A stretch of DNA of 45,000 nucleotides from NCBI RefSeq assembly GCF_000758165.1, contig NZ_JNUP01000027.1, positions 1 through 45,000 on the forward strand. Direction: 5' to 3'. Below are positions 1 to 45,000 of this stretch, piece after piece; the stretch's first letter is position 1, and every line of letters starts with the position of its first letter. Under the pieces are notes generated by a model, which was not told the origin of the DNA, did not search any database, and was given only the letters and a program-made list of their open reading frames with translations. A program made the position numbers and the translations under genes. The stretch is from Spirochaeta lutea (lineage in GTDB: Bacteria > Spirochaetota > Spirochaetia > DSM-27196 > Salinispiraceae).

Positions 1-75
1 CCGGCCGGATTGTCAGTCCCGGCCGGATTGTCAGTCCCGGCCGGATAGCCAGTCCCGGCCGGATAGCCAGGCCCC
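1..75. repeat. 18-bp tandem repeat at window edge
   Basis: At least four consecutive copies of an 18-bp unit, CCCGGCCGGATTGTCAGT or its variant with ATAGCCAG in place of ATTGTCAG. The first two copies carry one variant and the next two the other. The array is cut by the window edge, so its true length is unknown. The unit contains the palindrome CCGGCCGG. It lies just downstream of the galE stop codon. No protein frame is evident. It may be a small VNTR. Confidence 0.85.
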
Positions 76-109
76 TGGGCAGAGGCTCATGCCGAAGGTG
101 TAACCTCTG

Positions 110-1096
110 CTAATCGAGGGACAGGGCCTTGATGTACGCCTGCCAGGTTGTGGCTACCAATTCTTCTACGGAGCTGTGCTTGGCCTCCCATCCCAGGAGG
201 GATTTCGCCCGGGCGCTGGTGGCGTAGAGCTTGGCTGGGTCGCCGGGTCGCCGGGGGACGGTCTTGGCGGGAATCTGCCGCTGGGTAATGCGGCGGGCGG
301 TTTCCAGCATTTCGGTAACTGAAATGCCGGTTTCGCTTCCCAGGTTAACCAGCAGGCTTTCCTGGTGGTTGGTGATGTATTCCAGGGCCTTAACGTGCCC
401 GGATGCCAGGTCGGTGACGTGGACATAGTCCCGGACGCCGGTTCCGTCGGGGGTGTCGTAATCGTTACCGAAGATCTGCAGTTCCTTTCGTAGGCCGGCG
501 GCAACCTCCATAATGACAGGCAGCAGGTTTGCAGGGTTTCGTTCTAGTCCGCTGATACGGCCCTGGCTGTCGTATCCCGCGGCGTTAAAGTAGCGCAGGG
601 CTGCGAACTTGATTCCCTTGAGTTTATCGTACCAGGCCAGAAAGCGCTCGATTTCCAGTTTCGTGAAGCCGTAGTAATTTTCCGGGTTGGCGGGATGGTC
701 TTCATCCAGGGGAAGGTACTGGGGTTCGCCGAAGGTGGCTGCGCTGGAGCTGAAGACTATCCGGGAGATGCCGGTTTCGCACATGGCGTTCAGGATGTTC
801 AGGGTGCCGGTGATGTTTGCTACCGAGTATTTCTCAGGCTTAATCATGCTCTCGCCGGCTGCCTTTAGGGCTGCAAGATGGATGACTGCATCAAAGGGTC
901 CCTGCTCCCTCATGGTTTGAACCAGGTTCTGGTAATGGAGGATGTCTCCGTGGGTAAATCCTGTGTCCGGGGTAAGGTTTTCCCGTAGACCCGAGGAGAG
1001 GTTGTCAAAAATGTGAACCTGATGCCCTGCCTCGGTCATGGCCAGCCGGACGTGGCTTCCGATGTACCCTGCTCCTCCGATGATAAGTACCTTCAT
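110..1096 (-). CDS. galE: UDP-glucose 4-epimerase
   Basis: Interconverts UDP-glucose and UDP-galactose with tightly bound NAD, in the cytoplasm (Leloir pathway; supplies sugar nucleotides for glycan and envelope synthesis). This is a short-chain dehydrogenase/reductase of the extended type. The N-terminus carries the Rossmann motif GGAGYIGSH, the catalytic Ser is in FSSSAATFG, and the Tyr/Lys pair is YYGFTK near residue 143. Further family motifs are LRYFNAAG and GTGVRDYVHVTDLA. The 328-residue length is normal. The start has a good ribosome binding site, AAGGAG, about 7 nt before the ATG. It is transcribed divergently from the phosphofructokinase gene. Assignment as GalE rather than another NDP-sugar epimerase rests on overall family resemblance. 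Confidence 0.93.
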   Translation of the reverse strand: MKVLIIGGAGYIGSHVRLAMTEAGHQVHIFDNLSSGLRENLTPDTGFTHGDILHYQNLVQTMREQGPFDAVIHLAALKAAGESMIKPEKYSVANITGTLNILNAMCETGISRIVFSSSAATFGEPQYLPLDEDHPANPENYYGFTKLEIERFLAWYDKLKGIKFAALRYFNAAGYDSQGRISGLERNPANLLPVIMEVAAGLRKELQIFGNDYDTPDGTGVRDYVHVTDLASGHVKALEYITNHQESLLVNLGSETGISVTEMLETARRITQRQIPAKTVPRRPGDPAKLYATSARAKSLLGWEAKHSSVEELVATTWQAYIKALSLD

Positions 1097-1120
1097 GGTG
1101 TTACTCCTTAGGCTGTTGTC

Positions 1121-1149
1121 TTGTGTTCCCTGGATGTATTAACTACAAT
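1121..1149 (+). promoter_or_regulatory. Predicted sigma-70 promoter of the phosphofructokinase gene
   Basis: TTGTGT and TACAAT are separated by 17 bp, 31 bp upstream of the ATG at 1181. A Shine-Dalgarno sequence (GGGAGAA at 1168-1174) sits between them and the start. Predicted from sequence only. Confidence 0.5.
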
Positions 1150-1180
1150 GAGTGAGCTATTTTACCGGGAGAACCTATAG

Positions 1181-2518
1181 ATGTCTTTGCAAAAATTTGA
1201 TTTTACCGTTTCTAACCTCGGCGCGGCCAAGCTTAAGAGTCCGGTATTGTTGTCCCATGTGTACGGTGACACCATTGCGAACTACGTGGCCGACGATGAT
1301 CATGTCCTGTATCATATCACACTCGGTGCCGGGGACAAAGATACCAAGCTTCAGGAGTACGGAACCCTTGAAAAGGCGGGCCCCCGGGAAAAGATCTACT
1401 TTAATCCTGATCATGTGAGGGCGGCGGTCCTGACCTGCGGCGGGTTGTGTCCCGGACTCAATGATGTGATCCGGTCGATTGTCCGTACACTCTGGCACCG
1501 CTACGGGGTGCGTACTATCTACGGGATCCGCTTCGGGTACAACGGATTTTTGGGAGAAATAAAGAATTCTATCATGGAGCTTGATCCGGATGTGGTGGAT
1601 GACATCCACCGGATCGGCGGTTCGGTGCTGGGCTCTAGCCGGGGCGGCGGAGAACGGACCAGCGATATTGTTGATGCCATTGAGCGGTTGAATCTGAACC
1701 AGGTGTACATCATCGGTGGAGACGGAACCCAGAAGGGGGCGTTGAAGATAGCCCGGGAGATTGCCCAGCGGGGGTTGAAGATTTCCGTCATCGGTATTCC
1801 CAAAACCATTGATAACGACCTCAGTTTCATTGAGAAGAGCTTCGGGTTTGAAACCGCAGTAGTACGGGCGACCGAGGCGGTATATGCAGCTCACCAGGAA
1901 GCTCATTCGGCCATCAACGGGGTGGGTTTGGTTAAGGTCATGGGCCGGGAGAGCGGTTTTATTGCAGCCCATACAGCAATCGCCAGTCATGATGTGAATT
2001 TTGTATTGATTCCCGAGGTGCCCTTCGAGTTGGAGGGGCCGAACGGCTTTTTTGAGCACCTGCGCCGCAGACTGGAGAAACGAAACCATGCGGTGGTTCT
2101 GGTTTCCGAGGGGGCTGGGCAGAAGCTCATGGATCAGGCGTCCCAGGGCCACGGGACCGATGCCTCGGGGAATAAACGTCTGGGAGACATCGGAATCTAC
2201 CTGAAAGAACGAATAAGCGAATATTTTAGAAGTATTAATATGCCCATGAACCTTAAATACATTGACCCCTCCTATATAATCCGGAGTTCCGAAGCCATCC
2301 CTACGGATTCAATGTACTGTTCACGCCTGGGGTCGAATGCGGTTCATGCGGGTATGACAGGGAAGACAGAGGTTCTGGTGAGTCTGGTGAATAATAACTT
2401 CGTCCACCTGCCGATTGAGGTGGCGGTGCGGACCAGGAACACCGTTGATCCCGAGAGCAGCCTGTGGCGGGATGTGATTGATGCCACGGGAATGCCGGTG
2501 AAGATGACCAACGAGTAA
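1181..2518 (+). CDS. 6-phosphofructokinase (PRK06830-like clade)
   Basis: Phosphorylates fructose 6-phosphate to fructose 1,6-bisphosphate, the committed step of glycolysis, in the cytoplasm. At 445 residues it is longer than E. coli PfkA (320) and has the N-terminal extension seen in the PRK06830/trypanosomal clade. Visible motifs are GGLCPGLND near residue 86, GGDGTQKGA near 179 and PKTIDND near 206, followed by GRESGFIA. Gly in GGDG is typical of ATP users, whereas Lys in PKTIDND is typical of PPi users. The mixed Gly/Lys pair is known from ATP-dependent trypanosomatid enzymes, although this clade is often annotated as diphosphate-dependent. The phosphoryl donor is therefore undecided. A 105-bp palindromic repeat starts 8 bp after the stop codon. 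Confidence 0.9.
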
Positions 2519-2526
2519 GGCTTTGG

Positions 2527-2631
2527 TAGTGCGCAAAAGATTGTAAACTACGCCAGATATAGTGGCACAGCCAGGGAACCAACCCAGGTATGGTGTCGCC
2601 AGGGTGAATAGTTACAACCTTTTGCGCACTA
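2527..2631. repeat. 105-bp palindromic intergenic element, copy 1
   Basis: Bounded by TAGTGCGCAAAAG on the left and its reverse complement on the right. The outer 20 bp are inverted repeats with two mismatches. The interior shares the blocks CCAGATATAG and ATGGTGTCGC with other copies. It sits between the phosphofructokinase stop and the Shine-Dalgarno of the next gene, so if the two genes are co-transcribed it would form a long hairpin in the mRNA. See the family finding. Confidence 0.93.
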
Positions 2632-2670
2632 CATAAGACTTGGGGTCGCCGGCGAACACCGGAGTGAGGT

Positions 2671-3879
2671 ATGAAGGTATTTTTTAATGCCGCGGATCGT
2701 TTGGATCTGCGGGAGTTTGGGATAGATATTCCTGCCGGACGGGATAACGCCCTGCGGACCCTGGAGCTGTTGAAGCAGCGCTGGGAAGCCAAGGGTGGTG
2801 CCATGCCGCCTGAGTGGTTGTCGGGGAATACCGCAGAACCGCCCTCCATGGATGATATCCTGCGGGTGCATGATCCGGTATACGTGCAGTCCCTGTTCCG
2901 GGGCGGTGAGTCCCTGGAGGGAGAGATTATGCGGGCCTTCGAACTGGTCCGCCCCGACGGCAGCTACCACCGGTACCACCCCGGTCCGGAATCCAGGCCG
3001 TTAACCGAGCTTTTTTCCATCCTCCTGAGCAGGGGAGGGGGTACCAAGGCGGCGGGTCAATGGGCCTTGGGAATCCATCCTGACCAGAAGGAAGACCGAA
3101 AGAGCAACCAGGATCATTTCGGCCCAGAGACGGCGGAAGGTGAACCCCTTCCGACGGAGACTTCGGCCGAGATTAGGGGTGGGCAGACCCCGCCGAACGA
3201 GGCGTTCTACTGCGGGGGCGGGTTTCACCATGCCATGTATAGTTTTGGTGAGGGATTTTGTTTGTACAACGATGTCCTGACGGCCATCCGGTCCTTTCAG
3301 GACCAGGGTATTATTCGGAATGCCTGGATCATCGATGTGGATGCCCACAAGGGGGATGGAACCGCGGCCCTGACCCAGGACGATCCCACCCTGGCCACCT
3401 TGAGCGTCCATATGGCTCATGGCTGGCCCCTGGATATCACAGCCCAGGAGGCTGCGACCCGGCCTGATCGGAGCCCCCTATCGTTTCTACCCAGTACCGT
3501 GGACATTGGAATCACTCAAAACGAGGATTGCGACTACTGCATCCGTCTGGCCCAGGGGCTGGATCTGCTGTGGAACAGCCGGGGCGGGACGGTTACCGAT
3601 GATGCGGGCAGGGCCCGGCCGGTGCCCCATCCGGACCTGGTGTACGTCCTCCTGGGTGCGGATCCCTTCGAGGAGGATGAGTTGCCATCGGCGAAGCTTT
3701 TGGCCTTGAGCCGGGACCAGATGTGTAACCGGGACCGGTTGATTCGGGAGTTTTTTGTGAAGCGGGGGGTGCCTGCGGCGTACCTGATGGCTGGAAACTA
3801 CGGGGAATCGTCCTGGAAGGTGTACAGTGATTTTCTGTCCTGGAGTCTCGGGATGGAGGATGAGTCCGGGACTACCTAG
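2671..3879 (+). CDS. Histone deacetylase-fold (HDAC superfamily) amidohydrolase
   Basis: Zn-dependent deacetylase fold. Bacterial members act on acetylpolyamines, acetyl-CoA synthetase or other acetylated amides; the substrate here is unknown. The catalytic His-His pair is in GGFHHAMYSFGEGFCLYND (about residue 188), the metal ligands are in IDVDAHKGDG (near 225) and GADPFEEDELPS (near 330), and a C-terminal AGNYGESSW segment lies where the active-site Tyr is expected. The 402 residues exceed the usual 310-350. Part of the excess is a charged, Pro-rich insert at about residues 135-180, just before the His-His motif. GGAGTGAGG immediately precedes the ATG. The gene follows phosphofructokinase on the same strand but is separated from it by a palindromic element. 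Confidence 0.88.
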   Translation: MKVFFNAADRLDLREFGIDIPAGRDNALRTLELLKQRWEAKGGAMPPEWLSGNTAEPPSMDDILRVHDPVYVQSLFRGGESLEGEIMRAFELVRPDGSYHRYHPGPESRPLTELFSILLSRGGGTKAAGQWALGIHPDQKEDRKSNQDHFGPETAEGEPLPTETSAEIRGGQTPPNEAFYCGGGFHHAMYSFGEGFCLYNDVLTAIRSFQDQGIIRNAWIIDVDAHKGDGTAALTQDDPTLATLSVHMAHGWPLDITAQEAATRPDRSPLSFLPSTVDIGITQNEDCDYCIRLAQGLDLLWNSRGGTVTDDAGRARPVPHPDLVYVLLGADPFEEDELPSAKLLALSRDQMCNRDRLIREFFVKRGVPAAYLMAGNYGESSWKVYSDFLSWSLGMEDESGTT

Positions 3880-3946
3880 GCATGCCCGGGGGCGATGCTG
3901 CACCTGCCCTATCCCTCCAGCCTTGCGAACCATGGCACTTGCAAGT

Positions 3947-3970
3947 ACATGCACATGCACATGCACATGC
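3947..3970. repeat. ACATGC hexamer microsatellite (4 copies)
   Basis: Four perfect tandem ACATGC units followed by ACA, in the gap between the HDAC-like gene and the second palindromic element. A candidate slippage locus with no evident coding role. Confidence 0.9.
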
Positions 3971-3991
3971 ACAATGAACGGATAAAAATTA

Positions 3992-4096
3992 TAGTGCGCA
4001 AAAGGTTGTAACTTTTGGCCTCCGCGACACCATCCCTGAGTTAGCCTTCGGAACGCGCCGCTATATCTGGTGTAGTTTACAACCTTTTGCGCACTA
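3992..4096. repeat. 105-bp palindromic intergenic element, copy 2
   Basis: Same family as the copy at 2527 but in the opposite orientation. The ends are TAGTGCGCAAAAGGTTGTAA and its exact reverse complement. Its reverse complement matches the copy at 17441 with about three differences over 105 bp, the closest pair in the window. It lies directly downstream of the terminator of the minus-strand RNA candidate. Confidence 0.95.
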
Positions 4097-4099
4097 TGC

Positions 4100-4129
4100 A
4101 AAAAAAAGAGCCGGCTCTCTAAGCCGGCT
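4100..4129 (-). terminator. Intrinsic terminator of the RNA candidate
   Basis: Read on the minus strand, an 8-bp perfect stem (AGCCGGCT, loop TAGAG, AGCCGGCT) is followed one base later by U8. The plus-strand reading has only a short T run, so the signal is directional towards the minus strand. Confidence 0.85.
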
Positions 4130-4340
4130 TTAGGCACCCGGCCCGCACAGCGGATCATCGGGTGTCACTTGTAACGTACTATCCCGCTCTCTGGGAGCGG
4201 TGATAAAACCTTGTCTGCATTCGCCGGATCATCTCCGGCTATTCCTCTTAGGTGGTGCCATATGCGCCCTCCCATTCTACGCAGTTTCAAGGATGCTTCC
4301 ATGGGAGCTTACGGGCTCCAGGAACCTCGGAATCAATTCT
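4100..4340 (-). ncRNA. Candidate standalone structured RNA, about 240 nt, family unknown
   Basis: A minus-strand unit with its own promoter, no credible reading frame and an intrinsic terminator. Hairpins I can draw from the RNA 5' end are: TTCC-GGAGC closing on GCTCC-GGAA; GCCGGA/TCCGGC; CCGCTC/GAGCGG; CACCCG/CGGGTG enclosing CCGC/GCGG; and the terminator AGCCGGCT/AGCCGGCT. Two long-range pairings, TAGGT with ACCTA and CCTTG-AAA-CTGC with GCAG-A-CAAGG, interleave and would form a pseudoknot. It does not show the conserved cores of tmRNA, RNase P RNA or SRP RNA. A faint resemblance to 6S RNA (CCUUGAAAC, GGCACCACCU) is not enough to name it. It lies between two convergent genes and beyond the serC terminator, so it is not a leader of either gene. 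Confidence 0.6.
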
Positions 4341-4346
4341 ACCTAA

Positions 4347-4375
4347 ATTCTAATACCGGTCTCTGGGGGAGTCAA
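4347..4375 (-). promoter_or_regulatory. Strong sigma-70 promoter of the RNA candidate
   Basis: On the minus strand TTGACT (4375-4370) and TAGAAT (4352-4347) are separated by exactly 17 bp, each hexamer one mismatch from consensus. Predicted transcription start is near 4340. There is no start codon with a ribosome binding site downstream. Confidence 0.75.
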
Positions 4376-4477
4376 GGGAAAGATGAAAGGTTTTTGCGCC
4401 CTGCCTGAGGTCTTCAATCCGGACTGCAGGGTGATTTGCATGCCCCTGGAAGCCTTCCAACTTCCGACAGGGCACAC

Positions 4478-4511
4478 AAAAAAAGCGGGCCGTTTCGGAC
4501 CCGCTTTTTTT
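4478..4511 (-). terminator. Bidirectional intrinsic terminator downstream of serC
   Basis: GCGGGCC, loop GTTTC, GGACCCGC, flanked by A7 on the left and T7 on the right. It is therefore an intrinsic terminator in both directions. On the minus strand it ends the serC transcript about 80 nt after the stop. It also separates serC from the RNA unit further downstream. Confidence 0.88.
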
Positions 4512-4590
4512 CTATCTGACTTCCGGTTCATGGCTGGAGGCGGCCCCGGGGTAAAGACTAACCGCCCCCGGGTACCGATGCCTTCTTACC

Positions 4591-5673
4591 TTAGCCGTGT
4601 TTTTTAGCGAAGTCTGCCATGTATTGGGCCAGAGCCTTGGCGCCTTCCAGGGGCATGGCGTTGTACAGAGATGCTCTGAACCCGCCCACGGAACGGTGAC
4701 CCTTGAGACCTAGCATACCGAGCTCGGCTGTTCCCGCCAGGAATTCCTTATCCAGCTGGGAGTCTGCCAGGGTAAAGACGATGTTCATGTCCGATCGGAC
4801 AGCGGAATCTACGGGTGATTTGTAAAATCCCCCGGCAGCTTCAATCGCATTGTAAACGACTTGGGCCTTCTCCCGGTTCTTCTTCTCAATCCCGGCCAGG
4901 CCGCCCTGGGATTCTATCCAGGTTAGTACCTTGCCCAGGGCGTAGATACTGAACACCGGTGGGGTATTATAGAGACTGTCGCTGTCCGCGTGGGTAGCGT
5001 ATTTGAGGTAAGCACCCAGGTTTTGGTTGGCTTTGGCAATCAAATCATCCCGCATGATAACCAGGGTTACCCCCGAGGGGCCCAGGTTTTTTTGGGCGCC
5101 GGCATAGATCATGCCGAAGTCTTCCACCGGAAGGGGGCGGCTCATGATGTCGGATGACATATCCGCAATGAGGGGTGCCTCGGTTTTCGGGAAGCTTTTC
5201 CACTGGATACCCCCGATGGTCTCGTTGGAGGTTATGTGCAGGTATTCAGCTGACGGGGTTGTTTTTACGCTGCTCGGATCGGGCAGGGTGGTGTAGTTGG
5301 TATCCTTGCCGTCATACAGCACCTCTACGTCTCCGTAGATCTTTGCATCTGCTATGGCCTTTTTTGCCCAGGCACCGCTGTTGATGAAGTTGCTAGTCTT
5401 CCCGGGTCCCAGCAGATTCATGGGGATCATAGAAAACTGCATGGTCGCTCCGCCCTGAATGAACATGACCTTGTAGTTGTCCGGAAGACCCAGCAGGCTC
5501 TTAACCTTGCTGATGGCTCCGTTATGAACCTCATCGTATTCTTTGCTTCGGTGACTGGTTTCCACCAGAGACAGCCCCATCCCTTTGTAGTCTACCAGTT
5601 CGGCCTGAAGTTCTTCCAATACAGGCAGGGGTAGGGTGGACGGGCCGGCGTAAAAATTAAATTTTCTAGCCAC
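4591..5673 (-). CDS. serC: Phosphoserine aminotransferase
   Basis: PLP-dependent class V aminotransferase that converts 3-phosphohydroxypyruvate plus glutamate to phosphoserine (serine synthesis) and acts on the equivalent intermediate in pyridoxal phosphate synthesis. The N-terminus FNFYAGPSTLP is diagnostic, as are the substrate-loop motifs ETSHRSKEYDEVH and FIQGGATMQFSMIP. The PLP lysine lies in YAGAQKNLGPSG, and the C-terminus has LKGHRSVGGFRASLYNA. The 360-residue length is normal. The start is preceded by AGGAGG, about 8 nt upstream. The upstream PycTM-like gene ends only 9 bp before it, so the two are probably co-transcribed. Confidence 0.96.
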   Translation of the reverse strand: MARKFNFYAGPSTLPLPVLEELQAELVDYKGMGLSLVETSHRSKEYDEVHNGAISKVKSLLGLPDNYKVMFIQGGATMQFSMIPMNLLGPGKTSNFINSGAWAKKAIADAKIYGDVEVLYDGKDTNYTTLPDPSSVKTTPSAEYLHITSNETIGGIQWKSFPKTEAPLIADMSSDIMSRPLPVEDFGMIYAGAQKNLGPSGVTLVIMRDDLIAKANQNLGAYLKYATHADSDSLYNTPPVFSIYALGKVLTWIESQGGLAGIEKKNREKAQVVYNAIEAAGGFYKSPVDSAVRSDMNIVFTLADSQLDKEFLAGTAELGMLGLKGHRSVGGFRASLYNAMPLEGAKALAQYMADFAKKHG

Positions 5674-5682
5674 AGGTTCCTC

Positions 5683-6240
5683 CTATAGAACGTGTTCAAG
5701 GTACACGGCAAATATGCTCGTGAGTTCAAAGCTAATGGCAACCACGAAGGCCAGGAGGCCCCTGGTCAGCCACTTGTTTTTGCGTTTATTTATTCTGGCA
5801 ATGGCGGTTACCTGCTGGGCGAACAGTAGGTAGGTGCCGTTGTCATCGGCCGTAACCTCCAGAAGATACCCGGCGTATTCCTGGGCTGTACTAAATTGGG
5901 TGATCCCTCCGAAGAAGGTGGGATTGGGCCCTTTGGGGTGCCGGGGACCGGGAGCTTCCTCCTCCAGAGTATGAAGTTCCAGGCTCTGATTCACAATTTT
6001 GGGTCGGATGACCATAAGTAGGCAGAGAATGCTTATCAGAGCAGCTCCGAAGTACAGAAACACGAGTATTACCGATGCCGGATTATACAGGATCTTATCA
6101 AAATGAACGATGAAAAACACCATAAAAACCCCCAGGGTGGAGAGCAGGGCGGTAGCCTTGCTGTCGTTACGTTGGAGGATCTGTTGTTCGGTATCTAAGA
6201 TCCGAAGCAGTACATCAAGCTTTTCTCGAATGGTCTTCAT
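5683..6240 (-). CDS. PycTM/DUF5706-like membrane protein (orphan Pycsar-effector fold)
   Basis: A 185-residue protein resembling the Pycsar effector transmembrane domain (DUF5706). It opens with an amphipathic helix ending in a D-S-K-A motif at about residues 26-29, followed by two membrane segments (about 30-47 and 57-80). A cytoplasmic part carries NPTFFGGI (about 108) and an acidic helix, then QVTAIARINKRK and a final membrane segment (about 158-180). In Pycsar defence such proteins permeabilise the membrane on sensing a cyclic pyrimidine nucleotide. No cyclase gene lies nearby, and the gene is instead the first gene of a unit with serC. The fold assignment is from motif memory and the defence role is not established here. 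A non-defence sensor or housekeeping role is equally possible. Confidence 0.6.
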   Translation of the reverse strand: MKTIREKLDVLLRILDTEQQILQRNDSKATALLSTLGVFMVFFIVHFDKILYNPASVILVFLYFGAALISILCLLMVIRPKIVNQSLELHTLEEEAPGPRHPKGPNPTFFGGITQFSTAQEYAGYLLEVTADDNGTYLLFAQQVTAIARINKRKNKWLTRGLLAFVVAISFELTSIFAVYLEHVL

Positions 6241-6572
6241 ACTCAGGCAACCTAATCAATAATTGTTTACCGATTTGACTCTACCGGGTTAACCGAGGGA
6301 TTACAAGGGTGCGTCTGCCTTCCCGGTCAAAAAGTTTCAGATACTGCGCAAAAGCCTGTACCTTTTTCAGGCTCCCAGCACCCCCTCCTGCATACCACCC
6401 GCAGACCATAACGTTCTTCGGCACCTAGGACCGGAGGTTCATCCCGGCGGTAGGCTTTGATGCGGTAGGGCTCCAGAACTTTATGCTAGGCCCGGTAGAT
6501 GGTCAGCCGGGTGATCATGGCCTTGGGGGGGATGAGGGGGACTTCGTCCCCCCGGTGGAGCGGTGCCCGGGA
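6241..6572. other. Intergenic region with degenerate element end and possible gene remnant
   Basis: At 6342-6360 the bases TACTGCGCAAAAGCCTGTA resemble one end of the 105-bp palindromic family, but no matching right end is found. On the minus strand from 6516 a frame reads MITRLTIYRA, a TAG stop where TGG would give Trp, then HKVLEPYRIKAYRRDEP and onward to about 6335. This looks like the decayed end of an unidentified gene. A GGGGGAC/GTCCCCC hairpin at about 6535-6556 follows pgi but lacks a clear U tract. The upstream part presumably holds the promoter of the PycTM-like gene, which I cannot define. Confidence 0.3.
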
Positions 6573-8156
6573 TTACCGGGCGCCGAGCTTTTCTGCCAGG
6601 GCTTGGAGGGCCGGGTGGATTTCTCCGGCGCCGAGCACGGCTTTGGTCAGGACCTTGCCGAGCTGGACTCCTTCTTGGTCGAAGCTGTTGAGGTTCCAGA
6701 GAAAGCCCTGGAACATGATCTTATTTTCGAAATGAGCAAGGAGCGCGCCGAGAACCCGGGGGGTTAGTTTGTCTGCGTACAGCAGACTGGAGGGCCGTTC
6801 GCCGGGGAAGTGCTTATTGGCGTTATCATCGTCCTTGCCGAGGGCGAAGGCTGCTATTTGGGCCACGAGGTTGGCATTCAGTTTCTGCTGGCTGGTGGAA
6901 CCTTCGAAGGTTGTATCCATGCCGGTTTGGTTTTTCAGAAAACCGATAAATTGCAGGGGTATAATGTCTGTACCCTGGTGGAGCAGCTGGTAAAAGCTAT
7001 GCTGACCGTTTGTTCCCGGTTCTCCGAAAATGACCGGTCCTGTGACATAGCTAACAGGCTTGCCGAACCGGTTAACCTGTTTACCGTTGCTTTCCATATC
7101 AGCCTGCTGGAGGTGGGCGGGGAACCGGCTTAATGCTTGGCTGTACGGTAGGATGGCGGTACTAGGCAGGTTCATGAAGTTTCGCTCGAATACGCCGATG
7201 AGGGCGTCCAGCATGGCGGGGTTATTCTGAAGCGATGGATCCAGGGCTGCGAGATCGGCGCTATGTGCTCCGTCAAGAAGGTCGCGAAAAACCTCCGGTC
7301 CATAGGCAAGGCTGAGCACCGCTCCGCCTACCGCGCTGGTGCTGGAGAACCGGCCGCCGATGTAGTCGTCAATGAAGAAGCTGTCCAGGTATTCACTGTT
7401 TTTGGCCAGTGGGCTTGTCTCGCTGGTTACGCAGATCATCTGCTTTCTTGGTTGTTGGATTCCAGCTTTTTCGAGAACACCCAGAACCAGGGCCTCGTTG
7501 GTCAGGGTTTCCTGGGTGGTTCCGCTTTTAGAAACAAGGATAAAGAGGCTGCTTTGGGGATTGATATTCTGGAGAACCACAGCAGCATCGTCGGGATCGA
7601 CATTGGAAATGAATCGTGCCTTCATTTTAGGGGTGGCATACCCCTCCAGGGCAAGGTAGAGAGCTCGGGGGCCGAGGTCCGAGCCGCCGATACCGATCTG
7701 GACAACGGTGTCAAACCGCGTACCCTCCGGGGTGGTGATGGTGCCGTCGTGCACCTTCTGGGTGAAGGTGGCAATCCGCTGTTGCTGGTTCCGGTAGAAT
7801 GCTCCCAGATCTTTACCGTCTTCAGTTACCGGACCGGAAACCTCACCCCGGCTGAGGTGGTGCAGAACCTTCCGGTTCTCCCCGGTGTTCATCACCTCCC
7901 CTTGGGTAAGGGTCCGGTATTTTTCTGCCAGTTGGGCTTCATCTGCGAGACTCTGCAGTAGTTCCAGGACGTTTTCGTCCACCTTCTTGGCTGCGTAATT
8001 GTATGCCAGGTATTCTGTGCCAAGATCCGTTTTTACCTCGTAGCGTTCTACCCGTTTTGCGTCCAACATCGTCTCCAGGCTCCGGGGCTGTTTGCCCGCA
8101 GCAGCGAGATCGCGGTAGGATGAAAGGGTATCAAAATTCTTATACTCTAGGGACAT
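6573..8156 (-). CDS. pgi: Glucose-6-phosphate isomerase
   Basis: Interconverts glucose 6-phosphate and fructose 6-phosphate in glycolysis and gluconeogenesis, in the cytoplasm. Signature motifs are VVQIGIGGSDLGPRALYLAL (about 150-170), VSKSGTTQETLTNE (about 208), GGRFSSTSAVG (about 267), the catalytic Glu in MESNGK (about 355) and a C-terminal FDQEGVQLGKVL. The 527 residues suit the bacterial/eukaryotic type PGI. GGAGG precedes the ATG. It is transcribed divergently from the MCP gene and is the second glycolytic gene in the window after phosphofructokinase. Confidence 0.97.
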   Translation of the reverse strand: MSLEYKNFDTLSSYRDLAAAGKQPRSLETMLDAKRVERYEVKTDLGTEYLAYNYAAKKVDENVLELLQSLADEAQLAEKYRTLTQGEVMNTGENRKVLHHLSRGEVSGPVTEDGKDLGAFYRNQQQRIATFTQKVHDGTITTPEGTRFDTVVQIGIGGSDLGPRALYLALEGYATPKMKARFISNVDPDDAAVVLQNINPQSSLFILVSKSGTTQETLTNEALVLGVLEKAGIQQPRKQMICVTSETSPLAKNSEYLDSFFIDDYIGGRFSSTSAVGGAVLSLAYGPEVFRDLLDGAHSADLAALDPSLQNNPAMLDALIGVFERNFMNLPSTAILPYSQALSRFPAHLQQADMESNGKQVNRFGKPVSYVTGPVIFGEPGTNGQHSFYQLLHQGTDIIPLQFIGFLKNQTGMDTTFEGSTSQQKLNANLVAQIAAFALGKDDDNANKHFPGERPSSLLYADKLTPRVLGALLAHFENKIMFQGFLWNLNSFDQEGVQLGKVLTKAVLGAGEIHPALQALAEKLGAR

Positions 8157-8241
8157 TGTTTTCCTCCTTGGTGTAGGTGCGGCATAAGAGTACGGGATAT
8201 CGGTATTTTTTTCTACGCTTCCCCTGAGAAAAAACCTGGGC

Positions 8242-8247
8242 TATACT
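8242..8247 (+). promoter_or_regulatory. -10 element placing the MCP start at +1 (leaderless)
   Basis: TATACT ends 7 nt before the ATG at 8255 and there is no Shine-Dalgarno sequence in the GGCAGGC spacer that fits. No good -35 hexamer is seen. The expected transcription start coincides with the start codon. Confidence 0.5.
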
Positions 8248-8254
8248 GGCAGGC

Positions 8255-10525
8255 ATGTCTAAAAATATTCGATTTAGAACCATTTTAATGGCTGCCTTTC
8301 TGGCATCGGTAATCATTCCGGTGCTGTTTTTTGGGTTGGTGGTCAGAATTCCGGTGAATGAGGGTATTACCCGTATTCTGGATAGCGAACTAGAGCAGAT
8401 TGCCCGGCTCGCCAAGGGGATGGTTGAAACCTCCTTCGAGATTGGCCAGGGAAGGGTGAATGCCGACCTGAGGCTTGCGAAAGAGCTCTATACCCGGGAT
8501 GCTGTATTCAATCTTGACCAGGGCAGCCGTAGAACGGCGGCAATTACTAATCAGTCAGGCAATAATATTACCACCCTGCAGATTCCTGCTCTTACCCGGA
8601 ACGGTCAGGATGTGTACCGGGACACGGTTATTCCCGACCGCTTCAAGGTGCTCTCCGGTTCGGATATGACTGTTTTTACCCTGGTTGATCAGGGGCTGGT
8701 TCGAACCTCAACGACGGTAACCCGGGGTAACGGCGAGTTGGCCCTGAATACCTATATTGATTCCAACCAGGAGGTGTACCAGCGCGTGGCCGCCGGCCAA
8801 GCGTATTATGGTATCGGCAAGGTGCTGGATACCGAATACCTAACGGTTTACGATCCCCTGACCGGCCCGGGGGGGCAGGTGATTGGTGCGCTCTTTGTCG
8901 GTGTACCCCTATCAGCGGTAACAGACCGGTTGGTTCCTAAGCTTCAGGGCATCCGTATCGGCGAGAACGGATACATCTTTGTCCTGAACCGGGATGGCCG
9001 GATGGTGGCCTCCCAAAACGGCCGGGAGGACGGTCAGCTGGTGCTGGGGGAAAATGATCTGGACGGAAACCTGGTATATCAAAATCTGGTAGACACGGCC
9101 ACCACAGAGAATGCCGGGACCCTGATACCCCTGGATTTTCGAAAGAATGATTCCGAGGGTGTGCCCCGGCGGTATGTGGGGCGGGCTGTCTATGATCCTA
9201 TTCGGCAGTGGGTCATTGCCGCGGTGGCGGAGCAGGCTGAGTTTGCCCAACAGATGGATCAGATCCAACGGGTAACCCTGTTGGTACTCCTGGGATTCGC
9301 TGCCGTCGGCGGTGTGCTGGCCTTCGTGATCTCCCGGTTTCTTGCTAAGCCGATTCAACATATCGTTCTTTCCCTCCAGGGCTTGGCTCAGGGGGATTTT
9401 TCCCACGATATACCCGATACATCCCGGATTACCGAGATGAAACAGCTAATCCAATCCCTGAACGAGGGGCTCATTCCAAATTTACGGAGTGTTATGGGAG
9501 AGGTTCGGGAATCCTCTAAACAGGGCAGAACCTTGGGCAGCAAGGTGGATGATGTGGTGGATACCTCCAGCGCTACCATGGAGGAGCTTCAGGAATTTTT
9601 TGCTACCCTTCAGCGGGATATGGAACGGTTAACCGGCGAGGTGAGCACGGTTCAGGCGTCAGCCCGGGCCATTGCCCAGGCTGCGGATGCCCAGGATCAC
9701 TCTATTACCGAACAGACCACAGCCATCAATCAAACCTCTGCAGCCGTGGAGGAGATGTCAGCTTCCATCTCGAATGTCAACCGGATTGCCAAGGAAAAGG
9801 GCAGTGCCAGCCGATCCCTCTCGGAGGCTACCGTCCAGGGAGAACGGACCGTTACCGAAATGAACGGGGTGGTGCAGAACATCAGCCAGGGAATCGGGCA
9901 GATTAGCAATGTTATTACCGTGATTAACGATATAGCCGAGCGGACTAATCTCCTGGCCATGAATGCAGCCATCGAGGCAGCCCATGCCGGGGACGCAGGA
10001 CGGGGATTTGCCGTAGTGGCCCAGGAAATCCGTAAACTGGCGGCCAGTTCTTCGGAGAATGCCCGGATTATCTCGGATTTCCTGCGCAAGACCCTGGATC
10101 AGATTCTGGCCATGCAGGAAGCCGGAGATTCAACGACGAAGAGTTTTGGTGAGGTGAGCCAGCAGGTCCAGGTGTTCGTTCAAGCCTTTTCGGAAATTAC
10201 CTCCAGCACCGATGAGCTCGCGGCCGGTACCCATGAGATTGTATCGAGCATGAACCTGCTGCAAAATCAGGGCCAGTCCATCAAGGATAAGAGCCGGGAC
10301 GTAGCCGGTCGTTCGGAAAAGATCGTGAGTGCGGTGCAGGATGTCCAGGGTTTCCTTTCTAAGAATGTGGGTCAGCTGGAATATGCGGGTACCAGGGTTG
10401 GTCAGGTGGCCCAGGGCCAGCAGACGATTCAGGGGTTGAGTAAGGAAAACATGCGTACCATGGCTCAGCTGGAGAAGAAGGTCGATCTGTTTATCCTTGA
10501 CCGGGCTGAAAAAAAGAGGTCCTGA
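8255..10525 (+). CDS. Methyl-accepting chemotaxis protein with periplasmic Cache sensor
   Basis: Inner-membrane chemoreceptor signalling to CheA/CheW. A first membrane segment at about residues 8-30 is followed by a long periplasmic Cache-type sensor (about 35-330, resembling the Cache 3/Cache 2 fusion family; note [18 protein letters not shown]). A second membrane segment (about 337-358) leads to HAMP (about 358-410) and a long coiled-coil signalling domain. The hairpin tip [21 protein letters not shown] is at about 561, followed by [14 protein letters not shown]. The C-terminus lacks an obvious CheR-tethering pentapeptide. The stop codon overlaps the next ATG by one base (TGATG), which implies translational coupling to the kinase-like gene. 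The ligand is unknown. Confidence 0.93.
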
Positions 10526-11292
10526 TGGCTGGCCCTTCCAATCCTTTCCGGTTTGCTCAGCGCCTGGGTGAGGGAAAAAGCGCGGTTACCTACCGGTTTG
10601 ATCGGACGGGTACGACGGGTAAGACCGGCAAGACAGACACGACGGGTAAGACAGACACGACGGGCACGAGCAATAGCGCCCAGGGAGCTGATCAGGATGT
10701 CCCGGATGTTGCCGCTAATATTGGTCGGGTAATGGATGATCTCTTTCCTGAAGCAGGGATGCCGGATTCGGTGTCCGTGAAGGTCTTCAAGGATGATCCG
10801 GGGAACTATATAGATTTTGATCGGGCCCTGGCTACGGAGCTGGAGCACTACCGGGTGCTCCGGGAGCTGGGCGTTAGAATCCCCCTGCTGTATGGCTACG
10901 ACGAAGATGCCTACTTGCTTGTGAAGGAGTATGTGGCGGGGGATTCTGTTGGAGATCTTGTAGCCCAGGACCGGGTGGACGAGGATCTTTGGCTGAAGAT
11001 TATTGCCTTGGCTGGGCGGCTGCGTCGTGGGGGAAAGAATATTGATTATTTTCCTTCAAATTTCCTGGTGTCCGGCAGTGACCTGGTGTATGTGGATTAT
11101 GAGATCCATGACTACCAGGAGGAGTGGAGTTTTCATGAATGGGGAATATTCTACTGGCTGAATGCTCGGGGCTTCGGTGAATTTTTACGAACCGGGGACG
11201 GGAATGCCATTAATAAGCCGGGAACCTATAAGCCCTACGACGGCCCTGAGCTGCGGGCGCGGCGGGATGCCCTGTTGCGCCGGGGTTACTGA
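10525..11292 (+). CDS. Atypical protein kinase-like fold protein with repeat insert
   Basis: A 255-residue protein with an apparent eukaryotic-type kinase fold: glycine-rich loop LGEGKSAVTY (about 13-22), a VSVKVF lysine near 89, hinge YLLVKEYVAGDS (about 130), and a catalytic-loop-like NIDYFPSNFLV (about 175) followed by LVYVDYE in the place of DFG. The classical HRD is absent, and the layout recalls small RIO/APH-type kinases. Between the second and third strands lies a low-complexity Thr/Gly/Lys stretch encoded by tandem repeats. Translationally coupled to the MCP gene, it may modify the receptor or an associated protein. That is inference: catalytic activity and substrate are unknown, and it could be a pseudokinase. 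Confidence 0.55.
   Translation: MAGPSNPFRFAQRLGEGKSAVTYRFDRTGTTGKTGKTDTTGKTDTTGTSNSAQGADQDVPDVAANIGRVMDDLFPEAGMPDSVSVKVFKDDPGNYIDFDRALATELEHYRVLRELGVRIPLLYGYDEDAYLLVKEYVAGDSVGDLVAQDRVDEDLWLKIIALAGRLRRGGKNIDYFPSNFLVSGSDLVYVDYEIHDYQEEWSFHEWGIFYWLNARGFGEFLRTGDGNAINKPGTYKPYDGPELRARRDALLRRGY
10605..10670 (+). repeat. In-frame tandem repeat inside the kinase-like gene
   Basis: Tandem units built on ACGACGGGTAAGACAGAC. The best two copies are 18 bp long and nearly identical, and older 6- and 12-bp derivatives lie upstream. They encode runs such as TGKTDT. All units are multiples of 3 bp, so copy-number changes keep the reading frame. Confidence 0.85.
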
Positions 11293-11343
11293 GACCGAAT
11301 CCCGTCGGCAGTGCCAACCTGGGTCCGGTTAGTATCGGTTTGA

Positions 11344-11448
11344 TAGTGCGCAAAAGAATGTAAAAACCACCGGATATAGCGGCTCAATTCAAAGGACACA
11401 CTAGGGGTAGGGTCGTCAGGGTCGAAAGTTACAACCTTTTGCGCACTA
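11344..11448. repeat. 105-bp palindromic intergenic element, copy 3
   Basis: TAGTGCGCAAAAG at the left and CTTTTGCGCACTA at the right, 105 bp. The interior keeps CCGGATATAGCGGC. Its last three bases (CTA) are the reverse complement of the TAG stop of the minus-strand Nudix gene, so the element end contributes that stop codon. It fills the gap between two convergent genes. Confidence 0.93.
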
Positions 11449-11994
11449 ACGGAGGGCTCCCTTGGTTCGCCCTCGAAGAAAGCCTTCTAATGCCCCGCGG
11501 ATGCTGGGGAAGGCAATCCGGTCCAGATCCAGTCGGCCGGGTTCTTCAAGAATCCAGCCGGATATCTCGCTTTCCTGGATTGCCCTGGGAGGATGGGGTA
11601 GTTCTCCGGTAAAAATGAGATCACAGGTGGGGTAGCGGACGCCCCGGTACTCGTAGAGGTTCGGGGCGGAGGAGAAGTACCGAAGGTTCCTGGCTTCTAA
11701 TCCGATTTCTTCCATGATTTCCCGTTGCAGGGCTTCCTCGGCGCTTTCTCCCGGATCGATGAATCCTCCGGGCAGGTCGAGTTTTCCCAAGGCTGGCTGC
11801 TTTCCCCGTACCAACAGGAGGATGTTTCCGTGGTGGGTGAGTATGGCCCCGCAGGCTGCGGCGTTGTTCTGGTAAAAAACAAAGGTGCAGCTGGGGCAGT
11901 TGTAGCGGTTGGGTGCTTGGTAGGATAGCTCCGGTGCGCCGCAGTTTGGGCAGCAGCGGAAATTCTGGTGTGTGGTGAAATCCGGGGTGTTCAT
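11446..11994 (-). CDS. Nudix hydrolase with N-terminal zinc ribbon
   Basis: Hydrolyses a nucleoside diphosphate linked to another moiety; the exact substrate is unknown. An N-terminal zinc ribbon, CPNCG then CPSC (about residues 14-36), is followed by a Nudix domain. Its box GGFIDPGESAEEALQREIM continues to EEIG (about 80-102) and contains the full GX5EX7REUXEEXG pattern. The 182 residues are shorter than NudC (about 260) and lack the NudC SQPWPFPxS signature, so NADH pyrophosphatase activity is not implied. A weak AAAGG lies close to the ATG. The stop codon TAG is formed within the end of the adjoining palindromic element, so the C-terminus may have been set by that insertion. Confidence 0.88.
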   Translation of the reverse strand: MNTPDFTTHQNFRCCPNCGAPELSYQAPNRYNCPSCTFVFYQNNAAACGAILTHHGNILLLVRGKQPALGKLDLPGGFIDPGESAEEALQREIMEEIGLEARNLRYFSSAPNLYEYRGVRYPTCDLIFTGELPHPPRAIQESEISGWILEEPGRLDLDRIAFPSIRGALEGFLRGRTKGALR

Positions 11995-12275
11995 TGCCTT
12001 TCATCATGGGGGATTCTGGGAAAAAGGTCGAGTGCTTGGCCAGGGCCTTGGGGTTGTACCGGGGGTACCGGTCGATGCTCCAGAGGCCCCGGCACCAGGT
12101 GTGCCCCACCGCGTCTGTCCCGGGAACTCAGCCCCGGCCCATACCAAGGCCAGGTGAATGTGAACCAGACCACATCCACCTCGGGAGCTTAGTCCTGGTG
12201 CCAGCGCCGGAGTCTGGGCAAGGACGCCTTGACGGGTTCCTAAAACTACCATAGCGGTTTCGGCCCTTTATCGTA

Positions 12276-12281
12276 TATACT
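12276..12281 (+). promoter_or_regulatory. -10 element abutting the start of the binding-protein gene
   Basis: TATACT lies 7 nt before the ATG at 12289, giving a predicted leaderless mRNA. The rest of the 11995-12275 gap shows nothing I can assign. It contains the upstream region of the Nudix gene and a GGTACCGG palindrome. Confidence 0.45.
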
Positions 12282-12288
12282 CCTAGGT

Positions 12289-13560
12289 ATGGCTCAGGGA
12301 AATTCCGCTCGTGATAAACTTCTGCAGCAAAATAAAAAACGATACATCAGGTTGAAGGTCGACAGGTTTTTAAGGGCTGCAGTTTTTATTGGTGCTAGCG
12401 TATTAGCGCTGAACGGCTGTACTCCCCGGCCAGAGGACCTGAGGGTCGGTTTTGTCTCCACCCTCTCGGGCAGGGATAGCCGTATGGGGATTGATGAGCG
12501 CCGGGGAATTACCCTGGCAGTGGAGGAGATGAATTCCCAGGGCGGGATGCAACTGGCCCCGGGATTGCGGCGGCCTGTGAACCTTCGGATACTCGATGAC
12601 GGAGGGACTCCCGAGGGTGCACGTTCTGCAGTCAGCCGGCTCATTCAGGGGGGCGTGGATGTTGTTATCGGGTTGCAGACCAGCGGGTTAACTGCCGCAG
12701 GGTTGGAGGTCGCCCAGGAAAACCGGACGGTTATGATCTCTCCCTCAGCTACCTCTAAGCAGTTTAGTGCCCGGGATGATTACTTTTTCCGGGTTGTGAA
12801 CAGCACCCAAGATGAGGCGCGCTCCCTGGCCCGGTATCTGGAGGCCAATGATCTGATTCCACGTCGGCGGATTGCTATGGTGGTGGATATTTCCAATGCG
12901 GTATACACCCTGGCATGGTCAGAGGATTTAGAGTACTTTCTCCGGGAACTTGCAGACACCGACACGGGGGACTCGGTCATCTTTGAACAAACCTTCTATA
13001 ATGCCTTGGAAGGTTCGGGGGATGGCGCCGATGATGTTGATTACCCTGGGGTGCTTGCAGAGCTGGGAGATTTAGGGGACTACGATGCCCTGGTTATTGC
13101 TACCGGGGCAATAGATGCGGGCTTTTTCGCCCAGATAATCCGTCAGCAGGGTTTTACGGGAACCTTGGTGGGGTCTCGGTGGGCGAAAAGCATGGATCTT
13201 ATTTATACCGGAGGGCCGGCGGTGGAGGGTATGATTTTCTCTGAGATGTACGATCCGTCCCTGGAAACCCCGGAATTTCTGGATTTTATTCAGCGCTTTC
13301 AAAGCCGATTCGGGGAAGACCCTAATTTTTCTTCCATGCATAGCTATGAGACCATGCTGTATCTCCAGGCGGGCCTGTCCACCATGGATTCTCGGGAACT
13401 TCGCGGGCACATTGAAGGCCCCGCCCTACGGCAGGCCTTGTCCGGGGTGCGCAGGTTCCCCGGGGTTACCGGGCCTGTGGAGGTGGATGAATTCGGCGAT
13501 GCCCGGCGGCCTCAGGTGGTTCTCCGGATTGAGAACCGGGCATACCGGAGGATTGACTGA
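12289..13560 (+). CDS. LivJ-like type I periplasmic binding lipoprotein
   Basis: A 423-residue extracytoplasmic solute-binding protein of the branched-chain amino acid/Leu-binding class. A hydrophobic signal segment ends in a lipobox, LALNGC, at about residue 39, then TPRPEDLRVGFVSTLSGRD begins the periplasmic-binding fold (ITLAVEEMNSQGG, DVVIGLQTSG, ISPSAT). No permease or ATPase genes are near. Instead the stop overlaps by one base the ATG of a histidine kinase with a periplasmic sensor, so the lipoprotein probably delivers a ligand signal to that kinase. The annotated ATG has no Shine-Dalgarno and lies 7 nt after a TATACT. About 25 charged residues precede the signal peptide, so a later non-ATG start is possible. 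Confidence 0.85.
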   Translation: MAQGNSARDKLLQQNKKRYIRLKVDRFLRAAVFIGASVLALNGCTPRPEDLRVGFVSTLSGRDSRMGIDERRGITLAVEEMNSQGGMQLAPGLRRPVNLRILDDGGTPEGARSAVSRLIQGGVDVVIGLQTSGLTAAGLEVAQENRTVMISPSATSKQFSARDDYFFRVVNSTQDEARSLARYLEANDLIPRRRIAMVVDISNAVYTLAWSEDLEYFLRELADTDTGDSVIFEQTFYNALEGSGDGADDVDYPGVLAELGDLGDYDALVIATGAIDAGFFAQIIRQQGFTGTLVGSRWAKSMDLIYTGGPAVEGMIFSEMYDPSLETPEFLDFIQRFQSRFGEDPNFSSMHSYETMLYLQAGLSTMDSRELRGHIEGPALRQALSGVRRFPGVTGPVEVDEFGDARRPQVVLRIENRAYRRID

Positions 13561-15539
13561 TGAAGGGCCAATCACGAAAACCGGGTTTCAAAATCCGAAT
13601 CTCCACCATGCTTATTCTCAGTTTTGTGTGCCTGTCCCTGCTTCCGATCCTGATTACCGGGACCATTCTGGCCCGGGATTTTACCACATCCCTCAGCAGC
13701 CTGATTCTGGAGAAGAATCAGGCTATCATCACCAGCTTGGTTCAGGATGTAGAATCATTCCAAGGGCAGCAGGTTTCTATGCTGACCCTGCTGCGTAATC
13801 TTGGGGAAGACAGCCCAGCGGATCGGCTGCGGATTATGGAGACCATCCTGAGCCAGAATCCCCAGATCAACCGTATTTACCATCTTTCGTGGGACGGCCG
13901 AGTACAACAAACCGTTCCGTCCCAGCAGGATCTCATTGGCCTAGACCTATCCTACCAACCGTACATCCGCCATGCCATGGCTGATCAGAGTAATTGGACC
14001 AGGGGCGGGGTGCAGTGGTCGAATACCTTTCTGTCTCCCGATGAGGGCACGCCGGCAGTGGCTGCGACCATCGGGGCTCCCAGTGGACTGTATTCCTTCA
14101 CCTTGGATCTCTCGATTCTCAACAATTTTCTGTACTCCCAGTCCGATACATCCCGGGAATTCGCCTTTATCCTGGATGAACGGGGCACCTTCATAGCCCA
14201 TCCTCAGCTGACACCGGTTTTGCAGAGGGAGGATTTCCGGGGAAATCCCGGGGTGCGGGAGCTGCTCCAGGATTCGGAATTGCGGATTGCACGTCACCAG
14301 GACGAGGGGTACACTGTTTTGCTGGAGCGGTTACCGGATATTGGCTGGATAGCGGGCTATAACCAGCCCCTGGATGTGGCCCGGGGATCGGCAGCGGATT
14401 TTCAACAGACAACCCTGCTGTTCGCCGCCCTTTTCCTGCTCATTACCCTGGCGTCAAACCTTATTCTGGTCAGTTCTTCCTTGAAGCCTATCAGCAATCT
14501 CGCCTATCTGAGCCAGCGGATCCGCCAGGGTGATTATGGGGTTGCGGTGCCGTCTTCCCGGTTGCGGGAGGTTTCGGTGGTGAGTGATAACTTTCGAATT
14601 ATGGTGGATGCTATCAGGGAGCGGGAGCGGGATTTACGGGATTTCAATGCCACCTTGGAAGATCGGGTCGCCCTGCGTACCCGGGAATTGAATCAATCCC
14701 TGGAAGATCTTCGCCATGCCCAGAACCAGCTCATCGTGTCTGAAAAAATGGCTGCCCTGGGACAGCTCGTGGCCGGGGTTGCCCACGAGATGAATACCCC
14801 CCTGGGGGTAAGTGTGACCGCCCTCAGCTCCCTGATTCAGGAACTACACACCCTGCGTCAGGACTTTGACCAGGGCAGTATTCGGCGGAGCCAGATGGAG
14901 GAGTTCCTTGCTGTAGGCGGGGAGACGGCGGCGATTTTGGAATCCAATATTAACCGGGCTGTAGAGATTGTCACCAGTCTCAAGCTTCTGGCGGTGGATC
15001 AAAACCTGGATGAATGGCGGGAATTCAACCTTCGGGAATACCTGGACCGGATTGTCTTCAGCCTGAGTCCGGAGCTGAAAAAACAAGGTGCGGTCTGTGA
15101 GCTTCAGTGTCCCCAGGATGTGAAGATGCGAAGTTTTCCAGGAGCGCTCTCCCAGGTGGTGACCAACCTGGTAATGAACAGTCTTGTTCATGCCTTCGGC
15201 GATCGTATATCCGTGCCCCGGATCTGGATCATGTGCACTAGTGAGAATGGCAGGATCAATATTGAGTACCGGGATAACGGACTTGGCTTGGGGGCTGCGG
15301 ATCCCGGCCGGATTTTTGACCCCTTCTATACCACCAAACGCGGAGGTGGCGGTACGGGTCTGGGACTGAACATTGTCTATAACCTGGTTACAAACCGACT
15401 TCGGGGGCAAGTACGCTACCTAGGACCGAATAATCCCGGCTTGACGACCCCCGAGGAAGAAGCGGGCCAGGTACCCGAAGGCCCCGGGGTGGTCTTTCTG
15501 GTATCCATAGAACGGGATGTTACCACCGGCCGCGAATAG
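13560..15539 (+). CDS. Membrane sensor histidine kinase (Cache-HAMP-HisKA)
   Basis: Membrane segment at about 15-33, a periplasmic Cache-like sensor (about 35-280), a second membrane segment (about 284-306), HAMP (about 305-357), and a coiled coil of charged heptads. The dimerisation domain has its phospho-accepting His in LVAGVAHEMNTPLG (His near 409). The ATP-binding domain has an N box in TNLVMNSLVHAF, a G1 box DNGLGLG, an F box FDPFYTTK and a G2 box GGTGLGLNIVYNLV. All catalytic boxes are intact. The gene overlaps the binding-lipoprotein gene by one base. No response regulator follows on the same strand; a NarL-type regulator lies convergently 13 bp away but has its own kinase partner. 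Confidence 0.92.
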   Translation: MKGQSRKPGFKIRISTMLILSFVCLSLLPILITGTILARDFTTSLSSLILEKNQAIITSLVQDVESFQGQQVSMLTLLRNLGEDSPADRLRIMETILSQNPQINRIYHLSWDGRVQQTVPSQQDLIGLDLSYQPYIRHAMADQSNWTRGGVQWSNTFLSPDEGTPAVAATIGAPSGLYSFTLDLSILNNFLYSQSDTSREFAFILDERGTFIAHPQLTPVLQREDFRGNPGVRELLQDSELRIARHQDEGYTVLLERLPDIGWIAGYNQPLDVARGSAADFQQTTLLFAALFLLITLASNLILVSSSLKPISNLAYLSQRIRQGDYGVAVPSSRLREVSVVSDNFRIMVDAIRERERDLRDFNATLEDRVALRTRELNQSLEDLRHAQNQLIVSEKMAALGQLVAGVAHEMNTPLGVSVTALSSLIQELHTLRQDFDQGSIRRSQMEEFLAVGGETAAILESNINRAVEIVTSLKLLAVDQNLDEWREFNLREYLDRIVFSLSPELKKQGAVCELQCPQDVKMRSFPGALSQVVTNLVMNSLVHAFGDRISVPRIWIMCTSENGRINIEYRDNGLGLGAADPGRIFDPFYTTKRGGGGTGLGLNIVYNLVTNRLRGQVRYLGPNNPGLTTPEEEAGQVPEGPGVVFLVSIERDVTTGRE

Positions 15540-15552
15540 ACGGCATTACCGG

Positions 15553-16242
15553 CTAGGTGGGAGGGTGTTCAACGTCCCGGATGATCTCTTCGGGGGTAAT
15601 AACACCCAGGGATAGGGCAGCCCGGATTATTCCACGCTGGTCGTAGATTCCAAGTTTCTGTTGGATGTGGAAGCGATGGACGGACGCAGTTTTCGCACTG
15701 ATACCCAGCTGATAGGCGATCTCTTTATAGTTCATACCCCGGGTAAGCAGGGCAAATACGTCCTGCTCCCGGGAGGTAAGGGTGGCGAAGGCGGACATGA
15801 GTGGATCGCTCGGATCCACTTCTGCTACTTCTCGGGGCATTAGGGCGGGATGGGTAACAAAGCGGTCAATACTCGGCAGGCTTTGAAATATTTCTTCCAA
15901 GAGCTCCATGGGGGCGTCCTTAAGGATGTACCCCTTGGCCCCGCGTTGGTATGCTTGGCGGACGAATTGTTTTTCTTCGTGCATGCTGAGCACAATAGGG
16001 AGGGTGTCTGGAAAATCCTGGTGGATGAGGCTTACCAATTCAAGACCGTTTTCTGTTTTCAGGCTTATATCGATGAATGCCAGATCAATAGTGGTTTCTT
16101 TCAGGAGTTTCTCCGCTTGGGATAGTTCTGCTGCCTGATGAATTCGGGCTCCCGGTTCGGTTTTCCGGATGAGCCCGGCAAGGCCTTCTCGAAATAAGGG
16201 GTGGTCATCCACCAATAATACGGAGGGTGCCTGTTCCTTCAT
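15553..16242 (-). CDS. NarL/FixJ-type response regulator
   Basis: A two-component transcription factor. The receiver domain (about 7-125) has the acidic pair DD at 12-13, phospho-acceptor Asp58 in FIDIS, conserved Ser/Thr in VLSMH and Lys in YILKDAP. The C-terminal LuxR-type helix-turn-helix spans about 158-220 (LTSREQDVFALL, then KEIAYQLGISAKTASVH). The 229-residue length is normal. It starts directly where the preceding HisKA_3 kinase gene stops (0-bp gap), so the pair is co-transcribed and probably cognate. The target genes are not evident. Confidence 0.93.
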   Translation of the reverse strand: MKEQAPSVLLVDDHPLFREGLAGLIRKTEPGARIHQAAELSQAEKLLKETTIDLAFIDISLKTENGLELVSLIHQDFPDTLPIVLSMHEEKQFVRQAYQRGAKGYILKDAPMELLEEIFQSLPSIDRFVTHPALMPREVAEVDPSDPLMSAFATLTSREQDVFALLTRGMNYKEIAYQLGISAKTASVHRFHIQQKLGIYDQRGIIRAALSLGVITPEEIIRDVEHPPT

Positions 16243-17364
16243 TTACAACTCCTTTATGGGAATAATAGCCTGGATGCGTACGCCCCCCTGGGAATTTGTG
16301 CCAAAAGACATGGTTCCGCGGATAATCTGGATCCGGTCGCGGATGTTCTTCATTCCTGAGCCCTGAGCGGCCGGATTCGACGTGTTCTCTGAATGATCGC
16401 CCAACCCCACTCCGTCATCGGAGTACTGGAATATGATTTCCTGACGGGTGCTCCGCAGGGATATGCTGACCTGCCGGGCCCGGCTATGTTTCTGGGCGTT
16501 TTGCAGGCATTCCTGAATAATCCGAATGAGTTGGGAGTTTATATGGGGATCTTGGTATGCCATGGGAGAGCCTGTGAGTCCAAGAAGTAGTTCAAAATCA
16601 CCTGCATCCCGATAGGTTTCTACGAGGTGCTCAATCTGCTGGGTGAAGCCCTGACCGGTTACCCTGGGAAGACTGAGATCCCGGGAGAGGGCCCGAATCT
16701 TTTCTATGGCGGTGTGGATATGGGGCTTGGCATCGCTGTTGGATTTAAGTTTCGCCATAGCGAGGGTCTGGGCGACGTCATCATGCAAATCCCGGCTTAA
16801 CCGGAAGCGGAGATCTTCTTCATAGTGCAGCAGCTGTTTGGTGGTTTCCGAATCCCAGAGGCGTTTTCGTTTTTCAGATTGCAGTTGGTCGAGAAGGGAT
16901 AGGGATATGACCAGGGAGATCCCCAGAATAATAATCATGATTACCAGAATAACATCCACACTTCGTCCCTGGAGATCGCTCTCATCCTCTAACCGAAGGG
17001 ACATGGCGTCAGCCAGCTGGGCCAGAATCTCGATTTCTTCGGTCGCAGTTGCTCGGTTTGCCAGGATGCGCGTCATTCTGATGAGAAGGGCATTGAAATC
17101 ACCATCAATTTTAGCAGTATTGTGGAGAGTTTGGTTCCTCTCAAGGAACTCAGCCAGGTTCCTGACTACCTGGATACGGTCAGGAAGGGGGCTATTCGCT
17201 GTCTGCCGCAGGTCGGTCTGAATCCGGATAAGGGAGATGCTTGATGAGAGCAGAGCATCCCGGGATGTGATCAGGGTTTGGAGGATAATTGGAAACAGGA
17301 CTAGGTATCCGATTCCCAAAAAAAGAAACAAGTTCTGAATGGTAATAGGCCCCCGGGCTTTCAT
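16243..17364 (-). CDS. NarX/DegS-type sensor histidine kinase (HisKA_3)
   Basis: Phosphorylates the downstream NarL-type regulator. Two membrane segments (about 12-32 and 130-155) flank a short, mostly helical periplasmic domain of about 95 residues. A HisKA_3 domain follows, with His in LSRDLHDDVAQTLAMAKLK (about 196). The ATPase domain has IQECLQNAQKHSRA, DDGVGLG and GSGMKNIRDRI. I chose the ATG at 17364, which has GAGGA about 8 nt upstream. A TTG two codons earlier is also possible. A palindromic repeat lies upstream, between it and the arginine operon terminator. Confidence 0.9.
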   Translation of the reverse strand: MKARGPITIQNLFLFLGIGYLVLFPIILQTLITSRDALLSSSISLIRIQTDLRQTANSPLPDRIQVVRNLAEFLERNQTLHNTAKIDGDFNALLIRMTRILANRATATEEIEILAQLADAMSLRLEDESDLQGRSVDVILVIMIIILGISLVISLSLLDQLQSEKRKRLWDSETTKQLLHYEEDLRFRLSRDLHDDVAQTLAMAKLKSNSDAKPHIHTAIEKIRALSRDLSLPRVTGQGFTQQIEHLVETYRDAGDFELLLGLTGSPMAYQDPHINSQLIRIIQECLQNAQKHSRARQVSISLRSTRQEIIFQYSDDGVGLGDHSENTSNPAAQGSGMKNIRDRIQIIRGTMSFGTNSQGGVRIQAIIPIKEL

Positions 17365-17440
17365 CTCCAATTCCTCTTGTGCAGTAATGGTGTTCTCAGT
17401 GTAAGGGACATGAGAGGGGTCCTACAACTAAAAATTATCA

Positions 17441-17545
17441 TAGTGCACAAAAGGTTGTAAACTACACCAGATATAGCGGCGCGCTCCGAAGGCTAACCCA
17501 GGGATGGTGTCGCGGAGGCCAAAAGTTACAACCTTTTGCGCACTA
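17441..17545. repeat. 105-bp palindromic intergenic element, copy 4
   Basis: Starts TAGTGCACAAAAGG and ends CTTTTGCGCACTA. It differs from the reverse complement of the 3992 copy at about three positions. It lies immediately downstream of the arginine operon terminator, and read in that direction it has one open 35-codon frame. Confidence 0.95.
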
Positions 17546-17595
17546 CAAAAAATTATAAGCCCCGCCGAAGGGGTAGTGGACCTCCGGCGGGGCTT
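17546..17595 (-). terminator. Intrinsic terminator of the arginine operon
   Basis: On the minus strand AAGCCCCGCCG and CGGCGGGGCTT form an 11-bp stem (17595-17557) with a 17-nt loop, followed by ATAA and then a run of six to seven T. It lies 40 nt after the argG stop. Confidence 0.85.
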
Positions 17596-17635
17596 GGGTC
17601 GTATGACTGGGGTCCTCAACCGGGACCGAGGGTGA

Positions 17636-18904
17636 TTATTTTTCCGAGAAACTAGCCATTTCTGCCATTTCGAGGGCGGGGCCGGCAAGCTGATTGCGTT
17701 TTTCGTGCACAATCGCCTGCACGCCGGTCGACAGGCCGTAGAGGTTAATGAACCCTGTGGCATCCCGGTGGTCGTAGGCGCTCTCGCCGAAGCTTGCAAG
17801 ATCCTCCAGGTACAGGCTGTATGGGCTTTTACGGCCCACTACGGTAACCCCGCCCTTGTAGAGAACCAACCGCACGCTGCCGGTACAGTACCGGGTTGCC
17901 TGTTCCATGTAGGCGTCCATGCTTTCCCGGAAATGGGTAAACCACTTTCCGGCATATACAATGTCGGCGTATCGCAGGGCCATGGAGTTTTTAAGCCCCA
18001 GGGTATCGAAGTCCATGGTGATCATTTCAAGTTCACGAAGGGCCTTGTAGAGAACGGTTCCGGCCGGGGTCTCGTATACCCCCCGGCTCTTCATTCCCAC
18101 CAGGCGGGTTTCCACTAAGTCGGTACGGCCGACGCCGTTTTCCCCCGCAATACGGTTTAATTCTTCCAGGAGCACCAGGGGAGCCTTCTTCTGGCCGTTT
18201 ATTCCTACCGGGAAGCCCTTTTCGAATTCGATGGTGAGCTCCGTTTCCTGGTCGGGGGCATCCTTGGGACTCTTGGTTAACTGGAACATATCGTTCTCCG
18301 GCCGGTTCCAGGTATTCTCCAGAATTCCGCCCTCGTGGCTCATGTGCCAGATATTCCAATCCCGGCTGTAGATATTCTTCTTGCTGATGTTGCCGATGGG
18401 AATGTTATGCTTCTGGGCATAATCAATAGCCTGTTCACGGCTTCGGATATCCCAGAGTCTCCAGGGAGCTATGATCTGAAGCTGGGGCGCTAGGGCCTTG
18501 TAGGTCAGCTCAAAGCGCACCTGGTCGTTGCCCTTACCGGTACAACCGTGAGCAACCGCATCAGCGCCCTCCTTCAGGGCGACTTCTACCTGCTTTTTTG
18601 CCTGGAGGGGCCGGGCAATACTTGTCCCAAGGAGGTATTTCCCCTCGTAGATTGCCCCGGCACGCAGCATGGGCCACAGGTAGTCCCGGGCGAATTCCTC
18701 CCGGGCATCAATGATATACAGTTTGGACGCCCCGGATGCATGGGCCTTTTCTTCCATGGCATCCCAGTCTTCCTGCTGTCCGACATTCACACAGACCCCG
18801 ACGATTTCGGGGTTTCCATAATGTTCCTTGAGCCAAGGAATAATGATGGATGTGTCCAAGCCGCCCGAATAGGCCAGGGCGATTTTCTTTATTGGGTTAC
18901 TCAT
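17636..18904 (-). CDS. argG: Argininosuccinate synthase
   Basis: Joins citrulline and aspartate using ATP to make argininosuccinate, the penultimate step to arginine. The N-type PP-loop AYSGGLDTS is at residues 11-19. Other family motifs are YLLGTSIARPLQAKKQVEVA, AHGCTGKGNDQVRFE and GRKSPYSLY. The 422 residues fit the family (about 400-445). It is the last gene of the arg operon. Its ATG overlaps the argD stop by 4 bp (ATGA), so the two are translationally coupled. Confidence 0.97.
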   Translation of the reverse strand: MSNPIKKIALAYSGGLDTSIIIPWLKEHYGNPEIVGVCVNVGQQEDWDAMEEKAHASGASKLYIIDAREEFARDYLWPMLRAGAIYEGKYLLGTSIARPLQAKKQVEVALKEGADAVAHGCTGKGNDQVRFELTYKALAPQLQIIAPWRLWDIRSREQAIDYAQKHNIPIGNISKKNIYSRDWNIWHMSHEGGILENTWNRPENDMFQLTKSPKDAPDQETELTIEFEKGFPVGINGQKKAPLVLLEELNRIAGENGVGRTDLVETRLVGMKSRGVYETPAGTVLYKALRELEMITMDFDTLGLKNSMALRYADIVYAGKWFTHFRESMDAYMEQATRYCTGSVRLVLYKGGVTVVGRKSPYSLYLEDLASFGESAYDHRDATGFINLYGLSTGVQAIVHEKRNQLAGPALEMAEMASFSEK

Positions 18905-20148
18905 ACTTCCTCCAGAACCTTCCGCAGTATTTCTATACCGTTGGTAATGTCTTCAGTTGTGATGGTCAGGGGCGGTGCCAGGCGGATAATATCGGTTCCG
19001 CTGCGTAAAATGAGGAGACCCGCATCCCGTGCACCGGATATGATTCCCGGCAGCATATCGGGATCCTTGACCTGGATGCCCCGGAGCATTCCCGCACCCT
19101 TGAGGCTTCCGAGGCGGCTGGGAAAAGCCTGTACCAGGGCTTCTAACTGGCTCTGCAAAAAGGCTGTCCGCTGGCCGACCCCGGATAAAAACCCCGGGGC
19201 AGTAATCTGGCGCCATACCTCCAGAGCTACCCGGGTGGTAACCGGACCACCCCCAAAGGTGGTTCCATGATCCCCCACCTGAACGAGTTCGTTAATCTTT
19301 TTCGGCAGGAGGGTGGCAGAGAGGGGCAGGCCCCCGGCAATGGGCTTTGAGAGGGTGATAATATCGGGTTCCAGGCCGACCCATTGGCTTGCGAAGAGGG
19401 TTCCGGTCCTTCCAATGCCCGTTTGAACCTCGTCAGCAATGAGAATCACGTCGAATTTCCGACAGAGGTTGTTCAAACTTCGGGCAAATTCCTGGGTCAT
19501 GCATTCTAATCCCCCTTCACCCTGAACCGGTTCCACGATTACGGCGGTAAAATCAGTATTCAGGGTGGATTCCAATGCCTGGACATCGTTGAAATCGATG
19601 AACTCTACCCCGCCGATAAGGGGTTCATAGGGTTTTCTGTATTTCGGCGCATAGGTTACCGAGAGGGCCCCCAAGGTCCGGCCGTGAAAGCCGTTGGTAC
19701 AGGCCAGTATTTTCGGGCCGTTGGGGGTCTGCTTCCGGCCTGCGTACATCTTGGCGTATTTCAAGGCAGCCTCGTTTGCCTCGGTACCGCTGTTTCCGAA
19801 GTGGACTGCTTCGAAGTAGCCCGGATGCTTGTCGGCCTGCCAGGGCTGGTCCTTGGCCAAGGGGCTTGAGGCGGTTACGGCCTGGGCAAATTCTACGGTG
19901 GGCCGGGTGGTGTAGAGGTTTGAAACATGGGTCAGTTTCGCTACCTGTTCAGTGGCGGCCTGGATTATTCCCTCGTTTCCGTATCCGAGGCTGTTAACCG
20001 CAATACCGCCGGCAAAGTCGAGGTAGCGTTTTCCTTGGATATCAACCAGGAAGCTCCCCTCTCCGCGATCAAAGCAGAGGAACTCCCGGGAATAGTTGTT
20101 CGGAAACGGCGGGTTTTTAACAAATGCGTTGGAATATTCTGTGTTCAT
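18901..20148 (-). CDS. argD: Acetylornithine aminotransferase
   Basis: Class III PLP aminotransferase converting N-acetylglutamate semialdehyde to N-acetylornithine. Motifs include FLDFAGGIAVNSLGYGN-like YLDFAGGIAVNSLGYGNE, the PLP Asp in LIADEVQTGIGRTG, Lys in TLSKPIAGGLPLSA, and TTFGGGPVTTRVALE. The frame is open back to 20301, but I place the start at 20148 (MNTEYSNAF), which has AAAGGA about 10 nt upstream. The longer version would overlap argB with unrelated sequence. Length from this start is 415 residues. Confidence 0.94.
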   Translation of the reverse strand: MNTEYSNAFVKNPPFPNNYSREFLCFDRGEGSFLVDIQGKRYLDFAGGIAVNSLGYGNEGIIQAATEQVAKLTHVSNLYTTRPTVEFAQAVTASSPLAKDQPWQADKHPGYFEAVHFGNSGTEANEAALKYAKMYAGRKQTPNGPKILACTNGFHGRTLGALSVTYAPKYRKPYEPLIGGVEFIDFNDVQALESTLNTDFTAVIVEPVQGEGGLECMTQEFARSLNNLCRKFDVILIADEVQTGIGRTGTLFASQWVGLEPDIITLSKPIAGGLPLSATLLPKKINELVQVGDHGTTFGGGPVTTRVALEVWRQITAPGFLSGVGQRTAFLQSQLEALVQAFPSRLGSLKGAGMLRGIQVKDPDMLPGIISGARDAGLLILRSGTDIIRLAPPLTITTEDITNGIEILRKVLEEV

Positions 20149-20212
20149 ATGGGTGTATCCTTTCGTTGACGATTGAGATTTTTTTCCGGTCTCTATTCCG
20201 GGGTTAGGGCTG

Positions 20213-21007
20213 TTACCTGGTAATCTTGGTTCCCTTGCTTCCCCGGATGAGCAGGTCCAGATCTCCTTGGTTGTGGTAGTCACCGATGGTGACAGCCTCA
20301 ACTCCTTGGCTCAGGGCTCCGGCGGAGGCTCGTACCTTGGGGATCATACCCCCCTGGATAACCCCGGACTTGATCTCTTCTTCAATTCCCCGGGGTGTCA
20401 GGCTATGGATGACCTCATCGGCCTTCAGAACTCCGGGGATATCGGAGATAAAGATGAGGGATCGGGCCTGAAGGGCCTCAGCCAAGGCCAGAGCAGCATC
20501 ATCGGCATTGATGTTCAGTCCCTCTCCTTGGTCGTCCACCGAGATGGAACTGAGAATGGGGGTGAATCCCCCGGCGAATTGGTGGGCCACCACCCGGGGA
20601 TTCACCGATACCACCCGGCCGGTCCGGTTGATCCGGCCGTCCGGGGATTCGCCGATGGATTGGCACTGGAATAGACCTCCGTCGACCCCCGAGAGCCCCA
20701 CAGCCTCCAGGCCGGCTAAGCAGGCCCGGCGCAGCAGCCGGGTATTCATGCTGCCTCCCAGGACCATGTCGACCAGCCGCATCTCTTCCTGGGTGGTCAT
20801 CCGGATGCCGTCGATAAACTGGGGCTCCAAGCCGAAATGGCGGGTCAGCTCGCTTACCTCCGCGCCTCCTCCGTGAACCAGGGCAAAATGGTACTGGGCA
20901 CCCAGCTCAGCCATATCCTTCATAAGACTGTCCAGGCGTTCCATACTGGCGGCCGGCCGGCCGCCGATTTTTACTACGATGATCGGTTTGCTGGTATTCT
21001 GACCCAT
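20213..21007 (-). CDS. argB: Acetylglutamate kinase
   Basis: Phosphorylates N-acetylglutamate, usually the arginine-inhibited control step. Amino acid kinase family motifs: IVVKIGG at residues 8-14, ALVHGGGAEVS (about 59), FIDGIRMTTQEEM (about 79) and NINADDAALALAEAL (about 176), ending GTKI. The 264 residues match the short E. coli-like form; the long arginine-sensitive form has an extra N-terminal helix that is not seen here. It starts 2 bp after argC stops. Confidence 0.95.
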   Translation of the reverse strand: MGQNTSKPIIVVKIGGRPAASMERLDSLMKDMAELGAQYHFALVHGGGAEVSELTRHFGLEPQFIDGIRMTTQEEMRLVDMVLGGSMNTRLLRRACLAGLEAVGLSGVDGGLFQCQSIGESPDGRINRTGRVVSVNPRVVAHQFAGGFTPILSSISVDDQGEGLNINADDAALALAEALQARSLIFISDIPGVLKADEVIHSLTPRGIEEEIKSGVIQGGMIPKVRASAGALSQGVEAVTIGDYHNQGDLDLLIRGSKGTKITR

Positions 21008-21009
21008 CC

Positions 21010-22056
21010 CTACACCTCCCCGTGTTCGGGCAGCCCAGTGCGTTCATCGAATCCAAACCGGATGTTCATGTTCTGAACCGCTTGACCGCTGGCGCCCTTG
21101 TAAAGGTTGTCGATGACGGACATGAGGAAGATTCTGTCCCCGTCCCGATGCCAGTGGACATCGCAGCGGTTTGTACCCCGAACCTGGCTGGTATCGGGTA
21201 TGGCTGGGACTATTCGGATCCAGGGGCTGTCCTGGTAGGCGGCTTTGTAGGCCTGGGCAATCTCGGCATCGGAAACCCCCGGGTTAAGCTGGCATGTGGT
21301 GGTTACTGCCATGCCCTGTTTTATGGGAACCAGGTGGGGGGTGAAGTAGACGGTGCTGTCTTGTTGCGCCTTCCCGGTTCTCAGACTCACCTCCTGCTGT
21401 ATTTCCTGGCAGTGACGGTGGCTTGTTCCGGGACTGTAGGCGTTTACGGTTTCCGTCCGTTCACAGAATAACAGGTTCTCCTTGGCCTTCCGGCCTGCAC
21501 CGGAAATGCCGCTCATAGCGTTAATGATTACATCTCCGGCCACGTACCCCTGACTAATGAGGGGGAGCAGCGGGGTGAGAGATGCAGTGGGGTAGCAGCC
21601 CGGGTTCGCAATGAGGGACGCCTTGGTAATCTGGTCGCGATTCCACTCCGCCAATCCGTATACAGCCTCGGCCAGAAGGTCGGGCCGGGGGGGCTCCTGC
21701 CCGTAGGCCTTGATAAAGGTGCTATGGTCCTTAATACGGAAATCGGCAGAGAGGTCGATAACCACCGACTGCCCAAAAAAGGGAGCGCAGACCTGGGCGG
21801 ATTTCAGGTGGGGTAGGGCTGCAAATACAACATCACCCTGGGCTTCGACTGCCTGGTCCAGGGTACAGAAGGCGTTACCACAATCCTTCGTTTTTTCTAA
21901 GATAGCATTACCCAGCCCCGGATCAAACTCCAAGAGAGGGGTGCCTGCAATGCTGGATGAGACCGGATAAATCCGGGTAATCTTCGGGTGGTTGCTCAAT
22001 AATCTGAGCAACACCTGCCCGGTGTATCCTGTAGTGCCTAAAATGACTGCTTTCAT
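21010..22056 (-). CDS. argC: N-acetyl-gamma-glutamyl-phosphate reductase
   Basis: NADPH-dependent reduction of N-acetylglutamyl phosphate to the semialdehyde. The Rossmann motif is GTTGYTGQVLLRLL at residues 7-20, and the catalytic Cys lies in ANPGCYPTASLTPLLPL (about 149). Further motifs are GISGAGRKAKE and YSPGTSHRHCQEIQ. The 348-residue length is standard. It begins 4 bp after argR, so the repressor is co-transcribed with the genes it presumably controls. Confidence 0.96.
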   Translation of the reverse strand: MKAVILGTTGYTGQVLLRLLSNHPKITRIYPVSSSIAGTPLLEFDPGLGNAILEKTKDCGNAFCTLDQAVEAQGDVVFAALPHLKSAQVCAPFFGQSVVIDLSADFRIKDHSTFIKAYGQEPPRPDLLAEAVYGLAEWNRDQITKASLIANPGCYPTASLTPLLPLISQGYVAGDVIINAMSGISGAGRKAKENLLFCERTETVNAYSPGTSHRHCQEIQQEVSLRTGKAQQDSTVYFTPHLVPIKQGMAVTTTCQLNPGVSDAEIAQAYKAAYQDSPWIRIVPAIPDTSQVRGTNRCDVHWHRDGDRIFLMSVIDNLYKGASGQAVQNMNIRFGFDERTGLPEHGEV

Positions 22057-22060
22057 TAGT

Positions 22061-22531
22061 TTATTCCTCCAAGTCGGGGATTTTTCGCCGCAATTCCTGT
22101 AAAAAATCTACCTTCGTAAACCCTTCCCGGAGAATGATAAGAACCGTATCGTCCCCGGCGATGGTTCCGAGAATCTCCTCCAGCCCCAGATTATCCAGGG
22201 CAATAGCTACGCTGTTCGCGTGACCGGCTAAGGTTCGGATGACTCCGATGTTTGCAGAAAAATCTATTCCCACGTACCCCCGGTGGACATCCTGAAGATA
22301 GCTCCTCTCTGATTCCCGCCGTTCTTCTTCGCTGGGCAGGGTATAGTAATACCCGTCCAATCCTTCGCTGATCTTTCCGACCTTCAGGAGCTTTAGGTCT
22401 CTGGACAGGGTGGCCTGGGTTACCGAAAACCCCTCCCGCTGCAGGTGGTGCAGCAGATTTTCCTGGCTGTTTATTCGGGTACCTCGGATTATCCGTTTTA
22501 TGGCCTTCAGGCGAAGGGTACGTTCTTTCAC
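22061..22531 (-). CDS. argR: Arginine repressor
   Basis: Hexameric arginine-dependent DNA-binding regulator of arginine metabolism. A winged-helix N-terminal domain (about 1-70) has the recognition-helix motif FSVTQATLSRDLKLL. The C-terminal oligomerisation/arginine-binding domain has VGIDFSANIGVIRTLAGHAN and LEEILGTIAGDDTVLII. The 156-residue length is standard. The start codon is GTG with GAGG about 7 nt upstream. It is first in the operon argR-argC-argB-argD-argG, which lacks argJ/argA, argF and argH; these must be encoded elsewhere if the pathway is complete. It likely autoregulates through the paired boxes just upstream. Confidence 0.95.
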   Translation of the reverse strand: MKERTLRLKAIKRIIRGTRINSQENLLHHLQREGFSVTQATLSRDLKLLKVGKISEGLDGYYYTLPSEEERRESERSYLQDVHRGYVGIDFSANIGVIRTLAGHANSVAIALDNLGLEEILGTIAGDDTVLIILREGFTKVDFLQELRRKIPDLEE

Positions 22532-22547
22532 GGCGAACCTCGTATGT

Positions 22548-22586
22548 TTGTATAATAAATATACTGTAATTATGCAAAAATATACA
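22548..22586 (-). promoter_or_regulatory. Paired ARG boxes overlapping the argR operon promoter
   Basis: Read towards argR, TGTATATTTTTGCATAAT and AGTATATTTATTATACAA are two 18-bp imperfect AT-rich palindromes separated by exactly 3 bp, the spacing known for ArgR operators in E. coli. A plausible promoter lies within them: TTGCAT, 17 bp, TATACA. The site is 17 bp upstream of the argR start and could also influence the divergent fapA gene. Confidence 0.72.
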
Positions 22587-22668
22587 ACTTTTTGGGGTGA
22601 TTTGCAAGGCTTTGGGGTGATTATTTCCGGGAAAACGGCCGATATATTGAACAGAAGGACGGAGGTAG

Positions 22669-24072
22669 ATGTTCAACCCAGGCTATATACAGGTCTCACT
22701 TTCAGAGGATGAAATGACAGCCTCCATAACCCTGCGACGGGCCCCCGACGGTACCGGATTAGAAATGGAGCAGGTACAGGAGGTGCTCTCTATTGAGGGC
22801 GTTCAACACGGTGTTGATTGGACAGCCCTCCGGGACGCTCTGTACCGTAGTGCCCAGGGCGAAACCGTTAAGGATGTCGTCATAGCCCGGGGAACTCCGC
22901 CCCGTCAGGAGGTGCCCCCGGGCTACCTCTACGCTCCGCAATTCAGGCATCTGGATCCGGTATTCCGCCAGATTCTCCCCCACAATGCCCCGGATGCCGA
23001 GGAGCCGGAATTCCAGCCGCCCCCCGGTCAGGTGGATGATCACGGTAGGATCGATTATAAAGAACGCAATACCATTCCCCTGGTGCACGCCGGCCAGCTG
23101 TTGGCAATTATGCGGCCCCAGCGTTCGGGAAGGATGGGCACTACCGTCCGGGGCGAAATGGTGGCCTACGAAACAAAGCAGCTCACAGTCCTTGAGCCGG
23201 GGGAGAATACCCGTATAGAAGACAACAAGGTATACTCCGAGGCTGATGGCCGCTTTGTCTGGGATAGACAGAACTTCGGGGTCGACACCACCCTGGAACT
23301 CAGCGATGATATCGGATACAAAACCGGAAATATCCGATTCCCCGGAGATCTCGTGCTCCGGGGGGGCATTAAGGATCGCTTCAGCCTCTGGGTCGGGGGT
23401 GATTTGATCGCAGAAAAGACCCTTCAGGTTTACGATATCTTTGTTGGGAAAAACCTGGAAGCCCGGGAGGGGCTCATTGGGAGGGGGGGACGGTTACGTG
23501 TCCGGGGAGATGGAACGGTGAAGTTTATCGAGCATTGTACCGTGGATATCCTGGGATCTCTCTTCCTCCAGGGGGGGGCGCTTACCTCCCGGATCTCCGT
23601 TGCGGGATCGGTAATTGGCCCCGAGCATGCCAAAATCGTAGGGGGCGAGCTGATCGCCGGAGGGTCTATGGAGGTCCATGAGGTCGGGAACTCCATGGGA
23701 GTGCATACCCGAATTGAATTGGGTGTTAATTTCGTTATGAAACGGACCCTGGAGCACCACCAAGGCCAAATACAAAAATTAGCAATGGAGCGCCAGACGG
23801 TCAGCCGCCGGCTAAAGTCCCTGCGGTCCCGGAAGCTCCAGGCCTATTACCAATCTATAACCGAGCAGGAGCTTGCCTTGAATCAGAAGATTGCCGAGCT
23901 GCTTGAACAGATCCAACCGAATACCGAGGCGGTTCTCAAGGTTCACGGCACCCTCCATCCCGGCGTGGTGGTATCCATTGCCGGCCAGGACTACAGCGTG
24001 GAAACACCCCAAAGCCGCTGCCAGATTCATCTTGACCAGAGTCAGGGGGTAATTACCCTTGGCAGGCTCTAA
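22669..24072 (+). CDS. FapA-family protein (DUF342, flagellar assembly protein A)
   Basis: A 467-residue DUF342 protein. An N-terminal predicted mixed alpha/beta region (about 1-120) precedes the conserved VHAGQLLAIMRPQRSGRMG segment, then a repetitive beta-helix of alternating short strands (about 170-345: GNIRFPGDLVLRGGI, LWVGGDLIAEKTLQV, SVAGSVIGP). A C-terminal coiled coil (about 355-420) and a small final domain complete it. The family occurs widely in spirochaetes and motile Firmicutes and is implicated in flagellar assembly or FlhF-linked regulation; its precise function is uncertain. GGAGG precedes the ATG by about 5 nt. Divergent from argR; its 3' end overlaps the biotin ligase gene by 14 bp. 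Confidence 0.82.
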   Translation: MFNPGYIQVSLSEDEMTASITLRRAPDGTGLEMEQVQEVLSIEGVQHGVDWTALRDALYRSAQGETVKDVVIARGTPPRQEVPPGYLYAPQFRHLDPVFRQILPHNAPDAEEPEFQPPPGQVDDHGRIDYKERNTIPLVHAGQLLAIMRPQRSGRMGTTVRGEMVAYETKQLTVLEPGENTRIEDNKVYSEADGRFVWDRQNFGVDTTLELSDDIGYKTGNIRFPGDLVLRGGIKDRFSLWVGGDLIAEKTLQVYDIFVGKNLEAREGLIGRGGRLRVRGDGTVKFIEHCTVDILGSLFLQGGALTSRISVAGSVIGPEHAKIVGGELIAGGSMEVHEVGNSMGVHTRIELGVNFVMKRTLEHHQGQIQKLAMERQTVSRRLKSLRSRKLQAYYQSITEQELALNQKIAELLEQIQPNTEAVLKVHGTLHPGVVVSIAGQDYSVETPQSRCQIHLDQSQGVITLGRL

Positions 24073-24994
24073 CCTTCCCGAAGAGCATACCGAAGATACC
24101 CCCTTCACCCGGGGCTTCCCCCAACTGGAGATGGTCTCCTTGGCTAATCCCTTCGGAGCGGGGTATCTCTGGTACGTGCCGACGGTTGGATCGACCATGG
24201 ATCTGGCTCGGGAACTGGCAGGTGCCGGGGCGCCCCCGGGAACCGTGGTACTGGCCGGCGCCCAAACCCGGGGGCGTGGACGCCCTTCCTCAGGAAAATC
24301 GCCCTGGATCAGCCCCCCGGGACAGTCTCTCTCCATGACCCTGATTCTTGATGCCGATGTGACGCCAGCGCCGCTATCTCTTCGGGCGGGCCTGGGGGTT
24401 TGCCGGTACATTGAGGAGGTCTGGCATCTGCCCGCCCGGATCAAGTGGCCGAATGATATCTACCTGGCGGGCCGTAAGGTCGGTGGGATCCTCGTGGAAT
24501 CCGAAAAGAACCGGATGTATCTTGGTATCGGCGTAAACCTGCTCGGCTCTGTCCGTCTTTCCAGCCCCGGACCGGGCCGTTCGGGAACCGATCCTGAGGC
24601 CATCTCCTTGGAAGAGGCCAGAGGTCTCTTCCCCCGTCCGGCGACCCGGACCTCTACCGAGATCCCCGGTGAGGCCTCCGAGGGGGGCTCGGATGAGACC
24701 CTTGATGAGACCTCGAGGAGAGGACCGGATACCGCCTCGGCACATCGGCTGTCGGTGCCGTACCTTACTGCCCAGGTTGTCCAACCGATTCTGACCTACC
24801 TCTTTGAAGCACAACATGATCGTAAGTGGCTGGCTGGGGTGGGATTCCGGCTTCTGTACAAGAACGAGGGGGTTACCATCGGGGTGCATACCGGGGTTTT
24901 CCGCGGACTCTCAGGGGATGGGGCGGCGCGACTCGAGGTCGGGCCGAACCGGGAGATCCTGGTACGCTCCGGTAGCCTCCGGCCGCGTTCTTAA
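24059..24994 (+). CDS. Biotin-[acetyl-CoA-carboxylase] ligase, no DNA-binding domain
   Basis: Attaches biotin to carboxyl carrier proteins. Motifs are GSTMDLARELA (about 43), TRGRGRPSSG (about 72, the biotinyl-AMP loop, normally GRGR), KWPNDIYLAGRKVGGILVES (about 128-147) and GIGVNLLG. There is no N-terminal helix-turn-helix, so it should not act as the biotin repressor. A Pro/Ser/Glu-rich stretch of about 60 residues (about 165-235) is inserted before the C-terminal domain. The start is TTG at 24059, overlapping fapA, with AGGGGG upstream; a later ATG near 24130 would shorten the N-terminus but keep all motifs. It ends with a 3-bp overlap against the convergent gene. Confidence 0.85.
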   Translation: MAGSNLPEEHTEDTPFTRGFPQLEMVSLANPFGAGYLWYVPTVGSTMDLARELAGAGAPPGTVVLAGAQTRGRGRPSSGKSPWISPPGQSLSMTLILDADVTPAPLSLRAGLGVCRYIEEVWHLPARIKWPNDIYLAGRKVGGILVESEKNRMYLGIGVNLLGSVRLSSPGPGRSGTDPEAISLEEARGLFPRPATRTSTEIPGEASEGGSDETLDETSRRGPDTASAHRLSVPYLTAQVVQPILTYLFEAQHDRKWLAGVGFRLLYKNEGVTIGVHTGVFRGLSGDGAARLEVGPNREILVRSGSLRPRS

Positions 24995-26838
24995 CTGCGG
25001 ATGACCCAGGACTCGCGGAGGGCGGAAAACCGGGGTTCTCCTAGACGTTTAAGGATCGCCGGGCTGTCTCCGGGAGCGCAAACCACCACCGTCAGGTGCT
25101 CCAGGATTCCTTGGAGGTGTTTTGCCGGCAGATTACTGTAACACGAGAGCGGGGCGATGCCCGCCCTGGGACTGTCGCTTCCCTTTTCTTTGTACCAGAG
25201 CAGGGACCCCGGTAGTATGGAGTCCTGGCTGGCATGGCTGCCGTGCAGCAGGGATAGATCGCCCCGGGGGGTTGAGATCTGCCAGCTATGGGAGCTGCCC
25301 GAGGTAAGAAATCGGATGGCCTGATCTGTTTTCGCCAGGGGAAATCGGGGTTTAGGTGATTCGAACGCCCGGAGCACCTGATGACTGGCGGTGGTGAAGC
25401 CTTGCCGGCCGGCGAACCGGGTAATGCTAATCCCCGGATCATGCTCCCCCGAGGGATCAGACGCCCCGGCCTTCGGCGGCTCTGCGAACTCCAGAGACCA
25501 GGGTACATAGGAATCGAAGACTATCCCGCGGTCTACCCAGGGGTGCTGGATCCACAGCTCAATGAGTAAACCGGGCATACCGTCAATACAGAGGAAGTCG
25601 GCAATGGTTCGGCCGGGATGGGTGAAGCCGGAGTGCTGCAGGGTGGTGATCTGGCGCAGACCCCGGGCGGGGCAGCTGTAATCCTCAGTTTCAAAACTAA
25701 AGGCGCTTTCTACCTCCCACCGGGCTGATCGGCCGGAAAACTCCGCGCCCCATGCATCCTGGGTTGTCCAAAATGCCTGGTGATTCTCGAAGGTTATGGA
25801 TTCCAGCCGGCCCTGGGAAAACCCTACGGCAAATCCATCACCCTGAAGCTCGGCACTGCCCAGCATGCTCGCCACCAATTCCCGCTGGGGCATCCTTCTT
25901 CCCGGCGACTCGGGAATTTCTTTAGTACCTGCATAGGGTGAAAAACGCCACAGTTCCTGGGTTTGGGAGGCCAGCCTGGCATGGTCGGGGGCGGCATCCC
26001 CCGGGGTTGATTCCCAGCCCGGGGGAAACTCGGGGTGAGGGAGATGGTCTGCCGGGATGGGGGGAAGCTCCCGTGCCATCCGGGAGATGAACTGCCACTG
26101 GATGCCCCGGCCCTTCTCTTGTTGGAGCCTGTCTGCTTCGAGGAGGGCCTGCAGGGTTTGGGTATCCTCCCGGGAACTCAGGGAAATACTGATAATGGGC
26201 GGGCGTTGTTCCATGGTCCTGGTGATGGTGCGGTATAGCCGCAGGGATCCCATCCACGAGAGGATGGCAATGCTACGGGCGGAAATCAGGGGCATCCACT
26301 GCCGGATTTCCGGGGTATCGGGGCTCGTAAGGATGAGGCCGGGTTGCCCGTTCTGGTAAACCAGGGCGCCGGAATGGTTCAGAGGGCCCGGGCGATGGGG
26401 ATCTATCCGTGGCATCAGGGTGCAATGGGGAACCGGGGGGTGGGCCAGGAGGTCTTCCAGTCCGGTGCCCCGGGGGTTGGCAAATCCCCAGAGCTGTTCA
26501 CGCTCCAAAAGAGATTCCTTCATGAGGGATTGATCGCCGCAGCTATAGCCGGGGTTGATGAGGGCTAGGGTTCCCTGATCACAGAGATCGAGGATTTCCT
26601 GGGTAAGCTCCGGAGAGAGACCGTGGTTGCCCGGGAGGTCCCCGGAAACCGTTGAGGTGCCCGGGGCGTTGGAATCACCTTGAAATAAAAAAGGGGGAAT
26701 CCGCAGATTCAGCCGCGACTCGGGATAAGACCGGGTTAGATTGGTAACCTCGTACAGGAGGGAGTTCCGCTCATCCGGAGGGGTAAGAGCGCTGGGAGTG
26801 ACCAACAATGCCGCGAGGGGTGGTTTCTTCGGTTTCAT
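24991..26838 (-). CDS. Uncharacterised 615-residue protein, possibly glycoside-hydrolase-like
   Basis: I do not recognise a named family. The N-terminal third (about 1-235) has alternating hydrophobic strands and segments such as LCDQGTLALINPGYSCGDQSLMKESLLEREQLWGF, here only loosely reminiscent of the (beta/alpha) barrels of GH57/GH38 or polysaccharide deacetylases. The middle is Pro-rich. The C-terminal half (about 330-600) is strand-rich with many aromatics (ITFENHQAFWTTQDAWGAEF, WIQHPWVDRGIVFDSYVPW), as in the beta-sandwich domains of such enzymes. No signal peptide is evident, suggesting a cytoplasmic location. A TAGAAT lies about 8 nt before the ATG with no Shine-Dalgarno. A sugar-active role is only a guess. 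Confidence 0.6.
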   Translation of the reverse strand: MKPKKPPLAALLVTPSALTPPDERNSLLYEVTNLTRSYPESRLNLRIPPFLFQGDSNAPGTSTVSGDLPGNHGLSPELTQEILDLCDQGTLALINPGYSCGDQSLMKESLLEREQLWGFANPRGTGLEDLLAHPPVPHCTLMPRIDPHRPGPLNHSGALVYQNGQPGLILTSPDTPEIRQWMPLISARSIAILSWMGSLRLYRTITRTMEQRPPIISISLSSREDTQTLQALLEADRLQQEKGRGIQWQFISRMARELPPIPADHLPHPEFPPGWESTPGDAAPDHARLASQTQELWRFSPYAGTKEIPESPGRRMPQRELVASMLGSAELQGDGFAVGFSQGRLESITFENHQAFWTTQDAWGAEFSGRSARWEVESAFSFETEDYSCPARGLRQITTLQHSGFTHPGRTIADFLCIDGMPGLLIELWIQHPWVDRGIVFDSYVPWSLEFAEPPKAGASDPSGEHDPGISITRFAGRQGFTTASHQVLRAFESPKPRFPLAKTDQAIRFLTSGSSHSWQISTPRGDLSLLHGSHASQDSILPGSLLWYKEKGSDSPRAGIAPLSCYSNLPAKHLQGILEHLTVVVCAPGDSPAILKRLGEPRFSALRESWVIRS

Positions 26839-26880
26839 TTCACACTATTCTATAAGCAAGGGTGAAAATGAAAAAGAATT

Positions 26881-28627
<1,747 letters not shown>

Positions 28628-28713
28628 GGTAGGTAGACCAAGGGCTGCTGAAACGCATTCGCTGAGGCTGTTCTTGGTCTGCTCTGCACATTTGCATTAC
28701 GTGAAGATTGAAG

Positions 28714-28740
28714 AACCGCCTCGGCAGAGGCGGTTTTTTT
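28714..28740 (+). terminator. Intrinsic terminator after groEL
   Basis: AACCGCCTC, loop GGCA, GAGGCGGTT followed by a T run, about 90 nt after the groEL stop. Confidence 0.92.
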
Positions 28741-28810
28741 CTGTATACTGGTGAATGCATTGTTCTGTATGAGTCTATCATGCAGGTAGTTCCGTAGAAG
28801 GAAGGGTTGT

Positions 28811-29113
28811 ATGACCAGGGATGATTTTATATTCACCGTGGGTTACCAGGGTAACCGGGCGGTGATCGACAAGACACTGAAGCGGCGCTACTCGGGGAAG
28901 TCAGCTCAGGCGTTGCTTCAGGAGGGATTGTACCGCCAGGCGTTCTGTGCAGCCCTCTATGACAGCGGTAATCAACAGGGCGGAGAAGGTATGGCTCCGG
29001 TACTAGCGGAATTATCCCAGCAGTTCCACCGGGAGCTGGATGTGGAATCGGCTAAGCGCCTCTTCGGGGTGCATAGGATTCCCGAGGAGATCCAGAAGGT
29101 TCTGGTACTCTAG
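28811..29113 (+). CDS. Small uncharacterised protein, 100 aa
   Basis: A well-positioned Shine-Dalgarno (GAAGGAAGGG) precedes the ATG. The protein is basic in its first third (DKTLKRRYSGKSAQALLQEG) and largely helical, with no membrane segment or signal peptide. No family is recognised. It sits alone between the groEL terminator and the yajC promoter region. Codon usage looks like its neighbours. It is probably a real gene given the strong start, but its function is unknown. Confidence 0.68.
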   Translation: MTRDDFIFTVGYQGNRAVIDKTLKRRYSGKSAQALLQEGLYRQAFCAALYDSGNQQGGEGMAPVLAELSQQFHRELDVESAKRLFGVHRIPEEIQKVLVL

Positions 29114-29432
29114 CCCGATTCTCCCGGTACACCCCAGGAGGCAGTCATCCTCCGGCACAGCAGACCTGTCCAACTATGGGGCTATGGGGTGGTTGGTGCG
29201 CCAAGGGCTGTATACTTTGGTTCTGACGACCCCAACTGCGGTGAGGTCCTCGGCTTGGCGGCCATATCCGGCGGTGTTTACAGTTTTTTGCTCGCTTATA
29301 ATAGGGAGCGCAGGGACTTCTACCCCGGGAGTGGACCTCAAACCCTGACATTGTGCCATCCTGACTAAACTTGACGGATGGGAGAGTGTCGTGGTACCGT
29401 TTTGCAATCTCGTAAAAAAGGACGAATTTACC
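29114..29432 (+). promoter_or_regulatory. Intergenic region with yajC-secDF promoter candidate
   Basis: About 320 bp without a gene I can support. A consensus TATAAT occurs at 29297-29302, but its -35 is poor (GGTGTT at 18 bp or TTTACA at 14 bp). A small GGAGG/CCTCC hairpin lies near 29140. No tRNA cloverleaf or riboswitch core was found in this gap. Confidence 0.4.
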
Positions 29433-29879
29433 ATGAATGAAATAAATCAAGCGTTTCAGCTCCTAATGGCTCCTCCGCCTAACGCGGCGGGTGGTGACGC
29501 TGCTTCACAGCTTTTACCCACCCTGTTAACCTTCGGGGCAGTCTTCCTCATTTTCTATTTTCTTATTATCCGGCCTCAGAATAAAAAGCAGAAAGAGCAG
29601 AAAAAGATGCTCGATCAGCTTAAGAAGGGCGATAAGGTTCAGACCATCGGCGGTATCCGGGGAGTTATCTTCTCAGTGAAGCAGGATACGGTGGTGCTGA
29701 AGGTTGATGATAACGCGAAGATTGAATTCTCCCGTGGCTCGATTTCCGGGGTACTGGATGCCAAGGAAGAAAAGAAGGATGAAAAGGACTCGGCCAAGGA
29801 TGATACAAAGGCTGAGGGAAAGAAATCTTCAAAAAATGCTAAGAATAAGGACGAAGTTCAGGCAGAATCTGCTGAATAG
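29433..29879 (+). CDS. yajC: Preprotein translocase subunit YajC
   Basis: Small inner-membrane accessory of SecDF. One membrane segment (about 29-46, PTLLTFGAVFLIFYFLIIRPQ) is followed by the diagnostic RPQNKKQKEQKKMLDQLKKG and GDKVQTIGGIRGVI motifs, then a small beta domain. The C-terminal 40 residues are an unusually long, highly charged Lys/Glu/Asp tail (148 residues in total versus about 110 in E. coli). The start at 29433 is favoured (AAAGGA upstream). It is followed by secD and secF, the usual order. Confidence 0.94.
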   Translation: MNEINQAFQLLMAPPPNAAGGDAASQLLPTLLTFGAVFLIFYFLIIRPQNKKQKEQKKMLDQLKKGDKVQTIGGIRGVIFSVKQDTVVLKVDDNAKIEFSRGSISGVLDAKEEKKDEKDSAKDDTKAEGKKSSKNAKNKDEVQAESAE

Positions 29880-29892
29880 TTCCAAAGCATAC

Positions 29893-29927
29893 AACCCCCG
29901 AAGTCCATGGGGCTGCCGGGGGTTTCT
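29893..29927 (+). terminator. Hairpin between yajC and secD
   Basis: AACCCCCG and CGGGGGTT flank a 16-nt loop and are followed by TCTTATT. The U tract is interrupted, so it may only partly terminate, lowering secDF expression relative to yajC. Confidence 0.55.
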
Positions 29928-29954
29928 TATTACGTTCCACAGGTGGAGAAACGC

Positions 29955-31703
29955 ATGAGCAAACGATTACGTTTTGTCGTGCTGCTGTTAGTCCTCGCCG
30001 TCGGAGCGGTATTTTTATATCCCACGATTAACTGGTATTTCATGGTTGGTCAGGATATGAAGGATATTGCTTCCGGCTCGCGAGAGCAGATCAAGATCTA
30101 TGCACAGCAGCAGGCTAAAGATGACGCTACAGCACTGGCTGGGTTAGCTTCGGATGAACCTGCATCAACGGTTCCCGAGGCTTATGACTACATTATTCCC
30201 GTGGCTGAGGAGAACCTTCGCCTTCTTGGGAGAGATGTTCCCGGTACCTGGACTGTTTCGGAGGTATTATCTGCCTTCCGAAACCGAGACGAGCTTGCCC
30301 GGTCCATGGAAGACCATTACCGCCAACAGGTGATGGATTTAAAGAATCTGAAGAAGCGGATTATTCAGCTGGGGTTAGACTTATCCGGCGGTATGAGGGT
30401 CGTTCTTGAAGCCGACCAGGAGAGTCTGGCAGAACGCCTGGGTAGCAACCCCTCGGAAGAGGAGTTGTCGGATGCTATTGATCTTGCCTTGGAGATTCTG
30501 ACCAACCGGATCGACCAATTCGGCGTTACCGAGCCGGTGATTCGCAAAGAGGAAGGCAGCGGCAGGATCATTGTCGAACTTCCTGGTGACAACGATCCTG
30601 AACGGGTTAATGCCTTTTTGATGGGTAAGGGGAGTCTGAATCTCCAGCTCGTAGACGATGAGGCTACTTCCCAGTTCCTGGAATTCCAGCAGCAGTATAG
30701 AACCCAGAACGCCATCGACTGGAACCCTGAGTTCTCAGAGGCTCCGGAGTTCATTGCCGAGGGAACTGAAATAAGACCCTATGTACAGCGCGATCAATAC
30801 GGTATCGACCAGGTTGTACGCTACATCGTTACCCGGGAGGGCAGCGAGGCGGTGGTTGACGGCTCCACCATTACCGAAGCCCAGGTGGGAAGGCATCCCA
30901 TAACCGGACGCCCTACCGTGAACTTTGTATTGAACCAGGAGGGTGCGGATAAATTCCAGCCCCTTACCCGAGATAATGTAGGAACTTCCCTGGCAATCGT
31001 CATGGACGGGAAGGTTCGGGCCTATGCTCAGATTAGCGAGGAGATTCCTACCGGCCAGGTGATGATTCAGGGATTCGACCTGGAGGACGCCAACGATATT
31101 TCTCGGGTATTGCGTACTGCAGCGCTGCCGGTAGACCTGGAGATCATCAGTCTCCAGCAGGTTGGAGCTTCCCTGGGTGAGGATGCAATTCAGTCGGGTA
31201 TACGGGCGATAGGACTGGGCTTTGCCCTGGTAATTGTGTTCATGATTCTGTACTACCTTGGTTCTGGTTTGGTTGCCACCCTGGGGCTGCTGGTGAATAT
31301 GGTTATGGTTATTGCCTTCTTATCGGCCTTTAATCTGACTCTTACCCTGACCTCCATCGCCGGTCTCATTCTTACCGTCGGTATGGCGGTGGATGCCAAT
31401 GTCATCATATTTGAGCGTATTAAAGAAGAGTTCAGACTTGGGAAAAGTGCAGGGGCCTCCATCCAGGCAGGGTACCAGAAGGCCTTCTGGACAATTATGG
31501 ATGCAAACCTCACAACCTTTATTGCGGCATTGTTTTTGAGTTATCTCGGAACTGGACCTGTCCAGGGATTTGCCGTTACCCTAGCAGTCGGTATTGTGTT
31601 TTCCGTATTTTCTGCTCTGTTCGTAACCCGCCTCTTCTTTGACTTCGGTACGGATGTGCTGAAGGGCTCTAAGCTAAGTATTTCCTGGAGGCTGAAGCAA
31701 TGA
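29955..31703 (+). CDS. secD: Protein translocase subunit SecD
   Basis: Uses the proton gradient to pull secreted proteins through SecYEG on the periplasmic side. An N-terminal membrane segment (about 7-27) leads to a large periplasmic domain that contains LGLDLSGGMRVVLE (about 138) and VTEPVIRKEEGSGRIIVELPG (about 190). Five C-terminal membrane segments (about 415-565) contain the conserved GMAVDANVIIFERIKEE. I use the ATG at 29955 (MSKRLRF), with AGGTGGAGA upstream, rather than an earlier in-frame start that would read through the hairpin. Length 582 residues. The secF ATG overlaps the stop by 4 bp. Confidence 0.96.
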   Translation: MSKRLRFVVLLLVLAVGAVFLYPTINWYFMVGQDMKDIASGSREQIKIYAQQQAKDDATALAGLASDEPASTVPEAYDYIIPVAEENLRLLGRDVPGTWTVSEVLSAFRNRDELARSMEDHYRQQVMDLKNLKKRIIQLGLDLSGGMRVVLEADQESLAERLGSNPSEEELSDAIDLALEILTNRIDQFGVTEPVIRKEEGSGRIIVELPGDNDPERVNAFLMGKGSLNLQLVDDEATSQFLEFQQQYRTQNAIDWNPEFSEAPEFIAEGTEIRPYVQRDQYGIDQVVRYIVTREGSEAVVDGSTITEAQVGRHPITGRPTVNFVLNQEGADKFQPLTRDNVGTSLAIVMDGKVRAYAQISEEIPTGQVMIQGFDLEDANDISRVLRTAALPVDLEIISLQQVGASLGEDAIQSGIRAIGLGFALVIVFMILYYLGSGLVATLGLLVNMVMVIAFLSAFNLTLTLTSIAGLILTVGMAVDANVIIFERIKEEFRLGKSAGASIQAGYQKAFWTIMDANLTTFIAALFLSYLGTGPVQGFAVTLAVGIVFSVFSALFVTRLFFDFGTDVLKGSKLSISWRLKQ

Positions 31704-32629
31704 ATACAGCAATAGATTTCAGCAAGACAAGGATGCTCTTCTTTGTGGTATCCCTGATTCTTATCGTCGGCGGCATTGCCGGTACCATAATTCAGGGCGG
31801 GTTTAACCTGGGAATCGATTTTCAGGCCGGATTGAGTATGCGGGTTCAGATAGATTCAAATGCTCAGAATCTGGAGATTGGTCAGGTCCGCCAAGCCCTG
31901 ACTTCCCTGGATGGCAGCGAGGTTCAGAGTATCGGCCCCGACGGAGCCGGCCAGTTCACCGTCCGTGTTCGTGACGATGGTTCGGTGCCTGGGTTTGAGG
32001 ATGTGGTGAGCAGCCAGGTTCTCGAGGCCCTGGGACAGGCCTTCGGCTCGGTAGAGGTACTGGAACAGTCCTATGTGGGGCCACGCTTCAGTGAGGATCT
32101 CACCAGCCAGGCGATTTGGTTAGTTACCCTGGCGGTTGGGTTGATACTTGTGTATCTCTGGTTCCGGTTCCGGATTGCCTACGCGGTGAGTTCGGTGATC
32201 GCCCTGGTTCACGACGTTATTATTATGATCGGTTTTTTCGGAACCTTTCAGGTTGAGCTTACCAGTGCGACTATCGCGGCAATTCTGACGATTGTTGGAT
32301 ACTCCTTGAACGATACCATCGTAATTTTTGACCGGATTCGGGAAAATGAGAAGCTCCTCTCTGGTCAGAAGATCGGTGTCATTACTAACGCTTCTATAAA
32401 CCAGAGTTTGAGCCGGACTGTGATTACCAGTCTTACGACCCTGGTGGCGGTGGTAGCGATCTTCATATTTACCACCGGCCAGATAAAGGATTTCGCCCTG
32501 GCATTGATGGTGGGTATTTTGGTGGGAACCTATAGTTCGATCTACATTGCCTCACCTTTCTTTGAAATGTTCCACAAGACCCAGGTGAAGCGGGGTACTG
32601 CTCCCGCGGTACCGGCGAAAACAAACTAG
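31700..32629 (+). CDS. secF: Protein translocase subunit SecF
   Basis: Partner of SecD in the SecDF complex. The N-terminal membrane segment is at about 10-30, followed by the signature FNLGIDFQAGLSMRVQ (about 36), a periplasmic domain, VGPRFSEDL and five C-terminal membrane segments with LTIVGYSLNDTIVIFDRIREN (about 195). Length 309 residues is normal. ATGA overlap with secD indicates translational coupling. A terminator hairpin follows about 60 nt downstream. Confidence 0.96.
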   Translation: MNTAIDFSKTRMLFFVVSLILIVGGIAGTIIQGGFNLGIDFQAGLSMRVQIDSNAQNLEIGQVRQALTSLDGSEVQSIGPDGAGQFTVRVRDDGSVPGFEDVVSSQVLEALGQAFGSVEVLEQSYVGPRFSEDLTSQAIWLVTLAVGLILVYLWFRFRIAYAVSSVIALVHDVIIMIGFFGTFQVELTSATIAAILTIVGYSLNDTIVIFDRIRENEKLLSGQKIGVITNASINQSLSRTVITSLTTLVAVVAIFIFTTGQIKDFALALMVGILVGTYSSIYIASPFFEMFHKTQVKRGTAPAVPAKTN

Positions 32630-32687
32630 GGTTGTGCATTTCCTCGGGCGTTCCCGGGGACTCTGCAAGGATAGAATGAACTATATG

Positions 32688-32718
32688 GGCTGTCGGAAGA
32701 AGTTCCGGCAGCCTTTTT
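32688..32718 (+). terminator. Intrinsic terminator after secF
   Basis: GGCTGTCGGAA, loop GAAG, TTCCGGCAGCC, then TTTTTG. An 11-bp stem with one G-T-like wobble. Confidence 0.9.
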
Positions 32719-32843
32719 GTTTCTCCGGTGGGCAGCGCTCTCTCAGGAGGGAGCCGGGTATGGCCGAGCTTTTTCCAGCCGGCCCTCGGTGGATGCGTTC
32801 GAGTAGATGGGTCTGCTGGTTTTCATTGTATGCTGTGTTTTTA

Positions 32844-32873
32844 TTGCATAACCGGGGATATCTGCTCTATTCT
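32844..32873 (+). promoter_or_regulatory. Promoter placing the hydrolase start at +1 (leaderless)
   Basis: TTGCAT (32844-32849), 18 bp, TATTCT (32868-32873), then 7 nt to the ATG at 32881. An AGGG lies only 3-4 nt before the ATG, too close for normal Shine-Dalgarno use. Confidence 0.5.
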
Positions 32874-32880
32874 AGGGTGG

Positions 32881-33717
32881 ATGGAAAATAGAACCTACCT
32901 TGATGGCCCCAGCAAGATTGCCTACCGAACCTACGGCGTACCGGATGGATCCCCTGTGCTCATTCTTCACGGACTCTTTGGTATGGCTGATAACTGGCAT
33001 ACCATTGCCGGAAAATTAGTACAGGCGGCCCGGGACAATGGATCCGATATATATGTGGTGGTTATGGACCTCCCAGACCACGGGTTCAGCCCCTGGGTGG
33101 ATGAGTTGAACTACCGGGTACTAGCCGATGCGGTGGTGCTCACCATTCGAGGTTTGGGGTTGGTGCGGCCGGTTTTGATGGGGCATTCCATGGGCGGGAA
33201 GACTGCCATGCTGACTGCGGCGCTGAATCCCCAACTGATTTCCGGCTTGATCGTGGTGGATATTGCTCCCCGTGCCTACCCTGACGGGCATTCAGGGATC
33301 ATACAGGCCCTGGAGGAGCTTCCTGTATCACAATTAGAAACCAGGCAGGCTGCTGACGCCGCCCTGGCCAAGAGTCTACCCAGTGCGGTATTACGGTCAT
33401 TCCTGTTGAAGAACCTTCGCCAGGAGGAAGCGGGGTATTCCTGGTTATTTAATATTCAAGGTATATCCCAGGGGTATTCGGAACTTCGGAGCTGGCATCA
33501 CACTGATGCACGGTACGACGGGCCAATGGAGGTCATTGCCGGGGCTGAGTCCGATTACATCCAACCTGCCCGGGGGGATATTGAGCTTATTCAGCAGTAT
33601 TGTTCCGATGCCGGCGTAACAATGATAAACGGTGCCGGCCATTGGGTGCATTCCCATAAGCGGGAAGAGTTTCTCCGGGTTCTAACGGAAATTTTATCCA
33701 AGTGGCATATACTCTAG
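32881..33717 (+). CDS. Alpha/beta hydrolase (YbfF/esterase-like)
   Basis: A 278-residue serine hydrolase of the alpha/beta fold. The oxyanion-hole motif LHGLFGMADNW (about 27-37) and the nucleophile elbow GHSMGGKTAM (Ser about 103) are clear. The catalytic Asp is probably in the segment after FNIQGISQGYSEL or EVIAGAESDYI (about 220), and the His is in NGAGHWVHSHKREEF (about 258). The LFGMADNW start is close to E. coli YbfF, an acyl-CoA/ester hydrolase; the true substrate is unknown. An upstream in-frame extension from 32728 exists but would cross the promoter and has unlikely Cys/Trp-rich composition. glgX follows 23 bp later on the same strand. Confidence 0.85.
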   Translation: MENRTYLDGPSKIAYRTYGVPDGSPVLILHGLFGMADNWHTIAGKLVQAARDNGSDIYVVVMDLPDHGFSPWVDELNYRVLADAVVLTIRGLGLVRPVLMGHSMGGKTAMLTAALNPQLISGLIVVDIAPRAYPDGHSGIIQALEELPVSQLETRQAADAALAKSLPSAVLRSFLLKNLRQEEAGYSWLFNIQGISQGYSELRSWHHTDARYDGPMEVIAGAESDYIQPARGDIELIQQYCSDAGVTMINGAGHWVHSHKREEFLRVLTEILSKWHIL

Positions 33718-33740
33718 CGGTGCATTCTTAGGGAGGGATT

Positions 33741-35942
33741 ATGGCGGTAGAAGCCAATTGTAATTATTGCAGAGATCTACATGATGATGCAGGCAATACC
33801 ATCACCGTGAGACCCGGTAAGGCCCTGCCCTTCGGTGCAACCCTTACACCCCACGGCGTCCAGTTCTCTCTCTTCTCCAGGCATGCCACCATGGTAAGCC
33901 TCTGTCTGTTCTCTGATAGCCAGGATGATACACCCACTATCGAGATCGATTTGATTCCCGAGATTAACCGGACTGGTGACTGCTGGCACGTTCTGGTTGA
34001 AGGGATTGCGCCCGGACAGTTATACCTGTACCGGGTTGATGGGCCATATGAACCCTCCGAGGGGCACCGGTTCAATGCAAATAAACTGCTCATCGATCCC
34101 TACGCCAAGGCCCTTACAGGTGATTTTCAATGGAATCTTGGAGAAGCCCTGGGGTACGACCCCGAAAGTCCGGAACAGGACCTGAGCTTCTCGACCACCT
34201 TTGACGCAGCGGTCATGCCCAAGTGCATTGTAATCGATGACGACCGCTTTGATTGGCAGGGAGACCGGCCCCTAAACTATCCCCTGTATAATACCGTCAT
34301 CTATGAAGCCCATGTAAAGGGGTTGTCAAAACATCCGTCCTCCGGGGTGGAGCATCCCGGGACCTTTCGCGGTGTCATCGAAATGATTCCCTACCTTACC
34401 TCTTTGGGTATTACCAGCCTCGAACTGCTTCCCATTCAGGAATTCGATGAATACGAGTACAATCACCGGTCAAATCCCGAGACAGGACAACCTCTGACGA
34501 ATTATTGGGGATACAGCAGTCTTGCCTTTTTTGCGCCCAAGGCGCGCTACTGCGCCGACGGGTACCGGGGCGAGCAGGTGGATGAGTTTAAGGAGATGGT
34601 TCGAGAGCTGCACAAGGCCGGAATTGAGGTGATTCTCGATATTGTATTCAACCACACCGGAGAGGGCGACCAGATGGGGCATACCTTGAGCTTCCGGGGT
34701 ATTGATAATTCGATCTACTACATCCTCGATGAGAATAAGCGGTACTACAAAAATTTCTCGGGCTGCGGAAATACCCTGAACTGCAATCATCCGGTGGTTC
34801 GGGGGCTCATAATCGATTCTCTGCGGTACTGGGTGCAGGAAATGCACGTGGACGGGTTTCGCTTTGATCTAGGTTCCATCCTGGGGCGGGACCAGTTCGG
34901 CAATCTCATGGAAAACCCGCCGGTTATCAATAGAATCGCCGAGGACCCCGTGCTCCGTGGCACCAAGATCATTGCCGAGGCCTGGGATGCCGGGGGTGCC
35001 TACCAGGTGGGGAGTTTTCCCGGAGGCCGGTGGGCCGAGTGGAATGACCGATACCGCGACACCTTGCGCAGCTACTGGCGGAATGACCGCGGTGTGTTAA
35101 GTGATTTTGCGACCAGGTTCAGCGGCAGTTCAGATCTTTACAAGTGGAACGGCCGGAAACCCTACCACAGCATCAATTACGTAACAGCCCATGACGGGTT
35201 CACCCTCAATGACATTGTTACCTACAACGAGAAACATAACTTTGCAAACGGCGAGGAGAACCGAGACGGGCATAACCACAACATCACCTATAACTACGGA
35301 TTTGAAGGAGAGACCAGCGACTGGAATATCAATGAAAATAGAAACCGCCAAGTGAAGAACTTCTTGGCCTCCCTACTCCTATCTACCGGAACCCCGATGA
35401 TGTTGGCAGGAGACGAATTCAGGAGAACTCAGAAGGGAAACAACAATGCGTACTGCCACGACACCCCCCTGTCCTGGATGGATTACGGTGACATTGAAAA
35501 ACACCGGGATATATTCCGGTTCCTAGTGCTGGTTATTCAGCTGCGCAAGGAGCATCCTGCACTGCAGCGCCAGGAGTTTTATCTTGGGAAGGATCTGAGC
35601 GATAATCAGGTTCTGGATATCGGGTGGTACAATGAGTACGGCTCGGCAGTGGACTGGAATAGAGCGGAAAACCTGCTGGCCCTGAGGATCGACGGAAGCA
35701 AAAAAGAGATACATGCCGATCAGGATGACTGGGATTTTTACATCATGATGAACCCCGGGTTGTATGATCAGTATTTTTCCATACCCAAACCGCCGGCCCA
35801 GCAGCACTGGGCGCGGATTATCGATACAGCCCAACCAAGTCCAGGGGACTTTCTGGAGCCCCGGGACGAGAAGCCCCTGAAGGGCCGGGTCTACCTGGTT
35901 GAAAGCCGGAGCATGGTGGTCCTTATCAGCCGTCGCGATTAA
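33741..35942 (+). CDS. glgX: Glycogen debranching enzyme GlgX / isoamylase-type
   Basis: Hydrolyses alpha-1,6 branches of glycogen or limit dextrins, in the cytoplasm. An N-terminal CBM48 domain (about 25-130) precedes the GH13 barrel. Catalytic residues are Asp near 375 in DGFRFDLGS, Glu near 412 in IIAEAWDAGG and the transition-state Asp near 483 in VTAHDGFTLND. YEAHVKGL and ILDIVFNHTGEG are also typical of the GlgX/TreX group. The 733 residues fit (650-750). GGGAGGG precedes the ATG. No other glycogen genes are in the window. Confidence 0.94.
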   Translation: MAVEANCNYCRDLHDDAGNTITVRPGKALPFGATLTPHGVQFSLFSRHATMVSLCLFSDSQDDTPTIEIDLIPEINRTGDCWHVLVEGIAPGQLYLYRVDGPYEPSEGHRFNANKLLIDPYAKALTGDFQWNLGEALGYDPESPEQDLSFSTTFDAAVMPKCIVIDDDRFDWQGDRPLNYPLYNTVIYEAHVKGLSKHPSSGVEHPGTFRGVIEMIPYLTSLGITSLELLPIQEFDEYEYNHRSNPETGQPLTNYWGYSSLAFFAPKARYCADGYRGEQVDEFKEMVRELHKAGIEVILDIVFNHTGEGDQMGHTLSFRGIDNSIYYILDENKRYYKNFSGCGNTLNCNHPVVRGLIIDSLRYWVQEMHVDGFRFDLGSILGRDQFGNLMENPPVINRIAEDPVLRGTKIIAEAWDAGGAYQVGSFPGGRWAEWNDRYRDTLRSYWRNDRGVLSDFATRFSGSSDLYKWNGRKPYHSINYVTAHDGFTLNDIVTYNEKHNFANGEENRDGHNHNITYNYGFEGETSDWNINENRNRQVKNFLASLLLSTGTPMMLAGDEFRRTQKGNNNAYCHDTPLSWMDYGDIEKHRDIFRFLVLVIQLRKEHPALQRQEFYLGKDLSDNQVLDIGWYNEYGSAVDWNRAENLLALRIDGSKKEIHADQDDWDFYIMMNPGLYDQYFSIPKPPAQQHWARIIDTAQPSPGDFLEPRDEKPLKGRVYLVESRSMVVLISRRD

Positions 35943-35966
35943 GATGATCAAGATATAGATCATGGA

Positions 35967-36072
35967 TAGTGCATAAAAGCTTGTACACTACACCGGAAAT
36001 AGCGGAGCTGCCGGGGTTCAGGCCCCAGGGATAGCGCAGCGGATGGGGAATGTTACAAGCTTTTGCGCACTA
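35967..36072. repeat. Palindromic intergenic element, copy 5 (106 bp, divergent)
   Basis: Left end TAGTGCATAAAAGCTTGTA, right end ACAAGCTTTTGCGCACTA. The interior differs from the main group but keeps ACACCGGAAATAGCGG and can form its own GGGG/CCCC and GCTGC/GCAGC hairpins. It carries the AAGCTTGTA end variant shared with the right end of the copy at 37088, suggesting a subfamily. Confidence 0.9.
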
Positions 36073-36085
36073 TATACATCCTGCG

Positions 36086-36138
36086 CCAACCTTCGACCCC
36101 GCCGGTACCGTACCCAACCTTCGACCCCGCCGGTACCG
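36086..36138. repeat. 25-bp direct repeat, two copies, period 28 bp
   Basis: Two exact copies of a 25-bp unit that begins CCAACCTTCGACCCC and ends GCCGGTACCG, at 36086-36110 and 36114-36138. Non-coding; no known role. The remaining sequence to 36287 shows no supported gene. Confidence 0.9.
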
Positions 36139-36287
36139 GAGATTTGTAGTGCAGGGTGGTTCTCGAACGGGGCCGCGGCGCCTGGGTTTATTTCACTCTG
36201 TGGCGCACTCCCTAGGATGCAGCATCACCGGTGCGTTGTGGTAGATAACCCTTGCGCACGAGGAAGGCTTTTGTTGGAGCCTGGGGC

Positions 36288-36887
36288 CTAGTTCCGGTAC
36301 GCCGGCGGGATTCGGGATTCATCCCCACGGACCCAGTATTCGCTCTGGGAGAAGATGAGCACCTTACCCTTGACCTCCAAGGTGAGGGCGTTGTTAACCG
36401 CCCTGCGGCTATTGGGTTGATGCAGGATGAGCTCACAGCCGTATCGTTTACCATCCCGGGGATCAATGATGTAGCCCCCAGCCCAATGCCCGGTGGATCT
36501 CCAATCCAGACCGTAGATCAGCGGAACCCTTCGGAGCTCCTGGGTGCGCAAATCACCCCTCAGGGGAATCCCGTCGTAGGTTCGATCCAGCTCGGTGGCG
36601 AGGATATCCTGCTCTTCATCAAAGAAATACACCGTTCGTCCGATAGCCTGACCCCGGGAATCCCGTCCGATATGCCAGGCAGCATTGGGCTGTCCGGTTT
36701 CTTCGTCCAGGCTGAACCAGTAGCCCAGAATCGGGTCCTGGGCGGCAGATTGGCCGAATACCGCCCCGGAACCCAGGACCAATACAGCCAACAGTACCAT
36801 CACTGCCCCATCCCGCCGGTTGGATCGCAGTCCGACCCGACGCGCCCGGGGTGTCGAACCTATTGGCATTATAACAGTAGATTTCAT
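36288..36887 (-). CDS. DUF2147-family exported protein
   Basis: A 199-residue protein with a basic N-terminus, one hydrophobic signal segment (about 28-45, GAVMVLLAVLVLGSGAVFGQS) and a predicted cleavage after AVFG or QSAA. The mature part begins DPILGYWFSLDEETGQP and contains GGYIIDPRDGKRYGCELIL and SEYWVRG, the pattern of DUF2147, a lipocalin-like beta-barrel family of unknown function. The unusually long basic stretch before the signal segment suggests a later start could be used, but GGAGGT stands right before the chosen ATG. Likely periplasmic. Confidence 0.78.
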   Translation of the reverse strand: MKSTVIMPIGSTPRARRVGLRSNRRDGAVMVLLAVLVLGSGAVFGQSAAQDPILGYWFSLDEETGQPNAAWHIGRDSRGQAIGRTVYFFDEEQDILATELDRTYDGIPLRGDLRTQELRRVPLIYGLDWRSTGHWAGGYIIDPRDGKRYGCELILHQPNSRRAVNNALTLEVKGKVLIFSQSEYWVRGDESRIPPAYRN

Positions 36888-37087
36888 GCATACCTCCAGG
36901 ATAAGTATGAAATCTACTACCCGGTTTTGCCAGGATTTTTACTCGGTATGTACCGGTGAGGTTCCATTCATACCCGCAACACCGCTCTGGGAACGGTTCC
37001 GGTAGGGTGATACCAGTCCCCCTGCCCCGGGTTGGTTTGTAAGGAGTGATCGAGTTCCGTTCCGTGGTAGGTTTCCTGGTTTTTTGA

Positions 37088-37192
37088 TAGTGCGCAAAAG
37101 AATGTAAACTACCCTAGTTGTAGCGTAATCCCCAGCCACACTCCATAGCTATGGTGTTGTATGGGGGAGTTTTTACAAGCTTTTACGCACTA
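37088..37192. repeat. 105-bp palindromic intergenic element, copy 6
   Basis: Left end TAGTGCGCAAAAGAATGTAAA, right end with one changed base (TTTTACGCACTA). The centre holds a perfect ATGG-type hairpin, CCATAGCTATGG, inside TCCCC/GGGGG. It lies between the DUF2147 and DUF2007 genes, about 60 bp downstream of the latter. Confidence 0.9.
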
Positions 37193-37255
37193 TAGGTGTT
37201 TTGCATGAAAATCCGGGGCAGGCCGAGGGGTATAGGGCCGTCAACCGAGGCCGGT

Positions 37256-37483
37256 TTAGTCCTCCGGGGTGATATTCAACTGGGAAACCAGGGCCCGCAC
37301 CTCCTGGGCGTATTCCTCGGGAACCTCCAAATGCCCCCAGCCGAAGTGGGTGGTGAAGATCCCGTCGTAGGCTGCATCCTCGTACTCCTTCAGGAAATAG
37401 GGAATATCTTCCTGATTCAACACCTCGCTCACCAATCCCGCCTGGGCCCGATCCGCGATGGTACAGATACGTTTTATTGCCAT
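37256..37483 (-). CDS. DUF2007-type small protein
   Basis: A 75-residue cytoplasmic protein whose layout (IKRICTIADRAQAGLVSEVLNQEDIPYFLKEYE, then an aromatic strand and LEVPEEYAQEVRALVSQL) matches the ferredoxin-like DUF2007 'putative signal transducing protein' family, which often acts as a small regulatory or stress-associated domain. Function unknown. AAAGGA precedes the ATG at about 7 nt. It is divergent from the thrS T-box transcript. Confidence 0.75.
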   Translation of the reverse strand: MAIKRICTIADRAQAGLVSEVLNQEDIPYFLKEYEDAAYDGIFTTHFGWGHLEVPEEYAQEVRALVSQLNITPED

Positions 37484-37498
37484 AGTAGTCCTTTCCCT

Positions 37499-37527
37499 TG
37501 ACCAGTCACCGGTCCTGTATTAATAAT
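37499..37527 (+). promoter_or_regulatory. Promoter of the thrS T-box leader
   Basis: TTGACC, 17 bp, TAATAA, with an AT-rich stretch following; predicted start near 37534, just upstream of T-box stem I. Confidence 0.55.
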
Positions 37528-37533
37528 ATCAAT

Positions 37534-37996
37534 AATAGCGTAGAATGAGACGAGTACCCAGAGCAACCCGTCCCCAGAGAGGGCATTCATCGGCTGCAAG
37601 ATGCCCGGCGGATTCTGGCGAAAACCCCTCAGGAGCTGCGGTTGTGAACAGGTTTTGGGTTTTTAGGGTGATTCCAATGCCCGGATAACCCTGAGCCCCA
37701 GTATCGACCGCCGGTACTCCCCGTTATCGGAGCGCTCCCGTTTCCCTGCCGGCCCGAGATAGAGCCGCTGCGGACAGTACGGGGTGGAGTGCCCGCGTTG
37801 GATACAAAGCCCGCGGGAAATAAGGTGGAACCGCGGAAGGAAGTGGAATTCCAGTGAACCCCGGAGGGAACAATCCGGGCGGATACCGGAGATAACCCCA
37901 GGCCTTTCGTCCTTATGCAGGTGTGTTGTCCTGCCCTCTCTCCGGAGGGGCGGAGACTGAGCAGCAGGCAGGGACGAGGTGCCCGGGGTTTTTTTG
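37534..37996 (+). promoter_or_regulatory. Threonine T-box riboswitch in the thrS leader
   Basis: Stem I: TGAG (37546-37549) pairs CTCA (37628-37631). Between them lie the AGTA motif (37553-37556) and, across the loop, GAAA followed by the specifier ACC (37624-37626), a threonine codon. The upper arm has AGAGAG then GGGCAT/ATGCCC around a loop with GGCTGCAAG. The antiterminator T-box AAGGTGGAACCGCGG is at 37822-37836, matching the consensus GGTGGNACCGCG. The base after TGG is A, which would pair with a U discriminator on uncharged tRNA-Thr. A terminator follows at 37895-37995. Uncharged tRNA-Thr should allow read-through into thrS. Confidence 0.9.
37895..37995 (+). terminator. Regulated terminator of the T-box leader
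   Basis: ACCCC-A-GGC and CGTCC on the left pair with GGACG and GCC-C-GGGGT on the right, enclosing a further GTCCTGCC/GGCAGG-GAC hairpin; T7 follows. Conditional on the T-box state. Confidence 0.75.
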
Positions 37997-38058
37997 TTTG
38001 CCCGGGCATGTGAATCACCCTGAACATCCTGCAGGAACCAATGTGAAGGAGGCAAGAG

Positions 38059-39822
38059 ATGCCACAGACAGGTGTAAAAGAACAGGATCCCAAGGCTGAA
38101 AAGCTCTACCGCATACGGCATACCACCGCCCATGTTATGGCTGAGGCGGTGCTGCGGTTGTTTCCCCAGGCCAAGATAGCCATTGGGCCGCCCATCGAGA
38201 ATGGGTTTTACTATGATTTTGAGCTTCCTCGAAAGCTGAATGAGGAGGATCTGCCGGATATTGAAGAGCAGATGCGCGCCATTATTCAGGGAAAACACGA
38301 CCTGACCCGGGAGGTTATAACCAGAGCTGAGGCAGCGGAGCGGTTTGCAGACCAGCCCTACAAGCTTGAGCTCCTGGAGGCCATTCCCGAGGATGAGGAG
38401 GTGTCCCTGTACACCCTGGACAGCTTTACCGATCTCTGCCGCGGGCCCCATGTGGAGAATACCCGGGAGCTCAATTGGAAGGCCTTCAAGCTCATGTCCA
38501 TTGCCGGGGCATACTGGCGGGGAGATGAAAAAAACAAGATGCTCACCCGGATTTACGGAACCGCCTGGGAGGATCCCAAACAGCTTCGGGAGTACCTGGA
38601 CTACCTGGCGGAGATCGAAAAGCGGGATCACCGGCGTATCGGCCGAGAACTTGATCTTTTCAGTCTCCACGAGGAGGCCGGTCCGGGGCTGGTGTACTGG
38701 CATCCCAAGGGTGCCCGGATCCGTCACGAGATTGAGACCTTCTGGAAGGAAGAGCATTACAAGAACGGATACGAGATGGTGGCTACCCCCCATGTGGGCA
38801 AGAGCTGGCTTTGGGAGACCTCAGGCCATCTGGATTTTTATAAGGACTCCATGTTCAACTCCATGGAAATGGATGCCAGCGAATATTTCGCCAAGCCCAT
38901 GAACTGTCCCTTCCATATCATGATCTATAACTCAGGAAAGCATAGCTACCGGGAGCTGCCCTTCCGCTGGGCGGAGCTGGGGACGGTGTACCGGTACGAG
39001 AAATCAGGGGTGCTTCACGGGCTGATGCGGGTTCGGGGGTTTACCCAGGATGATGCCCATATTATCTGTACCCCCGATCAGGTGTTTGATGAGATATCCG
39101 AGGCGCTCCGGTTCAGCCTCTTCATGATCCGGAGTTTTGGGTTTACCCAGTTTAAGGCCTACCTGTCTACCAAGCCCGCGGAGAAGTCCGTAGGCGACCA
39201 ACAGGATTGGGATGTAGCTACCGAAGCCCTTCGCAAGGCTATTGAGGCTGCAGAACTGGATTATGAGGTGGACGAGGGCGGCGGAGCCTTTTACGGTCCC
39301 AAGATCGACCTTAAAATAAAGGATGCGGTTGGCCGGGAGTGGCAGCTTTCCACCGTGCAGTTCGACTTCAATCTGCCTCCCCGGTTCAATATGACCTTTG
39401 TGGATTCCGACGGCAAGGAGAAGCGCCCCTATATGGTGCATCGTGCGTTATTGGGTTCCATTGAGCGGTTTTTCGGTGTCCTTACGGAGCATTATGCCGG
39501 AGCCTTTCCCGTATGGTTAAGCCCCGAGCAGGTGGTGGTTATTCCTGTAGCCCCTGCCTTCGAGGATGGGGCGGCCGCCTTGGCTAAGGAGCTCAAGGAT
39601 ATGGGATTCCGGGCCCAGGCCGATCTTTCGGATGACCGAATGAATGCCAAGATCCGCAAACACCAGGCTCAAAAGGTGCCCTACATGCTGGTGGTCGGAG
39701 AGAAGGAGCTGGAAAACCGCACCGTCTCCATCCGCACCCGGAAAAACGACCGTATGGAGATGCCCCTGGATGAGTTTAAGGCCTTCTTGGCGGGAAAGAT
39801 CGCCGAAAAGGCGGAGCTTTAG
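38059..39822 (+). CDS. thrS: Threonyl-tRNA synthetase, lacking the TGS domain
   Basis: Charges tRNA-Thr. The first recognisable domain is the editing (SAD) domain, with RHTTAHVMAEAVLRLFP near residue 20 and its zinc-type Cys-His in DLCRGPHVENT (about 135). The class II catalytic core follows, with motif 2-like MNCPFHIMIYNS, RWAELGTVYRYE and RVRGFTQDDAHIIC, and motif 3 in RALLGSIERFFGVL; the C-terminal anticodon-binding domain spans about 480-585. At 587 residues it is about 55 shorter than E. coli ThrRS because the N-terminal TGS domain is absent. GAAGGAGG precedes the ATG. Expression should be controlled by the upstream T-box. Confidence 0.97.
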   Translation: MPQTGVKEQDPKAEKLYRIRHTTAHVMAEAVLRLFPQAKIAIGPPIENGFYYDFELPRKLNEEDLPDIEEQMRAIIQGKHDLTREVITRAEAAERFADQPYKLELLEAIPEDEEVSLYTLDSFTDLCRGPHVENTRELNWKAFKLMSIAGAYWRGDEKNKMLTRIYGTAWEDPKQLREYLDYLAEIEKRDHRRIGRELDLFSLHEEAGPGLVYWHPKGARIRHEIETFWKEEHYKNGYEMVATPHVGKSWLWETSGHLDFYKDSMFNSMEMDASEYFAKPMNCPFHIMIYNSGKHSYRELPFRWAELGTVYRYEKSGVLHGLMRVRGFTQDDAHIICTPDQVFDEISEALRFSLFMIRSFGFTQFKAYLSTKPAEKSVGDQQDWDVATEALRKAIEAAELDYEVDEGGGAFYGPKIDLKIKDAVGREWQLSTVQFDFNLPPRFNMTFVDSDGKEKRPYMVHRALLGSIERFFGVLTEHYAGAFPVWLSPEQVVVIPVAPAFEDGAAALAKELKDMGFRAQADLSDDRMNAKIRKHQAQKVPYMLVVGEKELENRTVSIRTRKNDRMEMPLDEFKAFLAGKIAEKAEL

Positions 39823-39888
39823 AGAGGCCTCGGAGCGCATTAAGAAACCGTATGCCCACTAACCGGGCATGAGAGAAGGAAGAAAACC

Positions 39889-41451
39889 ATGACAGAAGTA
39901 CAAAAAAAGGCCTTAGAAAGTCTAAAAAGCATAGACCGGGAGGTATACCTTCTGAGTCATATCGGCGCCGCCCTGGGCTGGGATCAAGAAACCTACATGC
40001 CCGAGGAGGCGGTGGATGAGCGGTCCGAACAGGGGGCCCTTCTGAGCTCCCTGGGGCATTCCAGGGTTGCTAGCGATGGTCTTGCCGAGGCTCTGGAAGC
40101 CCTGGGGGCCGGGGATTTCCTGTTGACCGAGCAGGGGTGGGCGCAGGCGGAGAATTCCCTCGCTCCGGGGCTTACGGAAACGGATCGTGCCCTGATCCGG
40201 CACGTGTACCGGGCTCATAAGCGAGCAACCTGCCTGCCCGACAGCCTTGTCCGGGAACTGTCTCAGACCACCAGTAAGGCGCAGACCGTCTGGGCTAAGG
40301 CTCGAAAGCAGGACGACTTTGAGTCCTTCCGGCCCTATCTGGAAAAAATAATCGATCTAAAGCGTCAAGAAGCCGAGGCGGTGGGGTACGGCGATCATCC
40401 CTACGATGCATTGCTGGATACCTACGAGCCCGGGATGAAGACCGCAGAGGTTCAGCAGGTTTTCGACGCCCTGGGGGCGGAACTGGTTCCCCTGGTACAG
40501 GCAATCAAGGATGCGCCCCAGGTGGATGACAGCTTTCTGGAGAAACACTACCCCGTGGCTGGACAGGAGGCCTTCGGATACGAGGTTCTCAACGCCATGG
40601 GTTACGACTTGACCAGGGGACGGATGGATGTCACAGCGCATCCCTTTACCACCACCCTGGGCACCAAGGATGTACGGATTACAACCCGGTATGCGGAAAA
40701 CTTCTTCAAAACCGGAATATTCTCTATTATCCATGAGGGTGGGCATGCCCTCTATGAGCAGGGGTTTTCTCCGGAGATCGCCGGAACCAGCCTGGCTGAC
40801 GGAACCAGTCTGGGGATTCATGAAAGCCAATCCCGAACCTGGGAGAATATGATCGGCCGATCCCGCCCCTTCTGGGATCACTTTCTGCCCAGGCTGGCAT
40901 CGCGGTTCCCCGAGAATCTGAAGGATGTTTCCTCAGAGGCCTTCTACCGGGGTATCAATAAGGTGGAGCCCAGCCTGATCCGGGTTGAAGCCGACGAGGT
41001 GACCTACAGTCTGCACGTTATGCTCCGCTTTAACCTGGAAACCCGGTTGATTACCGGGGAGATAGCCGTCAAGGATCTTCCTGAACTCTGGCGTCAGGAA
41101 AGCCGCAGGCTTCTGGGTATTGAACCTGCCAAGGATGCGGACGGGGTACTGCAGGACGTGCATTGGAGCTTCGGGCTCTTCGGGTACTTTCCTACCTATG
41201 CCTTGGGAAACATCATAGGTGCCCAGTTCTTCCAGGTTATGGAGCAGCAGCTTCCGGATCTCCAGAATATGATTTCCCGGGGTGATTTTGCGCCCATTCT
41301 CCAATGGTTAAGGGATGCGATCCACCAGTACGGCAGCGCCAAAACCGCCGGCGAACTGATCCGCCGGATCACCGGCGGCGGCCTGGACTCCCGGCCGTTC
41401 ATGGAGTATCTGCGTACTAAATACCGGGATGTCTACCGCCTTTCCCTCTAG
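39889..41451 (+). CDS. Carboxypeptidase Taq-type metallopeptidase (M32)
   Basis: Zinc carboxypeptidase of family M32, cytoplasmic, releasing C-terminal residues from peptides. The zinc motif is IIHEGGHALYEQGF (HEXXH, about 280), followed by GIHESQSRTWENMIGRS, in which the Glu is the third ligand. The C-terminal part contains YSLHVMLRFNLETRLI, HWSFGLFGYFPTYALGN and QYGS, all conserved in the family. Length 520 residues is standard. GAGAAGGAAG precedes the ATG. It lies 66 bp after thrS, and may be partly co-transcribed with it. Confidence 0.95.
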   Translation: MTEVQKKALESLKSIDREVYLLSHIGAALGWDQETYMPEEAVDERSEQGALLSSLGHSRVASDGLAEALEALGAGDFLLTEQGWAQAENSLAPGLTETDRALIRHVYRAHKRATCLPDSLVRELSQTTSKAQTVWAKARKQDDFESFRPYLEKIIDLKRQEAEAVGYGDHPYDALLDTYEPGMKTAEVQQVFDALGAELVPLVQAIKDAPQVDDSFLEKHYPVAGQEAFGYEVLNAMGYDLTRGRMDVTAHPFTTTLGTKDVRITTRYAENFFKTGIFSIIHEGGHALYEQGFSPEIAGTSLADGTSLGIHESQSRTWENMIGRSRPFWDHFLPRLASRFPENLKDVSSEAFYRGINKVEPSLIRVEADEVTYSLHVMLRFNLETRLITGEIAVKDLPELWRQESRRLLGIEPAKDADGVLQDVHWSFGLFGYFPTYALGNIIGAQFFQVMEQQLPDLQNMISRGDFAPILQWLRDAIHQYGSAKTAGELIRRITGGGLDSRPFMEYLRTKYRDVYRLSL

Positions 41452-41465
41452 GCGGGGTACTGTGT

Positions 41466-42395
41466 ATGCCCTGGCTGGTCGAATCCTTCCTGTTGCAGCC
41501 AACCCTCTGGTTTGCCGGCGCCGTTTTTTGTCTCGGCGCCGGGTTCGGGATGCTGCTCCGGGGCTGGGTCCGACGGCTGGGGGTTGCGCGACAACTGGGG
41601 CAGGTGTACGCTCCAGGACTGCCCTGGGTCGGGATATTGATTGTCCTGTTATGCAGTCTGCTGTGTGTATTCGCCGGGATCTGGATGTGGCATAGCAGAC
41701 TCATTTCTACTACCGGCGCTTCCCTGCCTGGCTATCTCCTGGAACTATTCAGTTTTTCTGCTGCAGGTTACGCGATAGCCTTTTGGCTGCTCTTCGGTAT
41801 TGTATGGGGGAGCGGGGCGTTGGTTCTGCGGCTGCTTTTGACTGCGGGTTGGGTTGGGGTGATTCTAACGGCATTGATACATTTTGGGCCTGTGCTGTCC
41901 AGTCAAGCCGGGGTTGTCCAGTCCCAGATCACCGAGCAAGGGGCAGTCAGGTACCGCCTTTTCCCGGCTAGGCAGCCCGGTCCGGCGGTACAAGATTCCG
42001 CCGGGGAGACTGATCCGGGGGAACGTGAGAACGATTTCGGGACGGCTCATCTAAATTGGGTGCGGTTTACTGTCTCGGGAGCGGAGTATAATCCCTGGTT
42101 AACCGGGTTTGGGGTTCCGGGATTCACCTTCGATACATTCAGAATCGAGCCGGCAATCATGCAGTTTAGCCAGGGACGGTACCGGCTTCTGCCTTCTCCG
42201 GAGGCTGCTCCGGTATCGGTAGTTGATGTTGTGCCTAGAGCCGAAGGGGTCCTTTCTTTCCTGATTGCCTTTGGCGTTGCCGATCCCTTTGCCGTCCAGA
42301 CCGAATATGAATATGCCCCCCTATCGCAAAGCCGCCAACTTGTGATATACAGGGGAAAAATCACTGTCCTTTCAGGCAACATTGGACGATACTAG
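41466..42395 (+). CDS. Uncharacterised multi-pass membrane protein
   Basis: A 309-residue protein with four predicted membrane segments in its first half (about 12-32, 55-77, 90-117 and 120-145). A soluble, strand-rich C-terminal half follows (LNWVRFTVSGAEYNPWLTGFG, FRIEPAIMQFSQGRYRLLPS) that would be periplasmic or cytoplasmic depending on topology. I recognise no family. It starts 14 bp after the M32 peptidase gene with a reasonable GCGGGG upstream, and its stop is adjacent to the WGR gene start, so the three probably form one operon. Confidence 0.7.
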   Translation: MPWLVESFLLQPTLWFAGAVFCLGAGFGMLLRGWVRRLGVARQLGQVYAPGLPWVGILIVLLCSLLCVFAGIWMWHSRLISTTGASLPGYLLELFSFSAAGYAIAFWLLFGIVWGSGALVLRLLLTAGWVGVILTALIHFGPVLSSQAGVVQSQITEQGAVRYRLFPARQPGPAVQDSAGETDPGERENDFGTAHLNWVRFTVSGAEYNPWLTGFGVPGFTFDTFRIEPAIMQFSQGRYRLLPSPEAAPVSVVDVVPRAEGVLSFLIAFGVADPFAVQTEYEYAPLSQSRQLVIYRGKITVLSGNIGRY

Positions 42396-42402
42396 GACTG
42401 TT

Positions 42403-42729
42403 ATGTTAATCACCCTGTATAAATATGACCGCCGAGGGCGGATCTGGTACTACACCCTGGATGACCGCCAGCAGAGTCTCTTCGGTCAGCACACCATTAC
42501 CGTTTCCTGGGGGATGGATCTGTTTTCTGGGACCCAGAAGCAATACAGCTTTGATACCCTGGAAGAACGGGATAAAAAGATTAGGGAAATTATCAAACAG
42601 AAGAGCAGAACCTATAAAGTTCTATACTCGTACTTCAAGGACAAGTCGAAAAACAAGACAGGTACCCAGGGGGCCGGGAATTCTCGGTATGGAATAGCCG
42701 GGGCGGGATCCTCTGCCCAGATGGCCTGA
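42403..42729 (+). CDS. Small WGR-like domain protein
   Basis: About 108 residues. The segment from LYKYDRRGRIWYYTLDD through LFGQHTITVSWGMD, KQYSFDTLEERDKKIREII and RTYKVLYSYF follows the WGR domain pattern, with WGM in place of WGR. WGR domains occur alone in bacteria and next to nucleic-acid enzymes such as PARPs in eukaryotes; they bind nucleic acid or partners. The C-terminal 30 residues are low-complexity. AGGA sits 5 nt before the ATG, overlapping the stop of the preceding gene. A strong terminator follows. Confidence 0.7.
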   Translation: MLITLYKYDRRGRIWYYTLDDRQQSLFGQHTITVSWGMDLFSGTQKQYSFDTLEERDKKIREIIKQKSRTYKVLYSYFKDKSKNKTGTQGAGNSRYGIAGAGSSAQMA

Positions 42730-42766
42730 TCCCCGCTGATCCTTATACATATACGCTACCCAAGAA

Positions 42767-43579
42767 TTATGGGCCCGGATTTCCCCGGGCCTTTTTTGCG
42801 TCCTGGATGTCGTGGAATAGAAAGGCAAGCTTTTCCAAGAGGGATATGATAAGAACCACAGCAACAAAGGCTTCCGCGTAGGGGAACCAGGTCTCAATGG
42901 CGATCCTCTCGGCGCGGGGAATCAGCTTTAATAATGCAACTCCATAGAGGCTCATGGTGGCAAAGACCGAAGCCTTGCCTAAGAAACTGGAGCGGTGGTC
43001 CGCCCACTTACGGTTTATTAGGGTTACTATTCCCATGCCAATCCATTGAACCAAAAAACGAACCATTACCAACAGAAAGAATGCAAAGGTAACCAGGTCG
43101 AAGTACAGGAACGCTACCGAAACCGCAATGAGGACGCCGTAATCGCTCATGCTATCCAGGTAGGCGCCGATTTTTGTTACCTGTTTTGTCCGTCTTGAAA
43201 CATTACCATCCAGAAGATCACTAATAAATGCCACCACAGTGTATATAATGAGGGGGCGAATGACCGGATACTGCATATTAAGAAAGAGCAGAAATAGTAT
43301 TGCCGGGGTTGAGCTTATACGGACCATGGTGATGGCGTTCGGTAGGTTGATGTAATCCACCCGTTCACCGGTCTGTACGTTGTAAAAAGCGAATCGGAAC
43401 AGCAGCAGAGTTACCGCCAGTAGTACGTGGGTGATGGAGCTGACTATCAGGTAATCACCTAAGACCCTGCCAGGGATTCCGTAATACTTCATAAGCTGGC
43501 GGAAGATAAGAGATTGGAGGGCAAAGAGGACGGCAGTTACCGTGATGATGCTTAGAGTTAAGCGTTTTTTATGCTCCAT
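42767..43579 (-). CDS. CDP-alcohol phosphatidyltransferase family membrane protein
   Basis: Integral membrane enzyme that transfers a phosphatidyl group from CDP-diacylglycerol (or similar) to an alcohol. The signature spans about 125-150: SDLLDGNVSRRTKQVTKIGAYLDSMSD, fitting D-X2-DG-X2-AR-X8-G-X3-D-X3-D with Ser in place of the usual Ala. Membrane segments lie at about 10-28, 40-62, 83-103, 110-128, 150-185 and 230-250. The extra N-terminal membrane pair makes it longer (270) than PgsA (about 190), so the acceptor alcohol is unclear. Predicted leaderless transcript from a back-to-back promoter shared with pgsA. Confidence 0.85.
   Translation of the reverse strand: MEHKKRLTLSIITVTAVLFALQSLIFRQLMKYYGIPGRVLGDYLIVSSITHVLLAVTLLLFRFAFYNVQTGERVDYINLPNAITMVRISSTPAILFLLFLNMQYPVIRPLIIYTVVAFISDLLDGNVSRRTKQVTKIGAYLDSMSDYGVLIAVSVAFLYFDLVTFAFFLLVMVRFLVQWIGMGIVTLINRKWADHRSSFLGKASVFATMSLYGVALLKLIPRAERIAIETWFPYAEAFVAVVLIISLLEKLAFLFHDIQDAKKARGNPGP
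42772..42797 (+). terminator. Terminator inside the 3' end of the convergent gene
   Basis: GGCCCGG, loop ATTTCC, CCGGGCC then T6, read on the plus strand for the WGR operon. The stem and U tract lie within the last codons (GNPGP region) of the convergent CDP-alcohol transferase gene. Confidence 0.85.
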
Positions 43580-43585
43580 ACCTGC

Positions 43586-43648
43586 ATGGTACGGTTGTTA
43601 TAAAAGCCCTGTCAACACCTTGACATCTCAGGGGTGTCGCCGTAGCAT
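43586..43648. promoter_or_regulatory. Back-to-back divergent promoters with facing TTGACA boxes
   Basis: Plus strand: TTGACA (43620-43625), 17 bp, TAGCAT (43643-43648), 6 nt to the pgsA ATG. Minus strand: TTGACA (43615-43610), 18 bp, TACCAT (43591-43586), 6 nt to the other ATG. The -35 boxes form the inverted repeat TGTCAA-CACC-TTGACA. Confidence 0.75.
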
Positions 43649-43654
43649 TCCGCT

Positions 43655-44236
43655 ATGAATTTACCAAACTCCCTTACAGTTCTTAGGATTATATTCGCTC
43701 CGGTGTTTTTTCTTCTTTATTGGATCCCCTTCTGGGCCGGTTTTTCCAGTCCCGTTTTGTATGTGCTGATTTGGGTTGTGTTTCTTTTTATTGAGGTTAC
43801 CGATGTTATCGACGGGTATCTGGCCCGGAAGCTGGACATGGTTACAGACCTCGGCAAGCTTCTGGACCCCTTTTCCGATGTAATAAGTAGAATAACCTAT
43901 TTTATATCCTTTGCGGTGGTAGGAATAATGCATCCTGTTTTCTGTCTGATTATACTGTACCGGGAGTTCGGGATCGTATTTATACGAATGATCCTTGCCC
44001 AAAAAGGGATTGCCCTGGCCGCAGGGGCCGGAGGGAAACTCAAGTCTGTCTTTTATTCCCTCGGCGCCGCAGCCGGCTTGGGCATGACCGGGCTGGGGTG
44101 GTTCTCTGATAACGCCGCTACCCAGGAATTGTTCCAGCTCGTTACCCATGGAATTTTTGGAATTGCAACGGTATTAGCTCTGGTTAGTTTCGTTCAGTAT
44201 CTGGTGATTTTTCGCAAGGCGGTGCGCCAACAATAG
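43655..44236 (+). CDS. pgsA: CDP-diacylglycerol-glycerol-3-phosphate 3-phosphatidyltransferase
   Basis: Makes phosphatidylglycerol phosphate from CDP-diacylglycerol, in the inner membrane. The N-terminus MNLPNSLTVLRIIFAP is typical, and the catalytic motif VTDVIDGYLARKLDMVTDLGKLLDPFSD (about 46-73; all Asp ligands present) is complete. Four to six membrane segments, 193 residues, the usual size. Predicted leaderless mRNA. A related enzyme lies head-to-head on the other strand. Assignment to PgsA rather than another CDP-alcohol transferase rests on similarity and size. Confidence 0.9.
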   Translation: MNLPNSLTVLRIIFAPVFFLLYWIPFWAGFSSPVLYVLIWVVFLFIEVTDVIDGYLARKLDMVTDLGKLLDPFSDVISRITYFISFAVVGIMHPVFCLIILYREFGIVFIRMILAQKGIALAAGAGGKLKSVFYSLGAAAGLGMTGLGWFSDNAATQELFQLVTHGIFGIATVLALVSFVQYLVIFRKAVRQQ

Positions 44237-44538
44237 ATCTGATGCGCAGAAGAAATCCCCCGGCAACGGTTCGAAAGTGCGCAGATGTGTGCAATCGTCG
44301 GTCCTGACAGGTTCACCCATGGCGTAGTCCTTGGATGAGACCCGTATTTATCCGGAGTTTTACACTATTTTACTGAAGGCTGTTGACCTTCACGGTGCAA
44401 CCTGATACCTTCACCACCGTTGCCCAGGGGTTTTACCCGGACAGCGGATCAGGAAATCGAATCGACTCGGGGTTACCCGGGCCGCACATCACTCCGAGAT
44501 TCTCGGAAACGATACTGTGGAAAATATTCGAACAACTC
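44237..44538 (+). other. Gap upstream of the rRNA promoter
   Basis: About 300 bp between pgsA and the rRNA promoter. A fragment AGTGCGCAG near 44276 recalls the palindromic element end but has no partner. No gene, tRNA or terminator that I can support; it likely holds upstream activation sequences of the rRNA promoter. Confidence 0.4.
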
Positions 44539-44565
44539 TTGACAAAATAAAGAGGATGCTATAGC
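44539..44565 (+). promoter_or_regulatory. rRNA operon promoter candidate
   Basis: A perfect TTGACA with a TATAGC 15 bp downstream (a TAGCTT at 17 bp is an alternative), about 225 bp before the 16S start. The upstream AAAATATTCGAA stretch could serve as an UP element. Confidence 0.55.
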
Positions 44566-44789
44566 TTACATCCTCACCGGCGCAGGGCTATGTAGCTTTG
44601 AGTCGGGTACGCTTACCGGGGTTAGCGCCTCGGGATGTGATGGTCTTTCAAAGGAAATAGAGAAGGGAAAGAAGTCAAGAACGAGTGGTAGGAACTGCTC
44701 GTGCGAAGCGACCAGTCAATTGGTTTAGCGAGAAGGATTGCAAACATACTTTAATGAAACAAGACTGTCTCTTTATGAGACAGAATTAT
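44566..44789 (+). other. rRNA leader with processing stem
   Basis: Leader of the rRNA transcript. A GTCTC-TTTAT-GAGAC hairpin lies about 20 nt before the 16S 5' end and fits the left arm of a maturation stem; its right arm would be beyond the window. Confidence 0.5.
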
Positions 44790-45000
44790 ATCATGGAGAG
44801 TTTGATCCTGGCTCAGAACGAACGCTGGCGGCGCGTTTTAAGCATGCAAGTCGGACGGTAACAGGCCTTCGGGCGCTGACGAGTGGCGAACGGGTGAGTA
44901 ACACGTAGGTGATCTGCCCAGAGGTTGGGGATAGCCTGTGGAAACACAGGGTAATACCGAATGAGCTTATTTTACTGTGGTGAAATAAGGAAAGGGGCTT
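44790..45000 (+). rRNA. rrs: 16S ribosomal RNA, 5' part (cut by window edge)
   Basis: The universal AGAGTTTGATCCTGGCTCAG site begins at 44797, followed by GAACGCTGGCGGCG and the spirochaete-typical GTTTTAAGCATGCAAG. Conserved GAGTGGCGAACGGGTGAGTAACACG follows at about 44880. The 5' end is placed about 7 nt before the universal site by analogy with E. coli. Only the first 210 nt are present. Confidence 0.97.

Follow-up and report, generated by a model that had tools for sequence, protein, structure and literature searches.

A small, apparently translated RNA with a fixed distance between Pro-Pro codons and a hairpin in one class of spirochaetes

The window analyzed here, a 45,000-nt stretch of Spirochaeta lutea DNA (contig NZ_JNUP01000027.1, positions 1 to 45,000), contains a gap between serC, which ends at 4591, and the end of a convergent gene (2671-3879, plus strand). 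The initial annotation had placed in this gap a stand-alone unit on the minus strand, made up of a promoter, a structured RNA of about 240 nt and a terminator, and had described it as free of any plausible ORF and as a member of no known RNA class. This raises the question of what kind of RNA is encoded here and whether it is non-coding at all.

The promoter and the terminator were both borne out, and the coordinates of all features are listed in Table 1. The promoter consists of TTGACT (-35, 4375-4370) and TAGAAT (-10, 4352-4347) with a 17-nt spacer on the minus strand. It matched the consensus at 10 of 12 positions and was the top one of three promoter-like sites within 3000-6000, where 1.5 were expected by chance. 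In the terminator, the 9-bp stem (4129-4109, minus strand) is followed by a C and then by U8 at 4107-4100. The fold of the 242-nt stretch reached -91.3 kcal/mol compared to -76.3 ± 5.0 kcal/mol for shuffled sequences (z = -2.98; 1 of 200 shuffles equaled it), in agreement with the structured RNA that had been claimed. Upstream of the unit, the terminator expected for serC was found as a terminator-like hairpin at ~4511-4473, which is possibly bidirectional since runs of A and T lie on both of its flanks. A pseudoknot, which had also been suggested, was not called by the single-sequence fold or the family alignments, both made with programs that do not predict pseudoknots.

Other elements of the window were observed as well. 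A MITE-like element of ~105 bp with the inverted arms TTACAACCTTTTGCGCACTA lies at 3992-4096 and abuts the terminator of the RNA, and further copies were located around 2527-2631, 11344-11448, 17441-17545 and 37088-37192. Its 16-base core AACCTTTTGCGCACTA occurred 133 times in the genome compared to 0 for the reversed control, often in pairs 89 bp apart. The 5' end of a 16S rRNA gene is found at 44790-45000, where it is cut by the end of the window.

Table 1. Coordinates of the features of the RNA unit in the window and the evidence for each.
Feature	Position	Strand	Evidence and remarks
Sigma-70-type promoter TTGACT-17-TAGAAT	4347..4375	minus	Sequence; RNA start expected near 4340
Predicted RNA, ~240 nt	4101..4340	minus	Ends inferred from promoter and terminator; homologues
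Shine-Dalgarno GGGAGGG, 5 nt before the start codon	4267..4273	minus	Sequence; AGGAGG-like in all members
Mini-ORF ATG GCA CCA CCT AAG AGG AAT AGC CGG AGA TGA (MAPPKRNSRR*)	4229..4261	minus	Sequence, frame test, synonymous changes
Pro-Pro codons CCA CCT	4250..4255	minus	Present in every member
10-nt spacer, second Pro codon to H1	4240..4249	minus	10 nt in nearly all members, 9 in a few
Hairpin H1, GCCGGA-GAUGA-UCCGGC	4223..4239	minus	Fold; pairing and position kept despite stem replacement in L024, L025 and L278
Hairpin H2, UAUC-A-CCGCUC/GAGCGG-GAUA	4180..4205	minus	Single-sequence fold
Hairpin H3, flanks GUGA and CUAAA	4130..4168	minus	Fold; GUGA-[H3]-CUAAA common to several other families
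Intrinsic terminator, 9-bp stem and U8	4100..4129	minus	Sequence; stem covaries in relatives

The RNA was then compared with the known classes. None of 4227 Rfam families reached its gathering score over the RNA, either in the window or in 20 homologous loci, which upholds the view that it matches no known class. The matches on the locus at E up to 10 were sub-threshold and due to chance only (anti-hemB with 20 bits, and others). 6S RNA (RF00013) gave no match at the locus, in the 20 homologous loci or elsewhere in the genome, and a 6S identity was rejected. ARAGORN found no tmRNA in the window, and no tRNA-like domain with a tag reading frame was seen in the RNA. The genome has its own, separate tmRNA gene at G000:C3:6474-6821, and this identity was rejected, too.

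Relatives of the RNA were found by synteny and by covariance models. When relatives were searched at the DNA level, a single syntenic match came up, directly after serC in genome G003. The DNA downstream of serC was read in 30 loci, 14 of which contained the RNA unit, with most of its sequence diverged beyond BLAST. With a covariance model built on the core (R1), more copies were found in the order, some of them away from serC; a second model (R2, 297 genomes) found the RNA across the class, and a third (R3) in the family of G534. The candidates were read for Shine-Dalgarno (SD), frame, hairpin and terminator before tabulation. The result was 67 loci in 17 GTDB-style families (family labels of the tool) of one spirochaete class, comprising 52 tabulated members and 15 in the family of G534, and most genomes had one credible copy.

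A wider sample of the phylum gave members of the same class and only two outside matches at E<1e-3, which lack SD, promoter and terminator and were for this reason taken by eye as false. The model matches L077, L085-L089, L128, L132, L260, L275 and L276 were likewise discarded by eye. A degenerate pattern scan of genome contigs yielded, among the matches listed, many chance matches in GC-rich genomes and one spirochaete MAG. As judged from these sequences, the RNA gene is deeply conserved across one spirochaete class. The earlier suggestion of a spirochaete-specific regulatory RNA was thus right in its distribution, as the RNA was found only in spirochaetes here, but not in treating it as purely non-coding. 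In G559:C49, two RNA units of different sequence stand in tandem at 64596 and 64881 (L266), ~285 bp apart, and the second copy is outside the count of 67. Another copy, L080 (G038:C323), has a GTG start, Pro-Ser replacing Pro-Pro and no clear promoter; it is perhaps decaying.

The same order of parts was found in nearly every member: promoter, SD, start codon, 0-5 codons, Pro-Pro, 10 nt (rarely 9), H1, more hairpins and terminator. The 5' part between the promoter and the SD was variable. Promoters with at least 9 of 12 consensus matches were present in 43 of the 52 tabulated members, compared to 15% of shuffled upstream sequences.

In the window, the mini-ORF has 10 codons, beginning with ATG at 4261-4259 and ending with a stop codon inside the H1 loop. 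Its start region is conserved class-wide and follows a well-placed SD, at odds with the claim that the locus had no plausible ORF. For an unbiased test of the frame, the SD was chosen for its similarity to AGGAGG and paired with the next start codon, whatever the frame. Pro-Pro was in frame with this start in 48 of 50 loci, at spacings of 3, 6, 9, 12 and 18 nt. The two loci out of frame were L117 and L120, for which the script had chosen the wrong SD. Among close relatives, the differences between the start codon and H1 numbered 20, 28 and 42 at codon positions 1, 2 and 3, respectively, and the Pro codons changed synonymously. Of the 52 members, 37 have CCA and 15 have CCG as the first Pro codon, and none has CCU or CCC; the second Pro codon was CCU (28), CCG (15), CCA (5) or CCC (4), although these counts, like those of frame and codon position, are not phylogenetically independent. 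In E. coli, decoded Pro pairs avoid CCC/U at their first position because CCC/U-C causes frameshifting, and CCA has been described as a pause-tuning codon (PMC8129111). The absence of CCU and CCC from the first position matches this published signature and points to a decoded Pro pair (PMC8129111). By this comparison, the members carry consecutive in-frame Pro codons that appear to be decoded, as in a Pro-Pro pause site. An SD-led mini-ORF was present in all 67 members, and the frame, the codon choice and the synonymous changes indicate translation, and the purely non-coding reading is not supported. These comparisons strongly support that the mini-ORF is translated.

Two other roles of the Pro codons were considered and rejected. 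The GG.GG of the SD pairs with the CC.CC of the Pro codons in many folds (mean P 0.37). A first codon CCU would pair perfectly and lower the predicted exposure of the SD from 0.25 to 0.10, yet it never occurs there, and sequestration of the SD as a conserved function was rejected. In our reading, this absence reflects selection for decoding rather than for pairing. Programmed frameshifting at Pro-Pro was rejected, since in 18 of 52 members a stop follows within two codons in the -1 frame, and neither of the alternative frames remains open throughout. The peptides themselves, such as MKGPPKD, MVGGHNPPD, MACTDGPPWRKG, MTPPDVFCRL, MEEPPIFHGR... and the MAPPKRNSRR of the window, range from 7 to 31 aa and have only Pro-Pro in common, and their recurring Arg follows from the CGG codon of the H1 stem.

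The distance from Pro-Pro to H1 was kept even where the sequence of the hairpin was replaced. SD, start codon, Pro-Pro and a stem at +10 were present in 52/52 tabulated members (the stem of L024 can also begin at +9). In the family of G534, GCCGG started at +10 in 13 of 15 members and the stems of the other two started from +9. Three members had H1 stems of wholly different sequence at the kept distance, namely L024 (GGGGAU/AUCCCC), L025 (GCUGACAU/AUGUCAGC) and L278 (GCCCC/GGGGC). The probability of a stem at +9/+10 by chance was 0.019 for the 6-bp stem of L024 and 0.001 for the 8-bp stem of L025. The stop codon lay within H1 in 27 of the 52 members, beyond H1 in 22 and before it in 3 (L078, L079 and L125), and in these three the position of H1 was also kept. 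Unlike this distance, that from the start codon to H1 varied. The covariance models were built on members with 10-nt spacing and favor such spacing in later finds, so that its constancy is partly ascertained; the members found by synteny are free of this bias and show 10 nt as well. One and the same sequence, GCCGG/CCGGC, recurs in most H1 stems, so an encounter with the ribosome may not be what conserves H1. When the second Pro codon occupies the P site, 13 nt separate its first base from the first base pair of H1. In ribosome footprints, this distance downstream of the first base of the P-site codon corresponds to the mRNA entry of the ribosome. Conservation is highest at Pro-Pro and in its distance to H1, in contrast to the freely variable region between H1 and H3, and this geometry of codons and hairpin points to the ribosome as the partner.

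Covariation in relatives, which had been proposed as a check, was found in the 3' domain. In an alignment of 14 members from three families, 31 cells of the H1, H3 and terminator stems were changed on both sides, compared to 9.4 ± 2.2 in shuffled data, and 98% of the cells were paired. Pairing dropped to 45-47% when the partners were slid by one column. The covarying changes sit in H3 and the terminator, while H1 was invariant in this set. Across the wider set, H1 had UA as its sixth pair in 14 members, UG in 8, GC in 6, AU in 4 and CG in 3, and a non-standard pair in 12. The GUGA-[H3]-CUAAA-[terminator] signature is common to the window and several other families. Taken as sequence evidence, these data strongly support selection on the structure of the RNA beyond the ORF. 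In addition, the 3' domain of L262-L274 (family of G534) resembles, by eye, a three-way junction closed by GGCC/GGCC, and a GGAGGCGCCUAU-like stretch was seen between H1 and the terminator in L109, L111, L125, L133, L110 and L113, from two families.

The genes next to the RNA varied among the loci and, as named from their translations, included serC, phosphofructokinase, uvrC-like, SulP-like, gyrase/ParE B-like, radical-SAM-like and histone deacetylase-like genes, among others. The next gene was convergent in the window and in about half of the representative loci, and some loci had a same-strand gene 100-250 nt downstream. No gene was consistently downstream of the RNA among the representative loci, so the RNA does not appear to be the leader of a particular gene. 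The arms of H1 and the terminator share GCCGG in many members (by eye), but not in L024, L025 or the f15 loci L117, L120 and L124. A cross-pairing of H1 with the terminator was not consistent among members.

The RNA gene is apparently previously undescribed. In the open-access literature, with subscription papers outside the scope, we found no description of such a spirochaete RNA and no dedicated stand-alone RNA built on a Pro-Pro motif. Its nearest known kind is the translated small RNAs. The dual-function small RNAs include SgrS/SgrT, RNAIII/hld, Spot 42/SpfP and SR1/SR1P. Like them, the RNA is stand-alone and structured, with its own promoter and terminator at the sequence level and a short ORF for which comparative evidence indicates translation; their peptide is functional or their ORF incidental, whereas here only Pro-Pro and the hairpin distance are conserved, not the peptide. 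Leader-peptide attenuators such as hisL, trpL and mgtQ of Salmonella (PMC8092293) also have a short SD-led ORF that overlaps or abuts a hairpin, and the position of the ribosome decides the structure of the RNA (PMC8092293 for mgtQ). The comparative evidence likewise indicates a short translated ORF followed by hairpins in our RNA. Attenuators, however, control in cis the gene just downstream, while this RNA has its own terminator, and the genes behind it are convergent or unrelated. The pausing motifs of the Pro-Pro (PPX) type that are relieved by EF-P show the same avoidance of CCU/CCC at the first codon, but are known from ordinary proteins or from engineered leaders (PMC8129111, PMC5021804). 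The cyanobacterial yfr6 (Downstream-peptide RNA) is likewise a presumed ncRNA of ~250 nt with a short conserved ORF, whose recognition rested on synonymous changes and on indels of lengths divisible by three (PMC2864571). In yfr6 an aptamer-like structure of the 5' UTR is conserved, whereas here it is the ORF start and the downstream hairpin; the sequence relation was checked by the Rfam scan alone. Lastly, tmRNA (RF00023) is also structured and carries a short reading frame, but our RNA is without a tRNA-like domain.

From this, we tentatively favor, at somewhat less than an even chance, a gene that stands alone and encodes a small, translated regulatory RNA on which a ribosome pauses at Pro-Pro with H1 at its mRNA entry. 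The ribosome would load at the strong SD and make a few residues ending in Pro-Pro. There it would slow down, owing to slow, EF-P-dependent peptide-bond formation, and the folded H1, with its first pair at the 13-nt position, would act as an added roadblock. A ribosome that proceeds would often terminate within H1 and melt it, as suggested by the stop codon within H1 in about half of the members. The RNA could thereby exist in two states, with the ribosome paused and H1 intact or with the ribosome run through and H1 opened, and the choice would be set by Pro-Pro decoding, that is by EF-P activity, prolyl-tRNA or general translation. The presence of the ribosome may protect the 5' part and control the stability or exposure of the 3' domain (H2, H3 and terminator), which would carry a trans-acting function. 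EF-P is present in most bacteria, and its gene was found once in this genome. On the other hand, two prolines alone make a moderate pause, and the residue after them is often K or V, which is not a strong stall context; both points count against this reading, as do the 22 of 52 members whose ORF extends well past H1. The gene unit, the translation, the fixed geometry and the structured 3' domain are well supported by the comparison of members, and from there we infer the pause, its EF-P dependence, the two states, the output and the trans target. A bolder form, which is possible but doubtful, is that the RNA is the leader of no gene and acts in trans, the ribosome paused on Pro-Pro against H1 being itself the regulated state that reads the capacity of EF-P and Pro-Pro decoding.

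Several other explanations were weighed against the ribosome pause. The strongest, although unlikely, is an sRNA, dual-function or base-pairing, that acts on mRNAs through its 3' domain, with translation of the mini-ORF only stabilizing the RNA and Pro-Pro pausing secondary. The structured, covarying 3' domain with its shared signature, the stand-alone promoter and terminator and the lack of a fixed downstream gene all fit such an RNA, but it leaves unexplained why conservation peaks at Pro-Pro and the distance to H1 next to a freely varying H1-H3 region, and no unpaired seed conserved from family to family was seen. A functional micropeptide encoded by a short mRNA would account for the conserved SD, start codon and Pro-Pro and for the synonymous changes. 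It is improbable, as MKGPPKD, MVGGHNPPD, MACTDGPPWRKG and MAPPKRNSRR share Pro-Pro alone over such different lengths and the recurring Arg is a product of the H1 stem.

Attenuation of a downstream gene was rejected for want of a conserved gene, and we consider it very improbable: a leader-peptide-like ORF, a hairpin and a terminator do stand in series, and some loci have a same-strand gene close by, but the convergent or differing genes behind the RNA and the inconsistent pairing between the arms of H1 and the terminator are hard to reconcile with it. Hardly more can be said for a highly diverged 6S, tmRNA, RNase P or SRP RNA, which we rate slightly lower still. The place of 6S is open in this genome, where none was detected elsewhere, but no Rfam family matched over the RNA in the window or in the homologous loci, tmRNA lies elsewhere, and a translated SD-led ORF is no feature of 6S. 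Each motif is common by itself, as the many chance matches among those listed by the pattern scan illustrate, but synteny, frame conservation, covariation, promoter conservation and recurrence in 17 families make a functionless chance alignment of motifs extremely improbable.

The RNA illustrates how a conserved mini-ORF can hide inside an apparently non-coding RNA. If the ribosome pause is real, spirochaetes would possess in this RNA a natural, stand-alone sensor of Pro-Pro decoding and a new, testable regulator; and if the pause itself is the state that is regulated in trans, the RNA would represent a new category.
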